The notes under the pieces are model-generated. The model was not told where the DNA came from. It saw only the letters and a list, made by a program, of their open reading frames with translations, and did no database searches. From NCBI RefSeq assembly GCF_017471675.1, contig NZ_JAFUSK010000031.1, forward strand, positions 1-64,000: a stretch of 64,000 nucleotides of DNA, read 5' to 3'. Position 1 is the stretch's first letter. The number at the start of each line of letters is the position of its first letter. The stretch is from Pseudobutyrivibrio sp. GTDB lineage: Bacteria; Bacillota; Clostridia; Lachnospirales; Lachnospiraceae. Below, piece after piece: positions 1 to 64,000 of the stretch. A program made the translations under genes and the position numbers.

Positions 1-16
1 TATATTTACAAGGTAA

Positions 17-253
17 TATTTTTTAATAATTATAAAGATAGTTGCATTATTAAAGGTAGCAATTGCCGTGGACCGTTCTCACACGAAAAAGATAAAAAAC
101 GTTTCTATGCGAGTAAAGGATAGAGATCTTGTAATATCTATTGAAGCAAATAGCTCCCTTGCCTTGGAAAAGGGATTGTTCAAGAAAAATGCAGATTATT
201 TTGAGGATATATTTTCAATAAAACCTGTTCTTAAGGAAAATGGCATACTTTAG
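17..253 (+). CDS. C-terminal fragment of a Ppx/GppA-type exopolyphosphatase
   Basis: The visible reading frame ends 8 nt before ppk1 and encodes an alanine/leucine-rich helix followed by an AVDRSH motif and a short beta-rich end. This is how the C-terminal HD-like domain of Ppx/GppA phosphatases looks (family knowledge: they hydrolyse polyphosphate or pppGpp). Adjacency to polyphosphate kinase supports the call. The frame is open only from position 17, because TAA lies in frame at 14-16, while the similarity seems to start before the GTG at 68. Either the gene is broken or there is a frameshift near the T6 run at 19-24. The window edge prevents a decision. Confidence 0.5.
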   Translation, partial: YFLIIIKIVALLKVAIAVDRSHTKKIKNVSMRVKDRDLVISIEANSSLALEKGLFKKNADYFEDIFSIKPVLKENGIL

Positions 254-261
254 GAGGGAAT

Positions 262-2427
262 ATGAAAAATAAAATAAATCTTTCAGATGCAAAATATTAT
301 GACAATAGAGAGCTTAGCTGGCTTAAGTTTGAGCTTAGAGTTTTAAATGAAGCAATGGTAAAGGAGCTGCCTATACTTGACAGGGTAAAGTTTGTAAGCA
401 TCACATCATCTAACCTGGATGAGTTTTTTATGGTAAGAGTTGCATCTCTAAAGGATATGGAGCATGCAGGCTACACAAAGCCTGATATTGCCGGCATGAC
501 ACCTACTGAGCAGCTTATTGCAATCAACGAAAAGACCAGAGAGCTTGTGGATTTACAGTACAATATTTTTGGCAAACATCTAAATCCTATTCTTAAAGAA
601 AATGGAATTATTATTTATGACAAATACGAGGATTTAAATGAAGAACAGTTAAAATATATTGATTCATTTTTTATGAGTCAGGTATATCCTGTTCTCACTC
701 CTATGGCTTTTGATGCATCAAGACCATTTCCTTTAATTAGAAACAAGTCTCTAAATATTGCCGCCTTAATCGAAAAGAAAAAGGGCAGCACATTAGGAGA
801 TAGAAGCAATGATGATGTGGAATTTGCCACAGTTCAGGTGCCATCTGTTCTTCCCAGATTTGTATCCTTGCCATCTAATGAAAAGCAGCAGGATTGCTTC
901 ATTCTTTTAGAGCAGATAATAGAAAGAAATATGGATAAGCTATTCCTAAACTACAATGTGGTTGCAGCTTCTCCTTATCGTATTATGCGTAATGCTGATT
1001 TTTCTATAGATGAAGAAGGGGCAGAGGATTTGCTCCTTGAAATAGAAAAGCAGATTAAGTCTCGTCAGTGGGGAGAAGTAATCAGATTAGAGGTAGAAGG
1101 AACGATAAATAAAAAGCTTCTTACCATTCTTAAGAAAAACCTTGGTGTAAATGAGATAGACATTTACAAGATTAAGGGTCCTATTGATTTAACCTTCCTT
1201 ATGAAATTATATGGAATTGAGGGCCACGCTAATCTTAAGCAGCCTATATTTAAGCCGCAGGAAAATCCAAGACTTCGTCCAGGAGAAAAGATTTTTGATG
1301 AAATAAAAAAGGGTGATATTTTGTTACATCATCCTTATGAAACCTTTGACCCTGTTGTTGATTTTATTGCGCAAGCTGCATTTGACCCACAGGTGCTTGC
1401 TATTAAGCAGACTTTGTATAGAGTCAGTGGTAATTCACCTATTATTGCAAGTCTTGCTCATGCTGCAGAAAACGGAAAGCAGGTAACTGTACTTGTAGAA
1501 CTTAAGGCCAGATTTGATGAGGAAAACAATATTATCTGGGCAAAGAAGCTTGAAAAGGCAGGTGTGCATGTAATATATGGTCTTGTAGGGTTAAAGACTC
1601 ATTGTAAGATAGCCCTTGTTGTACGCCGTGAAGAGGATGGAATCAGAAGATACGTGCATCTTGGAACTGGAAATTACAATGATTCCACAGCAAAGCTATA
1701 TACAGATTGTGGTATGTTCACCTGTAATGAAACATACGGAGAGGATGCAACAGCTGTATTTAATATGCTATCAGGATATTCAGAGCCAGCCAGCTGGAAC
1801 AAGCTTGTTGTGGCACCGCTTTGGTTAAGGAATACATTTGTAAGCTTAATCAATAGAGAAATCAGCCATGCCAAGGAGGGAAAAGAAGCAATTATTGTAG
1901 CTAAGATGAATTCCCTTTGCGATAAAGAAATTATCGAAAAGCTTTATGAAGCAAGCAATGCTGGTGTTAAGATTAGATTAATTATAAGAGGTATATGCTG
2001 TTTAAAGACGGGTATAGCCGGGGTTAGCGAGAACATTCAGGTTACATCTATTGTTGGAACATACCTTGAGCATGCCAGAATATTTTATTTTTATAACAAT
2101 GGTGCAGAGGATATATATATGGGCTCTGCTGACTGGATGCCACGTAATTTAGACAGACGTGTGGAAATAATTTTCCCTGTGGAAGATGATTTGTTAAAGG
2201 CAAAAGTGAAACATATTCTTGATGTACAGCTTAGCGATACACTAAAAGCCTATGAGATGACAGATGACTCTACTTATGTTAGAATAAAGCCGCCTCGTGG
2301 AAAAAAGCCTGTAGGTGCACAGGATACTTTTTGCAGGGAGGCAAAAAAACATAGTGAGCCAGATATAGATTTCTTTAAAAAGAGGACTTTTGTTCCTATT
2401 CTGGCTAATGAGGTTATTGATGAGTAG
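262..2427 (+). CDS. ppk1: Polyphosphate kinase
   Basis: Reversibly transfers the gamma phosphate of ATP to polyphosphate. The 721-residue length is normal for the family. The N-terminal domain starts with a DNRELSWLKFELRVLNEA block (about residues 14-31). The catalytic core shows KTHCK with the probable phosphorylated histidine at His447, a HLGTGNYND motif after it, and a second active-site histidine in YLEHARIFYF (His604). Shine-Dalgarno GGAGGG lies 7-8 nt before the ATG. It follows the Ppx-like fragment and overlaps the downstream HAD gene by 8 nt, so the three are probably one polyphosphate-related operon. The last 40 residues are charged and not conserved as far as I can tell. Confidence 0.95.
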   Translation: MKNKINLSDAKYYDNRELSWLKFELRVLNEAMVKELPILDRVKFVSITSSNLDEFFMVRVASLKDMEHAGYTKPDIAGMTPTEQLIAINEKTRELVDLQYNIFGKHLNPILKENGIIIYDKYEDLNEEQLKYIDSFFMSQVYPVLTPMAFDASRPFPLIRNKSLNIAALIEKKKGSTLGDRSNDDVEFATVQVPSVLPRFVSLPSNEKQQDCFILLEQIIERNMDKLFLNYNVVAASPYRIMRNADFSIDEEGAEDLLLEIEKQIKSRQWGEVIRLEVEGTINKKLLTILKKNLGVNEIDIYKIKGPIDLTFLMKLYGIEGHANLKQPIFKPQENPRLRPGEKIFDEIKKGDILLHHPYETFDPVVDFIAQAAFDPQVLAIKQTLYRVSGNSPIIASLAHAAENGKQVTVLVELKARFDEENNIIWAKKLEKAGVHVIYGLVGLKTHCKIALVVRREEDGIRRYVHLGTGNYNDSTAKLYTDCGMFTCNETYGEDATAVFNMLSGYSEPASWNKLVVAPLWLRNTFVSLINREISHAKEGKEAIIVAKMNSLCDKEIIEKLYEASNAGVKIRLIIRGICCLKTGIAGVSENIQVTSIVGTYLEHARIFYFYNNGAEDIYMGSADWMPRNLDRRVEIIFPVEDDLLKAKVKHILDVQLSDTLKAYEMTDDSTYVRIKPPRGKKPVGAQDTFCREAKKHSEPDIDFFKKRTFVPILANEVIDE

Positions 2428-3238
2428 GAAATTATTAGCCGTAGATATGGACGGCACACTTTTTAACGATGACAAAACTATTTCAAAGGAGAATCTTGCT
2501 GCAATCAGTGAGCTTTTAGATGCAGGGCATGTATTTGCCTTTAATACTGGCAGACCTAATCATGCCCTTAGAGAAATTCTTTCAGTGTATGATGAATTTA
2601 AAAGAGATGATGTTTATATTCTTGGACATCAGGGTATCATTGGTACCAGATTTGATAGCGATGAAGCTTTGTTTGGTGATTATTTAAATAACGATGATGC
2701 AAGAGAGGTAATTTCAGAGGTATTACTTAAAGGCTTTACTTGTGTCACTTTTGATGCTGAGCATATTTACACATTTAATGATAACTGGTTTATAGAAAGC
2801 TACAAGAAGCTTTCAGGAGAACAGCTAGTTTATTTAGATAGTGTTGATGATCTTAAGGGCAAAAATATCACAAAGCTTATTGCTATAGACTATGATCATC
2901 CGGAAAACCTTCAAGCATTTAAGGATGAACACGAAAAAGTTTATGGTAATCGTTTCGAAAGCTTTTTCTCACACTATGCTTTCCTAGAGTATATTAAAAA
3001 GGGCACTGGAAAAGGCGATGGTGTTAAAAAGCTTGCAAAGCTTAAAGGCATTTCCATGGATGATGTTATAACCGTGGGAGATGAGAGAAATGATATCAGT
3101 ATGATAGAAGCGGCAGGTATTGGTGTAGCTGTGGCTAATGCCAGAGAAGAATTAAAGTCTGTTGCGGATTTTGTCACAGAAAATGACAATAACCATGGAG
3201 CAATAGCAGAAGTAATACATAAATTTGTTATTAAATAA
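2420..3238 (+). CDS. Cof-type HAD-superfamily sugar-phosphate phosphatase
   Basis: A 272-residue HAD hydrolase of the Cof/YidA type. The DxD nucleophile motif is VDMDGTLFN (Asp9 and Asp11 from this start). A C2-type cap fills the middle, and the end carries KGTGKGDGVKKL and the metal-binding GDERND motif. Substrates of this family are small phosphorylated metabolites, and none can be chosen from sequence. An ATG ten codons upstream (2390) is possible but would overlap ppk1 by 38 nt. The ATG at 2420 overlaps the ppk1 stop by 8 nt, which suggests translational coupling, and gives the usual N-terminus for the family. Confidence 0.85.
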   Translation: MSRKLLAVDMDGTLFNDDKTISKENLAAISELLDAGHVFAFNTGRPNHALREILSVYDEFKRDDVYILGHQGIIGTRFDSDEALFGDYLNNDDAREVISEVLLKGFTCVTFDAEHIYTFNDNWFIESYKKLSGEQLVYLDSVDDLKGKNITKLIAIDYDHPENLQAFKDEHEKVYGNRFESFFSHYAFLEYIKKGTGKGDGVKKLAKLKGISMDDVITVGDERNDISMIEAAGIGVAVANAREELKSVADFVTENDNNHGAIAEVIHKFVIK

Positions 3239-3248
3239 CATAAAACTG

Positions 3249-3277
3249 TTGACGTTAGTTTTGTTTTGTGTTAAATT
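3249..3277 (+). promoter_or_regulatory. Sigma-A-type promoter of infC-rpmI-rplT
   Basis: TTGACG at 3249-3254 and TAAATT at 3272-3277 are separated by exactly 17 nt. Transcription would begin about 3284, giving a leader of roughly 140 nt before infC. Confidence 0.6.
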
Positions 3278-3284
3278 ATCACTG

Positions 3285-3425
3285 TTGTGAAAACAAAGTA
3301 GAGTATCCACTCTCACCTTAGCACTTATTAGTGACTCGGGTTTATACTTCACACAAACCTTGTTTGTGATGATTTATGGTGGATATTCTGTATCCACTAT
3401 TTTTTTTATTATTTGGAGGTAGTAC
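3285..3425 (+). promoter_or_regulatory. L20-type ribosomal leader with intrinsic terminator upstream of infC
   Basis: The leader holds a terminator hairpin, GTGGATA (3379-3385) pairing with TATCCAC (3391-3397), followed by an 8-T run. A second TATCCAC at 3304-3310 can pair with the same GTGGATA, giving a mutually exclusive antiterminator-like structure. In Firmicutes the infC-rpmI-rplT operon is controlled by L20 binding to such a leader (L20 leader family). The competing arms are seen directly; control by L20 is inferred from the operon. Confidence 0.75.
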
Positions 3426-3426
3426 C

Positions 3427-3936
3427 ATTAGCGAATTAATGATTAATGAACAGATTCGCGATAAAGAAGTTCGTGTAATCGGTTCAGATGGGGAACAGCT
3501 TGGCATTATGTCAGCAAGAGAGGCACAGAAGCTTGCCGATGATGAAGGTTTAGATTTAGTTAAGATTTCACCTAAGGCAAATCCACCAGTGTGCAAGATT
3601 GTAGATTACGGTAAATACCGCTATGAGCAGGCACGTAGGGAAAAGGAAGCCAAGAAAAAGCAGCATGTTGTTGAGGTAAAGGAAATACGTATGTCTCCAA
3701 ACATTGATGCTAATGATATGAACACAAAGGTAAATGCAGCTAAGAAGTTCATTTCAAAGGGTGACAAGGTTAAGGTTACACTTCGTTTCCGTGGACGTGA
3801 GATGGCTCACATGCAGTCTTCTAAGCATATCTTAGATGATTTTGCTGAAGCCCTTGCAGATGTTGCAGTAGTGGAAAAGGCACCAAAGATTGAAGGCCGT
3901 AGTATGAGCCTGGTGCTTACAGAAAAGAAATCGTAA
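3427..3936 (+). CDS. infC: Translation initiation factor IF-3, starting at ATT
   Basis: IF-3 binds the 30S subunit, keeps subunits apart and proofreads initiator tRNA pairing. The start chosen is ATT at 3427, six nt after a perfect GGAGGT, giving 169 residues that begin [17 protein letters not shown], the usual IF-3 opening. The longer ATG-initiated frame from 3376 would begin inside the leader terminator and is implausible. An AUU start is a known hallmark of infC in Escherichia coli and Bacillus, used for self-repression by initiation fidelity. First gene of infC-rpmI-rplT. Confidence 0.93.
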
Positions 3937-3953
3937 TACAGGAGGAATTTATC

Positions 3954-4151
3954 ATGCCAAAGATGAAGACAAGAAGAGCAGCTGCAAAGCGCTTTAAGGT
4001 AACAGGAACAGGAAAGCTTAAGAGAAACAAGGCATACAAGAGCCATATCTTAACCAAGAAGACTACAAAGAGAAAGAGAAATCTTCGTCAGTCAGCTATC
4101 GTTGATTCAACAAACGTAAAGAACATGAAGAAAGTACTTCCATACATCTAA
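3954..4151 (+). CDS. rpmI: 50S ribosomal protein L35
   Basis: A 65-residue, very basic protein beginning [20 protein letters not shown], the standard L35 signature. It has its own AGGAGG and lies 17 nt after infC and 45 nt before rplT, the conserved order in bacteria. Part of the L20-controlled operon. Confidence 0.97.
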
Positions 4152-4196
4152 TATGTTGTTAGTACAGTAATTGATTTTGGTTAGGAGGAATTTAAA

Positions 4197-4556
4197 ATGG
4201 CAAGAATTAAAGGCGGATTAAACGCTAGAAAGAAGCACAATAGAACATTAAAGTTAGCAAAGGGTTACAGAGGCGCTAGAAGCAAGCAGTATCGTGTTGC
4301 AAAGCAGTCAGTTATGCGTGCTCTTACATCAGCTTACGCTGGTAGAAAGCAGAGAAAGAGACAGTTCAGACAGCTTTGGATCGCTCGTATCAATGCTGCA
4401 GCTCGTATCAATGGACTTTCATACTCTAAGTTCATGTACGGTCTTAAGCTTGCAGGTGTTGAGATGAACAGAAAGATGCTTGCTGAGATGGCAGTTAACG
4501 ATGCTGAAGGTTTTGCTAAGCTTGTAGAGCTTGCAAAGTCTAAGGTTGCAGCTTAA
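4197..4556 (+). CDS. rplT: 50S ribosomal protein L20
   Basis: A 119-residue basic protein with the L20 features [14 protein letters not shown] at the start and [22 protein letters not shown] in the globular half. L20 is an early assembly protein binding 23S rRNA, and in this operon type it is also the feedback repressor acting on the leader upstream of infC. Last gene of the operon; an intrinsic terminator follows within 20 nt. Confidence 0.97.
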
Positions 4557-4575
4557 TCTTAACATGATGAAAATG

Positions 4576-4609
4576 CTCTTATCAGATTATGTCTGATAAG
4601 AGTTTTTTT
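4576..4609 (+). terminator. Intrinsic terminator after rplT
   Basis: Perfect 11-bp stem CTCTTATCAGA (4576-4586) / TCTGATAAGAG (4592-4602), 5-nt loop, followed by 7 T. Confidence 0.95.
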
Positions 4610-4749
4610 ATACCCTAATTAATACATAGTTCCAAAAATTTGGGTAATTCTTGATTATTTTTGGCAATTATTTAGTTTAATTCGACTTTTAATATAGGTT
4701 GATATCTGTTAATCTATTTACTGAAAAAGTTTTAAGGAGGAATAAAACT

Positions 4750-5766
4750 ATGGCTATATTAGTTACAGGTGGTGCTGGTTTTATCGGCAGCCATACATGT
4801 GTGGAGCTTCAGCAGGCAGGTTATGATGTAGTTGTATATGATAATCTTAGCAATGCTTCAGAGAAATCTTTAGAGAGAGTAGAAGCTATCACAGGAAAGC
4901 CAGTAAAGTTCTATAAAGGAGATATCCTTGATAGAGATAGATTAAATGAGGTATTTGAGAAGGAACAGCTTGATTCTTGTATCCATTTTGCTGGTCTTAA
5001 GGCAGTTGGTGAGTCAGTTGTTAAGCCTTGGGAATACTACGAGAATAATATTGCAGGTACACTTACACTTGTAGATGTTATGCGTAAGCACAACTGCAAG
5101 AATATCATTTTCTCTTCATCAGCTACAGTATATGGTGACCCAGCTGAGATACCTATTACAGAGAATTGCCCTAAGGGACAGTGCACAAACCCTTATGGTT
5201 GGACAAAGTCTATGCTTGAGCAGATACTTTCTGATATGCAAAAGGCTGACAATGAATGGAACGTAGTTTTACTTCGTTACTTCAACCCAATTGGTGCTCA
5301 TCCATCAGGAACAATGGGAGAGAATCCTAACGGTATTCCAAATAACCTTATGCCTTATATTACACAGGTTGCAGTTGGAAAGCTTCCTGAGCTTGGTGTA
5401 TTTGGTAACGATTATGATACTCAAGATGGTACAGGTGTACGTGATTATATCCACGTTGTAGATCTTGCTAAGGGACATGTAAAGGCTCTTAAGAAGATTG
5501 AGGAGAATGCAGGTCTTAAGATTTACAATCTTGGTACAGGTGTAGGTTATTCTGTACTTGATATTGTAAAGAACTTTGAGGAAGCTAACGGTATTAAGAT
5601 TCCATATTCTATCAAGCCACGTCGTGCTGGCGATATTGCTACATGCTATTCAGATGCTACAAAGGCTAAGGAAGAGCTTGGCTGGGAAGCTGAGTATGGC
5701 ATTAAGGAAATGTGCGCTGACTCATGGAGATGGCAGAAGAACAACCCAAATGGTTACGAAGACTAA
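4750..5766 (+). CDS. galE: UDP-glucose 4-epimerase
   Basis: Interconverts UDP-glucose and UDP-galactose with bound NAD+. An extended short-chain dehydrogenase fold: the NAD-binding [10 protein letters not shown] follows the start, the catalytic Ser lies in [10 protein letters not shown], and the YxxxK pair in [12 protein letters not shown]. Length 338 is typical. The start is the ATG at 4750, seven nt after AAGGAGG; an in-frame ATG at 4699 lacks a ribosome site and adds a non-family tail. Monocistronic between the rplT terminator and a repeat element. I could not fix a promoter in the AT-rich 140 nt upstream. Confidence 0.95.
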
Positions 5767-5770
5767 AATG

Positions 5771-5818
5771 CCTTCCCCCTAAGTAGGGGGAAGGTGCCCC
5801 TTCGGGGCGGATGAGGGT
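5771..5818. repeat. REP-like palindromic repeat, short copy
   Basis: A 9-bp perfect hairpin (CTTCCCCCT at 5772-5780 with AGGGGGAAG) is followed directly by a second GC-rich hairpin GCCCC-TTC-GGGGC and the tail GGATGAGGG. The second half recurs at about 17531-17559 with different surrounding arms. Much more GC-rich than its neighbours. It has no T-run, so it is not a canonical terminator, though it follows galE directly. Confidence 0.75.
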
Positions 5819-5899
5819 ATGAATAAAAGGCTTTTTGCATCATAAAAAGTGATATTAGTTATCCTGAAAAATTTCTTTTAAAATTTTTCAAAAAACCTG

Positions 5900-5928
5900 T
5901 TGACTTATCCTTCAATCCATAGTAATAT
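5900..5928 (+). promoter_or_regulatory. Promoter of the tRNA-Glu gene
   Basis: TTGACT (5900-5905), 17-nt spacer, TAATAT (5923-5928), about 30 nt before the tRNA 5' end. Confidence 0.8.
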
Positions 5929-5958
5929 AAACAGCGTCGCAAGCGACAGAAACAATTT

Positions 5959-6030
5959 GGTTCCTTGGTCAAGCGGTTAAGACGTCGCCCTCTCACGGCG
6001 AAAACAGCGGTTCGATTCCGCTAGGAACTG
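5959..6030 (+). tRNA. tRNA-Glu (anticodon CTC)
   Basis: 72-nt cloverleaf. Acceptor arm GGTTCCT/AGGAACT (first pair G-U), D-arm GGTCAAGCGGTTAAGAC, anticodon stem TCGCC/GGCGA with the loop CTCTCAC giving anticodon CTC (reads GAG), T-arm AGCGG-TTCGATT-CCGCT, discriminator G. CCA is not encoded. It stands alone with its own promoter and a terminator right behind it. Confidence 0.93.
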
Positions 6031-6037
6031 CGAAAAA

Positions 6038-6065
6038 AGCACTCGAGTTTATCGAGTGCTTTTTT
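6038..6065. terminator. Bidirectional intrinsic terminator
   Basis: AGCACTCGA (6038-6046) pairs with TCGAGTGCT (6052-6060). A-run on the left and T-run on the right, so it can end both the tRNA transcript (+) and the converging tmcAL (-), whose stop is 11 nt away. Confidence 0.92.
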
Positions 6066-6075
6066 ATTGCTTTTG

Positions 6076-7245
6076 TTACAAATTAGTCAAATTAAATTTT
6101 CTTGTATATTCATTGTCTCTAGCTTTCCCTGTTTTTGAAGTTATCACAGCTCTATAAACATCAGCGGCAAAAATATCATGACTATCAATAATTTCTGTTG
6201 GAGCAGTTATCAATGGCGCTTTTCCTTTTTCTTTAATCGCTCCCAGATATTCAGCTCCTTTTTTGCTAAAACCAAGCATTCTAAGATATGAAATATATCC
6301 TTGCGATTTTGAATTCTCAAAATCCTTTTGAGCAATATTCAATAAAATATGACATAGAACCCGGCTGATTCTAGAGTAGGCAATATTCTTTGTCTTTAGC
6401 AAATCACAGAACTGAGAAAAATTAACATAATCTTTTAGGTTGTTTCTAATCCTGTCAGCTAAATCTAAAGTACAGTCTAAATATTTTTCATAATCATTTT
6501 CGCTAAGTAATTTGTAATGGAGTAACTGTGATATATCATCGCAATTAAAATGCGTGTTATTTTCATAAATAGCCTTAGCAATGTCTGGTACAGCACAAAT
6601 CATATCCGTTTCATTTAAATGAGCTCTAATAGCAGAAGCGGAGCTTAAATCACCTGATAATGCTGTTTCGTTATAATCATTTCCCTGACGCTTGATTATG
6701 GCAATATCCATAGGAAGATTGTATTCTTTTATATAACGGCAGTATTCAAGTCCAAGAATGTTATTTGGGCTATTAATTATATCAGCAGGGATATATGCTT
6801 CTAAGGCTTTAGAACGGGCCAGGGCATAGCTTAATCCTGCTCCAAGGGAAATCTTTATATCTTCATCAAGTTTGCCGCTATTTTCTAATTCAACAAGCTT
6901 TGTAGCACAGCCTTTAAATAGATCAACATCATCACATTCTGCGCCAAATAAAACAGTATCAACCACACCAGTTGAAGCTAACAGCTCTACACCTGCTGCT
7001 GCAAATTCTCTTGCAGATGCCGTGGCAAAGATAGTAGGGATTTCAAGAACAATATCTACACCACATTTAAGTGCGGCTTCAGCTCTGGTGTATTTGTCAA
7101 AGCAAGCTAATTCACCTCTTTGAGTGAAATTTCCTGACATGGCAACAACTACAGCGTCGGCTTTAAGTATGTTTTTGGCATAGTCTATCTGAAGCTTATG
7201 GCCATTATGAAAAGGGTTGTATTCGCATACAATTCCAACTACCAA
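6076..7245 (-). CDS. tmcAL: tRNA(Met) cytidine acetate ligase (nucleotidyltransferase fold)
   Basis: TmcAL (formerly YlbM/DUF795) uses acetate and ATP to make N4-acetylcytidine at the wobble base of elongator tRNA-Met. The N-terminus has the nucleotidyltransferase HxxH signature in EYNPFHNGH, then GNFTQRGELA and a long helical C-terminal half. The start is taken as TTG at 7245 (reading leftward), 8 nt after GGAGG, giving VVGIVCEYNPFHNGH directly at the N-terminus as in the family. An ATG 14 codons upstream has no ribosome site. The only clearly real minus-strand gene in the window; 389 residues. Confidence 0.9.
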   Translation of the reverse strand: MVVGIVCEYNPFHNGHKLQIDYAKNILKADAVVVAMSGNFTQRGELACFDKYTRAEAALKCGVDIVLEIPTIFATASAREFAAAGVELLASTGVVDTVLFGAECDDVDLFKGCATKLVELENSGKLDEDIKISLGAGLSYALARSKALEAYIPADIINSPNNILGLEYCRYIKEYNLPMDIAIIKRQGNDYNETALSGDLSSASAIRAHLNETDMICAVPDIAKAIYENNTHFNCDDISQLLHYKLLSENDYEKYLDCTLDLADRIRNNLKDYVNFSQFCDLLKTKNIAYSRISRVLCHILLNIAQKDFENSKSQGYISYLRMLGFSKKGAEYLGAIKEKGKAPLITAPTEIIDSHDIFAADVYRAVITSKTGKARDNEYTRKFNLTNL

Positions 7246-7297
7246 TTTTTGTTCCTCCGAAAAAACTTTTATATGAGTATTATACAATAAATTTATG

Positions 7298-7325
7298 TTG
7301 AGAAGACATTTTTAAGTGTTATAAT
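7298..7325 (+). promoter_or_regulatory. Probable ackA promoter
   Basis: TTGAGA (7298-7303), 16-nt spacer, perfect TATAAT (7320-7325), 64 nt before the ackA start, in the divergent gap between tmcAL and ackA. Confidence 0.7.
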
Positions 7326-7389
7326 ATTAGAGTTGTATTAAATTTATATTAAAGAAAGAAAAATATAGATAAGAAAGGAATATTCTATT

Positions 7390-8586
7390 ATGAAGATTTT
7401 AGTTATTAACTGTGGTAGCTCATCTCTTAAGTATCAGGTTATTGATTCTGATAGTGAGCAGGTACTCTGCAAGGGCCTTTGCGAGAGAATTGGTATCGAT
7501 GGACGTATCGTATATCAGAAGGCTGGTCTCGACAAAGAAACTACAGAGATTCCAATGCCTACACACAAAGAGGCTGTTGCAGCTGTTATTAACGCTATTA
7601 CAAACGACAAGACAGGCGCAATTGCATCATTAGAGGAAATCGATGCAGTAGGACACAGAGTCGTACACGGTGGTGAGAAGTTTGCTGAGTCTGCACTTAT
7701 CACAGATGAGATGATTAAGGTTGTAGAAGAGTGCAATGATCTTGCTCCACTTCATAACCCAGCTAACATCATTGGTATTAATGCTTGCCGTGAGCTTATG
7801 CCTGGTAAGCCACAGGTTGGTGTATTTGATACAGCATTCCATCAGACAATGCCTAAGGAAGCTTATATGTATGCAGTTCCTTACAAGTACTATGAGAAGT
7901 ACGGTGTTCGTCGTTACGGTTTCCACGGAACAAGCCACAGCTATGTTTCTAAGAGAGTATGCGAGTTCGCTAATGCAGATATTAACAATTCAAAGATTAT
8001 CGTTTGCCACATTGGTAACGGAGCTAGCTGCTGTGCAGTACTTAACGGTAAGTCAGTAGATACTTCAATGGGTCTTTCTCCACTTGAGGGTCTTGTAATG
8101 GGTACACGTTCAGGTGATATTGATCCTTCTGCCGTTGAGTATATGGCTAAGAAGGAAGGCCTTGATTTTGCAGGTGTTATGAACGTCCTTAATAAGGAAT
8201 CAGGTGCACTTGGCGTTTCTGGTCTTTCATCTGATTTCCGTGACCTTCTTGCAGCTTCTGCTGAGGGTAATGAGAGAGCTAAGCTTGCTATGGATATGAT
8301 TGCATACCGTATTGCTAAGTATGTTGGTGCATACGCAGCTGCTATGAACGGTGTTGACATGATTTGCTTTACAGCAGGACTTGGAGAGAACAATGCAGGT
8401 CTTCGTCAGGCTGTATGCGATCACCTTGGATTTATGGGTGTTGAGCTTGATAGCACACGTAACGAAGGACCAAGCGAGGATAAGCTTATTTCTGCTGATT
8501 CTTCAAAGGTTAAGGTATTCGTTATCCCTACAAACGAAGAGGTAATGATTGCTAGAGATACAGCTGCAATCGTTTCTGGAAAATAA
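7390..8586 (+). CDS. ackA: Acetate kinase
   Basis: Makes ATP from acetyl phosphate and ADP, the last step of acetate fermentation. Signature blocks seen in order: NCGSSSLKYQ, GHRVVHGGE, RRYGFHGTSHSYVS, CHIGNGASCCAV, and the adenine-binding FTAGLGENN. Length 398 is normal. The usual partner pta is not adjacent in this window. Codon use is strongly biased (highly expressed gene). It has its own promoter; the next gene has another. Confidence 0.97.
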   Translation: MKILVINCGSSSLKYQVIDSDSEQVLCKGLCERIGIDGRIVYQKAGLDKETTEIPMPTHKEAVAAVINAITNDKTGAIASLEEIDAVGHRVVHGGEKFAESALITDEMIKVVEECNDLAPLHNPANIIGINACRELMPGKPQVGVFDTAFHQTMPKEAYMYAVPYKYYEKYGVRRYGFHGTSHSYVSKRVCEFANADINNSKIIVCHIGNGASCCAVLNGKSVDTSMGLSPLEGLVMGTRSGDIDPSAVEYMAKKEGLDFAGVMNVLNKESGALGVSGLSSDFRDLLAASAEGNERAKLAMDMIAYRIAKYVGAYAAAMNGVDMICFTAGLGENNAGLRQAVCDHLGFMGVELDSTRNEGPSEDKLISADSSKVKVFVIPTNEEVMIARDTAAIVSGK

Positions 8587-8621
8587 ATCACATTAATTGT
8601 GTGTAAATTTTGAAAAAAGGT

Positions 8622-8650
8622 TTGACAACGAATATAAAGCTTAGTATAAT
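8622..8650 (+). promoter_or_regulatory. Promoter of the yceD-rpmF operon
   Basis: TTGACA (8622-8627), 17-nt spacer, TATAAT (8645-8650): full consensus in both boxes, 26 nt before the start codon. Confidence 0.9.
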
Positions 8651-8676
8651 TGACCAAGTGTGGATAGGAGATATTT

Positions 8677-9207
8677 ATGAAGATTTCTATTAAGGATATT
8701 ACTTCATTACCTGATCAGAGTAAGAAGTTCACTGGATCAATTGATATATGTGATTTTTCTTATCTTGGCAGTGATTTTTCTATCAATCACATAGAGCCAT
8801 TTGATGTAGTTTTATCTATGATTGGTTCAGGTAAGCTTCACATCACATTTGATACTAAATGTTCTATCTTAGGTCATTGTGATAGATGCTTAGGGGATGT
8901 TACATTTGAAGTTCCTGTTTCAGTTGATGAGACTGTTGAGGTTTCTGAGGGGCAGGTTGTTACAGATGATGATATCGGACCATATTCCTTCGTAGATGGC
9001 GAAGAAATAAATATAGATGAACTCATTTTAAACGAGATCTTAGTGAATTTCCCGGCAAAGATATTGTGCCAGGATGACTGCAAGGGTATTTGCCCAGTTT
9101 GCGGTAAGAATCGTAACATCGAGCCTTGTGGTTGTGATGATACAGTTTTAGATCCTAGAATGGCACAATTTTTAGATGTCTTTAATAGCTTTAAGGAGGT
9201 GAAATAG
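8677..9207 (+). CDS. yceD: DUF177/YceD family protein
   Basis: A 176-residue acidic protein of the DUF177 family, which is co-encoded with rpmF across bacteria and is linked to 23S rRNA metabolism. The C-terminal part shows a four-cysteine pattern CQDDCKGICPVCG, followed by CGCDD and a conserved DPRMAQFLDVF end, which suggests a zinc-binding knuckle. It lies 1 nt before the rpmF start, so the two are almost certainly co-translated. The exact molecular role is not known to me. Confidence 0.88.
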   Translation: MKISIKDITSLPDQSKKFTGSIDICDFSYLGSDFSINHIEPFDVVLSMIGSGKLHITFDTKCSILGHCDRCLGDVTFEVPVSVDETVEVSEGQVVTDDDIGPYSFVDGEEINIDELILNEILVNFPAKILCQDDCKGICPVCGKNRNIEPCGCDDTVLDPRMAQFLDVFNSFKEVK

Positions 9208-9208
9208 C

Positions 9209-9388
9209 ATGTCTATTTGTCCAAAGAACAAATCTTCTAAGGGAAGAAGAGATAAAAGAAGAGCAAACTGGAAAATGAGCAATCCTACTCTTGTTAAGTG
9301 CAGCAAGTGCGGCGAGCTTATGGTTCCACATAGAGTTTGCAAGAACTGTGGTTCATATAACAAAAAAGAAATCATCGCAGTTGATTAA
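9209..9388 (+). CDS. rpmF: 50S ribosomal protein L32
   Basis: A 59-residue basic protein starting MSICPKNKSSKGRRDKRRAN. It carries a zinc-ribbon cysteine quartet: Cys31-x2-Cys34 and Cys44-x2-Cys47. This zinc-binding form contrasts with the cysteine-free L32 paralogs that some bacteria use under zinc limitation. The ribosome site AAGGAGGT sits inside the end of yceD. Terminated by a strong hairpin 8 nt downstream. Confidence 0.97.
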   Translation: MSICPKNKSSKGRRDKRRANWKMSNPTLVKCSKCGELMVPHRVCKNCGSYNKKEIIAVD

Positions 9389-9396
9389 TTTTAAAG

Positions 9397-9424
9397 CCTC
9401 TCGGTACTTGCCGAGAGGTTTTTT
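9397..9424 (+). terminator. Intrinsic terminator after rpmF
   Basis: Stem CCTCTCGG (9397-9404) / CCGAGAGG (9411-9418) with six T behind it. Confidence 0.95.
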
Positions 9425-9483
9425 ATTTGAAATATTTTCATATATCATATATACTTTTATAAGTTGCATGGAAAGGATTTCTT

Positions 9484-10506
9484 ATGAGCGAATTAACAAT
9501 TGTAGCCCTTGATGCTATGGGCGGTGATAATGCACCATCAGAGATGGTTAAAGGTGCCGTAGATGCGGTAAATCTTAACAAAGATATTAAGGTTATTTTA
9601 GTAGGTCAAGAGGATGTTGTTAAGGCAGAGCTTGCCAAGCACACATACCCTAATGACCAGATAGAAATAAAGAACGCCACAGAGGTAATTGAGACAGCGG
9701 AGCATCCTGTTGCTGCTATTAAGCGTAAGAAGGATTCTTCTATGGTAGTAGGGCTGCATTTGGTTAAGGATGGCGTGGCTGATGCTTTTGTATCTGCTGG
9801 TAATTCTGGCGCACTTTTGGCAGGCGGCCTTGGCATAGTTGGCCGTATTAGAGGCATTGAACGTGCACCATTTGGTACACTTTTCCCTGTTAAGACAGGT
9901 GTTGCATTCTTAGCAGATTCTGGTGCTAATGTAGATTGTAGAGCAAGTCACTTGGTACAGTTTGCTAGAATGGGAAGCATTTACATGGAAAAGGTAGTAG
10001 GAATCAAGAATCCTCGTGTTGCCATTGTAAATGTTGGTGCAGAGGAAGAAAAGGGTAACGCCCTTGTTAAGGAGACTATGCCTTTACTAAAGGAATGCCC
10101 TGATATTAATTTTATTGGCAGCATTGAAGCAAGAAATATTCCAAACGGTGATGCAGATGTTATCATTTGCGATGGATTTGTTGGTAATGTTATTTTGAAG
10201 CTATACGAAGGCTTAGCAGCTACACTTGTATCAGTTATTAAGAAGGGGCTTATGAGCACTCTTAAATCAAAAATTGGTGCAGCCCTTGCTCTTCCAGCTC
10301 TTAAGAATACACTTAAGGCGTTTGATGCCAGTGAATACGGTGGAGCACCACTTCTTGGTCTTAAAGGACTTGTAGTTAAGACTCACGGTAGTGCCAAGGC
10401 TGGAGAGGTTAAGAACACTATTTTCCAGTGTGTAACCTTTAAGGAGCAGAAAATTAACGAGCTTATTAGAGATAACATTGTTATAGAAACAAAAAAGGAG
10501 GATTAA
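9484..10506 (+). CDS. plsX: Phosphate acyltransferase PlsX
   Basis: Converts acyl-ACP to acyl-phosphate, the acyl donor for the PlsY step of phosphatidic acid synthesis (plsY is also in this window, at 38.1 kb). The family opening IVALDAMGGDNAP is at residues 5-17; FVSAGNSGALLAGG and the glycine-rich ICDGFVGNVILKLYEG follow. 340 residues, full length. It directly precedes acpP by 3 nt. The usual fabH/fabD genes do not follow; instead the cell-division and SRP genes rnc-smc-ftsY do. Confidence 0.95.
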   Translation: MSELTIVALDAMGGDNAPSEMVKGAVDAVNLNKDIKVILVGQEDVVKAELAKHTYPNDQIEIKNATEVIETAEHPVAAIKRKKDSSMVVGLHLVKDGVADAFVSAGNSGALLAGGLGIVGRIRGIERAPFGTLFPVKTGVAFLADSGANVDCRASHLVQFARMGSIYMEKVVGIKNPRVAIVNVGAEEEKGNALVKETMPLLKECPDINFIGSIEARNIPNGDADVIICDGFVGNVILKLYEGLAATLVSVIKKGLMSTLKSKIGAALALPALKNTLKAFDASEYGGAPLLGLKGLVVKTHGSAKAGEVKNTIFQCVTFKEQKINELIRDNIVIETKKED

Positions 10507-10509
10507 AAC

Positions 10510-10746
10510 ATGGAATTCGATTTATTAAAAGAGATTATTGCTGAGGTATTAAATGTAGACGCTGCTGAAATCACAGCTGACACTACTTTTGTAGATGACC
10601 TTGGGGCAGATTCACTTGATGTTTTCCAGATTATCATGGGTGTTGAGGAAAAGCTTAACATCGAAGTTGATACTGATGCTGCCGAAAAGCTTTCAACTGT
10701 TGGTGATGCAGTTGAGCTTATCAAGAAGACTGTTGCAGGTAATTAA
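10510..10746 (+). CDS. acpP: Acyl carrier protein
   Basis: A 78-residue acidic carrier protein. The phosphopantetheine serine is Ser35 in the DDLGADSLD motif. Carries growing acyl chains for fatty-acid synthesis and supplies PlsX next door. Ribosome site AAGGAGG overlaps the end of plsX, so the pair is likely translationally coupled. Confidence 0.97.
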   Translation: MEFDLLKEIIAEVLNVDAAEITADTTFVDDLGADSLDVFQIIMGVEEKLNIEVDTDAAEKLSTVGDAVELIKKTVAGN

Positions 10747-10756
10747 TTGAATTGCT

Positions 10757-10787
10757 GAAAGCATCCAGCTTTTCACTGGGTGCTTTC
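10757..10787 (+). terminator. Hairpin between acpP and rnc, probably a partial terminator
   Basis: A 12-bp stem with one U-G pair (10757-10768 with 10776-10787), 7-nt loop, then TTAAA only. With such a weak T-tract, transcription probably reads through in part, lowering rnc expression relative to acpP. Confidence 0.55.
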
Positions 10788-10808
10788 TTAAACTCAGGAG
10801 GTAAGATA

Positions 10809-11513
10809 TTGAATAACGATTTAAAGGAATTTCAAAAGATTATCGGATATGAGTTTAGAGACGAAAGCTTACTAAAGCAGGCCCTTACTCACAGCTCTTA
10901 CGCTAACGAGCATCACATGCCAAAGCTTAGTGATAATGAGAGATTAGAGTTTTTAGGGGATGCAGTACTTGAAATAGTATCTAGTGAGTTTTTGTATCTA
11001 AATTATACTGATTTAAATGAGGGTAAGCTTTCTAGGCTTAGAGCCAGCATTGTCTGTGAGCCTACACTTGCTTTCATCTGTAAGGAGATTAATCTTGGTG
11101 ATTACGTACTCCTTTCTAAAGGCGAGGATATGACTGGAGGCAGAGAGAGAAAATCTATTCTTTCAGATGCCTTTGAAGCCACCATCGGCGCTATTTTCTT
11201 AGATGGAGGTATGGAGCCTGCATCTAAATATATTCATAGGTTTGTATTAAATGATATTGAACATAAGCAGCTGTTCCATGATAGTAAGACCAGATTGCAG
11301 GAGGTTGTCCAGGCAAATTACAAAGAGCCTCTTACATATAACCTGCTTTCAGAATCAGGTCCAGATCACGCTAAGGAATTTAAGGTAGAGGCCGTTGTAG
11401 GCTCTAAAATCCTTGGTACAGGAATTGGCCGCACCAAAAAAGCCGCAGAACAAGAAGCTGCCTACGAAGGCCTTCTTCGTTTACACAAAGAGGAATCGAT
11501 TAATATAATTTAG
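10809..11513 (+). CDS. rnc: Ribonuclease III
   Basis: Cuts double-stranded RNA in rRNA processing and mRNA turnover. The catalytic signature NERLEFLGDAVLE is in the N-terminal endonuclease domain, with a DAFEATIGAIFLDGG block, and a C-terminal double-stranded RNA-binding domain ends AKEFKVEAVV...KKAAEQEAA. The start is TTG at 10809, six nt after AGGAGGT, giving 234 residues; a TTG at 10752 would add 19 residues from within the hairpin. Fixed order rnc-smc-ftsY as in many Firmicutes. Confidence 0.95.
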   Translation: MNNDLKEFQKIIGYEFRDESLLKQALTHSSYANEHHMPKLSDNERLEFLGDAVLEIVSSEFLYLNYTDLNEGKLSRLRASIVCEPTLAFICKEINLGDYVLLSKGEDMTGGRERKSILSDAFEATIGAIFLDGGMEPASKYIHRFVLNDIEHKQLFHDSKTRLQEVVQANYKEPLTYNLLSESGPDHAKEFKVEAVVGSKILGTGIGRTKKAAEQEAAYEGLLRLHKEESINII

Positions 11514-11572
11514 TTCAATATTGTTGTGCAAATATTAATCAGGGAATATTGGTTTATGAAAAATTTAAATGA

Positions 11573-11710
11573 GCCTGAATAGATACGTACAAATAGCTTG
11601 TAGCAGACAATGATTTATCCTCTGAAAGGAACATCCAGTGACTGTAAGAGGATTAATTATTGTCTGCGTAACAAGCGAGAGTAAGACTATTTTTCAGGCG
11701 GACTATAGGA
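11573..11710 (+). ncRNA. Candidate structured RNA element, copy 1 (upstream of smc)
   Basis: Long imperfect hairpin in the rnc-smc gap. Outer arm GCCTGA (11573-11578) / TCAGGC (11694-11699). Then P1 GCTTGT (11596-11601) / ACAAGC (11671-11676), an internal loop with AG on the left and CGTA on the right, P2 CAGACAAT / ATTGTCTG, and P3 ATCCTCT / AGAGGAT (11617-11623 / 11647-11653). GTAG on the left and CGTAAC on the right are identical in three other copies (36.6, 38.7 and 42.3 kb), while the stems differ in sequence and still pair. A GGACT..AGGAG stretch leads into the smc start. No T-run, so not a terminator. I do not recognise a named RNA family. Confidence 0.7.
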
Positions 11711-11717
11711 GTGAATA

Positions 11718-14700
11718 ATGTATCTAAAGAGTATTGAAATATATGGATTTAAGTCTTTTGCCCATAAGATGAAGTTTGAATTTCATAATGGAATTACAGG
11801 CATCGTAGGTCCTAACGGTTCAGGTAAGAGTAATGTTGCCGATGCTGTTAGATGGGTTCTTGGTGAACAATCAGCCAAGCAGCTTCGTGGTTCTTCCATG
11901 CAGGATATCATCTTTGCAGGAACAGAAGCAAGAAAGCCCCTTTCTTATGCTTATGTAGCTCTTACCATGGATAATTCAGACCATGTGCTACCAGTTGAAT
12001 ATGAAGAGGTAACTATAGCACGTCGTGTGTATCGTTCCGGCGAAAGTGAATATCTGTTAAATGGTACACCTTGTAGATTAAAGGATGTATCGGAGCTTTT
12101 CTATGATACTGGTGTAGGTAAAGAGGGCTATTCTATTATCGGACAGGGTCAGATTGAAAAGATTTTATCTGGTAAGCCAGAGGATAGACGTGAGCTTTTT
12201 GATGAAGCTGTAGGTATCGTTAAATATAAAAAGCGTAAGGCTGCATCTGTTAAGAAGCTTGAAAGTGAAAGAGAAAATCTCGTTCGTGTAAATGATATTT
12301 TATCTGAGCAGGAGCGTAGAATCGGACCTTTGGAAAAGCAGTCTGAGGATGCTAAGAAGTATTTAAAGTATAAGGAAGAATTAAAGCGTATCGATGTTAA
12401 TTCTTTCATGCTTGAGGTAGATAGATTAACAGCTGCTCTTAATGAGGTAGAAAAGAATACTGCACTTGCTAAGGAGAACATGGAAGAAAGCAAGGCTTCC
12501 CAGGAGGAAATCCGTACTAAGTATGATTCCTTAGAGCAACAGATTGCTGATTTGGATGAGCAGATTGAAACTTTAAAAAAGAATCAGTCTGATTCAACCT
12601 TATTAAAGGGGAAGCTGGAAAATGAAATCCTTCTTTTAGAGGAGCAGATTCGCTCTGCTAATGCTACAGATGAAAGCTTAGCAGCACGTGTAGCTGAGAT
12701 AGAGTCAGAGAAGGCATCAAAGGAATCACAGCTTGCTGATTTCAAGAAAGAAAAGGAAGAGCTTGATAAGACATTAGAAGAGGCTGTAGAACGTCTTACA
12801 GCAGTTAAGAATAACTACAGCGAATTACAGACAGCAATCAATTCAAATAATGAAAAGATTGAAGCTGATAACAAGGCTATTATGGAGCTTCTTAACAATA
12901 GAGCTTCCATCAAGTCTAAAGAGCAGCGTCTTGAGACAATGCTTGAACAAACCAATATCCGTAAGGCTAAGCTTAACCAAAGGCTTCTGGAACGTAAAAC
13001 TAGAGAAGAAGATTTGGATGTGGCAGTTTCTCTTGCTGAGGAAGAATTTAAGCAGGCTCAGGATTTATTACTTAGCTTACAGGAAAAGGATAAGGAATTT
13101 TCAGCTAAGGCTGTTGAATGGAAGAATAAAGGCAAAGAAAATACTGAAAAGCTTCAAGCTAAGAAGGACGAATTTGCCAGAGTACAGACAAGACTTGAGT
13201 CTGTAAAGAATATTGCAGAGCGCTATGAAGGCTACGGTAATTCAACCCGTAAAATCATGGAGCAAAAGGGCAAGATAGAAGGTATCGAGGGTGTTGTTTC
13301 TGATCTTATCCATGTGGAAAAGAAATATGAACTGGCTATCGAGACTGCACTTGGCGGTAACATACAAAACATTGTTACTGCAGATGAAGCCAGTGCTAAA
13401 AAGCTTATTTCTTTCCTTAAGGAAAATAAGCTTGGTCGTGCCACATTCCTTCCACTTACATCTGTTGATGGAAGAGGCAATTTCAAAAAGACAGAGGTTC
13501 TTAAGGAAAAGGGTGTCCTTGGACTTGCATCAGAGCTTGTAAGTTGTGATAGCAAGTTTGATGGTGTTGTGGCTTACTTGCTTGGAAGAGTGGTTGTAAC
13601 AGACCATATTGATTCTGCTATCGCCCTTGCTAAGAAGAACAATTACAGCATTCACATTGTTACAGTAGACGGTGAATATTTGGCTCCAGGTGGTTCTATG
13701 ACTGGTGGTCATTTCAAGAATAAGTCAAATCTTCTAGGTCGAAATAGAGAAATCGAAGAGCTTGAAACTAAGCTTGATGCTCTCTATAAGGAGATGGAGG
13801 AGCTTAAAAACAGAGCTGGTGAAATTGAAACAGCTGCAGCCTTACTTGAATCAGATAAAGAGGAAAATACTACTAAGTTAAACGAGGCAGCTATTGCCCT
13901 TAATACTGCAAAGCTTGGTCTTGATAGAGCAAACGAGCAGAAGAAGGAAAGTCTTACAGCTTACGAAGGTCTTTCAAGAGAAAGTGAAGAGTTAGAATCA
14001 CAGCTTACAGAGATTGCTTCTGGTAAGAAAGAAATCGAATTCGAAAAGCAGGAATCAGAGAACAAGGAAGCTGAGCTTAAGGCTGAGATTCAAAAGCTTT
14101 CTGATGAGGTTGATGAAAAGACCTATATGGAAACTTCTGTAAACAGAACTATGTCTGAGGTTCAGATTGAAGAGGCCAATGCAAGACAGAAGGTTGAATT
14201 CGTTCAGCAGAACTTAGACCGTGTGCTTTCTGAAATTGAAAAATGTGATAGTGATATTGCATCAATCAAAGAAAATGCTAAGTCCACAAAAGAGGAGACT
14301 GAAAGCAAGAAGCAGAGAATCGAGGAGATTAAGGCTACAATTGCTGCATCTGATGATTCTTTTGGACAGCTTGAAGAAGATATCAAAGAAGCTACAGCTA
14401 AAAGAGAAGAGCTTAACAGCTCTCACAAGAATTTCTTCGAGCAAAGACAGGAGATTTCTGATAGAATCTCTGAGCTTGATAAGGAAATATATCGTCTTGA
14501 GTCACAGCATGAGAAGATTGCTGATGCTATTTCAGCTCAGAATAATTACATGTGGAATGAGTACGAGCTTACATATCATTCAGCAGAAGAGCTAAAGGAT
14601 CCTGAGTACAATGATTTAGATCAAATGAAAAAGGATGCTAACAAAATCAAGAATGCAATCCGTTCAATGGGTAATGTTAATGTTAATGCCATTGAAGAAT

Positions 14701-15278
14701 TTAAGGAGCTTTCTGAAAGATACAACTTCCTTAAGGGTCAGCATGATGATTTAGTTGAGGCTGAGGCTTCGCTTATCAGAATTATCGATGAGCTTGATGA
14801 AGGTATGCGTAAGCAGTTCACAGAAGGCTTTAAGGATATTCAGCGTGAATTTGATAAGGCGTTTAAGGAGCTTTTTGGCGGTGGTCACGGCTCACTTGCT
14901 CTTGTTGATGAGGAAGATATTCTTGAAACAGGTATTATTATTAATGCCCAGCCACCAGGAAAGAAGCTTATTAATATGATGCAGATGTCCGGTGGTGAGA
15001 AATCACTTACTGCAATTGCATTACTGTTTGCAATCCAAAATCTTAAGCCATCACCATTCTGTCTATTAGACGAGATTGAGGCGGCTCTTGATGATGCGAA
15101 CGTAGATAGATTTGCTGGCTACTTGCACAAGCTTACAAAGAATACACAGTTTATTGTTATTACTCATAGACGTGGTACCATGAATGCAGCTGATAGATTA
15201 TTTGGTATCACAATGCAGGAGAAGGGTGTATCAGCCCTTGTATCTGTAAATCTTATTGAGGCACAGTTGGATGATTAA
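11718..15278 (+). CDS. smc: Chromosome segregation ATPase SMC
   Basis: A 1186-residue SMC protein, the core of the bacterial condensin with ScpA/ScpB. N-terminal Walker A is GPNGSGKSN (about residues 32-40), followed by long coiled coil, a hinge domain with conserved glycines near VDGEYLAPGGSMTGGH, returning coiled coil, and a C-terminal head with the signature SGGEKSLTAIAL and Walker B LLDEIEAALDD. Full length, no breaks. Start ATG 7 nt after a weak AGGAG. It lies between rnc and ftsY, the conserved order. Confidence 0.97.
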   Translation: MYLKSIEIYGFKSFAHKMKFEFHNGITGIVGPNGSGKSNVADAVRWVLGEQSAKQLRGSSMQDIIFAGTEARKPLSYAYVALTMDNSDHVLPVEYEEVTIARRVYRSGESEYLLNGTPCRLKDVSELFYDTGVGKEGYSIIGQGQIEKILSGKPEDRRELFDEAVGIVKYKKRKAASVKKLESERENLVRVNDILSEQERRIGPLEKQSEDAKKYLKYKEELKRIDVNSFMLEVDRLTAALNEVEKNTALAKENMEESKASQEEIRTKYDSLEQQIADLDEQIETLKKNQSDSTLLKGKLENEILLLEEQIRSANATDESLAARVAEIESEKASKESQLADFKKEKEELDKTLEEAVERLTAVKNNYSELQTAINSNNEKIEADNKAIMELLNNRASIKSKEQRLETMLEQTNIRKAKLNQRLLERKTREEDLDVAVSLAEEEFKQAQDLLLSLQEKDKEFSAKAVEWKNKGKENTEKLQAKKDEFARVQTRLESVKNIAERYEGYGNSTRKIMEQKGKIEGIEGVVSDLIHVEKKYELAIETALGGNIQNIVTADEASAKKLISFLKENKLGRATFLPLTSVDGRGNFKKTEVLKEKGVLGLASELVSCDSKFDGVVAYLLGRVVVTDHIDSAIALAKKNNYSIHIVTVDGEYLAPGGSMTGGHFKNKSNLLGRNREIEELETKLDALYKEMEELKNRAGEIETAAALLESDKEENTTKLNEAAIALNTAKLGLDRANEQKKESLTAYEGLSRESEELESQLTEIASGKKEIEFEKQESENKEAELKAEIQKLSDEVDEKTYMETSVNRTMSEVQIEEANARQKVEFVQQNLDRVLSEIEKCDSDIASIKENAKSTKEETESKKQRIEEIKATIAASDDSFGQLEEDIKEATAKREELNSSHKNFFEQRQEISDRISELDKEIYRLESQHEKIADAISAQNNYMWNEYELTYHSAEELKDPEYNDLDQMKKDANKIKNAIRSMGNVNVNAIEEFKELSERYNFLKGQHDDLVEAEASLIRIIDELDEGMRKQFTEGFKDIQREFDKAFKELFGGGHGSLALVDEEDILETGIIINAQPPGKKLINMMQMSGGEKSLTAIALLFAIQNLKPSPFCLLDEIEAALDDANVDRFAGYLHKLTKNTQFIVITHRRGTMNAADRLFGITMQEKGVSALVSVNLIEAQLDD

Positions 15279-15293
15279 TCATCTGGAGGCAAT

Positions 15294-16223
15294 ATGGCAG
15301 AAAAGATTAGTTTCTGGCAGCGTCTTATAAAGGGGCTGACCAAGACAAGAGATAATTTTATTAAATCCATGGATTATATTTTTAATGGATTTACCAATAT
15401 CGATGAGGATTTTTATGAGGAATTGGAAGAAGTTCTTATTATGGGAGATATTGGTGTTAGAACAACAGAAACAATACTTGATGATTTAAGGGATGCTGTT
15501 AAGAAGGAGCATATCAAGGAACCATCTGAATGTAAGGAATTCCTTATTAACGAAATTAAGGAACAGATGTCTTTAGGTGATGCAGCCTTTGAGTTTGAAA
15601 ACAAAACGTCTGTTGTTCTTGTAATTGGTGTTAATGGCGTTGGCAAAACTACCACTATAGGAAAGCTTGCGGGAAAGCTTAAGGCAAATGGCAAGAAGGT
15701 TATGGTGGCAGGGGCTGATACCTTTAGAGCGGCAGCTTCTGATCAGCTTAAGGAATGGGCAAATAGGGCTTCAGTAGATTTTGTTGGAGGTCCAGAGGGC
15801 TCTGACCCTGCTGCTGTAGTATATGATGCTGTTCATGCTGCAAAGGCAAGAGGTGTTGATGTTTTGCTTGTTGATACAGCAGGACGTCTTCACAATAAAA
15901 AGAATCTTATGAACGAGCTTTCTAAGATAAATAATACAATTACAAAAGAATTCCCAGAGGCATACAGAGAGACACTTATCGTTTTAGACGGTACTACAGG
16001 TCAAAATGCTCTAGTTCAAGCTAAAGAATTTTCTGATGTAACAGATATTTCTGGTATAGTTTTAACAAAATTAGATGGAACTGCAAAAGGAGGTATTGCA
16101 ATTGCAATACAATCTGAGTTAAAATTGCCAGTAAAATATATAGGTGTTGGAGAAACAATCGACGACTTAGAGAAATTCAACGCAGATGAATTTGTAGACG
16201 CTTTATTCTACGCTGAAGGCTAA
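15294..16223 (+). CDS. ftsY: Signal recognition particle receptor FtsY
   Basis: SRP-family GTPase that docks the SRP-ribosome complex at the membrane. Short NG-only form (309 residues) without the long acidic A-domain of enterobacteria, as usual in Firmicutes. G1 is GVNGVGKTTTIGKLAG, then DTFRAAASDQL, DTAGRLHNK (G3) and TKLDGTAKGG (G4). Its partner Ffh is 1.7 kb downstream. Sixteen nt after smc, with a GGAGG site. Confidence 0.97.
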   Translation: MAEKISFWQRLIKGLTKTRDNFIKSMDYIFNGFTNIDEDFYEELEEVLIMGDIGVRTTETILDDLRDAVKKEHIKEPSECKEFLINEIKEQMSLGDAAFEFENKTSVVLVIGVNGVGKTTTIGKLAGKLKANGKKVMVAGADTFRAAASDQLKEWANRASVDFVGGPEGSDPAAVVYDAVHAAKARGVDVLLVDTAGRLHNKKNLMNELSKINNTITKEFPEAYRETLIVLDGTTGQNALVQAKEFSDVTDISGIVLTKLDGTAKGGIAIAIQSELKLPVKYIGVGETIDDLEKFNADEFVDALFYAEG

Positions 16224-16247
16224 GACTAGAAGAAAGGGAGACTAAAA

Positions 16248-17459
16248 ATGCTTACATTGGACAAATTCGAAGAGGCTTCAAAGATCGTCACAGAGGTGAC
16301 ACATGAGACAAAGCTGGTTTACAGCGATTATTTTAGTGAAAAGTGCGGTAATATGGTTTACCTTAAGCCGGAGAATATGCAGCTTACTGGCGCATATAAG
16401 CTTAGGGGTGCCTATTATAAAATCAGCACACTTTCTGATGAAGAAAGAGCTAAAGGGCTTATTACAGCATCAGCTGGTAACCATGCCCAGGGTGTTGCAT
16501 ACGCAGCCAGCAAATACGGAGTTAAGGCTACTATTGTAATGCCAACTACAACACCGCTCATTAAGGTTAATCGTACCAAGAGCTATGGTGCTGATGTGGT
16601 TTTGTATGGAGATGTTTACGACGAGGCTTGTGAATATGCTTACAAATTAGCAGATGAGCATGGATATACATTCATTCATCCATTTGACGATTTGGCAGTT
16701 GCCACAGGTCAGGGCACAATCGCAATGGAAATCTTTAAGGAGCTTCCACTTGTTGAGTATATTTTAGTTCCTATTGGAGGCGGTGGTCTTGCTACAGGTG
16801 TTTCTACACTTGCCAAGCTACTTAATCCAAAGATAAAGGTTATTGGTGTTGAGCCAAGTGGTGCCGCATCCCTTAAGGCTTCATTTGATAAGGGAGAGGT
16901 TACTACGCTTAAGACTGTTAATACTATTGCTGATGGTACTGCAGTTAAGACACCAGGAAGCAATATTTTCCCTTACTTACAGGAGAATATTGATGAGATT
17001 ATCACTGTTGATGATGATGAACTTATCGTTGCATTCCTTGATATGGTAGAAAATCACAAGATGGTTGTTGAGAACTCAGGACTTCTTACAGTTGCTGCTC
17101 TTAACCATTTAGGATTTAAGGATAAGCGGGTTGTATCCGTTCTTTCAGGTGGTAACATGGATGTTATTACCATGTCATCTGTAGTACAGCAGGGACTTAT
17201 TTTCAGAGACAGAATATTTACAGTTTCTGTTCTTCTTCCTGATAAGCCAGGCATGCTTGCTAAGGTTTCACAGGTTATTGCTGATAATCAGGGTAATGTA
17301 GTTAAGCTTGAGCATAATCAGTTTGTTACAACCAATCGTTCTGCTGCTGTTGAGCTTCGTATTACTCTTGAGGCCTTTGGCACAGAACATAAGGAACAAA
17401 TTTTCAGGGCTTTAGACAAAGAAGGTTATCGCCCTAAAATAGTAAGAACTTCATTATAA
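16248..17459 (+). CDS. ilvA: Threonine ammonia-lyase (threonine dehydratase) with ACT domain
   Basis: PLP enzyme that deaminates threonine to 2-oxobutyrate. The PLP lysine lies in QLTGAYKLRGAY; the phosphate-binding loop is PIGGGGLATG; a C-terminal ACT domain starts at FTVSVLLPDKPGMLAKVSQVI. The 403-residue single-ACT form is the type often annotated as catabolic or biosynthetic; sequence alone does not separate ilvA from tdcB use. It sits unexpectedly between ftsY and ylxM-ffh, with no other amino-acid genes nearby, and is followed by a repeat and terminator. Confidence 0.9.
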   Translation: MLTLDKFEEASKIVTEVTHETKLVYSDYFSEKCGNMVYLKPENMQLTGAYKLRGAYYKISTLSDEERAKGLITASAGNHAQGVAYAASKYGVKATIVMPTTTPLIKVNRTKSYGADVVLYGDVYDEACEYAYKLADEHGYTFIHPFDDLAVATGQGTIAMEIFKELPLVEYILVPIGGGGLATGVSTLAKLLNPKIKVIGVEPSGAASLKASFDKGEVTTLKTVNTIADGTAVKTPGSNIFPYLQENIDEIITVDDDELIVAFLDMVENHKMVVENSGLLTVAALNHLGFKDKRVVSVLSGGNMDVITMSSVVQQGLIFRDRIFTVSVLLPDKPGMLAKVSQVIADNQGNVVKLEHNQFVTTNRSAAVELRITLEAFGTEHKEQIFRALDKEGYRPKIVRTSL

Positions 17460-17462
17460 TAG

Positions 17463-17566
17463 CCTTCCCCTATTGGGGTTGCTAGGCTCCAGTGGAGCCT
17501 GCTTAGCAACGACCGAGCCGGGAGGCGAGACAAGGTGCCCCGAAGGGGCGGATGAGGGGAAGGTGT
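17463..17566. repeat. REP-like palindromic repeat, long copy
   Basis: Compound palindrome. The outer arms CCTTCCCC / GGGGAAGG enclose a hairpin with GTTGCTAGGCTCC and GGAGCCTGCTTAGCAAC arms, a GC-rich spacer, and a GTGCCCC-GAAGGGGC hairpin followed by GGATGAGGGGAAGG. The right part matches the copy at 5771-5818 apart from the loop. GC content far above the surroundings, consistent with a dispersed intergenic repeat. Confidence 0.8.
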
Positions 17567-17595
17567 CAAGCAAAAATGCTTGACACCTCTTTTTT
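17561..17595 (+). terminator. Intrinsic terminator after ilvA
   Basis: 12-bp perfect stem AGGTGTCAAGCA / TGCTTGACACCT with an AAAA loop and a C-T7 tail; its left arm overlaps the end of the REP-like repeat. Confidence 0.95.
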
Positions 17596-17632
17596 ATTAT
17601 AGTATATTATATGAGGTCACAAAAGGAGCGCA

Positions 17633-17968
17633 ATGGAAGATAAGATTAAATCAGGTTATCTATATGATTTCTACGGTGAGTTGCTTACAGAGCATCAGCG
17701 TAGTGTATACGAAATGAGCATTAACGAGGATTTATCCTTGTCTGAGATAGCTGATACACTTTCTATTTCCAGACAGGCGGTTCACGACATACTCAAAAGG
17801 TGCGATAAGCTTTTATCAGATTATGAGAACAGGCTTCACCTTGTTGAGAAATTTATGAATATCAGGGCGGATGTACTTCGCATCAATGAATTAACAGCAG
17901 GCAGCGCTGATGCCGCCACTTTATCAGAGATTGCAGATATATCCAAATTAATACTAGAGGAATTATAA
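17633..17968 (+). CDS. ylxM: YlxM-type DNA-binding protein, ffh neighbour
   Basis: A 111-residue helix-turn-helix protein of the UPF0122/YlxM family, with a sigma-70 region 4-like recognition helix around SLSEIADTLSISRQAVHD. The family is encoded immediately upstream of ffh in Firmicutes and is thought to modulate SRP. Three nt separate it from ffh. Start ATG preceded by AAAGGAG. Confidence 0.9.
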   Translation: MEDKIKSGYLYDFYGELLTEHQRSVYEMSINEDLSLSEIADTLSISRQAVHDILKRCDKLLSDYENRLHLVEKFMNIRADVLRINELTAGSADAATLSEIADISKLILEEL

Positions 17969-17971
17969 TTT

Positions 17972-19312
17972 ATGGCATTTGATTCTCTTTCAGAGAAGCT
18001 TCAAGGGGTTTTTAAGAATCTTAGAAGCAAGGGCAGGCTTTCAGAGGCTGATGTTAAGGCAGCACTTAAGGAAGTCAAGATGGCCTTACTTGAAGCTGAT
18101 GTTAATTTCAAAGTTGTAAAACAGTTTATTAGCACTGTTACAGATAGGGCCATTGGTTCAGATGTTATGAATGGTCTCAATCCTGGACAGATGGTTATTA
18201 AGATTGTTAACGAAGAGCTTGTTAATCTTATGGGCTCTGAGGTTACAGATATTACCTACGGCACAGGTGGCGAGATTACCACTATTATGATGGTAGGTCT
18301 TCAGGGTGCCGGTAAAACTACCACCACTGCTAAGCTTGCCGGTAAGGTTAAAAAGCGTGGTAAGAAACCACTTTTAGTTGCTTGCGATATTTATCGTCCT
18401 GCCGCTATAGAGCAGTTGCAGATTAACGGTAAGAAGCAAGAGGTTGAGGTTTTCTCCTTAGGCGATAAGGAAAAGCCAGTTAAGATAGCTAAGGAAGCTA
18501 TGGATTATGCTAAGAAGAACGGCTTTGATGTAGTTATTTTCGATACAGCTGGTCGTCTTCATATAGATGAGGATATGATGGATGAGCTTGCATCTATCAA
18601 GAAGAACATCAATATCCTTAATACCATCCTGGTAGTTGATGCCATGACAGGTCAGGATGCTGTTAATGTTTCATCTACATTTGATGAAAAGATTGGCATT
18701 GATGGTGTTATCGTTACTAAGCTTGATGGTGACACCAGAGGCGGTGCAGCTCTTTCTATTAAGGCTGTTACAGGTAAGCCTATTCTTTATGCCGGTATGG
18801 GTGAGAAGCTTTCTGATTTAGAGCAGTTTCATCCAGACAGAATGGCAAGCCGAATCCTTGGAATGGGAGATGTACTTTCTCTTATTGAAAAGGCTGAGGC
18901 AGAGATTGATAAGGATGCAGCTATTCAGTTATCTAAGAAGGTAAAGAAGGCTTCATTTGATTTCAATGATTATCTTACATCTATGGAGCAGATGAAAAAG
19001 CTTGGTGGCTTATCATCAATCCTTGGTATGATGCCAGGTATTAATTCTAGCCAGATGGCTCAGATTGAAGGCGCTGTAGATGATAAGAAGCTTGCGCATA
19101 TTGAGGCAATCATACTTTCGATGACACCAGCCGAGCGCGAGAATCCTAAATTACTAAATCCTAGCAGAAAGCACAGAATTGCTGCTGGAGCTGGTTTAGA
19201 TATAGCAGAGGTAAACCGCTTTGTTAAACAGTTCGAGCAATCGAAGAAGATGATGAAGCAGATGCCAAATATGATGGGTAAAGGCAGACGTGGTATGCGT
19301 TTCCCATTTTAA
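17972..19312 (+). CDS. ffh: Signal recognition particle protein Ffh (SRP54)
   Basis: SRP GTPase that binds signal peptides on nascent chains together with 4.5S/6S RNA. NG domain: G1 GLQGAGKTTTTAKLAG, DTAGR, TKLDGDTRGG. The M domain has the methionine-rich C-terminus MMKQMPNMMGKGRRGMRF. 446 residues, full length. First of the ffh-rpsP-khpA set. Confidence 0.97.
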   Translation: MAFDSLSEKLQGVFKNLRSKGRLSEADVKAALKEVKMALLEADVNFKVVKQFISTVTDRAIGSDVMNGLNPGQMVIKIVNEELVNLMGSEVTDITYGTGGEITTIMMVGLQGAGKTTTTAKLAGKVKKRGKKPLLVACDIYRPAAIEQLQINGKKQEVEVFSLGDKEKPVKIAKEAMDYAKKNGFDVVIFDTAGRLHIDEDMMDELASIKKNINILNTILVVDAMTGQDAVNVSSTFDEKIGIDGVIVTKLDGDTRGGAALSIKAVTGKPILYAGMGEKLSDLEQFHPDRMASRILGMGDVLSLIEKAEAEIDKDAAIQLSKKVKKASFDFNDYLTSMEQMKKLGGLSSILGMMPGINSSQMAQIEGAVDDKKLAHIEAIILSMTPAERENPKLLNPSRKHRIAAGAGLDIAEVNRFVKQFEQSKKMMKQMPNMMGKGRRGMRFPF

Positions 19313-19352
19313 CAAGACCATTTAAAGTATTATTTATTAGGAGGAAATTAAA

Positions 19353-19595
19353 ATGGCAGTAAAGATTAGATTAAAGAGAATGGGTCAGAAGAAGAGACCA
19401 ATCTACAGAATCGTAGTAGCAGATGCAAGAGCACCTCGTGATGGTAGAAACATCGATGAGATCGGTACATACGATCCAAACCAGGAGCCAGCAACAGTTA
19501 CAGTTGATGCTGAGGCAGCTAAGAAGTGGATCTCAAATGGTGCAAAGCCAACAGAGACAGTTGCAAGACTTTTCAAGCAGGCAGGCGTTCAATAA
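19353..19595 (+). CDS. rpsP: 30S ribosomal protein S16
   Basis: 80 residues, starting [24 protein letters not shown]-like, the invariant S16 opening. Ribosome site AGGAGG 9 nt upstream. Assembly protein of the 30S body. Usual neighbours khpA (downstream) and ffh (upstream) are in place, but rimM and trmD are displaced by 8 kb. Confidence 0.98.
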
Positions 19596-19624
19596 GATAA
19601 CTCGAAAGGAAAAGGATAATAGTG

Positions 19625-19861
19625 ATGAAAGAATTAGTTGAAGTAATTGCGAAGTCACTTGTAGACAATCCTGATGAAGTTGTAGTATCTGAGAAGGAAG
19701 ACGCTAAGTCTATTGTTGTAGAGCTTCGTGTTGCACCATCTGATATGGGTAAGGTTATTGGAAAGCAGGGCAGAATTGCCAAGGCTATCCGTGCTGTTGT
19801 TAAAGCTGCAGCTTCAAAGATTGACAAGAAAGTTATTGTTGATATAATTGATGTAGATTAA
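19625..19861 (+). CDS. khpA: KH-domain RNA-binding protein KhpA
   Basis: A 78-residue single KH domain with the GxxG loop in VIGKQGRIAKAIR. KhpA (formerly YlqC) acts with KhpB as a global RNA chaperone in Firmicutes. The start is the ATG at 19625 rather than the in-frame GTG just before it. Last gene before a strong terminator, so rimM-trmD-rplS further on must use another transcript. Confidence 0.93.
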   Translation: MKELVEVIAKSLVDNPDEVVVSEKEDAKSIVVELRVAPSDMGKVIGKQGRIAKAIRAVVKAAASKIDKKVIVDIIDVD

Positions 19862-19866
19862 AGACA

Positions 19867-19899
19867 AAGGAGTCTGATTTTTATCAGGCTCCTTTTTTC
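19867..19899 (+). terminator. Intrinsic terminator after khpA
   Basis: 11-bp stem AAGGAGTCTGA (19867-19877) / TCAGGCTCCTT (19884-19894) with one U-G pair and a T6 tail. Confidence 0.93.
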
Positions 19900-20070
19900 T
19901 TTATTTTTAAAGGTTTTTAAGCATAATTAAATATAGATTGTTTTTTTAACAGTACAATACACCACTGCTTTAAAGTGATAGGTGTTTAAATGAATAAAAC
20001 GCCTTATAAAATCGCCATTTTATTTATAAAATGATTAAATACTAATCAAAAAAGTATAAATATGCAAAAG

Positions 20071-20099
20071 TTGAATGTTGAGAAAATTTTTACTATAAT
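20071..20099 (+). promoter_or_regulatory. Promoter of the opp operon
   Basis: TTGAAT (20071-20076), 17-nt spacer, TATAAT (20094-20099). Perfect spacing and -10. Confidence 0.75.
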
Positions 20100-20183
20100 A
20101 GTCGTACTTTATACGATATATGGGGGTTTTGTATAAGGGATGTCTGTCAGGGGTGCACAGTTGTTTTTAAGGGAGAAATTTTA

Positions 20184-20249
20184 ATGCAAGCATTAGATAA
20201 TCTTAATGAATTAAGATTCATTTCTAGATGTTCTACATTATTCCGTTAG
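20184..20249 (+). CDS. 21-residue leader open reading frame upstream of oppA
   Basis: ATG preceded by AAGGGAGA at 9-10 nt and ended by TAG; encodes a peptide containing LNELRFISRCSTLFR. That string resembles the first residues of clostridial MarR-family regulators (a pattern like LRYISRCxxLYR), but the frame closes right there and no MarR body follows in any frame. It may be a leader peptide for attenuation or the remnant of a lost regulator. An AATCTTAA-TGAA-TTAAGATT hairpin lies within the coding part, so ribosome movement could alter folding of the leader. Confidence 0.45.
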   Translation: MQALDNLNELRFISRCSTLFR

Positions 20250-20280
20250 TTTCTTTTCTTAATACTGGTTTTTACAGGAG

Positions 20281-20310
20281 AAGCATTTTTTGTGAATAAT
20301 GATGCTTTTT
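20281..20310 (+). terminator. Weak terminator-like hairpin in the opp leader
   Basis: AAGCAT (20281-20286) can pair with ATGCTT (20302-20307), followed by T tract and then AATG. Short stem and large loop, so at best an inefficient or regulated terminator. Confidence 0.4.
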
Positions 20311-20385
20311 AATGTTGTGTTTTATTTAAAGGGGTTTGCATTCTCGGGTAGAGATGTAGATAAATATAATTCAGGAGGATTACTT

Positions 20386-22641
20386 ATGAAGAAGAAAAGA
20401 GTAGTTTCCCTTGTTCTTGCAGCTGCTATGGCTCTTTCAATGGCAGGCTGTGGTTCAAAGGGCGACGACAGCGCTTCAAAGGGTGGAGATTCAAAAGGCT
20501 CAGATACTCCACTTGTTATTGCTTGGGACGCAATGAGCCAGAAGTTCAGCCCATTTTTTGCTGAGTCTGTTCCAGATAGTTATATCGAGGAGAAGCTTGT
20601 TAATATTACATTAACAAGAACTACAAGAGCAGGTCAGTACATTCTTGATGGTATTGATGGATACAAAGAGGAGTACAATGGTACAGAGTACACCTATTAC
20701 ACACCATCAAAGATTGACATTACAGAGAACGAAGATGGTACAGTTGATTATAATATCACACTTAGAGATGACATTAAATTCTCTGATGGAGAGCCAATGA
20801 CAATTGATGATGTTATCTTCAATATGTATGTTTGCAGTGATCCTACATATGATGGCCCTTCAGCTTTTGCTTCACTTCCTATTAAAGGAATGGAAGATTA
20901 TAGAAATGGCGTTTCTACACTTTCTAGCTTAATTGCTGCAGCTGGTAAGGATAATACAGATTTTACTTATTGGACAGAAGAGCAGCAGAAGGCTTTCTGG
21001 GATGCATGTGCTAAGGAAGGTGCTGCATTTACACAGTCTATCGTTGATTATATGGTAGAAAATGGTGTTGCAGAAGGTGATGTTAAGGCAGCAGCAGCTG
21101 GTTGGGGATTTGATCTTGCTGATGGTGCTACAACAGAGGACTTCTTCATGGCAATCGGTGAGCAGTACGGATGGAACTTCTCATCAATGGATAAGGAAGC
21201 TGCTAGCGTAACAATCGCTGACACATTCCCAGCAGACGTTCTTGCAATGTCTACAACAGGTATTGAGACTGGTGAGTCTGCGGACCACATTGCTGGTATC
21301 GTTAAGACTGGCGATTACTCAATGACACTTACACTTACTGAGTTCTCTGCTCCAGCTATTGAGAGACTTGCTCTTCCAATCGCTCCAATGCACTACTATG
21401 GTGATAAAGCTCAGTACGATTTTGATAACAACAAGTTTGGTTTCCCTAAGAATGACCTTTCAATGGTTAGAGAGAAGACAACTAAGCCACTTGGTGCTGG
21501 TCCTTTCACATTTAAGGAATACTCAAACAAGGTTGCTTACTTAGAGGCAAATGAGAACTTCTACCTTGGTGCCCCTGGCGTATCTGAGATTCAGTTTAAG
21601 GAGACACAGGAAGCTGATAAGGTACCTGCTATTGTTCAGGGTACAGCTGATATTGCTGAACCTTCATTCTCTAAGGCAACATCAGAGCAGATTTCTTCTG
21701 AAAACTCTGAGAATGATTTAGTTGGTGATACAATCACAACTCAGCTTACAGATTATCTTGGTTATGGTTACATTGGTATGTGCTCACTTAACGTAAAGGT
21801 TGGTAACGATCCTTCAAGCGAGCAGTCAAAGGATTTACGTAAGGCTATCGCAACAGTTATCGCAGCATACCGTGATGTAGTTATTGATTCTTACTATGGA
21901 GAGGCAGCAGAGGTTATTAACTACCCAATTTCAAACTCTTCATGGGCAGCTCCTCAGAAGTCTGATGCAGATTATGAAATCGCATTCTCTAAGGATGTTG
22001 ATGGAAATGAAATCTATACAGAGGGCATGAGTGATGATGAGAAGTATGAGGCAGCTCTTCAGGCAGCACTTGGCTACTTCGAGGCAGCAGGCTTTACAGT
22101 AGAAGATGGCAAGCTTACAGCTGCTCCAGCTGGTGCTAAGCTTTCTTATGAAGCTATGATTCCAGGCGGAGGTTCTGGTGACCACCCATCATTTGGTATC
22201 CTTACAGCAGCTTCATAAGCTTTTGCTAAGATTGGTTTTGAGCTTACAATCAACGATCTTTCAGATTCATCAGTACTTTGGGATACACTTTCAGCTCAGA
22301 AGGCTGAAATCTGGTGCGCAGCTTGGGGTGCTACAGCAGATCCTGATATGTATCAGGTATACCACAGTGAAGGTGGTAGCGCTTACCAGTATGCTATTTA
22401 TTCTGAAGAGCTTGATAAGCTTATTGAGGATGCTAGAGCATCAGCAGATCAGGCTTACAGAAAGGCTACTTACAAGGAGTGTCTTGACTTTATCGTAGAT
22501 TACGCTGTTGAGATTCCTATTTATCAGAGACAGAACTGTGTAACATACTCAACACAGCGTGTTAACACAGATACAATAGTAAAGGATGCAACACCTTTCT
22601 ATGATATCTTTGATGATCTTACAAATCTTCAGATGAGATAA
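20386..22641 (+). pseudogene. oppA: Oligopeptide ABC transporter substrate-binding lipoprotein, interrupted by an in-frame TAA
   Basis: Family 5 solute-binding protein. Lipoprotein signal peptide with lipobox LSMAGC (lipidated Cys22). The frame runs 610 codons to TAA at 22216-22218 (after ...FGILTAAS), then continues in the same frame without another stop for 140 codons (starting AFAKIGFELTI) to a normal family C-terminus ending near 22641. The second part contains WDTLSAQKAEIWCAAWGA and DPDMYQVYHS, typical of the C-terminal lobe. No ribosome site exists for reinitiation. A single change of GAA, CAA or AAA to TAA explains it. Without suppression the protein lacks its last 19 percent. The permease and ATPase genes downstream are intact. 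Start at ATG 20386 after AGGAGG. Confidence 0.85.
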
Positions 22642-22669
22642 TTATCAATACTAGATATTGATTAAGTTG

Positions 22670-22704
22670 CTTCTTGGGGCTTAGGCCCCAAGAAGACATT
22701 TTTA
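22670..22704 (+). terminator. Strong hairpin after oppA
   Basis: 11-bp perfect GC-rich stem (22670-22680 with 22685-22695), TTAG loop, then ACATTTTTA. Possibly a leaky terminator or an mRNA-stabilising hairpin that keeps binding-protein mRNA in excess over the permease mRNA. Confidence 0.6.
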
Positions 22705-22707
22705 TGA

Positions 22708-22792
22708 TAAAGGTATTTTATGATGGGATGGGGTTTTGAGAAATTTGAATGCACTAAATGTGCTTTATTTGTCCTATCATAAAATACCTTTA
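22708..22792. repeat. 17-bp perfect inverted repeat between oppA and oppB
   Basis: Arms at 22708-22724 and 22776-22792 are perfectly complementary, with a 51-nt interior that carries a further small hairpin (GCACTAAATGTGC). It ends 35 nt before oppB. Likely folds in the transcript; role unknown. Confidence 0.7.
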
Positions 22793-22826
22793 TTGGGGTC
22801 TAAAAATAAAGAAAGGAATTACAATA

Positions 22827-23813
22827 ATGAAAAAATTTGTAATCAAAAGACTATTATTATCGATAGTAATATTGTTTTTTGTTTCTATGATTATCTATTG
22901 CATTATGCGTGCAATGCCTACTTCATTCGTAGAACAGAAAGCAATGCAGCTATCACAGAAACCTGGTGCAAAGAGCTATCAGGAATGGATTGATCAGCTC
23001 AATGCTGCATATGGCTTGGACGTTGGCATCGTCCCTGGCTACTTTAAATGGTTGGCTAAGGCTATCCGATTTGACTTTGGAGATAGCTGGTACTTTAACA
23101 TGCCGGTACTTGAGAAATTTTCAAGTGTTATTTGGTATTCATTTGCCTTAGGTTTAGCTTCATTTATTCTTGAAATTGTTATCGCTATTCCTCTTGGTGT
23201 TATTGCTGCAAGAAAGCAGTATAGTGCAGTAGATTATTCTGTAGTCGTATTTGCACTTATCGGTATTTCATTACCTAGCTTCTTCTTTGCTACAATTTTG
23301 AAATACATTTTCTCAGTTAAGCTTGGTATTTTTGATTTATATGGTATTGTAGGTCGTGATTTTATGAACCTGTCTACTGCTGGTAAGATTTTTGATATGG
23401 CATACCACATGGTACTTCCTGTAATTACTCTTACTATTGTATCAGTAGGTTATTTAATGCGTTACACTCGTACTAACATGCTTGAGGTTCTTAGTGCCGA
23501 TTATATCCGTACTGCTAGAGCTAAGGGTCTTTCAGAAAAGAGAGTAGTTAATTATCACGCATTTAGAAATATTTTGATTCCAATCGTTACATTACTTGGT
23601 TCATCACTTCCAGGACTATTTGGTGGTGCTCTTATTACAGAAACATTGTTCCAGATTCCAGGAATTGGATATACTTCATATCAGTGTATTATCCAGGGTG
23701 ATATTCCATTTGTAATGTTCTATATGCTGTTCTTTGCAGTATTAATTCTTTTAGGAAACCTTATTGCAGATATTCTTTATGCTGTAGTAGATCCTAGAGT
23801 TAGAGTAAATTAA
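22827..23813 (+). CDS. oppB: Oligopeptide ABC transporter permease, OppB type
   Basis: A 328-residue inner-membrane permease. First transmembrane helix at about residues 9-30; the cytoplasmic coupling motif is present around EVLSADYIRTARAKGLSEKRVV, the EAA loop of OppB/DppB. Start chosen at ATG 22827 after GAAAGG; upstream ATG codons lie in the inverted repeat. It pairs with OppC to form the channel for peptides. Fourteen nt before oppC. Confidence 0.93.
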   Translation: MKKFVIKRLLLSIVILFFVSMIIYCIMRAMPTSFVEQKAMQLSQKPGAKSYQEWIDQLNAAYGLDVGIVPGYFKWLAKAIRFDFGDSWYFNMPVLEKFSSVIWYSFALGLASFILEIVIAIPLGVIAARKQYSAVDYSVVVFALIGISLPSFFFATILKYIFSVKLGIFDLYGIVGRDFMNLSTAGKIFDMAYHMVLPVITLTIVSVGYLMRYTRTNMLEVLSADYIRTARAKGLSEKRVVNYHAFRNILIPIVTLLGSSLPGLFGGALITETLFQIPGIGYTSYQCIIQGDIPFVMFYMLFFAVLILLGNLIADILYAVVDPRVRVN

Positions 23814-23826
23814 AAGGAGAGATATC

Positions 23827-25374
23827 GTGGCAGACGTAAGAAATATTGAAAATGAAGAAGAGCTTGCTTTAGATGATGCTAACCGTGTCCAGGTACTTTC
23901 TCCTGGAATGATGGTAGCAAAGCGTTTCTTTAGAAATAAGCTTGCTATTGCAGGTCTTGTAATTATTGTTTGTATGTTTTTATTCGCTTTCTTAGGCGGA
24001 GTTATTATTCCATATTCTCAGAGTCAGGTATTCTATACTACTGAGGAAATGAAGAAGGACTATGCTGGTGCAACTCTTATCACTGATTACCAGGTTTTTG
24101 CAGCTGATGGCGTAGAGCTTCCTTCAGATATTGGGGCAAAGCTTATCCTTGCTCTAACAAAAAAGCAGGATATTGTTGAGACAAGAGATGGTTCGCAGTT
24201 TTCACTTACCCCTCTTGATGAAAACTCATTTGAGATTAAAAAAATGGGTGGAGCTGAAACACTTGCTGTTGCTGCAAAGCTTCAGGTAACACCTGTTGAT
24301 TCATCTAAAAAGCTTTCAGGTACATTTAATGTAAATCTTATAAAGGCACTTGCAACAGATGAGACAATGTTTGCAGCTGATGATGAGAGATTCACAGTTG
24401 ACGAGAAGGGCAATGGTGCTATTGTTACAGCTGCTGATGGTAGCGAGGTTGCATATATCAGTGGATATAGCATGAATGCAGTTGAAAGTGGTGTTACACT
24501 TTCAGTTGATTTTAGAGAGGCTATTGTAGAAGCTATTAACAGTGGTTCATCTGAGTTTACATTTGCAGGTGAAGATGGAGAAGAAGAATATCAGGTTTCT
24601 AACAAGAACGGTCAGTATGTTATTACTAAATATAAGTCTACTAGCGTTATTAACCAGTTCGAGTCTCCTTCTGCAAAGCATTTAGTTGGTACAGATGGAA
24701 ATGGTATGGACTTACTTGCAAGACTTATGTATGGTGGTCGTATTTCCCTTCTTATCGGTTTTGTAGTAGTAGCTATAGAGCTTTTACTTGGTATTATCGT
24801 TGGCGGTACAGCAGGTTTCTTTGGTGGCTGGGTAGATAACCTTCTTATGAGATTTGTAGATGTTATTTACTGTATTCCAACAATGCCACTTTACCTTATT
24901 ATTGGTTCAATCATGGATTTCTACAAGATAGACGCCGGTATTCGTATTTTCTATCTATGTATTATCATGGGTGTTATCGGTTGGGTTAGCTTGGCTCGTA
25001 TAGTACGTGGTCAGATTTTATCTCTTCGCGAGCAGGAATTTATGACAGCTTGTGAGGCTTGCGGAATTAGCATTAGAAGAAGAATCTTTAAGCACTTGAT
25101 TCCTAATGTTATTCCACAGCTTGTAGTATTTGCATCTATGGGTGTAGGTGAGGTTATCCTTGCAGAGTCTACACTTTCATATTTAGGACTTGGTGTTAAG
25201 TATCCAGCAGCTTCATGGGGAAATATCATCAATGCTGTTACTGATTCATACGTTATGACAAACTACTGGTTCGTATGGATTCCAGCTGGATTCTTAATCC
25301 TTCTTACAGTACTTGCATTTAACTTTATCGGAGACGGACTTCGTGACGCCTTTGATCCAAAGATGAAGAGATAG
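23827..25374 (+). CDS. oppC: Oligopeptide ABC transporter permease, OppC type, with large extracytoplasmic insertion
   Basis: 515 residues against about 300 usual. After the first transmembrane helix (about residues 40-66, FRNKLAIAGLV...) comes a segment of roughly 215 residues without membrane helices, acidic and rich in beta-prone threonine/alanine stretches. At about residue 285 the conserved HLVGTDGNGMDLLARLMYGGR block resumes and the rest is normal, with the EAA loop near EFMTACEACGISIRRRI. The insertion therefore lies on the outer face between TM1 and TM2, where it could contact the binding protein. GTG start at 23827 after AAGGAGAG. Confidence 0.9.
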   Translation: MADVRNIENEEELALDDANRVQVLSPGMMVAKRFFRNKLAIAGLVIIVCMFLFAFLGGVIIPYSQSQVFYTTEEMKKDYAGATLITDYQVFAADGVELPSDIGAKLILALTKKQDIVETRDGSQFSLTPLDENSFEIKKMGGAETLAVAAKLQVTPVDSSKKLSGTFNVNLIKALATDETMFAADDERFTVDEKGNGAIVTAADGSEVAYISGYSMNAVESGVTLSVDFREAIVEAINSGSSEFTFAGEDGEEEYQVSNKNGQYVITKYKSTSVINQFESPSAKHLVGTDGNGMDLLARLMYGGRISLLIGFVVVAIELLLGIIVGGTAGFFGGWVDNLLMRFVDVIYCIPTMPLYLIIGSIMDFYKIDAGIRIFYLCIIMGVIGWVSLARIVRGQILSLREQEFMTACEACGISIRRRIFKHLIPNVIPQLVVFASMGVGEVILAESTLSYLGLGVKYPAASWGNIINAVTDSYVMTNYWFVWIPAGFLILLTVLAFNFIGDGLRDAFDPKMKR

Positions 25375-25383
25375 AGGTGTGAA

Positions 25384-26529
25384 ATGGCAAAAAAGAATGT
25401 AAATTATATTAGTGCCAAGGAATCTCGTAGAATTGCGAAGGAAAACCGCAAGATTACAAAGGAGTTCGAGGCAAAGAGAAATAGAAAGCATATTCCGGAA
25501 GAGGAATATGTAACTCAGATGAAAAATCCTGATAACTGTGTAGAGTTTGATGATGTTCATACATACTTCTTCACAGATATCGGAACAGTTAAGGCTGTTG
25601 ACGGTGTTTCATTCAACGTACCACAGGGTAAGACTGTAGGTATCGTTGGTGAATCTGGCTGTGGTAAGTCAGTTACTTCACTTTCTATGCTTCAGCTTGT
25701 TCAGCGTCCACAGGGACAGACAGTTTCTGGTGAAATCAGATTTAATGATGGTAACAGAGTTGTTAATGTTGTTAATGCTCCAGATTCAGTTATGCGTGAC
25801 ATGCGTGGCGAGAAGATGTCAATGATCTTCCAGGAACCAATGACTGCCCTTAACCCTGTATTTAGAATCGGTGCTCAGATTGATGAGGTTATCAAGCTTC
25901 ACCGTCCAGAAATGAGCGACGAGGATATCAAGGCACGTACAATTGAAATGCTTGGTATGGTTGGTATTGCTAATAAGGAAGGCGTTTACAGCATGTATCC
26001 ACATGAGCTTTCAGGTGGTATGAGACAGCGTGTATGTATCGCTATGGCCTTAGCTTGCGAGCCAAAGCTTATCGTAGCTGATGAGCCTACAACAGCTCTT
26101 GATGTTACTATCCAGGCACAGATTCTTGACCTTCTTCGTGACCTTAAGGACAGAATCAACAGCTCAATCATGCTTATCACACACGACCTTGGTGTTGTTG
26201 CTGAGATGGCTGATTATGTAGTTGTTATGTATGCTGGCCGTGTAGTAGAAAAAGGTACAGCCCAGGAAATCTTCAAGGACCCTAGACATCCATATACAAT
26301 CGGTCTTATGAAGTCTAAGCCTGTAGTTGGACAGAAGGTTGATGAGCTTTACTCAATTCCTGGTTCTGTTCCAAACCCAGTAAATATGCCAAATTATTGT
26401 TATTTTAAAGATAGATGTGATATGTGTATGGAATGCTGTAATGGTGAGTTCCCTGAGGAATACTACGTTTCTGATACACATATGGTAAGATGCTACAGAT
26501 GTAAAGAGGAGGGTGAAAGACATGAGTAA
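25384..26529 (+). CDS. oppD: Oligopeptide ABC transporter ATPase, OppD type
   Basis: 381 residues. A lysine/arginine-rich N-terminal extension (about 45 residues) precedes the nucleotide-binding domain: Walker A GESGCGKSV, Q-loop QEPMTALNP, signature LSGGMRQRV, Walker B LIVADEPTTALD, H-loop THDLG. The C-terminus has the cysteine cluster CYFKDRCDMCMECC, typical of OppD/DppD proteins that bind an iron-sulfur cluster. Overlaps the oppF start by 8 nt. Confidence 0.95.
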   Translation: MAKKNVNYISAKESRRIAKENRKITKEFEAKRNRKHIPEEEYVTQMKNPDNCVEFDDVHTYFFTDIGTVKAVDGVSFNVPQGKTVGIVGESGCGKSVTSLSMLQLVQRPQGQTVSGEIRFNDGNRVVNVVNAPDSVMRDMRGEKMSMIFQEPMTALNPVFRIGAQIDEVIKLHRPEMSDEDIKARTIEMLGMVGIANKEGVYSMYPHELSGGMRQRVCIAMALACEPKLIVADEPTTALDVTIQAQILDLLRDLKDRINSSIMLITHDLGVVAEMADYVVVMYAGRVVEKGTAQEIFKDPRHPYTIGLMKSKPVVGQKVDELYSIPGSVPNPVNMPNYCYFKDRCDMCMECCNGEFPEEYYVSDTHMVRCYRCKEEGERHE

Positions 26530-27505
26530 CGAGAAAGATTATATTCTAGAAGTCAATCACCTTAAGAAATATTTCCCTATTAAGGGTGGCTTCTTCGGTG
26601 GTGTAACTGGAGAGGTTAAGGCTGTTGATGATGTCTCTTTCAAAATCGAAAGAGGCACAACAATGGGTCTTGTAGGTGAGTCAGGTTGTGGTAAATCTAC
26701 AACAGGACGTACAATTCTTCGTCTTATTGAAAAGACAGAGGGTGATGTAATATTTAACGGAAAGGAAGTATACGATTATTCTAAGAAGGAGCTTAGAGAC
26801 CTTCGTACAAAGATGCAAATCGTATTCCAGGATCCATATTCATCACTTTCACCACGTCTTCCAATTGGTGAAATCATTGGAGAGGCTGTTAGAGAGCATG
26901 GCTTAGTTCCAAAGGAAGAGTACGACGAGTACATTTCTAAGGTAATGGCAGAGTGTGGTCTTCAGGAGCACCACAAGGATAGATATCCTCATGAGTTCTC
27001 AGGCGGTCAGCGACAGCGTGTATGTATTGCTCGTGCACTTGCTCTTAATCCTGATTTCATTGTTTGCGATGAGCCAGTATCTGCTCTTGACGTTTCTATT
27101 CAGGCACAGATTATTAACCTTCTTCGCAAGCTTCAGAAGGATAGAGGACTTACTTATTTATTTATTTCACATGATCTTTCAGTAGTAGAGCATATTTCTG
27201 ATACTGTTGGTGTTATGTACCTTGGCGGTCTTGTTGAGACAGGTAAGACAGAGGATATTTTCGCAAATCCTCTTCATCCATATACAAAGGCATTGTTCTC
27301 AGCTATTCCAATGCCAGACCCTGATTTCAAGAAGGACAGAGTTCCTCTTGAGGGTGATATCCCATCACCAGCCAACCCACCTAAGGGATGTAAGTTCCAC
27401 ACAAGATGCTCTGAGTGTATGGGTATCTGTAAGGAAGTTGCTCCAGAGCCAAAGGATATGGGCAATGGACATGTAGTAAGATGTCACCTGTATGATGATA
27501 AATAA
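26522..27505 (+). CDS. oppF: Oligopeptide ABC transporter ATPase, OppF type
   Basis: 327 residues. Walker A GESGCGKSTTGRTIL, Q-loop QDPYSSLSP, signature SGGQRQRV, Walker B FIVCDEPVSALD, and the OppF C-terminal region with CKFHTRCSECMGIC. ATG 26522 is taken instead of GTG 26513 because of GGAGGG spacing; the start lies inside the oppD end, so translation is coupled. Partner of OppD in powering peptide import. Confidence 0.95.
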   Translation: MSNEKDYILEVNHLKKYFPIKGGFFGGVTGEVKAVDDVSFKIERGTTMGLVGESGCGKSTTGRTILRLIEKTEGDVIFNGKEVYDYSKKELRDLRTKMQIVFQDPYSSLSPRLPIGEIIGEAVREHGLVPKEEYDEYISKVMAECGLQEHHKDRYPHEFSGGQRQRVCIARALALNPDFIVCDEPVSALDVSIQAQIINLLRKLQKDRGLTYLFISHDLSVVEHISDTVGVMYLGGLVETGKTEDIFANPLHPYTKALFSAIPMPDPDFKKDRVPLEGDIPSPANPPKGCKFHTRCSECMGICKEVAPEPKDMGNGHVVRCHLYDDK

Positions 27506-27519
27506 AATGGATAATTAAT

Positions 27520-27909
27520 ATGAAAGATAAATTTGATTTTTTAAGAAAAATATTTTCTTGTGAAAACTCAGATTTACTTCTTAAGGCTTACAAGTCTCTC
27601 AGCAATGAGGGACTTGAAGTGTATATAGAAGTAAATGAAGGAGAATTCATTGTAGCAAGTGAAAATACAATATCTGATGCAACTACTTTGTATGTGCCTG
27701 CCGCTGACTGGGCATTTTCAAAAGATGTTTTGACAAAAGAGGGACTTTCAGAGTATATTACTGAGTATGTCATACCTTCTCACATTCAGGCTGAGATTGA
27801 CAAGACAGAAGAGATACTTTTAAAGAAAAGAAAAACAGTATATATAGAAACACTGATTGTTTTTGTTCTCTTTGTCATTTACATTATTTTTACAATGGTT
27901 ACCCATTAG
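27520..27909 (+). CDS. Small protein with a C-terminal membrane anchor, function unknown
   Basis: 129 residues, not recognised as a named family. The first 95 residues are soluble and mixed alpha/beta with an acidic character. A KKRKT positive patch (about 104-108) is followed by a single hydrophobic helix (ETLIVFVLFVIYIIFTMV) that ends the protein, so it is probably a tail-anchored protein with its soluble part in the cytoplasm. It stands between oppF and rimM with short gaps (14 and 13 nt), so it may be co-transcribed with either. The soluble part recalls DUF2007-type signal-transducing domains weakly; low confidence. Confidence 0.6.
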   Translation: MKDKFDFLRKIFSCENSDLLLKAYKSLSNEGLEVYIEVNEGEFIVASENTISDATTLYVPAADWAFSKDVLTKEGLSEYITEYVIPSHIQAEIDKTEEILLKKRKTVYIETLIVFVLFVIYIIFTMVTH

Positions 27910-27922
27910 AAGGAGTTTATAT

Positions 27923-28444
27923 TTGGAAGATTTATATCAGGTTGGAGCAATTACACAGACACATGGTATCAAGGGTGAAGTGAAGGTTTTCCCTTTGACA
28001 GATGATATTGGCAGATTTAAAAACATGAAGAATCTGCTTTTGGATGGAGGCAGGGATGGCTACATTAATCTAGAGGTAGAAAATGTACGTCAACAGAAGA
28101 ATCTTGTTATTCTTAAATTCAAGGGTATTGATAATATCAATGATATTGAAAAGTACAAGGGACATGGCCTTTTTGTTACTAAGGAAAACCGTGTTGAACT
28201 TAAAGAAGACGAATATTTTATAGCAGATTTGATTGGAGTATCAGTTTATCTTGATACAGATGAAAATACTGTATTTGGTGAAATCACTGATGTTTTGCAG
28301 ACAGGTGCAAATGATGTGTATGAAATAACCATGTCAAACAATAAGACAGTTCTTGTTCCTGCTATTAAGGATTGCATTAAATCTGTAGATATGGAAAGCA
28401 AAAAAATGATTATTCATCTTTTGGATGGATTGTTAGGAGAATAG
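27923..28444 (+). CDS. rimM: 16S rRNA processing protein RimM
   Basis: Assembly factor for the 30S head, binding S19. Opens YQVGAITQTHGIKGEVKVFPLTDD, the RimM signature, and ends with a PRC-barrel domain (DEYFIADLIGVSVY...). TTG start at 27923, seven nt after AAGGAG; the ATG-containing upstream frame encodes an unrelated hydrophobic tail. 173 residues. Coupled to trmD (3 nt gap). Confidence 0.95.
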   Translation: MEDLYQVGAITQTHGIKGEVKVFPLTDDIGRFKNMKNLLLDGGRDGYINLEVENVRQQKNLVILKFKGIDNINDIEKYKGHGLFVTKENRVELKEDEYFIADLIGVSVYLDTDENTVFGEITDVLQTGANDVYEITMSNNKTVLVPAIKDCIKSVDMESKKMIIHLLDGLLGE

Positions 28445-28447
28445 ATT

Positions 28448-29146
28448 ATGAAGTTTTATATACTAACATTATTCCCTGAGATGATTGAAGGTGTACTTAA
28501 TACTAGTATCCTTGGAAGGGCAAAGAATGCAGGCTGCATTTCTTTCGAGGCCATTAATATTAGGGATTACACATTAGATAAGCATAAAAAGGTAGATGAT
28601 TATCCTTACGGTGGGGGAGCTGGTATGGTTATGCAGGCGCAGCCTATATATGATGCTTATCAGGCTGTTTGCAAAAAAGCAGGACATCACGTTAAGTGTA
28701 TTTATCTTACACCTCAGGGACAGCTTTTTACTCAGCCAGCAGCAAAAAAGCTTGCATTAGAAGAAGATATTTGCCTGCTTTGTGGCCATTACGAAGGTAT
28801 TGATGAGCGAGTTTTAGAGGAAATCGTTGATGAGTATTATTCTATTGGCGATTATGTGCTTACTGGTGGGGAGCTTCCATCTCTTGTTATGATTGATGCT
28901 ATATCAAGAATGGTTCCAGGAGTTCTTACTAATTCAGATTCAGGTGAGGATGAATCACTCGAAAACAATCTACTTGAATATCCTCAGTATTCAAGGCCTG
29001 AAACCTGGAATGGACGACAGGTTCCACCAATCCTTTTATCAGGTGATCATGCCAAGGTAGATGCGTGGCGTCATGAGCAATCAATCATTCGCACTAAGGA
29101 AAGAAGACCTGATTTATATGCTAAATTTCTTGAAAATGATTGTTGA
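28448..29146 (+). CDS. trmD: tRNA (guanine-37-N1)-methyltransferase
   Basis: SPOUT methyltransferase modifying G37 next to the anticodon. Sees the trefoil-knot motifs YGGGAGMVMQAQP, LLCGHYEGIDERV, and SIGDYVLTGGELP. 232 residues, normal length. Follows rimM, with rplS next, the conserved order. Confidence 0.97.
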   Translation: MKFYILTLFPEMIEGVLNTSILGRAKNAGCISFEAINIRDYTLDKHKKVDDYPYGGGAGMVMQAQPIYDAYQAVCKKAGHHVKCIYLTPQGQLFTQPAAKKLALEEDICLLCGHYEGIDERVLEEIVDEYYSIGDYVLTGGELPSLVMIDAISRMVPGVLTNSDSGEDESLENNLLEYPQYSRPETWNGRQVPPILLSGDHAKVDAWRHEQSIIRTKERRPDLYAKFLENDC

Positions 29147-29149
29147 AAT

Positions 29150-29250
29150 TAGCAGTTAATCATGATATTATTAATGAGTTGCTAAAGAAGAGATGGTCCG
29201 CTGTTATTCAATAGGGAATATCAAGAACGTCGCCAGTTTAGGAGGATTTA
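29150..29250 (+). promoter_or_regulatory. Structured leader upstream of rplS (L19-leader-like)
   Basis: The gap between trmD and rplS contains a hairpin (AGCA-GTTAAT with ATTAAT-GAGT-TGCT, 29152-29181) and a second potential stem in CCGCTG...CGTCGCCAG, ending at AGGAGG. Firmicutes often have an L19 leader at this place; sequence match to that family is only suggestive. Confidence 0.4.
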
Positions 29251-29252
29251 AA

Positions 29253-29603
29253 ATGAACGCAAACGAGATTATCAGAAACATTGAAGCAGCTGAGCTTAAG
29301 AGCGAAGTTACAGAGTTCGCAGTAGGCGACACAGTTAAGGTTTACGGCCGTATCGTTGAGGGTAACCGTACACGTACTCAGGTATTTGAGGGTACAGTTA
29401 TTAAGAGACAGGGCGGCAGCAACCGTGAGACATTCACAGTTCGTAAGTCATCTAACGGTGTTGGTGTAGAGAAGACTTGGCCACTTCACAGCCCTAACGT
29501 TGAGAAGATCGAAGTAGTTAGAAAGGGTAAAGTTCGTAGAGCTAAACTCTTCTACCTCAGAGAGCTCACAGGTAAGAAGGCTAAGGTTAAAGAGAGAATC
29601 TAA
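29253..29603 (+). CDS. rplS: 50S ribosomal protein L19
   Basis: 116 residues; contains [33 protein letters not shown] and the basic [17 protein letters not shown] end typical of L19, located at the 30S-50S interface. Start at ATG 29253, 9 nt after AGGAGG; an upstream ATG (29193) runs through the leader and is rejected. Strong terminator behind. Confidence 0.97.
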
Positions 29604-29615
29604 TCTCGAAAGTTC

Positions 29616-29652
29616 GAACAGTCGCAGGTTTTGCGACTGTTCTTTATTTTTA
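29616..29652 (+). terminator. Intrinsic terminator after rplS
   Basis: Stem GAACAGTCGCA (29616-29626) / TGCGACTGTTC (29632-29642), perfect 11 bp, T-rich tail. Confidence 0.92.
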
Positions 29653-29699
29653 TAGCGAAATGCGGTATATTTATACTAAAGATTAAAAAGGAACTAAGT

Positions 29700-30299
29700 A
29701 TGTTTACATCAAATAATAGATTTTTTAGTAGTTTATTCAACCGTAGAACAAGCAGTCTTGATTTTAACAGGCGTCGTAGAAAAATCAATTTCGACAGAGT
29801 TCGATATGTTCTTATATTTGCTCTTGAAATTGCAGTCGTCATTGCAATAGCATATGGAGTAGTACTTGCTTTCGGAAAACAAGTAGAATGTTCCAATGCA
29901 TCTATGGAACCCACGTATGAAACATCCGATATATTACTTGTAAACACTATTGCTTATAAGTTTTCGTCACCAAAAACTGGTGATGTAATAGCTTTTAAGC
30001 CTAAATCTAATGTTAATGCAAGCTATAGTGTTAAAAGAGTTATCGCTGTTCCAGGGGATACAATCTATATAAACAACGGACGTATTTATCTTAACGACGA
30101 ATTATATAAAGAAAATCTTGAGGTTGAGCGGATCGAAAATCCTGGTATTGCTGCATCTCCAATTACACTTTTGGATGACCAATATTTTGTGCTAGGTGAC
30201 AATCGTAATTCTTCAGAGGATTCAAGATACGAAAGCGTGGGCTTTGTTTCAAGTGAGGATATTTTAGGCAAGATTTGGCTTGATTATCCTTTTAAATAA
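29700..30299 (+). CDS. lepB: Signal peptidase I (first of two)
   Basis: 199 residues. Basic N-terminus (RRRRK at about 24-28), one transmembrane helix (about 37-58), catalytic Ser68 in NASMEPT and catalytic Lys112 in SVKRVIAVPGD; box E is GDNRNSSEDSR. Cleaves signal peptides of Sec-exported proteins. Start at ATG 29700 after AAGGA; earlier ATG/GTG codons lie in the terminator region. A second, different signal peptidase follows one gene later. Confidence 0.93.
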   Translation: MFTSNNRFFSSLFNRRTSSLDFNRRRRKINFDRVRYVLIFALEIAVVIAIAYGVVLAFGKQVECSNASMEPTYETSDILLVNTIAYKFSSPKTGDVIAFKPKSNVNASYSVKRVIAVPGDTIYINNGRIYLNDELYKENLEVERIENPGIAASPITLLDDQYFVLGDNRNSSEDSRYESVGFVSSEDILGKIWLDYPFK

Positions 30300-30316
30300 A
30301 ATTTAAAGAGGTGTGT

Positions 30317-31156
30317 ATGGAATTTCAATGGTATCCAGGGCATATGACAAAGGCTAAGCGTCAGATGCAGGAAGATATTAAGCTTATAGATTTAGTAATA
30401 GAGGTTATTGATGCAAGATGTCCAATATCTAGCACTAACCCGGATATTAACGGGCTTGCAAATGGCAAGCTTAGATTAGTACTTCTTAACAAATCAGATT
30501 TATCTGATAAGGCTACTAATCAAAAATGGATTGATTACTATAAATCTAAGGGCTTTTATGCAGTAGAGCTAGATTCTAGAGATAGAAAGAATATGAAGGG
30601 AGTGCAGGCTACACTTGATGAGGTTTGCGCTGCCAAGTTTGAAAGAGATAGAAAGCGAGGCATTAAAAACAGGCCAGTTAGAGCAATGGTGGTAGGTATT
30701 CCAAATGTTGGTAAATCTACATTTATCAATTCCTTCGCCGGCAAATCTGTAGCAAAGACAGGAAATAAACCTGGTGTTACTAAGGGAAAACAATGGATTA
30801 AGCTTAACAAATCTGTGGAGCTACTTGATACTCCTGGAATCCTTTGGCCTAAGTTTGAGGATAAAGCAGTAGGTCTTCATCTTGCCTTTATTGGCTCAAT
30901 TAATGATGCCATTATAGAAACTAGAGAGCTTGCTTTAGAGCTTGCTGATTTCCTGTTAAAAGAATATCCTGGCGTAATAAAGGCCAGATATGATGTAGAT
31001 GAAGATAAGGTAAATCATGAAATAATATCAGGCATAGCAGAAAAAAGAAACTTTGTTAAGAAGGGTTCTGAACTTGATTTTGACAAAGCATGTACATGTT
31101 TGATAGATGAATTTAGAAGCGGAAGTCTTGGAAAAATATCACTGGAGAGGCCATAA
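30317..31156 (+). CDS. rbgA: Ribosome biogenesis GTPase RbgA (YlqF)
   Basis: Circularly permuted GTPase needed for late 50S assembly. The order of motifs shows the permutation: G4 NKSD (about residue 59) comes first, then G1 GIPNVGKSTFIN, then G3 DTPG. The family opening QWYPGHMTKAKRQM is at residues 3-16. 279 residues from ATG 30317 (an in-frame GTG lies two codons upstream). It sits between the two lepB genes; the rplS-lepB-rbgA-rnhB order is common in Firmicutes. Confidence 0.95.
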   Translation: MEFQWYPGHMTKAKRQMQEDIKLIDLVIEVIDARCPISSTNPDINGLANGKLRLVLLNKSDLSDKATNQKWIDYYKSKGFYAVELDSRDRKNMKGVQATLDEVCAAKFERDRKRGIKNRPVRAMVVGIPNVGKSTFINSFAGKSVAKTGNKPGVTKGKQWIKLNKSVELLDTPGILWPKFEDKAVGLHLAFIGSINDAIIETRELALELADFLLKEYPGVIKARYDVDEDKVNHEIISGIAEKRNFVKKGSELDFDKACTCLIDEFRSGSLGKISLERP

Positions 31157-31158
31157 TC

Positions 31159-31875
31159 ATGAATGTAATCGACTTTAACGAGGAAGAAGAACAGATTAAA
31201 AAGGATATTGAAAGAGCTAGACAAAATATGAATGAGGTTGAGGATTTATCTGATTTTGACGATAAGAAAAAGGATAAAAAACAATCAGCTTCTAAGAAGT
31301 CTAAAGAAACTGAAGAGGATGAACCAATTACAAAGGAATCACTTGGCAAAGAAGTTCTTAGCGTGATTATCAATGTGCTTATTTGTTTTGCAGTAGTATT
31401 TCTTATTACTCATTTTATAGGTCAGCGCACAGTTGTTAGCGGGTCATCTATGGAAGATACTTTATCAGATGGGGACAATCTTATCGTTGATAAGATTAGC
31501 TACAGGTTCCATGATCCTGAGCGTTTTGATGTGGTAGTGTTCCCTTATCAGTATGAAGAAGATACTTATTATATCAAGCGAATTATCGGCCTTCCAGGAG
31601 AGGTTGTTCGAATTGATACTGATGGTGTTATTTATGTTAATGATGAGCCTTTAGCTGAAACCTATGGAACAGAAACTATTCTTAATTCAGGTCTTGCCGC
31701 TAATGAGATTTTGCTTGGGCCAGATGAATATTTTGTTTTAGGTGATAACAGAAACAATAGTACTGATTCCCGCTTTGAGCAGGTAGGCAATATTGATGGT
31801 GATGATATTGTAGGTAAGGCGTGGGTTAGAGTTTATCCTTTTAACGAGTTTGGATTAGTGGACAACATAGAATAA
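31159..31875 (+). CDS. lepB: Signal peptidase I (second) with long charged cytoplasmic N-terminus
   Basis: 238 residues. About 60 charged residues (EEEE, DDKKKDKK stretches) precede the single membrane helix (about 66-87). Catalytic Ser97 in VSGSSMEDT, catalytic Lys in YYIKRIIGLPGE, box E GDNRNNSTDSR. It differs clearly from the first copy, so the pair is not a recent duplication. The N-terminal tail may be a coiled or disordered interaction segment. Two nt after rbgA and one nt before rnhB: part of a tight operon. Confidence 0.93.
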   Translation: MNVIDFNEEEEQIKKDIERARQNMNEVEDLSDFDDKKKDKKQSASKKSKETEEDEPITKESLGKEVLSVIINVLICFAVVFLITHFIGQRTVVSGSSMEDTLSDGDNLIVDKISYRFHDPERFDVVVFPYQYEEDTYYIKRIIGLPGEVVRIDTDGVIYVNDEPLAETYGTETILNSGLAANEILLGPDEYFVLGDNRNNSTDSRFEQVGNIDGDDIVGKAWVRVYPFNEFGLVDNIE

Positions 31876-31876
31876 G

Positions 31877-32641
31877 ATGAGCGAAAAAAAGATTTCAGAG
31901 ATTCAAAAAGAATATAAAGAAGCTTCAATAGATGAGCTTGATGAGTTTATTCAGGAATATATTTCTGATGGCAGACCTGGGGTATCTAAAATAATCGGCG
32001 TTGCCCAAAAGCGTATGGAAAAGCTTAGGATAGAAAGAGAGCGTATCGAAAAGCTTAAGGAATATGAAAAGCAATATTGGGATAAATACGATTACATCGG
32101 TGGTATAGATGAAGTAGGGCGAGGCCCACTGGCAGGACCTGTTGTTACCGCATGCGTGGTGCTTCCAAAGGATTGCAGTATTTTATACATTAACGATTCA
32201 AAAAAGCTTTCTGCTGCAAAACGAGATGAACTGTATGAAGTGATTATGAAGGAAGCTGTAGCAGTTGGAATTGGTGTGGTTTCAGAAGAACGTATTGATG
32301 AGATTAACATCCTTCAGGCTACATACGAGGCAATGAGACAGGCTATTTCAGAATGTCAGGTTCAGCCTCAGATATTACTTAACGATGCTGTTACAATTCC
32401 GGGTGTTTCAATCAATCAGGTGCCTATAATAAAAGGCGACGCTAAGTCTATTTCCATTGGTGCAGCCAGCATTATTGCCAAGGTTACCAGGGATAGAATG
32501 ATGGTTGAATATGACAGTATTTATCCTCAGTATCATTTTGCATCTAACAAAGGCTATGGCAGTGCTGAACATATAGCTGCACTTAAGGAATTTGGACCAT
32601 GTCCAATTCATAGACGTTCATTTATTGGTAATTTTACATAA
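31877..32641 (+). CDS. rnhB: Ribonuclease HII
   Basis: Removes ribonucleotides from DNA-RNA hybrids. Core motifs: GGIDEVGRGPLAGPV (first catalytic Asp/Glu), INDSKKLSAAKRDEL, and AKVTRDRMMVEYD; ends GPCPIHRRSF. An extra helical N-terminal domain of about 70 residues is present, as in Bacillus-type RNase HII. 254 residues. Directly behind lepB. Confidence 0.95.
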   Translation: MSEKKISEIQKEYKEASIDELDEFIQEYISDGRPGVSKIIGVAQKRMEKLRIERERIEKLKEYEKQYWDKYDYIGGIDEVGRGPLAGPVVTACVVLPKDCSILYINDSKKLSAAKRDELYEVIMKEAVAVGIGVVSEERIDEINILQATYEAMRQAISECQVQPQILLNDAVTIPGVSINQVPIIKGDAKSISIGAASIIAKVTRDRMMVEYDSIYPQYHFASNKGYGSAEHIAALKEFGPCPIHRRSFIGNFT

Positions 32642-32653
32642 AGTTGGTGAACT

Positions 32654-34525
32654 ATGAACATTAACACAGGACTGAATCCCTATAACTCAAATTATGTGAG
32701 TCAGGCTGCTGATAGGACTAAGATGAGTCAGAGTCAGTCGCTGACAGGTAGTATTACAGATTCCCTTAAGGAAGGTGAGGTCTTTGAGGGCTCTGTTAAT
32801 TCTATCGAAAATGGCAAGGTTACTATTGGGCTTGCCAACGGTCAGACTATGACTGCTCGTCTTGATTCGGGAGTCAGCATTACCCCAGGGCAGTCTGTGT
32901 TTTTTGAAGTAAAAAGCAATGATGGTAATCTAGTACAAATTCGTCCTGTTTCTCTAACTGGTCTAGAGGCTAATCCTACACTTTTAAAAGCTCTTGATAT
33001 GGCTAACCTTGTTGCTACTGAGCGCACAATTAATATGGTTAATTCCATGATGCAAAATTCTATGTCAATCAGTCCAGAGCATCTTACTGCTATGAACAGG
33101 GCTATGATTAATAACCCTGGGGTGGATATTGCCACCCTTGTTACTATGACTAAAGCAGGAATGGAGCTTAACCCTGACAATGTTAATATGTTTCAAAATT
33201 ATGTTAGTGATAGGGCTGTGCTTTCAAATAATTTTGATGCTATTTCAGAGAACTTATTTGAACTTATTACATCAGAGGAATTAAGTACATCTGATGTAAT
33301 AAGCATAAATAATAATATCAGTAAGATTTATGTGACTGATGTGGCGCCTATGGCTTCTAGTGCACCAGATGCTGCTTTAAATGGTGAAGTTGTAACTGCT
33401 GAAGGCGTTACACAAGCTGTGGCTGAACCTACGGCTGAAAATTTGGCAAATGGTCAAAAGATGGGGGCAGAGGCTGTTATTATAGATGAGGTTTCGGAGA
33501 ATCCGATTGGTAATTTAAAGGATGGTATTGTAGTAGATAAGAATGTAGTTAATCCTGGTGAGGTAGCTACAGAAAATGTGGAGGTGGCAACTGATGGCAC
33601 TACAGCTAATGCTGCTAGTAGTGAAAAGGCTGCTTCAACAAATAACACCACTGAACAGGTAAATGCAAATCAAATAAATAATTTTGCCAGTGATAAGCAG
33701 ATTAGTTCATTTAATACAATCCTTAATAATTTGCCGGATTTTCCAAAGGATAATACATTAATTTTTGCAGAAAACGGTACACTTAAGGCTGATGCTGATA
33801 TAAATGCTTTGTTTAGAGAAATAACTGATTATCTGAATAATCATCCTGATATACCAAAGGAGACACTAAATGATATTGTAAAGAATCCTTTGTATAAAGG
33901 GCTCCTTAAAAATATTATTTCAAACAGCTTTGCCATGGAACCAAAGGATGTTACAAAGCCAGGGGAAATTTCAAAGCTTTACGAAAGAGTCCTAAAGCAA
34001 ACAGAAAGCTTAGAGAGGCTTATTTCCAGCTTTAATAATAAGGCAGCTGAATCTATAAAGAATCAAACTGCCGAAATAAAGCAAAACATCAATTTTATGA
34101 ATTCTGCCAACGAAATATATAATTTTGTGCAGATTCCTCTTAAGATGTATAATCAAAATACTGATAGTATGCTTTATGTTAAGCAAAATAAAAAAAGCTC
34201 CTACGAGGCAGGTGAGGAGATTACAGCCTTTCTCCATTTTGATATGGAATATTTAGGCTCCACTGATGTATTTATAAGCCTTAAGGAAGCAAATGTAGGC
34301 TGTAAATGGACACTTGCTAGCGAAGATTCTATGAAGCTGATTGAGGATAATCTTGATTTGCTTACTGAGCGACTTGCTAAAAAGGGCTTTAATGTTACAT
34401 CAGAGGTTAATTGCGGTGAGCCAAAAGCCAGTAATGGATTTGAGCTTTTTGGTATGTCATCAGCTGAAACAAATGATAAATCAGATGGACTTGTTCACAG
34501 ATATAGCTTTGATATGAGGGCATAG
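32654..34525 (+). CDS. YlqG-like large protein with FliK-like C-terminal region
   Basis: 623 residues, low-complexity in the middle (about 220-345: alanine/asparagine/threonine-rich). The first 120 residues look like a beta-rich domain (EGEVFEGSVNSIENGKVTIGLANGQ). The C-terminal 100 residues contain VFISLKEANVGCKWTLA and a LLTERLAKKGFNVTSEV helix-strand unit, which resembles the hook-length control (FliK) C-terminal domain. Position between rnhB and an FlhB-like small gene matches Bacillus ylqG-ylqH. No other flagellar gene is nearby, so the role is unknown; a link to secretion or motility is inferred only. Confidence 0.65.
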   Translation: MNINTGLNPYNSNYVSQAADRTKMSQSQSLTGSITDSLKEGEVFEGSVNSIENGKVTIGLANGQTMTARLDSGVSITPGQSVFFEVKSNDGNLVQIRPVSLTGLEANPTLLKALDMANLVATERTINMVNSMMQNSMSISPEHLTAMNRAMINNPGVDIATLVTMTKAGMELNPDNVNMFQNYVSDRAVLSNNFDAISENLFELITSEELSTSDVISINNNISKIYVTDVAPMASSAPDAALNGEVVTAEGVTQAVAEPTAENLANGQKMGAEAVIIDEVSENPIGNLKDGIVVDKNVVNPGEVATENVEVATDGTTANAASSEKAASTNNTTEQVNANQINNFASDKQISSFNTILNNLPDFPKDNTLIFAENGTLKADADINALFREITDYLNNHPDIPKETLNDIVKNPLYKGLLKNIISNSFAMEPKDVTKPGEISKLYERVLKQTESLERLISSFNNKAAESIKNQTAEIKQNINFMNSANEIYNFVQIPLKMYNQNTDSMLYVKQNKKSSYEAGEEITAFLHFDMEYLGSTDVFISLKEANVGCKWTLASEDSMKLIEDNLDLLTERLAKKGFNVTSEVNCGEPKASNGFELFGMSSAETNDKSDGLVHRYSFDMRA

Positions 34526-34528
34526 CTT

Positions 34529-34816
34529 ATGGCAGAAGAAAAGGTAATTGATAAAAATAAAACTGCTGTTGCTCTTTCTTATGAGGCTGGGGATTCGGCA
34601 CCAAGAATCTTAGCATCAGGTAAGGGCTATGTTGCCGAGCAAATAATTGAGGAAGCTAAGAAGGCGGATGTACCATTTTATGAAGATAATGAGTTGGCAC
34701 AGACTCTTAGTAAGCTTAATATTGGAGATGCTATTCCGCCGGAGCTTTATGAAGTAGTTGCCGAAATCCTGGTATTTGTTAACGATATGGAAAAGATTAA
34801 GGCAAAGCTTGTATAG
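34529..34816 (+). CDS. YlqH-like protein, FlhB cytoplasmic-domain homolog
   Basis: 95 residues. Contains KTAVALSYEAGDSAPRILASGKGYVAEQIIEEAKKADVPF and EDNELAQTLSKLNIGDAIPPELYEVVAEILVFV, which correspond to the C-terminal cytoplasmic part of the export-gate protein FlhB, after its NPTH site; the membrane part and the NPTH motif are missing. Free-standing copies of this kind (YlqH) are found behind ylqG. Three nt after the ylqG-like gene, so the two probably work together. Confidence 0.8.
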   Translation: MAEEKVIDKNKTAVALSYEAGDSAPRILASGKGYVAEQIIEEAKKADVPFYEDNELAQTLSKLNIGDAIPPELYEVVAEILVFVNDMEKIKAKLV

Positions 34817-34829
34817 AATAGAGGTTTAT

Positions 34830-35189
34830 TTGAATTATAGAAAACAAGGAAATGATTTTGAGAAACTAGCAGCAGATTTTCTAAAATCCAAGGGAATGAC
34901 TATACTAAAACTCAATTTTTATTGTAAAATGGGTGAGGTAGATATCATTGCTAAGGATAAGGAATATCTTGTCTTTGTAGAAGTTAAGTATCGCAAATCT
35001 AGTGCCAAGGGTTCTGGCTTTGAGGCAGTTGGCTTTAACAAAATGAGAAAGATTTGCAGAGTGGCTGACTATTATATGTATAGCAATCATTATGGTGGTG
35101 CCACTAGTGTTAGGTTTGATGTAGTTGTAATAGAGGAAGGACATTTAAAGCATCTAAAGAATGCTTTTGAATATATACCGGTATGTTAA
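34830..35189 (+). CDS. yraN: YraN/UPF0102 family nuclease-like protein
   Basis: 119 residues. Restriction-endonuclease-like fold: KQGNDFEKLAADFLKSKG, then NFYCKMGEVDIIAKDKEYLVFVEVKYRKS, giving the GExDhh...hhEVKxR signature. The cellular role is not established. Start at TTG 34830 preceded by GAGGT; the upstream ATG frame overlaps ylqH. Overlaps the next gene by 7 nt. Commonly found next to rnhB in bacteria. Confidence 0.87.
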   Translation: MNYRKQGNDFEKLAADFLKSKGMTILKLNFYCKMGEVDIIAKDKEYLVFVEVKYRKSSAKGSGFEAVGFNKMRKICRVADYYMYSNHYGGATSVRFDVVVIEEGHLKHLKNAFEYIPVC

Positions 35190-36502
35190 ATTCTAGTCAT
35201 AAAATAGCACAGGTTATGGAAGAAAGCCCAGCTGAAAGAGCAGGTCTTTTACCTGGAGATATAATTACAAAAATAAATAATGTTACGCTTGTTGATATTT
35301 TTGATTATCATTATTATTCGGATGATGCAAATATCACAGTTGAGCTTTTGCATGAGGATGGAAGTACATCTTCGGTACTTGTTGAAAAGGAAGAAGGAGA
35401 GGATTTAGGAGTTATTTTTTGCAATGGTCTTATGGACGATTACAAATCCTGCTCCAATAAATGTGCCTTTTGCTTCATAGATCAAATGCCTCCTGGAATG
35501 CGTGAGACATTGTATTTTAAGGATGATGATACAAGACTTTCATTCTTGCAGGGTAATTATGTAACCCTTACCAATATGAAGATGGCAGATTTAGATAGAA
35601 TCATTGCCTACAAGCTTGGTCCTATTAATATTTCTGTCCATGCCACTAACCCTGAGCTTAGAGTAAAGCTTCTTCACAACAGGTTTGCCGGGGATATTTT
35701 GGATAAAATCCGTAAATTATATGAAGCAGAAATCCCTATGAATGCACAGGTTGTTGCATGTCCTGGCCTTAATGATGGACCTGAGCTTGATAGAACAATA
35801 TCTGATTTGCTTCAGTTTGCACCTGTAATGAGCTCTATGTCAGTTGTTCCTGTTGGTGTCACTAAGTTCCGTGATGGGCTATTCCCTCTTCGCACCTACA
35901 CCAAAGAAGAAGCAGGAGCAGTTATAGACCAAATCGAACATTGGCAAAATGTAGCCATGGAAAAGTTTGGCAATCACTTTGTACAGGCATCTGACGAATG
36001 GTATATTTTAGCTGATAGACCACTGCCAGAGGCTGACAGATATGATGGATTTATTCAGCTTGAAAATGGAGTAGGAATGCTTAGGCTCTTACACGAAGAA
36101 GTGCTTGATGCCTTAGAGGATGTAAAAAAGCCTTTATTTATGAAAAGGCGACATGTTACTATTGCAACAGGAAAGCTAGCGGCTCCATTTATGAAGCAAT
36201 TAGCAGAAATCATCACTGCTAAGTTTAATAAGGTTACAGTTGATGTGGTTGCAATTACAAACGAATTTTTCGGTGAAGAAATCACAGTCTCTGGACTTAT
36301 TACAGGACAGGACTTAATCAAGCAGTTAAAAGGCAGAGAATTAGGAGAAAATTTGCTTCTATCCTGCACTATGCTTCGAAGCGGTGAGGAAGTATTCTTA
36401 GATGATATTACCCTTACAGAGCTTGAGAATGCTTTACAAGTTAAAACACGTATAGTACAATCAGACGGTCGTGACTTCGTAAACGCGATAATCGGACGAT
36501 AA
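35183..36502 (+). CDS. DUF512 protein: PDZ-like domain fused to a radical SAM-type fold
   Basis: 439 residues. N-terminal PDZ-like segment (VMEESPAERAGLLPGDIITKINN). Then a CxxxCxxC motif, CSNKCAFCFIDQMP (about residues 87-100), as in radical SAM proteins, and a C-terminal DUF512 region (SVVPVGVTKFRDGLFPLR...). The family is found next to der in many Clostridia and has no proven function; a role in ribosome or protein processing is speculation. Overlaps yraN by 7 nt. Followed by a 234-nt gap with RNA structure. Confidence 0.85.
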   Translation: MLNSSHKIAQVMEESPAERAGLLPGDIITKINNVTLVDIFDYHYYSDDANITVELLHEDGSTSSVLVEKEEGEDLGVIFCNGLMDDYKSCSNKCAFCFIDQMPPGMRETLYFKDDDTRLSFLQGNYVTLTNMKMADLDRIIAYKLGPINISVHATNPELRVKLLHNRFAGDILDKIRKLYEAEIPMNAQVVACPGLNDGPELDRTISDLLQFAPVMSSMSVVPVGVTKFRDGLFPLRTYTKEEAGAVIDQIEHWQNVAMEKFGNHFVQASDEWYILADRPLPEADRYDGFIQLENGVGMLRLLHEEVLDALEDVKKPLFMKRRHVTIATGKLAAPFMKQLAEIITAKFNKVTVDVVAITNEFFGEEITVSGLITGQDLIKQLKGRELGENLLLSCTMLRSGEEVFLDDITLTELENALQVKTRIVQSDGRDFVNAIIGR

Positions 36503-36517
36503 AATTTACGCTGTGTT

Positions 36518-36603
36518 CAAAATCTCACGTTAACAATGATTCCGAATTCTTACGTCGACTGATGTCTCCTTCAGAATTGAAATACATTGTTAACTAGATT
36601 TTG
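36518..36603 (+). ncRNA. Extended hairpin directly upstream of RNA element copy 2
   Basis: CAAAATCT (36518-36525) pairs with AGATTTTG (36596-36603), GTTAACAATG (36529-36538) with CATTGTTAAC (36585-36594), and AATTCT (36545-36550) with AGAATT (36573-36578). The two outer helices are perfect. No T-run. The apical loop contains CTGATG and GAAA strings but not a complete hammerhead core. Confidence 0.65.
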
Positions 36604-36622
36604 TTCTACAGTTTATAGATGA

Positions 36623-36720
36623 GTAATCAGTAGTTCACAAGCTATTATGATTCTCAAGAGAAGCGTTCTGCTGAACGGAGAATTATAATGCTTGTGAACG
36701 TAACTGATTACGGACTAGGA
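36623..36720 (+). ncRNA. Candidate structured RNA element, copy 2 (upstream of der)
   Basis: P1 GTAATCAGT (36623-36631) / ACTGATTAC (36703-36711), internal loop AG / CGTA, P2 TTCACAAGC (36634-36642) / GCTTGTGAA (36690-36698), then ATTATGATTCTC with GAGAATTATAAT (one G-U), and an apical CGTTC-TGCT-GAACG hairpin. Flanking GTAG and CGTAAC are identical in all four copies. GGACTAGGA follows immediately and the der ATG is 26 nt after P1. Closest in sequence to copy 4 at 42.3 kb, with compensatory changes in the stems. Confidence 0.72.
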
Positions 36721-36736
36721 AAGAAAGAGGTAAGAT

Positions 36737-38062
36737 ATGGCAAGACCAGTGGTGGCGATAGTTGGTCGCCCTAATGTTGGAAAATCTACGCTTTTTAATG
36801 CACTTGCTGGAGAGCGTATTTCAATTGTAAAGGACACTCCAGGTGTCACAAGAGATAGAATTTATGCAGATATTTCATGGCTTAATTATGATTTTACCAT
36901 GATTGATACAGGCGGTATTGAACCAGATTCAAAGGACATCATTTTGTCACAGATGAGGGAACAGGCTCAGATAGCTATTGATACTGCTGATGTTATTATT
37001 TTCCTTGTAGATGTTAAGCAGGGATTACAGGATAGCGATTCAAAGGTTGCAGATATGCTTAGACGCAGCCATAAGCCTGTTGTTCTTGTAGTTAATAAGG
37101 TAGATAGCTTTGAAAGAGATATGGCTGATGTCTACGAGTTTTATAATCTTGGTATTGGTGATCCAATTGCTGTTTCTGCAAGCTCAAGACTAGGTTTTGG
37201 TGATATGCTTGATGTTGTATGTAGCTATTTCCCTGAGCCAACAGGCGAAGAGGAAGAGGATGATACTCCACGTATCGCTGTAATTGGTAAGCCTAATGTA
37301 GGTAAATCTTCACTTATCAATAAGCTTTGTGGTGAGGAACGTGTTATTGTATCTGACATTGCAGGTACAACACGAGATGCAGTTGATACTAAGGTTCGTT
37401 ATAACCACAAGGACTATATCTTTATTGATACAGCAGGACTTCGTCGCAAGAGCAAAATCAAAGAGGACTTGGAGCGATATTCTATAGTACGTGCTGTTGC
37501 ATCTGTAGAAAAGGCTGATGTAGTTATTATTATGATTGATGCTACAGAAGGTGTTACAGAGCAGGATGCAAAGATTGCCGGTATTGCTCATGAGCGTGGA
37601 AAGGGTATAATTATTTGTGTAAACAAATGGGATGCCATTGAGAAGAACGATAAGACTATGAAAGAGCATGAGACTAAGATTCGCCAGATTCTTTCATTTA
37701 TGCCTTATGCATCTATACTGTTTATTTCTGTTAAGAGCGGACAGCGTCTTGGCAAGATTTACGAGACAATAGATGCTGTAATTGAGAACAACTCTATGCG
37801 TGTTGCTACAGGTGTTCTTAATGAAATCGTTTCAGAGGCAGTTGCACTTCAACAGCCACCTACTGACAAGGGTAAGCGACTTAAGATATTCTATACTACA
37901 CAGGTTGCGGTTAAGCCACCTACATTTGTAATCTTTGTTAACGAAAAGTACTTAATGCATTTTTCATACGTTCGTTATCTTGAAAATAGAATTAGAGATG
38001 CCTTTGGATTTGAAGGTACATCTTTAAAATTTATAATTAGAGAAAGAAAGGAAAACGAATAA
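36737..38062 (+). CDS. der: Double-GTPase ribosome assembly factor Der (EngA)
   Basis: 441 residues with two consecutive GTPase domains: first G1 [12 protein letters not shown] (about 8-19) with DTGG, second G1 [12 protein letters not shown] (about 183-194) with [11 protein letters not shown], then a KH-like C-terminal domain. Essential for 50S subunit maturation. Overlaps plsY by one base (TAATG). The conserved neighbourhood DUF512-der-plsY-gpsA is intact. Confidence 0.97.
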
Positions 38063-38721
38063 TGGCTATCGTGGGGAGAATTTTAGCATTATTAATTGGT
38101 TATTGTTTTGGAATGGTTTTGATGGGATATCTCATCGGAAAATCAAAAAATATTGATTTAACAAAGGTTGGCTCTGGTAATCTTGGCTCTACCAACACCA
38201 TGAGAAACCTGGGCGTTTCAGCAGGTCTTATTACACTTGCATGGGATTGCCTAAAGTGTGTTGTGGCTGTATTTTTTATTTGGCTTACATTTGGAAGATT
38301 CGTAGAAAATGTAAATATCTATATGGTATACGCAGGACTTGGCTGTGTGCTGGGTCACGATTTCCCTTGTTATTTACATTTTAAGGGGGGTAAAGGTGTA
38401 GCATCTACACTTGGCTTTATTATTGCCCTTTTTCCAATGGGAATTCCAATTCCTGCAGTAGTATTTATAGGTCTTGTGGCTTTAACAAGATATGTTTCAC
38501 TTGGTTCTATTATTGGAGAGCTTTCATTTGCAATCGAAATAATCGTTGCAGCATGTCTTGGACTTTTATCTGAAAAGTACCAAGGTGGACAGCTTAAAGA
38601 AGTTGTAATTATTTGCTGTATCGTATCGGCTCTTTCAATTGCACTTCATCATGCAAACATCGGACGCTTACTTAACGGCACCGAGAATAAGTTTTCATTC
38701 CACCCAGAAACAAGAGCGTAA
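38062..38721 (+). CDS. plsY: Glycerol-3-phosphate acyltransferase PlsY
   Basis: 219-residue membrane enzyme using acyl-phosphate (made by PlsX) to acylate glycerol-3-phosphate. Conserved GSGNLGSTNTMRNLG and HDFPCYLHFKGGKGVAST motifs between hydrophobic helices. Start codon shares a base with the der stop. Followed by gpsA, which supplies its substrate, after the RNA element. Confidence 0.95.
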   Translation: MAIVGRILALLIGYCFGMVLMGYLIGKSKNIDLTKVGSGNLGSTNTMRNLGVSAGLITLAWDCLKCVVAVFFIWLTFGRFVENVNIYMVYAGLGCVLGHDFPCYLHFKGGKGVASTLGFIIALFPMGIPIPAVVFIGLVALTRYVSLGSIIGELSFAIEIIVAACLGLLSEKYQGGQLKEVVIICCIVSALSIALHHANIGRLLNGTENKFSFHPETRA

Positions 38722-38732
38722 AGTAACGGGCA

Positions 38733-38836
38733 GCTGGTAGGTAACAATCTCTATATTACTAAAGGAGCCAATCTCGCGACGTAGTAATATAGAGATTGTT
38801 GCCGTAACCAGCGTAATCTTTATAAAGACTAGAGGT
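38733..38836 (+). ncRNA. Candidate structured RNA element, copy 3 (upstream of gpsA)
   Basis: P1 GCTGGT (38733-38738) / ACCAGC (38807-38812), internal loop AG / CGTA, and a 21-bp P2 (38741-38761 with 38782-38802, one U-G pair) closed by a 20-nt loop. GTAG and CGTAAC match the other copies. AGACTAGAGG follows 14 nt after P1 and serves as the ribosome-site region for gpsA, whose ATG is 30 nt after P1. No T-run. Confidence 0.72.
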
Positions 38837-38841
38837 AATTT

Positions 38842-39849
38842 ATGGCAAGAATAAGTGTACTTGGTGCAGGTAGCTGGGGCATTGCCCTGGCTGTTATGCT
38901 TAATAAGAATGGTCATGAGGTAAAGGTATGGTCACATCGTCAGTCACAGGTGGATCAGATGAACGATACCCATACCAGTGATAAAATAAAGGGCGTAAAG
39001 CTTCCTGAGTCTATGGAGTTTACTGCCGACATTGAATCTGCTGCAAAATCGGCAGATGTTGTTTTGTTTTCAGTACCTTCAAAGGCTACTAGAGAAACAG
39101 CTGAAAAGATAAAAGGATTTGTCAATTCAAATCAGATTTTTATTACTGTAACAAAGGGTATAGAAGAAGATACACTTTTTACTCAAACAGAGATTTTAGA
39201 GGATGTGCTTGGAGCTGATAAGAAGATTTGTGTTCTTTCTGGCCCAAGTCATGCAGAAGAGGTGGTAGTTTTTAAGCCAACTTTAGTTGTGGCAGGCTCT
39301 ACAGATAGACAGACAGCACTATTTGTTCAGAACCTTTTTATGAACAAATATTTCAGAGTATATTCATCACCTGATGTTAAGGGAATTGAGGTTGGTGCAG
39401 CACTTAAGAATGTAATAGCACTTGCTGCTGGTATGTCAGATGGTCTTGGTTTTGGAGATAATGCTAAAGCCGCGCTTATTACCCGTGGTATCAAAGAGAT
39501 TTCTGAACTTGCAGTTGCTATGGGTGGCCAGGCAGAGACATTATCAGGTCTTACAGGTGTAGGCGACCTTATTGTTACCTGCTCATCTATGCATTCACGT
39601 AACAGAATGGCAGGCTTTTATATAGGACAGGGCATGTCCAAAGATGAAGCTATGGAAAAGGTAGCAATGGTAGTAGAGGGTGTTTATTCTGCTAAGGCGG
39701 CTAAAAAGCTTGCTGATAAATATAATATTGAAATGCCGATTGTAGAAATTGTTAATGCAGTATTATTTGATGGCATGGATGTTAAGGCTGCGGGCTATGA
39801 GCTTATGACACGTTCAAAAAAGGATGAAACCAGCGAACTGGAATGGTAA
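38842..39849 (+). CDS. gpsA: NAD(P)-dependent glycerol-3-phosphate dehydrogenase
   Basis: 335 residues. Rossmann opening GAGSWGIALAVML; LSGPSHAEEV; the catalytic lysine in VGAALKNVIALAAG; LSGLTGVGDLIVTCSS. Makes glycerol-3-phosphate for PlsY. After it comes a palindromic region that both terminates transcription and carries putative NrdR sites for the next operon. Confidence 0.96.
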   Translation: MARISVLGAGSWGIALAVMLNKNGHEVKVWSHRQSQVDQMNDTHTSDKIKGVKLPESMEFTADIESAAKSADVVLFSVPSKATRETAEKIKGFVNSNQIFITVTKGIEEDTLFTQTEILEDVLGADKKICVLSGPSHAEEVVVFKPTLVVAGSTDRQTALFVQNLFMNKYFRVYSSPDVKGIEVGAALKNVIALAAGMSDGLGFGDNAKAALITRGIKEISELAVAMGGQAETLSGLTGVGDLIVTCSSMHSRNRMAGFYIGQGMSKDEAMEKVAMVVEGVYSAKAAKKLADKYNIEMPIVEIVNAVLFDGMDVKAAGYELMTRSKKDETSELEW

Positions 39850-39896
39850 ATATGTCTGAATTGTGAAACTTTATTTTGTGGTTTGTGAACCTATTG

Positions 39897-39955
39897 ACTA
39901 CTAGATAATGTGGTGGTAGTATAAATCTATCAACACAATATCTAGTAGTTTTTTA
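39897..39955 (+). promoter_or_regulatory. NrdR-like box pair, overlapping a terminator, upstream of nrdD
   Basis: Box 2 (39933-39948) reads ACACAATATCTAGTAG and fits the NrdR consensus ACACWATATATWGTGT closely; box 1 (39897-39914), read on the other strand, is a similar sequence. The two boxes are an interrupted inverted repeat of about 17 bp arms, followed by TTTTTTATTT, so the RNA form would be a terminator for gpsA. NrdR represses nrdDG in many bacteria. Box similarity is by eye. Confidence 0.6.
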
Positions 39956-40029
39956 TTTACGGGAAACAAGATATTGACAGAATATTATATACAAATGCAA
40001 TTATTTTTAGATAAAACCCGGAGGTTATG

Positions 40030-42153
40030 ATGGAAAGATTTGTTGTTAAAAAGGATGGGGCATTAGAGCCTTTTAACGTACAAAAGGTTGTAGATGCCGT
40101 TGGCAAATCAGCTACTCGTGTGCTGGTTAAATTTACACCTGAGCAGGAGCAGTTTATTTGTCAATTTGTTGAGGAAAGAGTGGAGGAGCTTGGCCTTGAG
40201 AAAATTGAGATTGCGCAAATGCATAACATTGTTGAGGGTGCTTTGGAACGTGTTAATCCTATGGTGGCAAAGTCTTACAGGGATTACCGTAACTATAAGC
40301 AGGATTTTGTACAGATGCTTGATGATGTTTATAAGAAGTCTCAAAACATCATGTACATCGGTGATAAGGAGAATTCAAATACAGATTCTGCGCTTGTCTC
40401 TACAAAGCGTTCGTTGATTTTTAATGAGCTTAACCGTGAGCTTTATAAAAAGTTTTTCCTTACTACAGAAGAGATTCAGGCAATTAGAGACGGATATATC
40501 TACATTCATGATATGAACGCAAGACGTGATACCATGAACTGCTGCCTTTTCGACGTTAAGTCAGTTCTTGAGGGTGGCTTTGAGATGGGTAACATCTTCT
40601 ACAATGAGCCTAAGAGTCTTGACGTAGCATTTGATGTTATTGGTGACATTGTCCTTTCGGCTGCAAGCCAGCAGTACGGTGGCTTTACTATCCCTCAGGC
40701 TGATCAGATTCTTGAGAAGTATGCTCAGAAATCTTACGACAAATATATAGAAAAATACTTATCACTTGGTATTGATGAAGATAAAGCCAAGGAAGTATCT
40801 ATGGCAGAGGTTCAGCGTGAAATGGAGCAAGGCTTCCAGGGATGGGAGTACAAGTTTAACACTGTTGCATCCAGCCGTGGTGACTATCCATTTATTACAG
40901 TTACAATTGGTCTTGGTACATCTGTATTTGCAAAGATGGCTTCTAAGGCATGCCTTAAGGTTCGTTCTATCGGACAGGGTAAGCCAGGCTTTAAGAAGCC
41001 AGTGCTTTTCCCTAAGGTTGTTTTCCTTTATGATGAGAATCTTCACGGCCCTGGAAAGGAGCTTGAGGATGTTTTCGAAGCTGGTATTGATTGCTCTAGA
41101 AAAACTATGTATCCGGATTGGCTTTCTCTTACAGGAGAGGGATATATTGCCAGCATGTACAAAAAATACGGTAAGGTTATTTCTCCAATGGGATGTCGTG
41201 CCTTTCTTTCACCATGGTATGAAAGAGGTGGCATGAAGCCAGCAGATGAAAATGATGAGCCAGTATTCATCGGTAGATTTAACATTGGTGCAGTTTCACT
41301 TCATCTTCCTATGATTCTTGCTAAGTCTCGTCAGGAATCAAGGGATTTCTATGAGGTGCTTGATTACTACTTAGAGATGATTAGAAAGCTTCACATTCGT
41401 ACATATGCTTATCTTGGAGAGATGCGTGCATCTACAAATCCTTTAGCATATTGCGAGGGTGGATTCTACGGTGGACATTTAGGCTTCCACGATAAGATTA
41501 AGCCACTTTTAAAGGCTGCTACAGCATCCTTTGGAATTACAGCATTTAATGAGCTTCAGGAGCTTTATAATGGCAAATCCCTTGTTGAGGATGGAGAATT
41601 TGCAATAGAGGTTCTTAAGCATATCAACGAAAAGGTTAATCAGTTTAAGGAAGAGGATGGCAATCTTTACGCTATCTACGGTACACCAGCTGAGAACCTT
41701 TGTGGCTTACAGATTAAGCAGTTCAGAAATAAATATGGCCTTATTGAGAATGTTTCAGATAGACCTTATGTATCTAACTCATTCCATTGCCATGTTACAG
41801 AGGATATTACACCAATCCAGAAACAGGATTTAGAGGGACGCTTCTGGGAACTTTCAAACGGTGGTAAGATTCAGTATGTTCGTTATCCAATCAACTACAA
41901 CCGTGAGGCTGTTAAGACTTTAGTTCGTCGTGCCATGGATAAGGGCTTCTATGAGGGCGTTAACCTTTCCCTTTCATATTGCGATGATTGTGGACATGAG
42001 GAGCTTGAGATGGATGTTTGCCCAGTATGCGGCAGCAAGAACCTTACTAAGATTGACCGCATGAATGGATATTTATCTTATTCACGTGTAAAGGGCGACA
42101 CCCGACTTAACGAAGCCAAGATGGCAGAAATAGCCGATCGTAAATCCATGTAG
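40030..42153 (+). CDS. nrdD: Anaerobic (class III) ribonucleoside-triphosphate reductase
   Basis: 707 residues. N-terminal ATP-cone (RFVVKKDGALEPFNVQKVV to about residue 95), then the glycyl-radical barrel. The C-terminal zinc site is CDDC...CPVC, followed by the radical loop with the probable glycyl radical in RMNGYL. Makes deoxynucleotides in the absence of oxygen. ATG 40030 is chosen over 40027 for Shine-Dalgarno spacing (CGGAGG). Its activase NrdG follows after a structured 234-nt gap. Confidence 0.96.
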   Translation: MERFVVKKDGALEPFNVQKVVDAVGKSATRVLVKFTPEQEQFICQFVEERVEELGLEKIEIAQMHNIVEGALERVNPMVAKSYRDYRNYKQDFVQMLDDVYKKSQNIMYIGDKENSNTDSALVSTKRSLIFNELNRELYKKFFLTTEEIQAIRDGYIYIHDMNARRDTMNCCLFDVKSVLEGGFEMGNIFYNEPKSLDVAFDVIGDIVLSAASQQYGGFTIPQADQILEKYAQKSYDKYIEKYLSLGIDEDKAKEVSMAEVQREMEQGFQGWEYKFNTVASSRGDYPFITVTIGLGTSVFAKMASKACLKVRSIGQGKPGFKKPVLFPKVVFLYDENLHGPGKELEDVFEAGIDCSRKTMYPDWLSLTGEGYIASMYKKYGKVISPMGCRAFLSPWYERGGMKPADENDEPVFIGRFNIGAVSLHLPMILAKSRQESRDFYEVLDYYLEMIRKLHIRTYAYLGEMRASTNPLAYCEGGFYGGHLGFHDKIKPLLKAATASFGITAFNELQELYNGKSLVEDGEFAIEVLKHINEKVNQFKEEDGNLYAIYGTPAENLCGLQIKQFRNKYGLIENVSDRPYVSNSFHCHVTEDITPIQKQDLEGRFWELSNGGKIQYVRYPINYNREAVKTLVRRAMDKGFYEGVNLSLSYCDDCGHEELEMDVCPVCGSKNLTKIDRMNGYLSYSRVKGDTRLNEAKMAEIADRKSM

Positions 42154-42269
42154 CGTGGCTAGCCGGAAGGCTGTGCATTTTGTATGATAGGTTTTCGCAG
42201 AATGTATTAGAATTATTTAAGACTATTAATGAGCAGTTCATTATGCGCTAGAGGGTTTTCTCAACGTGA
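42154..42269 (+). other. Structured intergenic segment after nrdD
   Basis: No gene seen. It contains AGCC-GGAA-GGCT (about 42161-42172), a longer imperfect hairpin with CGCAGAATG / CATTATGCG arms (42197-42246 approx.), and leads straight into RNA element copy 4. It mirrors the extra hairpin found before copy 2. No terminator seen, so nrdD and nrdG are probably on one transcript. Confidence 0.5.
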
Positions 42270-42382
42270 GTAAATTGTAGCTAACAAGCTATTATTATTC
42301 TCAAGCGGAGCGTGTTGCTGAGCGGAGAATACATAATGCTTGTGAGCGTAACAGTTTACGGGGAGGCACTGCGGACTTGGAG
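42270..42382 (+). ncRNA. Candidate structured RNA element, copy 4 (upstream of nrdG)
   Basis: P1 GTAAATTGT (42270-42278) / ACAGTTTAC (42351-42359, one U-G), internal loop AG / CGTA, P2 CTAACAAGC (42281-42289) / GCTTGTGAG (42338-42346, one A-G mismatch), then ATTCTC / GAGAAT (42297-42302 / 42325-42330) and an apical arm. GTAG and CGTAAC are identical to the other copies. GCGGACTTGGAG at 42371-42382 supplies the nrdG ribosome site; the nrdG ATG is 29 nt after P1. Confidence 0.72.
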
Positions 42383-42387
42383 ATTAT

Positions 42388-42879
42388 ATGAATTATCATA
42401 ATATTACAAAAGACGACATGCTCAATGGTGATGGCTTGCGCGTAGTACTTTGGGTATCAGGCTGTGATCATCATTGTAAGGAATGTCAGAATCCTCAGAC
42501 ATGGGATTCTGAAAGCGGCATCAAATTCGACGAGGCTGCGAAAGAAGAATTGTACGAGTCTTTATCTCGCGACTATATATCAGGTATAACTTTTAGTGGT
42601 GGTGACCCACTGTTTCCTGGCAATAGACAGGAAGTGACGGAGCTTGCCCGGGAGATTAGGGAGAGGTTTCCCGGGAAGACCGTCTGGCTCTACACAGGCT
42701 TTACTTTTGAGCAGGTAAAAGAACTGGAAATTATAAATTATTTGGATGTTCTGGTTGACGGAGAATTTGAAATTGATAAGATAGATTTACAGGCAAAATG
42801 GAGAGGCAGCATTAATCAGCGTGTTATTGATGTACCTCAGACACTTAAGTTAGGGCAGATTGTCCTTGCCTGCGATTAA
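42388..42879 (+). CDS. nrdG: Anaerobic ribonucleotide reductase activase (radical SAM)
   Basis: 163 residues. The radical SAM motif CDHHCKECQNPQTWD (CxxxCxxC) sits at about residues 29-36, then SGGDPLFPGNR for S-adenosylmethionine binding. Installs the glycyl radical in NrdD. Normal length. Confidence 0.95.
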   Translation: MNYHNITKDDMLNGDGLRVVLWVSGCDHHCKECQNPQTWDSESGIKFDEAAKEELYESLSRDYISGITFSGGDPLFPGNRQEVTELAREIRERFPGKTVWLYTGFTFEQVKELEIINYLDVLVDGEFEIDKIDLQAKWRGSINQRVIDVPQTLKLGQIVLACD

Positions 42880-42898
42880 AGATAGGGAGAATTAAATA

Positions 42899-43336
42899 AT
42901 GGAAATTAATATTAAGCGTTTAACAGACTCTGCTAAGCTTCCAGACAGAGGCTCAGCACTTGCGGCAGGCTATGATTTGTTTGCAGATGTTACAGAGGAT
43001 GTTACTATAGAGCCTCATGAGACCAAGATGATTGGTACAGGGCTTGCAATGGAGATACCAGTTGGGTACTTCGGTGGCATTTTTGCAAGAAGCGGTCTTT
43101 CTGCAAAGGAAGGACTTAGACCTGCCAACTGTGTAGGTGTTGTAGATTCAGACTACAGGGGAGAGATAAAGGTAGCACTCCACAACGATGGAGAGGTTGC
43201 AAGGGTTGTGACATCGGCTGAGAAGATTGCTCAGCTTGTGGTAGTTCCATTTTTATCAGTTAGCTTTAACGAGGTAGATAAGCTTACTGATACAGACCGC
43301 GGCGAGGGCGGATTTGGTTCTACTGGAAAACACTAA
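42899..43336 (+). CDS. dut: dUTP diphosphatase (deoxyuridine triphosphatase)
   Basis: 145 residues, trimeric dUTPase type: AAGYDLFAD (motif 1), ARSGLSAKEG (motif 2), GVVDSDYRGEI (motif 3), and C-terminal RGEGGFGSTG (motif 5). Cleaves dUTP to dUMP, next to the reductase genes. Nineteen nt after nrdG; weak hairpin terminator behind. Confidence 0.96.
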   Translation: MEINIKRLTDSAKLPDRGSALAAGYDLFADVTEDVTIEPHETKMIGTGLAMEIPVGYFGGIFARSGLSAKEGLRPANCVGVVDSDYRGEIKVALHNDGEVARVVTSAEKIAQLVVVPFLSVSFNEVDKLTDTDRGEGGFGSTGKH

Positions 43337-43347
43337 AGCATTTTTTT

Positions 43348-43385
43348 GGCGCCTGGATATCCCAGACGCCTTTAGCTGTTTTATT
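43348..43385 (+). terminator. Probable terminator after dut
   Basis: GGCGCCTGG (43348-43356) pairs with CCAGACGCC (43362-43370) with one C-A mismatch; the tail TTTAGCTGTTTT is only moderately T-rich. Confidence 0.6.
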
Positions 43386-43410
43386 AATAATTTGAAAGAG
43401 AGTAAGTTTT

Positions 43411-45336
43411 ATGGCAAAAAAGGTTACTTATGATGAAAGTAGCATATCTGTTTTAGAGGGACTTGAGGCCGTTAGAAAACGACCAGGTATGTACATCGGT
43501 TCCACATCTAGAAAGGGCTTGAATCATCTTATCTATGAAATAGTAGATAACTCTGTAGATGAGCATTTAGCTGGCGAGTGTGACACAATATATGTCACTC
43601 TTGAAAAGGACGGTAGCTGTACTGTAGAGGATAACGGTAGAGGTATTCCAGTTGGCTTACATGCTAAGGGGGTTCCTGCTGCACGTCTTGTTTTTAGTAC
43701 ACTGCACGCTGGAGGTAAGTTTGACGACAGCGTTTACAAGACCAGTGGTGGTCTTCACGGTGTAGGTTCATCTGTTGTTAATGCACTTAGCACATATATG
43801 ACAGTTGATATTTCACGTGAAGGATATGTTCATCACGATAGATATGAAAGAGGTGTTCCAGTTGAGAAGCTTGTAGATGGACTTCTTCCTAAGATTTCTA
43901 AGACTACGAAGCATGGTACAAAGATTAATTTCTTACCAGATCCAGAAATCTTTGAAAAGACATATTTTAAAGAGGATGATATTAAAAGCCGTCTTCATGA
44001 GACAGCTTATCTTAATCCGGGGCTTACAATTCACTATGCAGATTTAAGAGGGGAAGAGCCAGATTATGCCACTTTCCACGAGCCAGATGGAATAAAGGGC
44101 TTTGTTAAGGAAATTAACAAGACAGCAGAGGCTCTTCATGATGTTATTTATTTTAAGGGAAGTGCTGATGGTATTGAGCTTGAGGTTGCATTCCAGTATT
44201 GCAACGAATTTAAGGAGAATATCCTAGGCTTCTGTAACAACATTTACAACTCTGAGGGTGGCACACATATCACTGGATTTAAGACAGTTCTTACTACTGT
44301 GATTAATAACTATGCAAGAGAGCTAGGAATCCTTAAGGACAAGGATGCTAACTTTACCGGCGCAGATGTAAGAAACGGCATTACTGCAATTGTTTCAATA
44401 AAGCATCCAGACCCTAGATTTGAAGGTCAGACTAAGACTAAGCTTGATAACCCTGATGCATCTAAGGCTACACAAAAGGTTTGTCAGGATGAATTTACCC
44501 TTTACTTCGATAGAAACCTTGAGACACTTAAGGCTATTATTTCCTGTGCAGAAAAGTCTGCCAAGATTCGTAAATCAGAAGAGAAGGCAAAGACTAATAT
44601 GCTTACAAAGCAAAAGTTCTCTTTTGACCAAAATGGTAAGCTTGCCAACTGCGAATCAAGGGATGCCAGCAAGTGCGAAATATTCATCGTAGAGGGAGAT
44701 TCCGCTGGTGGCTCTGCCAAGATGGCTAGGAATCGTATGTATCAAGCAATTATGCCAATCCGTGGTAAGATTCTTAACGTAGAAAAGGCTTCAATGGACA
44801 AGGTTCTTGCAAACGCTGAAATCAAGACACTTATTAATGCCTTTGGCTGTGGGTTCTCAGAGGGATATGGCAACGATTTTGATATTACAAAGCTTCGCTA
44901 TGACAAGATTGTTATCATGGCCGATGCGGATGTGGATGGTGCTCACATCTGTACATTGCTTTTAACATTCTTCTATAGATTCATGCCTGAGCTTATTAAG
45001 GAAGGACATGTTTATATTGCTATGCCACCTCTTTATAAAGCTATTCCTGCAAAGGGGGAAGAGGAATATCTATATGATGATGTTGCCCTTGAAAAGTATC
45101 GTAAGAAGATGAATGGTAAAACATTTACACTTCAAAGATACAAAGGTCTTGGTGAAATGGATAAGGATCAGCTTTGGGAAACAACCCTTGATCCAGAAAG
45201 AAGAAAGCTTAAATTAGTTGAAATCGAGGATGCCCTTATGGCATCGGAGGTAACAGAGCTTCTTATGGGTAGTGATGTTGCACCTCGTAAAGACTTTATT
45301 TATAAGCATGCAAAGGAGGCTGAAATAGATGCCTAG
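43411..45336 (+). CDS. parE: Type IIA DNA topoisomerase, subunit B (ParE/GyrB)
   Basis: 641 residues. GHKL ATPase: EIVDNSVDEHLAG, DNGRGIP, SGGLHGVGSSVVNAL; transducer; TOPRIM with EGDSAGGSAKMARNR and DADVDGAHI; ends with the GyrB-type tail. It overlaps the subunit A gene by 8 nt. The partner lacks a GyrA-box, which favours topoisomerase IV (ParE) over gyrase; the label is therefore moderate. Confidence 0.8.
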   Translation: MAKKVTYDESSISVLEGLEAVRKRPGMYIGSTSRKGLNHLIYEIVDNSVDEHLAGECDTIYVTLEKDGSCTVEDNGRGIPVGLHAKGVPAARLVFSTLHAGGKFDDSVYKTSGGLHGVGSSVVNALSTYMTVDISREGYVHHDRYERGVPVEKLVDGLLPKISKTTKHGTKINFLPDPEIFEKTYFKEDDIKSRLHETAYLNPGLTIHYADLRGEEPDYATFHEPDGIKGFVKEINKTAEALHDVIYFKGSADGIELEVAFQYCNEFKENILGFCNNIYNSEGGTHITGFKTVLTTVINNYARELGILKDKDANFTGADVRNGITAIVSIKHPDPRFEGQTKTKLDNPDASKATQKVCQDEFTLYFDRNLETLKAIISCAEKSAKIRKSEEKAKTNMLTKQKFSFDQNGKLANCESRDASKCEIFIVEGDSAGGSAKMARNRMYQAIMPIRGKILNVEKASMDKVLANAEIKTLINAFGCGFSEGYGNDFDITKLRYDKIVIMADADVDGAHICTLLLTFFYRFMPELIKEGHVYIAMPPLYKAIPAKGEEEYLYDDVALEKYRKKMNGKTFTLQRYKGLGEMDKDQLWETTLDPERRKLKLVEIEDALMASEVTELLMGSDVAPRKDFIYKHAKEAEIDA

Positions 45337-47569
45337 TGAAATTATAAGAACAGAATATTCTGAGATAATGCAGAAATCCTTCATAGATTATTCTATGTCA
45401 GTTATCCTTGCTCGTGCAGTACCTGATGTTAGAGATGGTCTTAAGCCGGTACAGCGTCGTACACTTTACGATATGTATGAGTTAAAGGTTGATTATAATA
45501 AGCCATACAAGAAGAGTGCTCGTATCGTGGGTGATACCATGGGTAAATATCATCCACATGGTGATAGCTCTATTTACGAAGCACTTGTAGTTATGAGCCA
45601 GGATTTTAAGAAGAGCCTTCCTCTTGTGGATGGTCATGGTAACTTTGGTTCAATCGAAGGTGATGGAGCCGCTGCTATGCGTTACACCGAGGCTCGTCTT
45701 GCAAAGGTGGCCCAGGAGGTTTACCTTGGAGACCTTGATAAGAATGTTGTTGATTTCGTCCCAAACTATGACGAAACAGAAAAGGAGCCAGAAGTACTTC
45801 CTGTTCGTGTTCCAAATATCTTAATTAACGGATCTGATGGTATTGCTGTAGGTATGGTTACATCTATCCCTCAGCACAACTTTGGAGAGGTTATTGATGG
45901 CGTTATAGCCTACATGAAGGATCCTGATATTAACACAGCTCAGATGCTTAAGATTATCCCTGGTCCTGATTTTCCAACTGGAGGAATCATTACAAATAAG
46001 GATGATTTACAGGAGATTTATTCTACTGGCGTTGGTAAAATCAAAATTCGTGGTAAGGCAGAAATTGAAAAGATTAAAGGTGGTAAGGAGCAGATTGTTA
46101 TTACAGAGATTCCTTACACTATGATAGGTGCTAATATCGGTAAGTTCTTAAATGACGTTTACTCACTTGTTGAGACAAAGAAGACAAACGATATTACAGA
46201 TATTTCCAACCAGTCATCTAAGGATGGTATGCGTATTATCATCGAGCTTAGAAAGGGTGCTGATGCCCAGAATGTACTTAATCTTTTATATAAAAAGACA
46301 AGATTAGAGGATACCTTTGGTGTCAACATGCTTGCTGTTGCTGATGGTAAACCAGAGACACTTGGCATTGTTCCAATCATTAGACATCACGTTAATTTCC
46401 AGTACGAGCTTTGCACTAGAAAGTACACACATCTTCTTGGCAAGGAGCGTGAAAAGAAGGAGATTCAGGAAGGCTTAATTAAGGCTTGTGATGTTATTGA
46501 CTTGATTATCGAAATCCTACGTGGTTCTAAGGATGTTAAGCAGGCTAAGGCTTGCCTTGTTGATGGTATCACAGAGGGAATCAAATTTAAATCAGAGCAG
46601 TCTAGAAAGGATGCTGCACTTCTTAAATTTACAGAGCGTCAGGCACAGGCAATCCTTGATATGCGTCTTCACAGATTAATCGGCCTAGAGATTGAAGCTC
46701 TTAGAGGTGATTATGCTGAAACAATGCAGCGTATTTCTAATTATACTAAGATACTTGAAAGCCGAGCTGAAATGGCAAAGGTTATTATCAAGGATCTTCA
46801 GGCAATCAAAAAGGAATATGCCACAGAAAGACGTACTGTTATTGATAATGTGGAAGAGGCTGTGGTTGAAGAAAAGCCTATTGAGGTTATTGATGTAGCA
46901 GTTCTCATTGATAGATTTGCTTACGCAAGGGTTGTGGATATGCCTACCTTCGAGCGTAACAAAGAGGCTGCAGAGGCAGAATCCAAGAAGATTGTACTAT
47001 GTAAAAATACTGATAAGCTGTGCCTGTTTACCGGAAGCGGTGACATGCATACAATTAAGGTTCTTAGCCTTCCATTTGGTAAATTTAGAGATAAGGGACA
47101 GCCTATTGATACGGCAGAAAAGGGCTCAAAGCTTGACCTTACAAAGGAAAATCTGATTTTTGCCGATTCAATGGAACATATTATTAGTAAAAAGCTTTTA
47201 TTTGGAACTAAGACAGCCATGATTAAGGTGGTAGATGGTACTGAGTTTGATGTTTCACGAAAGCTTATTGCTGCAACTAAGCTTGCTGACAAGGATGAAG
47301 TAATCTGCGTTAAGGTACTTAATCCAGGAAGCTCTGTAGTTATGCAATCTAAGAAGGATATGTTCCTTAGAATAGAAGGAGACACTATTCCTGAAAAGAA
47401 AAAGACTGCTGTAGGCGTTAGAGGTATGAAGCTTGCCAAGGGTGACGAGCTTACAGACATTTATGTTCTTGCAGATGGTGAGAATATCGACGTAAAGGTT
47501 AAGGACAAAACAGTTTCTATAGGCAGACTTCACGTGGCATCAAGAGATACAAAGGGCGTTAAGAAATGA
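45329..47569 (+). CDS. parC: Type IIA DNA topoisomerase, subunit A (ParC-like)
   Basis: 746 residues. DNA-cleavage domain with the winged helix and quinolone-region motif HPHGDSSIYEAL; catalytic Tyr in AAMRYTEARL; DNA-gate coiled coil; a C-terminal pinwheel-like beta domain of about 230 residues. I see no GyrA-box (QRRGGKG), so it is likely not gyrase, but a decatenating or specialised enzyme. Ends overlapping the next gene by 4 nt (ATGA). Confidence 0.8.
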   Translation: MPSEIIRTEYSEIMQKSFIDYSMSVILARAVPDVRDGLKPVQRRTLYDMYELKVDYNKPYKKSARIVGDTMGKYHPHGDSSIYEALVVMSQDFKKSLPLVDGHGNFGSIEGDGAAAMRYTEARLAKVAQEVYLGDLDKNVVDFVPNYDETEKEPEVLPVRVPNILINGSDGIAVGMVTSIPQHNFGEVIDGVIAYMKDPDINTAQMLKIIPGPDFPTGGIITNKDDLQEIYSTGVGKIKIRGKAEIEKIKGGKEQIVITEIPYTMIGANIGKFLNDVYSLVETKKTNDITDISNQSSKDGMRIIIELRKGADAQNVLNLLYKKTRLEDTFGVNMLAVADGKPETLGIVPIIRHHVNFQYELCTRKYTHLLGKEREKKEIQEGLIKACDVIDLIIEILRGSKDVKQAKACLVDGITEGIKFKSEQSRKDAALLKFTERQAQAILDMRLHRLIGLEIEALRGDYAETMQRISNYTKILESRAEMAKVIIKDLQAIKKEYATERRTVIDNVEEAVVEEKPIEVIDVAVLIDRFAYARVVDMPTFERNKEAAEAESKKIVLCKNTDKLCLFTGSGDMHTIKVLSLPFGKFRDKGQPIDTAEKGSKLDLTKENLIFADSMEHIISKKLLFGTKTAMIKVVDGTEFDVSRKLIAATKLADKDEVICVKVLNPGSSVVMQSKKDMFLRIEGDTIPEKKKTAVGVRGMKLAKGDELTDIYVLADGENIDVKVKDKTVSIGRLHVASRDTKGVKK

Positions 47570-48219
47570 TAAAGAATGTTTATTTTGATTTAGATGGTAC
47601 TTTGGTTGATTCAGCTCCTGGAATTATCGAGGGGCTGAAGATTGCACTTACAAAATATGGATATGATATTCCTGATTTTGCAACACTTCGTAAATGCGTA
47701 GGACCTCCGTTTACATATTCATTTCCTAATATTTTGCATATTAGGGATGAAGACTTTCATGATGCTGTTGCAACCTACAGAAAGTTTTATGATGATGAAA
47801 ATGGAATGTTTAATGCAAAAGTTTATGCAGGCATAGAAGAAATCCTTGCAGATTTAGTTAAGCGAGGCTACTGTCTTTTCGTTTGCACTTCTAAGCCTGA
47901 GCCTACTGCAAGAAAGCTGCTTAAAAAGCTTGGGATTGACCATTATTTTACTGATATTTGTGGGGCCACACTTGATGCAAAGATTGATACTAAGACACAG
48001 GTTATTGAGCTTTGCTTTAGGAGGGCACCATGGCACAAGCGTGAGGAGACAGTTCTTGTAGGTGATACTAAATATGATGCCCAAGGTGCAAAGCAATCTG
48101 GAATTGATTGTATAGGCATCACTTGGGGCTTTGGTTCTAGATGGGATTTAGAGGATGCAGGTGCATCTGTTATCTTAGATTATCCAGGCGAGGTATTAGA
48201 TTACATTGAAGCAAATTAA
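47566..48219 (+). CDS. HAD hydrolase, phosphoglycolate phosphatase-like
   Basis: 217 residues, C1-cap HAD: nucleophile motif DLDGTLVDSAPG (residues 7-18), CTSKPEPTARKLLKKLG, and VGDTKYDAQGAKQSGIDCIGITWGFG. The opening resembles Gph/pyrophosphatase PpaX types; substrate unclear. Overlaps the topoisomerase stop (ATGA) and the following membrane-protease gene by 14 nt. Confidence 0.85.
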   Translation: MIKNVYFDLDGTLVDSAPGIIEGLKIALTKYGYDIPDFATLRKCVGPPFTYSFPNILHIRDEDFHDAVATYRKFYDDENGMFNAKVYAGIEEILADLVKRGYCLFVCTSKPEPTARKLLKKLGIDHYFTDICGATLDAKIDTKTQVIELCFRRAPWHKREETVLVGDTKYDAQGAKQSGIDCIGITWGFGSRWDLEDAGASVILDYPGEVLDYIEAN

Positions 48220-48847
48220 AACTAATCGTATCATTCAAATATTCTATCCTATACTTGTATATTTTATTGTCTATCAATTGGGCGTGGCCCTTTTGATAGA
48301 TATTATAGGTGATAAATACGGGAAGCTTACATGTCTGCTGATAGCAGGCATTGTTTGCATTATACCCATGTATATCATATTTCAATCTGTGCCAAAGCTT
48401 ATACCGGATAAAATAACTGATAGGAATCAGATTATAAAGTATGTGCTCTGGGTTATAGGTGTATGCCTTGCTGGGATTGTTTTAAATGTAATACTTACAC
48501 AGTTTGGTATTGCAGAATCATCAGAAGGCTTTGAAAGAGCACAGAATACTTTATCAGATGGTAGCTTATTAATAAAAATACTATGTAACTGCCTTGTAAT
48601 TCCTATACTAGAGGAACTTTTGCTTCGAGGAATTGTAACAGGTCAGCTATATCTTATGTATGGCCTTATTCCATCTGTTTTTATTTCTTCGATTTTTTTT
48701 GGAATTCTACACAATAATATAGTACAATTTATATATGCTTTAGTAGTGGGGATTTTACTTGGTCTAATGTACGTTAAAACCAAACGTTTATCTCTTTGTA
48801 TAATTACCCATTGCCTTATTAATTTTATCGTAATAATTTTTAGCTAG
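48206..48847 (+). CDS. CPBP-family intramembrane metalloprotease (CAAX-like)
   Basis: 213 residues, about six membrane helices. Motifs of the ABI/CAAX protease family: EELLLRG (motif 1), FFGILHNN (motif 2) and ITHCLINF (motif 3). The family includes bacteriocin self-immunity and prenyl-protein processing enzymes; the target here is unknown. Starts at TTG 48206 inside the end of the HAD gene. Confidence 0.85.
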   Translation: MKQIKTNRIIQIFYPILVYFIVYQLGVALLIDIIGDKYGKLTCLLIAGIVCIIPMYIIFQSVPKLIPDKITDRNQIIKYVLWVIGVCLAGIVLNVILTQFGIAESSEGFERAQNTLSDGSLLIKILCNCLVIPILEELLLRGIVTGQLYLMYGLIPSVFISSIFFGILHNNIVQFIYALVVGILLGLMYVKTKRLSLCIITHCLINFIVIIFS

Positions 48848-48870
48848 AATAAAGCAAATAGGAGGATACT

Positions 48871-49608
48871 ATGGCTCAAAACATACAAGAAATCAAAGAA
48901 TCAAAGGCAGGGCTTGCTGCTAATATCATCGGAGCAATTGCATTTTTGGCACTTGGTATTTGTCTAGTGACACTTGATGTAAGCTTTATAGCTCGGATTA
49001 TTTACTCATTTTCTATCCTTGCCATTGGCATTTTGTTTATATGCTTTGGTATGTATTACATGATTAAATACTTCTTTAATCACGAATATGTTAGGATTAC
49101 AAGCTATGGATTTACCATGGGTGTTATTCTTGTAATTATTGGCGCTACATTTATTATCAACGCAGGCACTGTTTCTGCATTTATCGATGCATTGGTTTGC
49201 CTTATAGGTATTGTTTTTGGAGCTGTTATGCTTCAGCAATCTTTCGCACTGTTTCATATACAAAGAGGCTCATGGTTTATAAGCCTTCTTCTTGGGATAG
49301 CAACCATAGCTGCAAGCATTTATATTCTTCTTACTCCATTAAAGATATTTGATGGCGCTATTTTGTCAAGCATTTATCTTATTGTAGTAGGCGGATTTTC
49401 TCTGTTTTCACTGCTTTTAATGGTAATAGGTCTTAATGATCACAAGAAGGATTCAGACAGGATATTTAAGCGTAATATGGAAGAATCACCAATTGCTTCT
49501 AAGCAAAGGGTGGATGAATCTATTTTTGAGGATGAACCATCTTTTGATGTTAAGGAAGATACAGGCACTCAGCCAAAGGAAGGTAGCGACGACTTATTTG
49601 AGGAATAG
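48871..49608 (+). CDS. HdeD/DUF308-like multi-pass membrane protein
   Basis: 245 residues. About six hydrophobic helices between residues 15 and 185, grouped in pairs as in DUF308/HdeD proteins. The last 50 residues are acidic and cytoplasmic (EDEPSFDVKEDTGTQ). Not assigned a function. Ribosome site AGGAGG. Six nt before the next gene. Confidence 0.65.
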   Translation: MAQNIQEIKESKAGLAANIIGAIAFLALGICLVTLDVSFIARIIYSFSILAIGILFICFGMYYMIKYFFNHEYVRITSYGFTMGVILVIIGATFIINAGTVSAFIDALVCLIGIVFGAVMLQQSFALFHIQRGSWFISLLLGIATIAASIYILLTPLKIFDGAILSSIYLIVVGGFSLFSLLLMVIGLNDHKKDSDRIFKRNMEESPIASKQRVDESIFEDEPSFDVKEDTGTQPKEGSDDLFEE

Positions 49609-49613
49609 TTTGT

Positions 49614-50759
49614 ATGGCTAACATAGTAGATTACTTAAAATGGAGAGGGGATGTTCCTTTTGAAATATCCCCATTTAATGAGGTGGATGCACTGGTTCTT
49701 TGTGAGCTGGTGTATTCACCTTTTGATGGTTTAGTACCAGGTCCTGGCCATAAAGAAAAGATTTCAATTGAAGATTTATGCGATAAATTTTTTATGAAAT
49801 TTACAGAGGATGAACTTTTAAGTAGAGCTGCTCTTACTAGATTAGCTCCTTTTATGTTAAAGGACTTAGCACATTCTAAAAGATTTGGTGGAATGAAAAT
49901 TGCTGGATTTATGAACGAGGTTGATAATGAAAATCAAAGTCAATTTTCTGTCTGCACATTTTATGTTCCTGATGGCACTATATTTGTTGCATTTAAAGGT
50001 ACCGACGATTCCTTGGTAGGGTGGAAGGAAGACTTTAATATGTGTTTTTCACCAGGAACCGGAGGCCAGCTGAAGGCTGTTAATTATTTAAATAACAGTC
50101 TGGCTAGAACTATGAAGCAAATTAGAATTGGTGGACATTCTAAGGGGGGTAATTTCGCTGTATATGGAAGTGCTTTTTGTAAATCTCATATAAAAGACAG
50201 CATAATTGACATCTATAATTTTGATGGTCCAGGTTTTATTCCTGAGCTTCTCAAAACAAAGGAATATAAACAGATAGTAAAAAGAATTCATAAATTTATA
50301 CCTGAGGAATCCATTATAGGGCTTCTTATGTATACAAAATCAAAGACAATGGTTGTGGCAAGTAGCGCAAAGGGCATCAATCAACATGACCCAATGTCAT
50401 GGCAAGTAGGTAGGACTTGTTTTGAATATAAGGACAAGGTTGCAGCCTCATCGGAAGTGATTGATGAAATTATTACAAAATGGTCCCTGCAATTTGATTA
50501 TGAAACAAGAGCTGCGTTTGTGGATGTATTTTTTGCCTCTTTACAATCATCAGGTGCAACCAAAATGTCTGAAATTACTTCTAGTAAGGTAAGGTCAGTG
50601 GCTTCCCTTACAAAAGAGATTCAATCCCTTGACCCTGAAAATCAGGCGTTGGTTATTGATGTTTTTGTAAAACTGCTTACTTCTGGCGGTGATAGTCTTA
50701 AGAATACACTGCTTTCTAAGCTATCGAAAATTCCAATAATGAGAAAAAAAGAGAAATAA
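49614..50759 (+). CDS. DUF2974 alpha/beta hydrolase-like protein
   Basis: 381 residues. Contains VAFKGTDDSLVGWKEDFNM (lipase-3-like loop) and GGHSKGGNFAVYGS, in which the nucleophile serine sits in GHSKG, typical of the DUF2974 (Mbeg1-like) family. No signal peptide, so probably cytoplasmic. Function unknown. Last gene before the groE control region. Confidence 0.85.
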   Translation: MANIVDYLKWRGDVPFEISPFNEVDALVLCELVYSPFDGLVPGPGHKEKISIEDLCDKFFMKFTEDELLSRAALTRLAPFMLKDLAHSKRFGGMKIAGFMNEVDNENQSQFSVCTFYVPDGTIFVAFKGTDDSLVGWKEDFNMCFSPGTGGQLKAVNYLNNSLARTMKQIRIGGHSKGGNFAVYGSAFCKSHIKDSIIDIYNFDGPGFIPELLKTKEYKQIVKRIHKFIPEESIIGLLMYTKSKTMVVASSAKGINQHDPMSWQVGRTCFEYKDKVAASSEVIDEIITKWSLQFDYETRAAFVDVFFASLQSSGATKMSEITSSKVRSVASLTKEIQSLDPENQALVIDVFVKLLTSGGDSLKNTLLSKLSKIPIMRKKEK

Positions 50760-50780
50760 AGAGAAAACGAGAGTATTTGA

Positions 50781-50843
50781 TAGGATTCTATAGAAATAGC
50801 TGCAAGATTTTTACTTGCAACTATTCCCGTAGAATCCTATTAT
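50781..50843 (+). promoter_or_regulatory. groE promoter embedded in a long inverted repeat
   Basis: TTGCAA (50815-50820), 17-nt spacer, TATTAT (50838-50843). The same DNA forms a hairpin: TAGGATTCTA (50781-50790) with TAGAATCCTA (50830-50839), and inside it TGCAAG (50801-50806) with CTTGCA (50814-50819). The right arm covers the spacer and -10. Confidence 0.6.
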
Positions 50844-50854
50844 ACATCATGTAG

Positions 50855-50881
50855 TTAGCACTCGATGATAACGAGTGCTAA
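50855..50881 (+). promoter_or_regulatory. CIRCE operator (HrcA binding site)
   Basis: Perfect TTAGCACTC-N9-GAGTGCTAA consensus, 11 nt downstream of the promoter and 41 nt before groES. HrcA represses groESL until heat shock; the hrcA gene itself is not in this window. Confidence 0.97.
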
Positions 50882-50921
50882 TAAATAAAATTGATAATAT
50901 AATTATAGGAGGTAATATAAA

Positions 50922-51206
50922 ATGAAATTAGTTCCATTATCTGACAGAGTTGTTTTAAAGCAATGCGAAGCAGAGGAGACTACAAAGTCTGGTATTATTC
51001 TTGCATCAGCTGCTCAGGAAAAGCCACAGGAGGCACTTGTAGTTGCAGTTGGTCCAGGTGGGGTTGTTGATGGTAAAGAAATTACTATGCAGGTTAAAGA
51101 AGGACAGAAGGTTATTTATTCTAAATACGCTGGTACAGAGGTTAAGCTTGAGGGCGAGGAATATATCATCGTTCGCCAGAATGATATCTTGGCAGTTGTA
51201 GAATAA
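50922..51206 (+). CDS. groES: Co-chaperonin GroES
   Basis: 94 residues with the mobile loop EETTKSGIILASAAQEKPQ and GGVVDG. The heptameric lid of GroEL. AGGAGG site. Under CIRCE control; directly upstream of groEL. Confidence 0.98.
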   Translation: MKLVPLSDRVVLKQCEAEETTKSGIILASAAQEKPQEALVVAVGPGGVVDGKEITMQVKEGQKVIYSKYAGTEVKLEGEEYIIVRQNDILAVVE

Positions 51207-51259
51207 AATATTGTTTTCGCTTACAACATTTAACCCTAAAATTTATAGAAGAGAGGTAG

Positions 51260-52900
<1,641 letters not shown>

Positions 52901-52925
52901 AATAGAGGATAAGGTGAATATATTA

Positions 52926-52966
52926 AATACTTTCACTGAATGTTCAGTGGAAGTATTTTTTTTTAG
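52926..52966 (+). terminator. Intrinsic terminator after groEL
   Basis: Stem AATACTTTCACTGA (52926-52939) / TCAGTGGAAGTATT (52944-52957), one U-G pair, ATGT loop, T8 tail. Confidence 0.94.
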
Positions 52967-53057
52967 AAATATTATTCATCTAAAACAATAAATTTAGTAA
53001 TTAAAAATTTGCGTTAAAAATTTTTATCAAATATATGAGAAATTAATTAAAAAAATA

Positions 53058-53086
53058 TTGCGCTTAGTGAGGGAAATGTGTAAAAT
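53058..53086 (+). promoter_or_regulatory. Promoter of the RiPP-like cassette
   Basis: TTGCGC (53058-53063), 17-nt spacer, TAAAAT (53081-53086), 26 nt before the precursor start. Preceded by about 90 nt of AT-rich DNA after the groEL terminator. Confidence 0.65.
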
Positions 53087-53111
53087 TACTCAACAAAGGA
53101 GGTGAAGTGAA

Positions 53112-53237
53112 ATGAAAAAGGAATACAAAAAACCAGAAATGCATTGCATTTTATCTTGGGGTCGTCATGGTTTAATTGTTTCACAACATGAATGTGAAAA
53201 TAGTGATGCCGTAAAGAACCAAGAGAAGGCAGCTTAG
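53112..53237 (+). CDS. Putative RiPP precursor peptide, 41 residues
   Basis: ATG at 53112, 8 nt after a perfect AGGAGGT; stop TAG at 53235. Leader-like N-terminus with YxxP (MKKEYKKPEM), the type of motif bound by PqqD-like recognition elements. The middle holds two cysteines (12 and 28), Trp16, and three histidines (11, 19, 26) with SWGRHG and HEC segments; the end is a charged tail without a GG cleavage site. A radical SAM/SPASM maturase and a PqqD-like protein follow. The leader/core boundary and the modification are not determined. Too short for ordinary gene finding. Confidence 0.75.
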   Translation: MKKEYKKPEMHCILSWGRHGLIVSQHECENSDAVKNQEKAA

Positions 53238-53255
53238 CTGTACTAATTTTTTACT

Positions 53256-53284
53256 TAGCGCGAATTTAATTCGCGCTATATTTG
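53256..53284 (+). terminator. Attenuator hairpin between precursor and maturase
   Basis: Perfect 9-bp stem TAGCGCGAA (53256-53264) / TTCGCGCTA (53270-53278), TTTAA loop, short T-tract TATTTG. Partial termination here would give more precursor mRNA than enzyme mRNA, a common RiPP arrangement. Confidence 0.7.
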
Positions 53285-53301
53285 TGCTGGAGGATATGTA
53301 T

Positions 53302-54420
53302 ATGAATGAATATATAAAAAAGCCCTATTATGTGGATTTATCAGTAACACCTTTTTGTAATTTAAAATGTCCTTTTTGTTCTGCTGGTGCGGCAGGAAGA
53401 ATGAATGATAGCAAAAAAGCGCCATTTACGCTTAGTAAACTTGAGGATATTTTTAATCAATTAGATGAGAATGATGTTATGCGAGTTAGTTTAGAAGGTG
53501 GAGAACCTTTTACTAGATCAGATATTATAGATGTATTAAATTTAGCAGATAAACACAATTTTTGGTATATGATTAATACAAACGCTACATTGATAACAGA
53601 GGAATTGGCAAAGAAGATTTCAAAAACTAATGTTGATAAGCTTTGTATTAGCATAGATGGACCAGAAAAAATACATGATTTATCTAGAGGAAGTGTGGGA
53701 AGTTTTAATAAAATGAAAGAAGCTGTGGGATATTTAAATAAATATAATGTTTCTATGGATGGCATCATAACTTTAACTAATATAAATATAGACTATTTAT
53801 TTGAGACACTAGAATTAATAAAAAATATGGGTATTAGTAATGTGGCAATAATGCTATTGGCATCTGTGGGGAAAGCATTTTGCAATAAGCATAGCGTGGA
53901 AGTTAATTACAATGACTGGAAAAAAGTTTATTTAAAGTTAACTGATTTAAAGAAAGAGGATAAATTACCTGTTAATGTTAATATTGTTCCAACAGGAGAA
54001 GCAACTCATCCATGGATGCTTTATTTACCATTACATGAAGAACACAGAGAAGATGATTTAAAATTGTTGTTAAGTCCAAGTGCTATTAGTACAATTAATA
54101 ATAATAGATTTGCATGTACTGCGGGAACAGACAATTTTGCTATTGATGGATATGGTAATGTATATGGATGTAGTCTTATGTATACTGAAAAAGACTTAAT
54201 AGCAGGTAATGTATATGAAAATTCGATTACAGATATATGGAATAATTCTTCGATATTTAAAAAATTAAGAGAAATAGAAATCGATGATGTAAAAGGGGAT
54301 TGTGCTGAATGCGAATTTCTTAGTGTTTGTCGTGGCGGTTGTCGAGTTTGTTCTTATGCAGTTAGTAAGGACTTATATTCCTCAGATGTTCGATGCCCAA
54401 AATGTGAAAGGAGCTTATAA
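53302..54420 (+). CDS. Radical SAM/SPASM peptide maturase
   Basis: 372 residues. Radical SAM cluster motif C19-NLK-C23-PF-C26, then SLEGGEPFTR (S-adenosylmethionine binding) and LCISIDGP. The C-terminal SPASM domain has the expected spacing: Cys272, Cys290, then Cys334-x2-Cys337-x5-Cys343-x3-Cys347 and later Cys350, Cys365, Cys368, for two auxiliary iron-sulfur clusters. Such enzymes form thioether, C-C or cyclophane links in peptides. Start at ATG 53302, eight nt after GGAGG. Its stop shares a base with the next start (TAATG). AT-rich with AAA lysines, unlike flanking genes. Confidence 0.92.
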   Translation: MNEYIKKPYYVDLSVTPFCNLKCPFCSAGAAGRMNDSKKAPFTLSKLEDIFNQLDENDVMRVSLEGGEPFTRSDIIDVLNLADKHNFWYMINTNATLITEELAKKISKTNVDKLCISIDGPEKIHDLSRGSVGSFNKMKEAVGYLNKYNVSMDGIITLTNINIDYLFETLELIKNMGISNVAIMLLASVGKAFCNKHSVEVNYNDWKKVYLKLTDLKKEDKLPVNVNIVPTGEATHPWMLYLPLHEEHREDDLKLLLSPSAISTINNNRFACTAGTDNFAIDGYGNVYGCSLMYTEKDLIAGNVYENSITDIWNNSSIFKKLREIEIDDVKGDCAECEFLSVCRGGCRVCSYAVSKDLYSSDVRCPKCERSL

Positions 54421-54725
54421 TGGTAAATAAATTAAATCTAGACGAATCATGTAAACCGGTATTTATTAGAAATGACGGTGATCAGTTTATTATATCATCA
54501 GGATTAGGGTTGAACTCCACAAGTGAGATTGGTGCTAGAATTATGTTGGGCATAAATAACGGTCTCAGCATATTAGAAATAAAGAATGAATTATTGGAGA
54601 CATATGATGTTGAAGAAAAGGATTTATGTTTGGACATGATTGATTTTCTAATATCCCTTAACGAATTACAAATTATTTCAGATAGCAAAGCGAAATTTTA
54701 TATTAATGAGTTGAGGTTGGTGTAA
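54420..54725 (+). CDS. PqqD-like RiPP recognition element protein
   Basis: 101 residues, acidic. Begins with beta strands (VFIRNDGDQFIISS), then GLNSTSEIGARIMLGINNGLSILEIKNELLETYDVEEKDLCLDMIDFLISLNELQII, matching the winged-helix layout of PqqD/RRE proteins that hold the leader peptide for the maturase. The order maturase-PqqD with overlapping codons on both sides (TAATG) strongly supports this. No catalytic residues. Identity by fold pattern only, not by search. Confidence 0.75.
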   Translation: MVNKLNLDESCKPVFIRNDGDQFIISSGLGLNSTSEIGARIMLGINNGLSILEIKNELLETYDVEEKDLCLDMIDFLISLNELQIISDSKAKFYINELRLV

Positions 54726-56035
54726 TGGATTTTGATTTAATAAAAAAAATTAATACAATAGCTATTCCTGGGATTCTTTCGACATTATTAAATACAATTT
54801 TTACCCTTGCTGATGAAGCAATAGTAGGACGATTGGATGTTGATGGATACACAGCAGTTTCTATTTCTGCAAATTTAATATATCAAATTATCGGAAACAT
54901 TGGTGTAATATCTATTGTATTTGCGATAATGTTTGCAAAGAGTATAGGCTCTAAAGATGAGAAAAAATGTAATGAAATATATAATTCATTAATTACTATA
55001 TCAAGTATAATAGGAGTTATTATTGTTTTAATGTCTTGCCTCATAGGAAAAACACTTTTAAGACAGATTTATGGAATTTCTGGCTCTATACTTAATGAAG
55101 CACATTTATATCTTTGTATTGCTTCTTTTACAGTTGGATTAAATCTTATTTGTTTTATTATGTCTTCTTTTTTTAAGAATATTTTTAAACCTCGCATTAC
55201 TCTTTTGGCAACTGGGCTATCTCTTCCTATAAATTTTTTTGTTGATTACATTTTAGTTTTCGGAAAATTTGGATTTCCTAAAATGCGTGTGGCTGGAGCT
55301 GCTATTGGAACGGTAGTTGGTGTTCTTGTTGAACTTTCAATTTTTATTATTTATTTTGTTAAAGAAAACAAAATTAAGTTTAAATTCTGTATTTCATTAG
55401 ATGTGTTTAGCAATGCTATAAAGATGTTTATTCCTTTACTAGGACAAGATATAATTGAAAACACACTGTTTATAATAATTGTTGGAGCAATTATTACAAG
55501 ATATAGTACGGCTTTATTTGCATCATATTCTGTGATTGTAGCTATAATTACGAGCATAAATATAATTATATATGCATACGCGGGCGCCACTATGACTATA
55601 GTGGGGCAATCTTTTTCGGATAAAGATAAAAGAAAAAAATGCCTTATTATACCTCTGTATACTTCTATATTGATATTAATAATATATTTACCACTATTGA
55701 TATGCTCGTTTTTATTTCCAAATCAAATTTGCGGATTGATAACTAATCAAAGTTTGATTATTAACACTGCTGTATCGATTTTATCTTTTGCTTTTATAAT
55801 GAATTTACTTAATATTCCGTGTCAGGTATATAAGTATGCATTGCAATCAATGGGAAAAGAAAGATACACTTTCGTTTCTACAGGAGTATCATCGGTTATT
55901 TCATGTTTATGCTTATATATATTTGTGGATTATTTTAAACTAGAATTATATGGCGTTTTTTGTGCTTATGGCATATTGTATGTAATACTTAATATATTAT
56001 TTATTAAAAAATATATTTATGCTCTTCGGCAATGA
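54725..56035 (+). CDS. MATE-family efflux transporter of the RiPP-like cassette
   Basis: 436 residues, about 12 membrane helices. Typical MATE features: opening NTIAIPGILSTLLNTIFTLADEAIVGRLD and symmetric second half with QDIIENTLFIIIVGAIIT. MATE proteins expel small cationic molecules by H+ or Na+ gradients. Here it is the only exporter in the cassette and is translationally coupled to the PqqD-like gene, so it may release the processed product. Unusual, as RiPP clusters more often use ABC exporters. Strongly AT-rich. Confidence 0.9.
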   Translation: MDFDLIKKINTIAIPGILSTLLNTIFTLADEAIVGRLDVDGYTAVSISANLIYQIIGNIGVISIVFAIMFAKSIGSKDEKKCNEIYNSLITISSIIGVIIVLMSCLIGKTLLRQIYGISGSILNEAHLYLCIASFTVGLNLICFIMSSFFKNIFKPRITLLATGLSLPINFFVDYILVFGKFGFPKMRVAGAAIGTVVGVLVELSIFIIYFVKENKIKFKFCISLDVFSNAIKMFIPLLGQDIIENTLFIIIVGAIITRYSTALFASYSVIVAIITSINIIIYAYAGATMTIVGQSFSDKDKRKKCLIIPLYTSILILIIYLPLLICSFLFPNQICGLITNQSLIINTAVSILSFAFIMNLLNIPCQVYKYALQSMGKERYTFVSTGVSSVISCLCLYIFVDYFKLELYGVFCAYGILYVILNILFIKKYIYALRQ

Positions 56036-56104
56036 TTGTATTTCTTTTAGTTATTAATTGTGTTAAAATATCACTTGCGTTTAAATTAGTAGTTGAGGTG
56101 AATT

Positions 56105-56977
56105 ATGAGCAAAGTAGCAATACTTACAGATAGTAACAGTGGCATTACACAGGCAGAAGCCAAGGAGCTTGGTGTTTATGTTATTCCAATGCCATTTTAT
56201 ATTAATGAACAGTTATATTATGAGGATATTGATTTAACACAGGAACAATTTTACGAGAAGCTGACACAGGGTGGAGAAATCACTACTTCAATGCCAATCA
56301 CAGGTAATCTTATAGATTTATGGGATAAGCTTTTAGAGGACTACGATCAGGTTGTATACATTCCTATGTCTTCAGGTCTTTCTTCATCTTGTGCTACAGC
56401 TAAGATGCTTGCTGAGGATTATGATGGTAGAGTTGTAGTTGTTGACAATCAGCGTATTTCTGTTACTCAGAAGCTTTCTGCACTTGAGGCTAAGAAGCTT
56501 GCTGATATGGGCAAATCAGCTCAGGAGATTTGCGACGCTTTAATGGAAATTAAGGCAGCTTCTACAATCTATATTACAGTAGATACTCTTGAATATCTTA
56601 AGAAGGGCGGACGTCTTACTCCTGCAGTTGCAGCTATTGGCTCTTTACTTAAGATTAAGCCAGTGCTTTCTATTTACGGAGAGAAGCTTGATAAGTTTGC
56701 AATGGCCCGCACTATGAAGCAGGCTAAATCTATTATGATAGATGCATTAAAGAAGGATATGAAAAATGTTCTTCATACAGATAACTTGGATGATGTGATT
56801 ATTTCTATTGCACACACTAATAATCTGGAGGCTGCTGAGAAGTTTAAAGAAGAGCTTTTAGCAGAGTTCCCAGGTAAAGAAATTTGGATTGATCCGTTAT
56901 CACTTTCAGTTTCATGTCATATTGGACCAGGCGCTTTAGCTTGTACAGTGACTAAGAAATTGATTGATATAAATTAA
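56105..56977 (+). CDS. DegV family fatty-acid-binding protein
   Basis: 290 residues. DegV features: ILTDSNSGITQAEAKELG at the start, TTSMPITGNLID, VYIPMSSGLSSS, and RLTPAVAAIGSLLKIKPVLS, which hold the fatty acid carboxylate. Family members (FakB) present fatty acids to a kinase. GC content and codons return to the normal of the window, marking the right end of the AT-rich cassette. No strong promoter found in the 69-nt gap; a TAAAAT-like -10 lies at about 56062. Confidence 0.92.
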   Translation: MSKVAILTDSNSGITQAEAKELGVYVIPMPFYINEQLYYEDIDLTQEQFYEKLTQGGEITTSMPITGNLIDLWDKLLEDYDQVVYIPMSSGLSSSCATAKMLAEDYDGRVVVVDNQRISVTQKLSALEAKKLADMGKSAQEICDALMEIKAASTIYITVDTLEYLKKGGRLTPAVAAIGSLLKIKPVLSIYGEKLDKFAMARTMKQAKSIMIDALKKDMKNVLHTDNLDDVIISIAHTNNLEAAEKFKEELLAEFPGKEIWIDPLSLSVSCHIGPGALACTVTKKLIDIN

Positions 56978-56999
56978 ATATTGTTTTAGGAGGATTGTT

Positions 57000-58274
57000 A
57001 TGGTTAAAGCAGTTGTAGGCGCCAATTGGGGCGATGAAGGCAAAGGTAAGATTACTGACATGATGGCAGCTGATGCAGACATCATCGTACGTTTTCAGGG
57101 TGGTGCTAATGCAGGACACACTATCGTAAACAATTATGGTAAGTTTGCACTTCACACATTACCTTCAGGAGTTTTTTATAATCATACAACAAGTATTATT
57201 GGAAACGGTGTTGCACTTAACATCCCTGTTCTCATTAAGGAAATCAAGTCTATAGAGGAGAAAGGGGTTCCAGCTCCACATATACTTGTGTCAGATAGAG
57301 CTCAGATTGTTATGCCATATCATATCCTTTTTGACCAGTATGAAGAAGAGAGATTAGGTAAGGCTTCATTCGGTTCAACAAAGAGCGGTATTGCACCATT
57401 TTATTCTGATAAGTACGCTAAAATCGGTTATCAGGTTCAGGAGCTTTTTGATGAAGATTTACTTAAGGAAAAGGTAGTTCGTACATGTGACCAGAAGAAC
57501 GTTCTTTTAGAGCATCTTTATCACAAGCCACTTCTTACACCAGAGGAATTACTTAATACTCTTCATGAATACCGTGATATGATTGCTCCTTATGTATGTG
57601 ATACATCAGCATACTTATGGAATGCAATCAAAGAGAACAAGACTATTCTTTTAGAGGGACAGCTTGGTACTCTTAAGGATCCTGATCATGGTATCTATCC
57701 TATGGTTACATCATCATCAACACTTGCACCTTATGGATGTATCGGTGCTGGCATTCCTGCACAGGAGCTTAAGCAGGTTGTTACTGTATGTAAGGCATAT
57801 TCATCTGCTGTTGGTGCTGGCGCATTTGTTTCAGAAATCTTTGGAGATGAGGCTGATGAACTTAGACGTCGCGGTGGTGACGGTGGAGAGTTTGGCGCCA
57901 CAACAGGTCGTCCTCGTCGTATGGGATGGTTCGATTGCGTTGCTTCTAAGTACGGGTGTAGAATGCAGGGTACAACAGATGTTGCATTTACAGTAGTTGA
58001 TGTTCTTGGATACCTTGATGAAATTCCTGTATGTGTTGGCTATGAAATTGATGGAGAGGTTACTACAGACTTCCCTGTTACATCTAAGCTTGAAAAGGCT
58101 AAGCCAGTACTTAAGACACTTCCAGGTTGGAAGAGTGATATTAGAGGTATCAAGAAATACGAAGATTTACCAGAAAACTGTAGAAAGTACATTGAGTTTA
58201 TTGAGAAGGAAATTGGATTCCCAATTACAATGGTTTCTAACGGTCCTGGAAGAGAAGACATTATTTATAGATAA
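57000..58274 (+). CDS. purA: Adenylosuccinate synthetase
   Basis: 424 residues. GANWGDEGKGKITDM (P-loop) and FQGGANAGHTIV at the start; GTTDVAFTVVDVLGYLDEIPVC later. First committed step from IMP to AMP. Full length; strong terminator behind. Confidence 0.97.
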   Translation: MVKAVVGANWGDEGKGKITDMMAADADIIVRFQGGANAGHTIVNNYGKFALHTLPSGVFYNHTTSIIGNGVALNIPVLIKEIKSIEEKGVPAPHILVSDRAQIVMPYHILFDQYEEERLGKASFGSTKSGIAPFYSDKYAKIGYQVQELFDEDLLKEKVVRTCDQKNVLLEHLYHKPLLTPEELLNTLHEYRDMIAPYVCDTSAYLWNAIKENKTILLEGQLGTLKDPDHGIYPMVTSSSTLAPYGCIGAGIPAQELKQVVTVCKAYSSAVGAGAFVSEIFGDEADELRRRGGDGGEFGATTGRPRRMGWFDCVASKYGCRMQGTTDVAFTVVDVLGYLDEIPVCVGYEIDGEVTTDFPVTSKLEKAKPVLKTLPGWKSDIRGIKKYEDLPENCRKYIEFIEKEIGFPITMVSNGPGREDIIYR

Positions 58275-58282
58275 ACAGATTA

Positions 58283-58306
58283 AAGCCGTCGTTTGACGGC
58301 TTTTTT
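58283..58306 (+). terminator. Intrinsic terminator after purA
   Basis: AAGCCGTC (58283-58290) / GACGGCTT (58295-58302) with GTTT loop and T6 tail. Confidence 0.95.
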
Positions 58307-58422
58307 GTTGCAAATTTTTCATATTTGATGAAAAAAATGTGAAAATAAAAATTTAGCGTAGGAAAAGGGATATAATATCTACATGTATTACTAGAATGTC
58401 AATTTATTTAAAGGAGGGTGTT

Positions 58423-59100
58423 ATGTGGTCAATTGGTGAAATTAAAGCAAGAGGTAAGGCGGCATTTAAGGCAAACTATTGGAACTCTGTTATAGTTGCA
58501 TTTATACTATCAATATTAACAGCAGGTTCTTCAGTTGCAACAAGAAATCAGACAGGTTCTGAGGATGTGCAAGAAAGCTTACTTGCAGCTGATCCGATGG
58601 TATTGCAAATTATAGCAGGCGGATTATTTGCCATCATGATTGTATCTTTATTGCTTAGAATTTTTATTTTTAATCCACTTCAGGTTGGAGGTTATCAATT
58701 TTTTAAAAAGAATGTGACAGAAGGGCATGCAACTCTTGGTACAATAGGTGAGGGCTTCAGTGGATATGGACATACTTTTATTACATTGTTACTTAGAGAT
58801 ATATTTTTAGCTTTATGGTGCTGTTTATTTGTGATTCCGGGATTAATAAAGAGCTATTCATATAGAATGGTTCCATATATTATAAAAGATAATCCAGAGC
58901 TTTCTGCTACAGAGGTTATTACAAAATCTAGAAAGATGATGGATGGACATAAATGGCGTGCATTCTTGCTTGATTTGTCATTTATCGGATGGCTGCTTCT
59001 TTCTTTAGTCACACTTGGCATTGTGGGATTATTATGGACTAATCCTTATATGCAAAATACTAATGCTGCATTATATCAGGAATTATCTAAGAATAATTAG
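58423..59100 (+). CDS. DUF975 integral membrane protein
   Basis: 225 residues beginning WSIGEIKARGKAAFKANYWNSVIVAFIL, the DUF975 opening. About five membrane helices, with conserved RMVPYIIKDNPELSATEVITKSRKMMDGHKW in the cytoplasmic part. Start at ATG 58423 after AAGGAGGG rather than the in-frame ATG 27 nt earlier. Function unknown; such proteins are frequent in Clostridia. Terminated by its own hairpin. Confidence 0.85.
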   Translation: MWSIGEIKARGKAAFKANYWNSVIVAFILSILTAGSSVATRNQTGSEDVQESLLAADPMVLQIIAGGLFAIMIVSLLLRIFIFNPLQVGGYQFFKKNVTEGHATLGTIGEGFSGYGHTFITLLLRDIFLALWCCLFVIPGLIKSYSYRMVPYIIKDNPELSATEVITKSRKMMDGHKWRAFLLDLSFIGWLLLSLVTLGIVGLLWTNPYMQNTNAALYQELSKNN

Positions 59101-59124
59101 TGTTAAAAATTATGGACATAATTA

Positions 59125-59162
59125 AAAAAGACCTTAGTCATAAAAGATTGAGGTCTTTTTTA
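59125..59162 (+). terminator. Intrinsic terminator after the DUF975 gene
   Basis: AAAAAGACCT (59125-59134) pairs with AGGTCTTTTT (59151-59160), and the stem extends inward with G-U pairs to a small A-rich loop; T-run at the end. Confidence 0.85.
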
Positions 59163-59240
59163 TAATTAGAGTTATTAATTTAGGAATTAAATTTTTATAT
59201 TTCTGATTAGGAAAGTAAGGCTGTATTTAAGGAGAAAGTG

Positions 59241-59843
59241 ATGAAAGCTTTTATTTTAAAATATTACAAATTGTTAATTCTATTGATAGCTATTGGATTG
59301 TTAGCTGTTTTTTTACTAATCACCTTTAACCACAAATCTCCAGCAAAAATGATTAAGGACTCTCAATCCAGCCATGAATCTGCCAAAATTCTTGATGAAG
59401 CAAGTGAAATTGAGGATGAAGGGGAATATGTAATCAAAATGGATAAAAACGAAGTATATAGCTTTCAGATGACAGACAATAAGGATATAATTCTTAATTT
59501 TGAGAGGAAAGCTGATAAGTGGATTTATTCTGATGATACATCTATTGAACTGAATCAAGAGAGAGTTGATAAAATATTAAATTACCTTACTGATGTAAGA
59601 TTTTTGAATGTTATTGCTTTAGGGGATGATAAGGAAAGTGACAGCTATGGGCTAAATCAGGATTCTCCTGTTTATGTAATAAAAGATGCTAACGATTATT
59701 CTACTTATATATCCCTTGGCACTGTTGATGAAAAAACAGGGCAGGTATATTTTGCTTTAAATTATGATTTTTCCAATATATATGTTAATAGTGGAAAGCT
59801 GGCTGGCCTGCATTATTATTCTATTACAGATTTGGTTCAATAA
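59241..59843 (+). CDS. Membrane-anchored DUF4340-like extracytoplasmic protein
   Basis: 200 residues. N-terminal membrane anchor (about 10-30), then an acidic outer part with VIKMDKNEVYSFQMTD, DNKDIILNFERKADKWIYSDD and a VDKILNYLTDVRFLNVI block, resembling one repeat unit of DUF4340 proteins often linked to gliding-type ABC exporters. No ABC gene is adjacent. The start may be GTG 59238 or ATG 59241, both after AAGGAG. Confidence 0.6.
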   Translation: MKAFILKYYKLLILLIAIGLLAVFLLITFNHKSPAKMIKDSQSSHESAKILDEASEIEDEGEYVIKMDKNEVYSFQMTDNKDIILNFERKADKWIYSDDTSIELNQERVDKILNYLTDVRFLNVIALGDDKESDSYGLNQDSPVYVIKDANDYSTYISLGTVDEKTGQVYFALNYDFSNIYVNSGKLAGLHYYSITDLVQ

Positions 59844-59893
59844 ATCAAATTTAGGTTAAAGAAAAATCTTAATTAAAGATATTATTTACTTTG

Positions 59894-59922
59894 TTTACAA
59901 TAAAATCAAACTGTGCTATCAT
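59894..59922 (+). promoter_or_regulatory. Promoter of rpsO-pnp
   Basis: TTTACA (59894-59899), 17-nt spacer, TATCAT (59917-59922), 91 nt before rpsO. Confidence 0.7.
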
Positions 59923-59943
59923 AGTTCAGGTATTAATTTTACT

Positions 59944-59984
59944 GTAACTCAGGTTTTGGACACTCCGACCTTTACCTTAGTTAC
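59944..59984 (+). promoter_or_regulatory. Leader hairpin upstream of rpsO
   Basis: GTAACT (59944-59949) pairs with AGTTAC (59979-59984) and AGGT (59951-59954) with ACCT (59974-59977). S15 autoregulates by binding its own leader in several bacteria; S15 binding here is inferred from position only. Confidence 0.55.
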
Positions 59985-60013
59985 GGCATATATATTAATT
60001 AGGAGGTAGTAAA

Positions 60014-60280
60014 ATGATTACAAAAGAAAAGAAACAGGCTATTATCAATGAGTACGCTAGAACAGCTGGTGACACAGGTTCTCCAGAGGTTCAGATTGCT
60101 GTTCTTTCAGCACGTATCGCTGAGCTTACAGAGCATCTTAAGGCTAACCCAGGTGATCATCATTCACGTCGTGGTATGATGAAGATGGTTGGTAAGAGAA
60201 GAAACCTTCTTGCATACCTTAAGAACACAGATATCGAGAGATATCGTTCAATCATTGAGCGTCTTGGCTTAAGAAAGTAA
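60014..60280 (+). CDS. rpsO: 30S ribosomal protein S15
   Basis: 88 residues: [28 protein letters not shown] and [22 protein letters not shown] are the S15 signatures. Binds the central domain of 16S rRNA. AGGAGG site. Conserved order rpsO-pnp. Confidence 0.98.
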
Positions 60281-60287
60281 TCTATAG

Positions 60288-60319
60288 GAGCGGAGTACTA
60301 TTACTCCGCTCATTTTCTT
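60288..60319 (+). terminator. Terminator-like hairpin after rpsO
   Basis: Perfect stem GAGCGGAGTA (60288-60297) / TACTCCGCTC (60302-60311) followed by ATTTTCTT, a weak T-tract; probably partial termination before pnp. Confidence 0.7.
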
Positions 60320-60342
60320 ATGAAATCGGTTTATAGCAAAAT

Positions 60343-60411
60343 CCGAAGCCACTGAATTAGGAGCGATGATATGGAAGTTTGTTATCCGCGCTTCGTTTTC
60401 AGTAGTTTCGG
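60343..60411 (+). promoter_or_regulatory. Long hairpin in the rpsO-pnp gap
   Basis: CCGAAGCCACTGAA (60343-60356) pairs with TTCAGTAGTTTCGG (60398-60411), 13 of 14 positions paired including one G-U; inside it GAGCG can pair with CGC(T)TC and GATA with TATC. In enterobacteria a similar leader hairpin is cut by RNase III and allows PNPase autoregulation; the same here is inference. Confidence 0.6.
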
Positions 60412-60447
60412 GTTGATGCTTAAATAATATAATTGAAGGAGAAAACC

Positions 60448-62529
60448 ATGAAGACTTTTACAATGGATTTAGCTGGTAGAACACTTCGTGTTGATATCGG
60501 CAGAGTTGCTGCACAGGCTAATGGCGCAGCATTTATTCAGTATGGTGAAACAACAGTATTATCTACTGCTACAGCATCTGATAAGCCTCGCGATGGTATC
60601 GATTTCTTCCCACTTTCAGTTGAGTTCGAAGAGAAGACATACGCTGTTGGTAAAATCCCAGGGGGCTTTAATAAGAGAGAGGGAAAGGCATCAGAGAATT
60701 CTATCCTTACAGCACGTGTTATTGATAGACCAATGAGACCTTTATTCCCAAAGGATTATCGTAACGATGTTACACTTAACAATATGGTTATGTCTGTAGA
60801 TCCACAGTGCAGACCTGAGCTTGTTGCAATGCTTGGTGCTGCAATTTCTACATGTATTTCTGATATTCCTTTCGATGGCCCATGTGCTATGACACAGATG
60901 GGTATGATTAATGGTGAATTTATTGTTAACCCTTCACAGGAGCAGTGGGATAAGGGCGACCTTAAGCTTACAGTAGCTTCTACTAGAGAAAAGGTTATCA
61001 TGATTGAGGCTGGTGCCAACATCATCCCTGAGGACAAGATGATTGAGGCTATTTACAAGTGCCACGATGTTAACCAGACAATCATCGCATTTATCGATGA
61101 AATGGTTAAGGAATGTGGTAAGCCAAAGCATGAATATACATCATGCGCTATTCCTGAGGAGCTCTTTGCTAAGATGAAAGAGATTGTTACTCCTGAGGAA
61201 ATGGAAGGCGCTGTATTCACAGATGAAAAGCAGGTTCGTGAGGAGAATATCCGTAACATTACAGCTCGTCTTGAAGAGGCATTTGCAGATAACGAGGAAT
61301 GGCTTGCAGTTTTAGGCGAAGCTATTTATCAGTATGAAAAGAAGACAGTACGTAAGATGATTCTTAAGGATCACAAGCGTCCAGATGGTCGTGAAATCAC
61401 TCAGATTCGTCCACTTGCTGCTGAGGTTGATATTGTACCACGTGTACATGGTTCATCTATGTTCACTCGTGGACAAACACAGATTTGCGATGTTGTAACT
61501 CTTGCACCTTTATCAGAGGCTCAGAAGATTGATGGACTTGATCCATTTGTTACTGAGAAGAGATATATGCATCACTATAACTTCCCTGCATATTCTGTAG
61601 GTGAGACAAAGCCATCACGAGGACCAGGACGTCGTGAAATTGGACACGGAGCACTTGCTGAGCGTGCACTTTTACCTGTACTTCCTAGTGCAGAGGAGTT
61701 CCCATACGCTATTCGTGCCGTATCTGAGACATTTGAGTCTAACGGTTCTACATCAATGGCTTCAACATGCGCATCATGTATGTCACTTATGGCTGCTGGT
61801 GTTCCAATTAAGGCTATGGTTGCTGGTATTTCTTGTGGTCTTGTTACAGGAGATACAGATGATGATTTCGTACTTCTTACAGATATCCAGGGTCTTGAAG
61901 ATTTCTTCGGAGATATGGATTTCAAGGTTACAGGTACTAAAGAAGGTATCACAGCAATTCAGATGGATATTAAGATTCACGGTCTTACTCGTCCAATCGT
62001 TGAGGGCGCAATCGCAAGATGTCGTGAAGCTAGATTCTTTATCATGGATAACTGCATGAGCAAGGCTATTGCTGAGCCACGTGCACAGGTTGGTGAATAT
62101 GCACCTAAGATTATCCAGCTTTCAATTGATCCAGAGAAGATTGGTGATGTTGTTGGTCAGCGTGGTAAGACAATCAATGAAATCATTGCTAGATGTGATG
62201 TTAAGATTGACATCACTGATGAGGGCAATGTTTCTATCTGCGGTACAGATGCTGCTAAGATGGATGAAGCTAAGCGTATGATTGAAATCATTACAACTGA
62301 CTTCGAGCAGGGCCAGATTCTTACAGGTAAAGTTGTAAGCATTAAGGAGTTCGGTGCATTTATCGAGTTTGCCCCTGGTAAAGAGGGAATGGTTCACATT
62401 TCAAAGATTGCTAAGGAAAGAATTGATAGAGTAGAAGATGTACTTACACTTGGCGATACTGTTAAGGTTGTATGCCTTGGCAAGGACAAGATGGGACGTA
62501 TCAGTTTCTCTATTAAGGATGTACAGTAA
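60448..62529 (+). CDS. pnp: Polynucleotide phosphorylase
   Basis: 693 residues. Two RNase PH-like domains (second with RPDGREITQIRPL and VSETFESNGSTSMAS), then a KH domain (VVGQRGKTINEI) and an S1 domain (TGKVVSIKEFGAFIEFAPGKEGMVHIS). 3'-5' phosphorolytic exonuclease of mRNA decay. ATG 60448 after GAAGGAG preferred to the TTG five codons before. Confidence 0.97.
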   Translation: MKTFTMDLAGRTLRVDIGRVAAQANGAAFIQYGETTVLSTATASDKPRDGIDFFPLSVEFEEKTYAVGKIPGGFNKREGKASENSILTARVIDRPMRPLFPKDYRNDVTLNNMVMSVDPQCRPELVAMLGAAISTCISDIPFDGPCAMTQMGMINGEFIVNPSQEQWDKGDLKLTVASTREKVIMIEAGANIIPEDKMIEAIYKCHDVNQTIIAFIDEMVKECGKPKHEYTSCAIPEELFAKMKEIVTPEEMEGAVFTDEKQVREENIRNITARLEEAFADNEEWLAVLGEAIYQYEKKTVRKMILKDHKRPDGREITQIRPLAAEVDIVPRVHGSSMFTRGQTQICDVVTLAPLSEAQKIDGLDPFVTEKRYMHHYNFPAYSVGETKPSRGPGRREIGHGALAERALLPVLPSAEEFPYAIRAVSETFESNGSTSMASTCASCMSLMAAGVPIKAMVAGISCGLVTGDTDDDFVLLTDIQGLEDFFGDMDFKVTGTKEGITAIQMDIKIHGLTRPIVEGAIARCREARFFIMDNCMSKAIAEPRAQVGEYAPKIIQLSIDPEKIGDVVGQRGKTINEIIARCDVKIDITDEGNVSICGTDAAKMDEAKRMIEIITTDFEQGQILTGKVVSIKEFGAFIEFAPGKEGMVHISKIAKERIDRVEDVLTLGDTVKVVCLGKDKMGRISFSIKDVQ

Positions 62530-62547
62530 AATTATTTGATTTATTTT

Positions 62548-62579
62548 GCGCCTGGCATTTTATGTCAGGCGCATTTTTT
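62548..62579 (+). terminator. Intrinsic terminator after pnp
   Basis: GCGCCTGGCA (62548-62557) / TGTCAGGCGC (62563-62572), one G-U pair, TTTTA loop, T6 tail. Confidence 0.92.
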
Positions 62580-62590
62580 AAGGGAAAGCT

Positions 62591-64000
62591 ATGTTACTTA
62601 ACGTATCACATATATACAAATCATTTGGTGAAGAAAACATTATAAGGGATGCTACATTTACTGTAGATGAAGGCTCTAAGGTTGCTATAGTAGGCAATAA
62701 CGGTACCGGCAAATCAACTTTATTAAAGGTAATCATTGGAGAGCTTACTCCTGATGAGGGTGAGGTAACTCTTAAAAAGGATGCTACCTTTGGATATTTA
62801 GCCCAGTATCAGGAGGACCATTATGGCACTAACATCTTGGATACCGTTTTAAATGCCAGGGAAGATTTACTTTCTATGGAAAAAAGGCTTTCAGAAATGG
62901 AAGCTAAAATGAGCAATATCCCAACTGATGAAATGGCTGCATTTATGGATAATTATCACAAAATACAGCATCAGTTTGACTTGCAAGGGGGATATACCTT
63001 CCGCTCAGAAGCTATTGGTATCCTAAAGGGATTAGGCTTTGAGGGAGATGATTTAAACAAGAGTATGAACGAGCTTTCAGGTGGTCAAAAGACACGTGTA
63101 AGCCTTGGTAGATTACTTGCTTCATCACCTGATTTATTACTTCTTGATGAGCCTATTAACCACCTTGATTTAAATTCTATTGTTTGGCTTGAAGGTTATC
63201 TTGCTTCGTATAAAGGGTCAGTTGTTATTGTTGCGCATGATAGATATTTCCTTGATAAGATTGTTGATCATGTGGTTGATTTATCTTACGGCAAAACTGC
63301 TGTATACACAGGAAACTATTCTTCTTATGCTGAGCAAAAGGCTTTGTTTCAGCTTACCTACGAAAGATCCTATGAAAAACAGCAAAAGGAAATCGAGCAT
63401 CAAAAGGCAGTAATAGAAAAGCTACAATCATTTAACAGGGAAAAATCCATAAAAAGAGCGGAAAGTAGAAAGAAACTTCTTGAAAAAATGGATATAATGG
63501 ATGCTCCCGATAAGGATTCAGATGGAATGCGCTTAACCCTTGAGATAGAAAAAGAAAGCGGTAAGGATGTTTTAGAATTTTCTCATGTAACTAAATCATA
63601 TGATGATAAAAATATCTTTACTGATTTATCATTTGAGGTTCATAAAGGGGATAGGATTGCGATCCTTGGAGATAATGGTACAGGTAAGACTACAATTCTT
63701 AAATGTATTAACGGCTTAACACCTTTTGAATCAGGAGAAATCAAATTTGGTGCTAATGTTACTGTTGGATATTATGACCAGGAACAGCAGGGGCTAACTG
63801 AATCTAATACCATATTTGATGAATTACATGATGCATATCCTTTCCTTACTGAAACAAAGGTAAGAAATACTCTGGCTGCATTTATGTTTACTGAAGATGA
63901 TGTTTTTAAAAGAATCAGCGAATTATCAGGTGGCGAGCGAGGTCGTGTTTCCTTGGCTAAGCTTATGCTTTCCAAGTCCAATTTCCTGATTCTTGATGAG
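62591..64000 (+). CDS. ABC-F family ATPase (truncated at the window end)
   Basis: 470 residues visible, no stop before the edge. Two ABC domains: first Walker A GNNGTGKSTLLK, signature LSGGQKTRVSLG, Walker B LLLLDEPINHLDL and switch HDRYFL; a charged interdomain linker (KALFQLTYERSYEKQQKEIEHQKAVIEKLQ region); second Walker A GDNGTGKTTILK, signature LSGGERGRVSLAKL and the beginning of the second Walker B. No membrane part. ABC-F proteins act on ribosomes, some giving antibiotic protection; the subgroup cannot be chosen here. Confidence 0.93.
   Translation, partial: MLLNVSHIYKSFGEENIIRDATFTVDEGSKVAIVGNNGTGKSTLLKVIIGELTPDEGEVTLKKDATFGYLAQYQEDHYGTNILDTVLNAREDLLSMEKRLSEMEAKMSNIPTDEMAAFMDNYHKIQHQFDLQGGYTFRSEAIGILKGLGFEGDDLNKSMNELSGGQKTRVSLGRLLASSPDLLLLDEPINHLDLNSIVWLEGYLASYKGSVVIVAHDRYFLDKIVDHVVDLSYGKTAVYTGNYSSYAEQKALFQLTYERSYEKQQKEIEHQKAVIEKLQSFNREKSIKRAESRKKLLEKMDIMDAPDKDSDGMRLTLEIEKESGKDVLEFSHVTKSYDDKNIFTDLSFEVHKGDRIAILGDNGTGKTTILKCINGLTPFESGEIKFGANVTVGYYDQEQQGLTESNTIFDELHDAYPFLTETKVRNTLAAFMFTEDDVFKRISELSGGERGRVSLAKLMLSKSNFLILDE

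Follow-up and report, generated by a model that had tools for sequence, protein, structure and literature searches.

The cassette at positions 53112-56035 of the window (the whole 64,000-nucleotide stretch of DNA that was analysed) is a block of four genes encoding a precursor peptide, a radical SAM/SPASM peptide maturase, a PqqD-like RiPP recognition element (RRE) protein, and a MATE family exporter, in the order of a wgkA peptide, a wgkB radical SAM/SPASM enzyme, a wgkC PqqD/RRE protein, and a wgkD transporter. It occupies the groEL-degV interval (52901..56104, unstranded; 3,204 bp) of what appears to be a clostridial, Lachnospiraceae-like bacterium. A terminator-like hairpin 3′ of groEL (52925..52958, plus strand), with a 15-pair stem followed by a T-run, lies at the left edge of the insertion. 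A possible weak promoter, TTGCGC-N17-TAAAAT, was picked out by eye at 53058..53086 (plus strand); a promoter scan does not list this site, whose first hexamer has 3/6 matches, and overall returns 15 promoter-like sites against a shuffle mean of 22.4, which is no excess.

The precursor gene (wgkA-like; 53112..53237, plus strand) encodes the 41-residue peptide MKKEYKKPEMHCIL, which has NF050036 as its best, weakly scoring model and carries a motif found in two other cassettes. Its ribosome-binding site, AAGGAGGTG (53096..53104, plus strand), places GGAGG 9 nt ahead of the ATG. The intergenic region between precursor and maturase contains a hairpin (53256..53278, plus strand; fold z -2.5, or -1.7 on a slightly longer stretch) that is probably an attenuator or the mRNA 3′ end of the peptide gene, and hairpins between peptide and maturase genes are also found in two related loci, L065 of genome G1372 (z -6.6) and L072 of genome G1458 (z -4.5). 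Rfam RNA elements gave no matches at E <= 0.1 within 52800-56300. The maturase gene (WgkB-like; 53302..54420, plus strand; 372 aa; NF050035) most likely starts at the ATG at 53302, with GGAGG 8 nt upstream, rather than at the mechanical GTG at 53284. The genes for the PqqD-like protein (WgkC-like; 54420..54725, plus strand; 101 aa; NF050069) and the MATE exporter (WgkD-like; 54725..56035, plus strand; 436 aa; NF052396) follow, with TAATG overlaps at both the maturase/PqqD-like and PqqD-like/MATE junctions. The maturase contains radical SAM cysteines in a CX3CX2C arrangement at residues 19-26 and SPASM cysteines at C272, C290, and CX2CX5CX3C at 334-347, plus C350/C365/C368. An earlier, sequence-only reading of this DNA had described the same row of four genes, a good ribosome site on the short gene, the TAATG joins, and a CxxxCxxC enzyme with a full set of SPASM cysteines, all of which are present.

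The best NCBIfam model for each of the four products is the matching Wgk/tryglysin model, and all four scores lie under the curated cut-offs. The maturase scores 308.7 bits against NF050035 (WgkB; E 4.9e-92, cut-off 650), the PqqD-like protein 30.1 bits against NF050069 (WgkC; E 3.7e-7, cut-off 110), the MATE protein 254.1 bits against NF052396 (WgkD; E 2.5e-75, cut-off 510), and the precursor 13.8 bits against the tryglysin model NF050036 (E 0.064, cut-off 34). The PqqD-like gene sits directly 3′ of the maturase gene, as wgkC does after wgkB, and the MATE gene directly 3′ of the PqqD-like gene, as wgkD does after wgkC. Pfam identifies Radical_SAM (1.4e-22), SPASM (2.6e-10), and MatE (1.3e-23), while PqqD, at 21.4 bits, is slightly below its 23.4 cut-off. 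Two radical SAM proteins from different gene neighbourhoods likewise have NF050035 as their top model (177.6 and 199.1 bits), so its best-hit status alone is a weak indication. The missing of all four curated cut-offs, and the weakness of the precursor match taken by itself, count against a wgk-type assignment.

Other functions for the maturase were considered and rejected. The sequence-only reading had named a PQQ or sulfatase-activating enzyme as the outcome that would speak against it, but the PqqE and sulfatase_rSAM models score 88.7 and 79.2 bits, far under their cut-offs of 381.35 and 349.45. The ranthipeptide maturase model PapB reaches 96.2 bits against 340, and the best anti-phage viperin match, PADLOC pVip at 64.5 bits, is read as the common radical SAM fold.

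Tryglysins, antimicrobials of 7 residues, act against streptococci at 100 nM, and their mechanism is not known (PMC13361665, PMC8092268). The peptides are VNSWGKH and VNCWGKH, and the tryglysin A/B operon of S. mutans and Streptococcus ferus is wgkABCD, in whose published description wgkD is a “predicted transporter” and no peptidase is named (PMC8092268). From its sequence, the window cassette appears to be an Arg variant of this wgk-type (tryglysin-like) RiPP cassette, with a new S-W-G-R-H core and a new 22-residue tail. The streptococcal operon enters the comparison through its NCBIfam models and the two 7-residue sequences given in PMC8092268. Both systems have the same gene order, a short precursor, a core of the form x-x-[S/C]-W-G-basic-His, and no peptidase named (PMC8092268). 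They differ in that the window core is ILSWGRH, with Arg for Lys at the cross-linked position, and in that its host lies outside the streptococci. Known tryglysin precursors stop at WGKH, whereas the window peptide continues for 22 residues, a tail without a counterpart of such length; this tail and the absence of a peptidase gene from the cassette are two further points against the assignment.

The sequence-only reading had inferred a RiPP-type cassette, and the combination of peptide, radical SAM/SPASM enzyme, RRE protein, and exporter, with Wgk/tryglysin models scoring best, upholds that view. Its failure to recognise the precursor as any known RiPP class gives way to tryglysin/WGK, given the best models and the matching published operon order. 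The MATE exporter that it found unusual has the NCBI model “tryglysin-associated MATE efflux transporter WgkD” as its best match, and a predicted transporter with no peptidase named is likewise what the wgk operon description offers (PMC8092268).

The precursor core is S15-W16-G17-R18-H19, so that in place of a W-G-K near the C-terminus there is W-G-R at 16-18, with 22 residues beyond H19. NF050036 positions 1-19 align with precursor residues 1-19, and positions 3-18 align with residues 5-20 of the G1458 peptide; if these alignments are ungapped, as their equal lengths suggest, Arg18 of the precursor and Lys20 of the G1458 peptide would occupy the same model position. A search of the host's own genome for paralogous precursors at E <= 5 returned the window copy only.

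Two relatives come from genomes of the same class. G1372 has a near-canonical wgk-type cassette with MKYEQPIVETFVAWGKC immediately ahead of its maturase gene, and it scores 621.8 for WgkB (cut-off 650), 138.9 for WgkC (>110), and 539 for WgkD (>510). It resembles the window in its four genes of the same order, its Y-x2-P-x7-WG motif, and the hairpin after the peptide gene. Unlike the window, it has a WGK core, ends in WGKC, clears the cut-offs for WgkC and WgkD, and falls just short of the one for WgkB. Identity between the two is 34% for the radical SAM enzyme (363 columns), 33% for the MATE protein (432 columns), and 26% in the RRE alignment. G1458 has a decayed cassette with the peptide MKRTKKYDKPIIKFIACWGKCHQVIA. 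It shares the peptide-rSAM-PqqD-MATE order and a Y-x2-P-x7-WGK peptide with a short tail, and it differs in a radical SAM gene broken into two ORFs (57% and 46% identity to the window maturase), a short MATE ORF, and Lys in place of Arg.

The A-B-C-D gene order is accompanied by a common leader motif, compared here with G1372 and G1458. Across 6,417 ORFs of 15-60 aa (472 kb compared, overlapping loci counted), Y-x2-P-x7-WG[KR] occurs in just these three distinct peptides, and the WGR form in this precursor only. Other maturases among the closest relatives are those of MT839433 (47.5% identity at 74% query coverage) and a truncated G1453 ORF (47% identity), and in the stretches examined around them, 0/89 and 0/210 ORFs of 12-90 aa, respectively, are WGK/WGR peptides. 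The conserved short ORF that the sequence-only reading expected ahead of homologous maturases is thus present in G1372 and G1458 and missing for the truncated MT839433 and G1453 enzymes. That two of the closest maturases lack such a peptide, and that WGR is a single case, also count against the main reading.

These two relatives, together with a long new tail that contains His and Cys, lend some credit to the view that the enzyme acts on other precursor residues, for example through Cys12/Cys28 thioethers or on the C-terminal tail, and that WGR is leader or coincidence. This is very improbable, as beyond the first two residues the three precursors have Y-x2-P-x7-W-G-[K/R] in common, and the G1372 and G1458 peptides lack any equivalent of Cys12 and Cys28.

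In a 10-row tree, built without G798 and G869, the maturase clusters with MT839433 and G1458 (100/99), and a split that sets these three and the G1372 enzyme apart from the other rows appears in only 12% of 200 bootstraps, a point against the wgk assignment; the short G1453 fragment and the N-terminal G1458 piece are in no tree. The G1443 locus and a second G1453 locus do not have a wgk-like context. An order-level search gave remote matches in seven other genomes, of which five (L058-L063; G877 and G911 left out) have contexts that are not wgk-like. A scan of genome contigs with two poor patterns gave 11 remote relatives only, and scans of viral contigs gave no match.

The cassette was probably acquired horizontally, as the sequence-only reading had supposed from lysine codon usage, because groEL and degV adjoin without it in 23 of the 26 other genomes of the genus that have degV. 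The gap in these 23 sister genomes is 82-858 bp. GC contents of the rSAM, PqqD, and MATE ORFs (0.274, 0.307, and 0.307) are the three lowest among the 54 window ORFs of at least 100 aa; for GC3, the rSAM and MATE ORFs are the two lowest and PqqD (0.317) is not. At GC 0.358, the precursor ORF is not as AT-rich as these. The contrast in lysine codons drawn earlier holds for the three larger genes, with AAA fractions of 0.74, 0.67, and 0.80 (rSAM, PqqD, MATE) against 0.12 in groEL and 0.27 in degV, and fails for the precursor (AAA 3/6); these codons alone prove little, since 3/51 other window ORFs also reach 0.67. An origin from a plasmid or phage was rejected: neither plasmids (rSAM at 1e-30, PqqD at 1e-4) nor phages (MATE at 1e-15) gave a match, and the lone “phage” match is an unverified faecal contig of 4.3 kb on which AgrB/C/A-like genes were recognised by eye. 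The idea that the groEL-degV gap is generally rich in inverted repeats was also dropped: of five gaps tested, L036 alone contains a large nested repeat, a single short hairpin is present in each of L042 and L044, and L035 and L050 have none of at least 20 nt.

Among 29 genomes of the genus that were searched, the maturase occurs in the window's own genome and is absent from the remaining 28 (E <= 1e-30), and the G1458 cassette is decayed (split rSAM, short MATE), as might be expected if the window cassette were inactive or its Lys-to-Arg change a degenerating mutation in a cassette under loss. We regard this as improbable, given that none of the four window ORFs is broken, that strong ribosome sites precede the peptide and rSAM genes, and that the last two genes show translational coupling.

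The preferred reading, to which we assign a probability of about 0.72, is an acquired wgk-type RiPP cassette whose product carries a W16-R18 cross-link of most likely tryglysin geometry, is trimmed, is exported by the MATE protein, and is probably inhibitory. The PqqD-like protein would bind the leader of the 41-aa precursor and deliver the peptide to the WgkB-like maturase, which would join Trp16 to Arg18 within W-G-R. The Trp of tryglysin is joined to the C-alpha and C-delta of Lys (PMC8326336), and tryglysins carry a tetrahydro[5,6]benzindole (-4 Da) on the core. A Trp-Arg ring of this shape is the best prediction, because Arg has both carbons, and would link Trp C5/C6 with Arg C-alpha/C-delta by two C-C bonds, with loss of 4 H. 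The predicted product is a tetrahydro-benzindole with a guanidine directly on the ring, where Lys would leave an aminomethyl group. Both leader and 22-residue tail would then be cut away by host proteases, and the small product exported by the MATE protein would probably inhibit competing bacteria. For a product trimmed in the manner of tryglysin A, the calculated [M+H]+ of ILSWGRH is 864.4475 with 4 H lost and 866.4631 with 2 H lost; applied to tryglysin A, this calculation yields 823.3846, compared with 823.3868 in PMC8092268.

Ryptides (Arg-Tyr cross-link) and streptide (Lys-Trp cross-link), like the proposed product, arise by radical SAM C-C macrocyclisation in which an aromatic ring is joined to a basic side chain, and differ in motif and bond pattern (PMC7670169, PMC8326336). 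RrrB forms a single C-C bond from Arg C-delta to Tyr in ryptides (PMC7670169), and streptide has a single Lys-Trp bond (reviewed in PMC7670169 and PMC8326336). By these precedents, and with only 34% identity between the window maturase and its WgkB-like counterpart in G1372, the W16-R18 link could instead be a single bond (-2 Da) that ties Trp to either C-delta or C-beta of Arg. We consider this unlikely, though the least unlikely of the alternatives: the G1458 relative (pieces 57% and 46% identical) adjoins a W-G-K precursor, and Arg offers both carbons used by WgkB. Against the preferred reading, RrrB did not accept Arg-to-Lys changes (PMC7670169), so swapping Lys and Arg is no small step for enzymes of this kind.

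Streptococcal RaS-RiPPs have a linked Rgg/SHP regulator, whereas no Rgg regulator turned up in the window genome, which has no match to TIGR01716 (E <= 0.01; Lactococcus lactis control positive). The RaS-RiPP mining rule tabulated in PMC13289728 requires both PF04055 and TIGR01716, and would therefore miss this cassette, a blind spot of the rule. If the preferred reading is true, the tryglysin family reaches Clostridia, an unexpected bacterial group, and a ribosomal peptide bears a guanidine on a ring. Such a natural Arg analogue would tell whether the double cross-link needs the Lys amine, and the predicted Trp-Arg link would be the testable point of the cassette.

The four cassette ORFs (53112-56035, forward strand) lie between groEL and degV, and sequence checks confirmed their coordinates and features as the sequence-only reading had described them, with TAATG overlaps at both downstream junctions (radical SAM/PqqD and PqqD/MATE). 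The best start of the radical SAM gene is ATG 53302. The radical SAM, PqqD, and MATE ORFs have the lowest three GC values among the 54 window ORFs compared. The MATE protein matches NorM-type chains among solved structures (E 7e-9), and a joint alignment of the PqqD-like rows gives a weak match to solved RRE/PqqD chains (best E 0.0083).

The best NCBIfam models for the four products are the tryglysin peptide (13.8 bits, E 0.064; curated cut-off 34), WgkB (NF050035, 308.7 bits; cut-off 650), WgkC (30.1 bits; cut-off 110), and WgkD (254.1 bits; cut-off 510), and every score falls below its cut-off. NF050035 is also the best model for two radical SAM proteins of other gene contexts (177.6 and 199.1 bits). 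The wgk operon, as described in PMC8092268, encodes a 21-aa precursor, a radical SAM enzyme, an RRE protein, and a predicted transporter, and the window cassette has the identical gene order. The MATE exporter had been considered an odd partner; this was not borne out, because the WgkD model name and the cassette of genome G1372, from which the MATE assignment of the wgk transporter derives, make a MATE protein expected in the Wgk family. The window cassette is presumed to be tryglysin-like in its working, yet it stands outside strict tryglysin membership, as it lacks the WGK motif, cut-off-level model scores, and a link to Rgg.

Relatives were searched in overlapping genome draws: genus (29 genomes, limit E 1e-30), family (299 at E 1e-40; 260 at E 1e-50), order (392, E 1e-25), class (391, E 1e-55), phylum (398, E 1e-60), and the genus (1, E 1e-55) and family (194, E 1e-50) of G1372. 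The family is judged Lachnospiraceae-like from its many genera (298 sampled). Across all draws, Wgk-like cassettes beyond the window were found in G1372 (class draw) and G1458 (draw of G1372's family). The G1372 cassette encodes, in order, the peptide MKYEQPIVETFVAWGKC, a WgkB-like enzyme (621.8 bits; cut-off 650), WgkC (138.9; cut-off 110), and WgkD (539; cut-off 510). The G1458 cassette contains the peptide MKRTKKYDKPIIKFIACWGKCHQVIA, a radical SAM gene, a 90-aa PqqD protein, and a MATE ORF, and it looks decayed because the radical SAM gene is split into two ORFs and the MATE ORF is short. A 205-aa ORF, resolvase-like by eye, directly precedes it (locus L072, reverse complement 5087-5704). 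The motif Y-x2-P-x7-WG[KR], defined from the window and G1372 peptides already seen, occurs in three distinct peptides (window, G1372, G1458) and in no other among 6,417 small ORFs; the G1458 peptide is therefore an independent match. A hairpin separates the peptide and maturase genes in all three loci.

The tryglysins have the sequences VNSWGKH (A) and VNCWGKH (B), with a -4 Da change on tryglysin A (PMC8092268). The window core, ILSWGRH, instead carries Arg where tryglysins carry Lys and is followed by 22 further residues. Arg18 and the Lys of the G1458 peptide occupy the same position of the tryglysin model. In WGK, Lys is bonded through C-alpha to Trp C5 and through C-delta to Trp C6 (review PMC8326336), and RrrB reportedly joins Arg C-delta to Tyr (PMC7670169). 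The same ring with Arg, placing the guanidine directly on a ring carbon, would be chemically possible, since Arg has both C-alpha and C-delta and RrrB reportedly couples Arg C-delta.

In a 10-row tree, the window enzyme groups with those of database record MT839433 and G1458 (100/99). A split that sets these three and the G1372 enzyme apart from the other rows appears in 12% of bootstraps, so the tree does not firmly tie the window enzyme to the G1372 enzyme. The MT839433 enzyme is 47.5% identical to the window enzyme across 74% of the query, and a truncated 177-aa radical SAM ORF in G1453 is 47% identical. The stretches examined near both contain no WGK/WGR peptide, although MT839433 stops inside its radical SAM gene, and the clade may thus vary in substrate. 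MT839433.1 (L010), a human faecal record deposited under the name 'Bacteriophage sp.', shows nothing phage-like by eye; besides its Wgk-like radical SAM gene (NF050035, 189.6 bits), it has what look by eye like AgrB, AgrC, and AgrA genes and an XRE-like regulator. In G1453 (L073, 5632-9514), two ABC half-transporter-like ORFs (by eye) replace PqqD and MATE after the truncated Wgk-like ORF (NF050035, 156.4 bits).

No Rgg protein was found in the window's genome, nor was a regulator gene seen in the groEL-degV interval. The putative cassette promoter looks weak to the eye, and a promoter scan did not list it. Trimming of the peptide would need host enzymes because the cassette contains no peptidase.

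Among 29 genus genomes, own genome included, 27 contain degV. Of the 26 others with degV, 23 have groEL directly upstream of it (gaps 82-858 bp), one has another gene there (L038), and a contig edge cuts two (L053, L057), so the window cassette was probably acquired. The maturase is found in 0 of 28 other genus genomes at E <= 1e-30, and inspection by eye showed no mobile gene in the window's groEL-degV interval. The variable gap length makes this gap a tolerant site. In the sister genome G306, a large inverted repeat, nested and imperfect, makes up the 858 bp gap (L036, 640-1500). Its arms form 5 pairs of 26-38 nt, and it is a second element in the place where the window has its cassette.

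Further small ORFs ahead of radical SAM genes were also seen. The Trp-rich small ORF MTRKWIKPGFKKYSNRWLCWSKQSPGGGV (L058, 5975-6064, G856) has a strong ribosome site and lies upstream of a radical SAM/PqqD/radical SAM/MFS-like cluster, with which it possibly forms another RiPP locus. A similar cluster occurs in G1453 (L074), with no peptide like MTRKWIKPGFKKYSNRWLCWSKQSPGGGV seen upstream. In G1018, the peptide ORF MAFDLDNILEKYMETKEEKDLVTKQISEIDCSSNAMCWKKE (L059, 7676-7801) precedes a radical SAM gene that scores 199.1 bits to NF050035; behind that gene come a small PqqD-like ORF, another of 602 aa, and ORFs that look ABC-type by eye.
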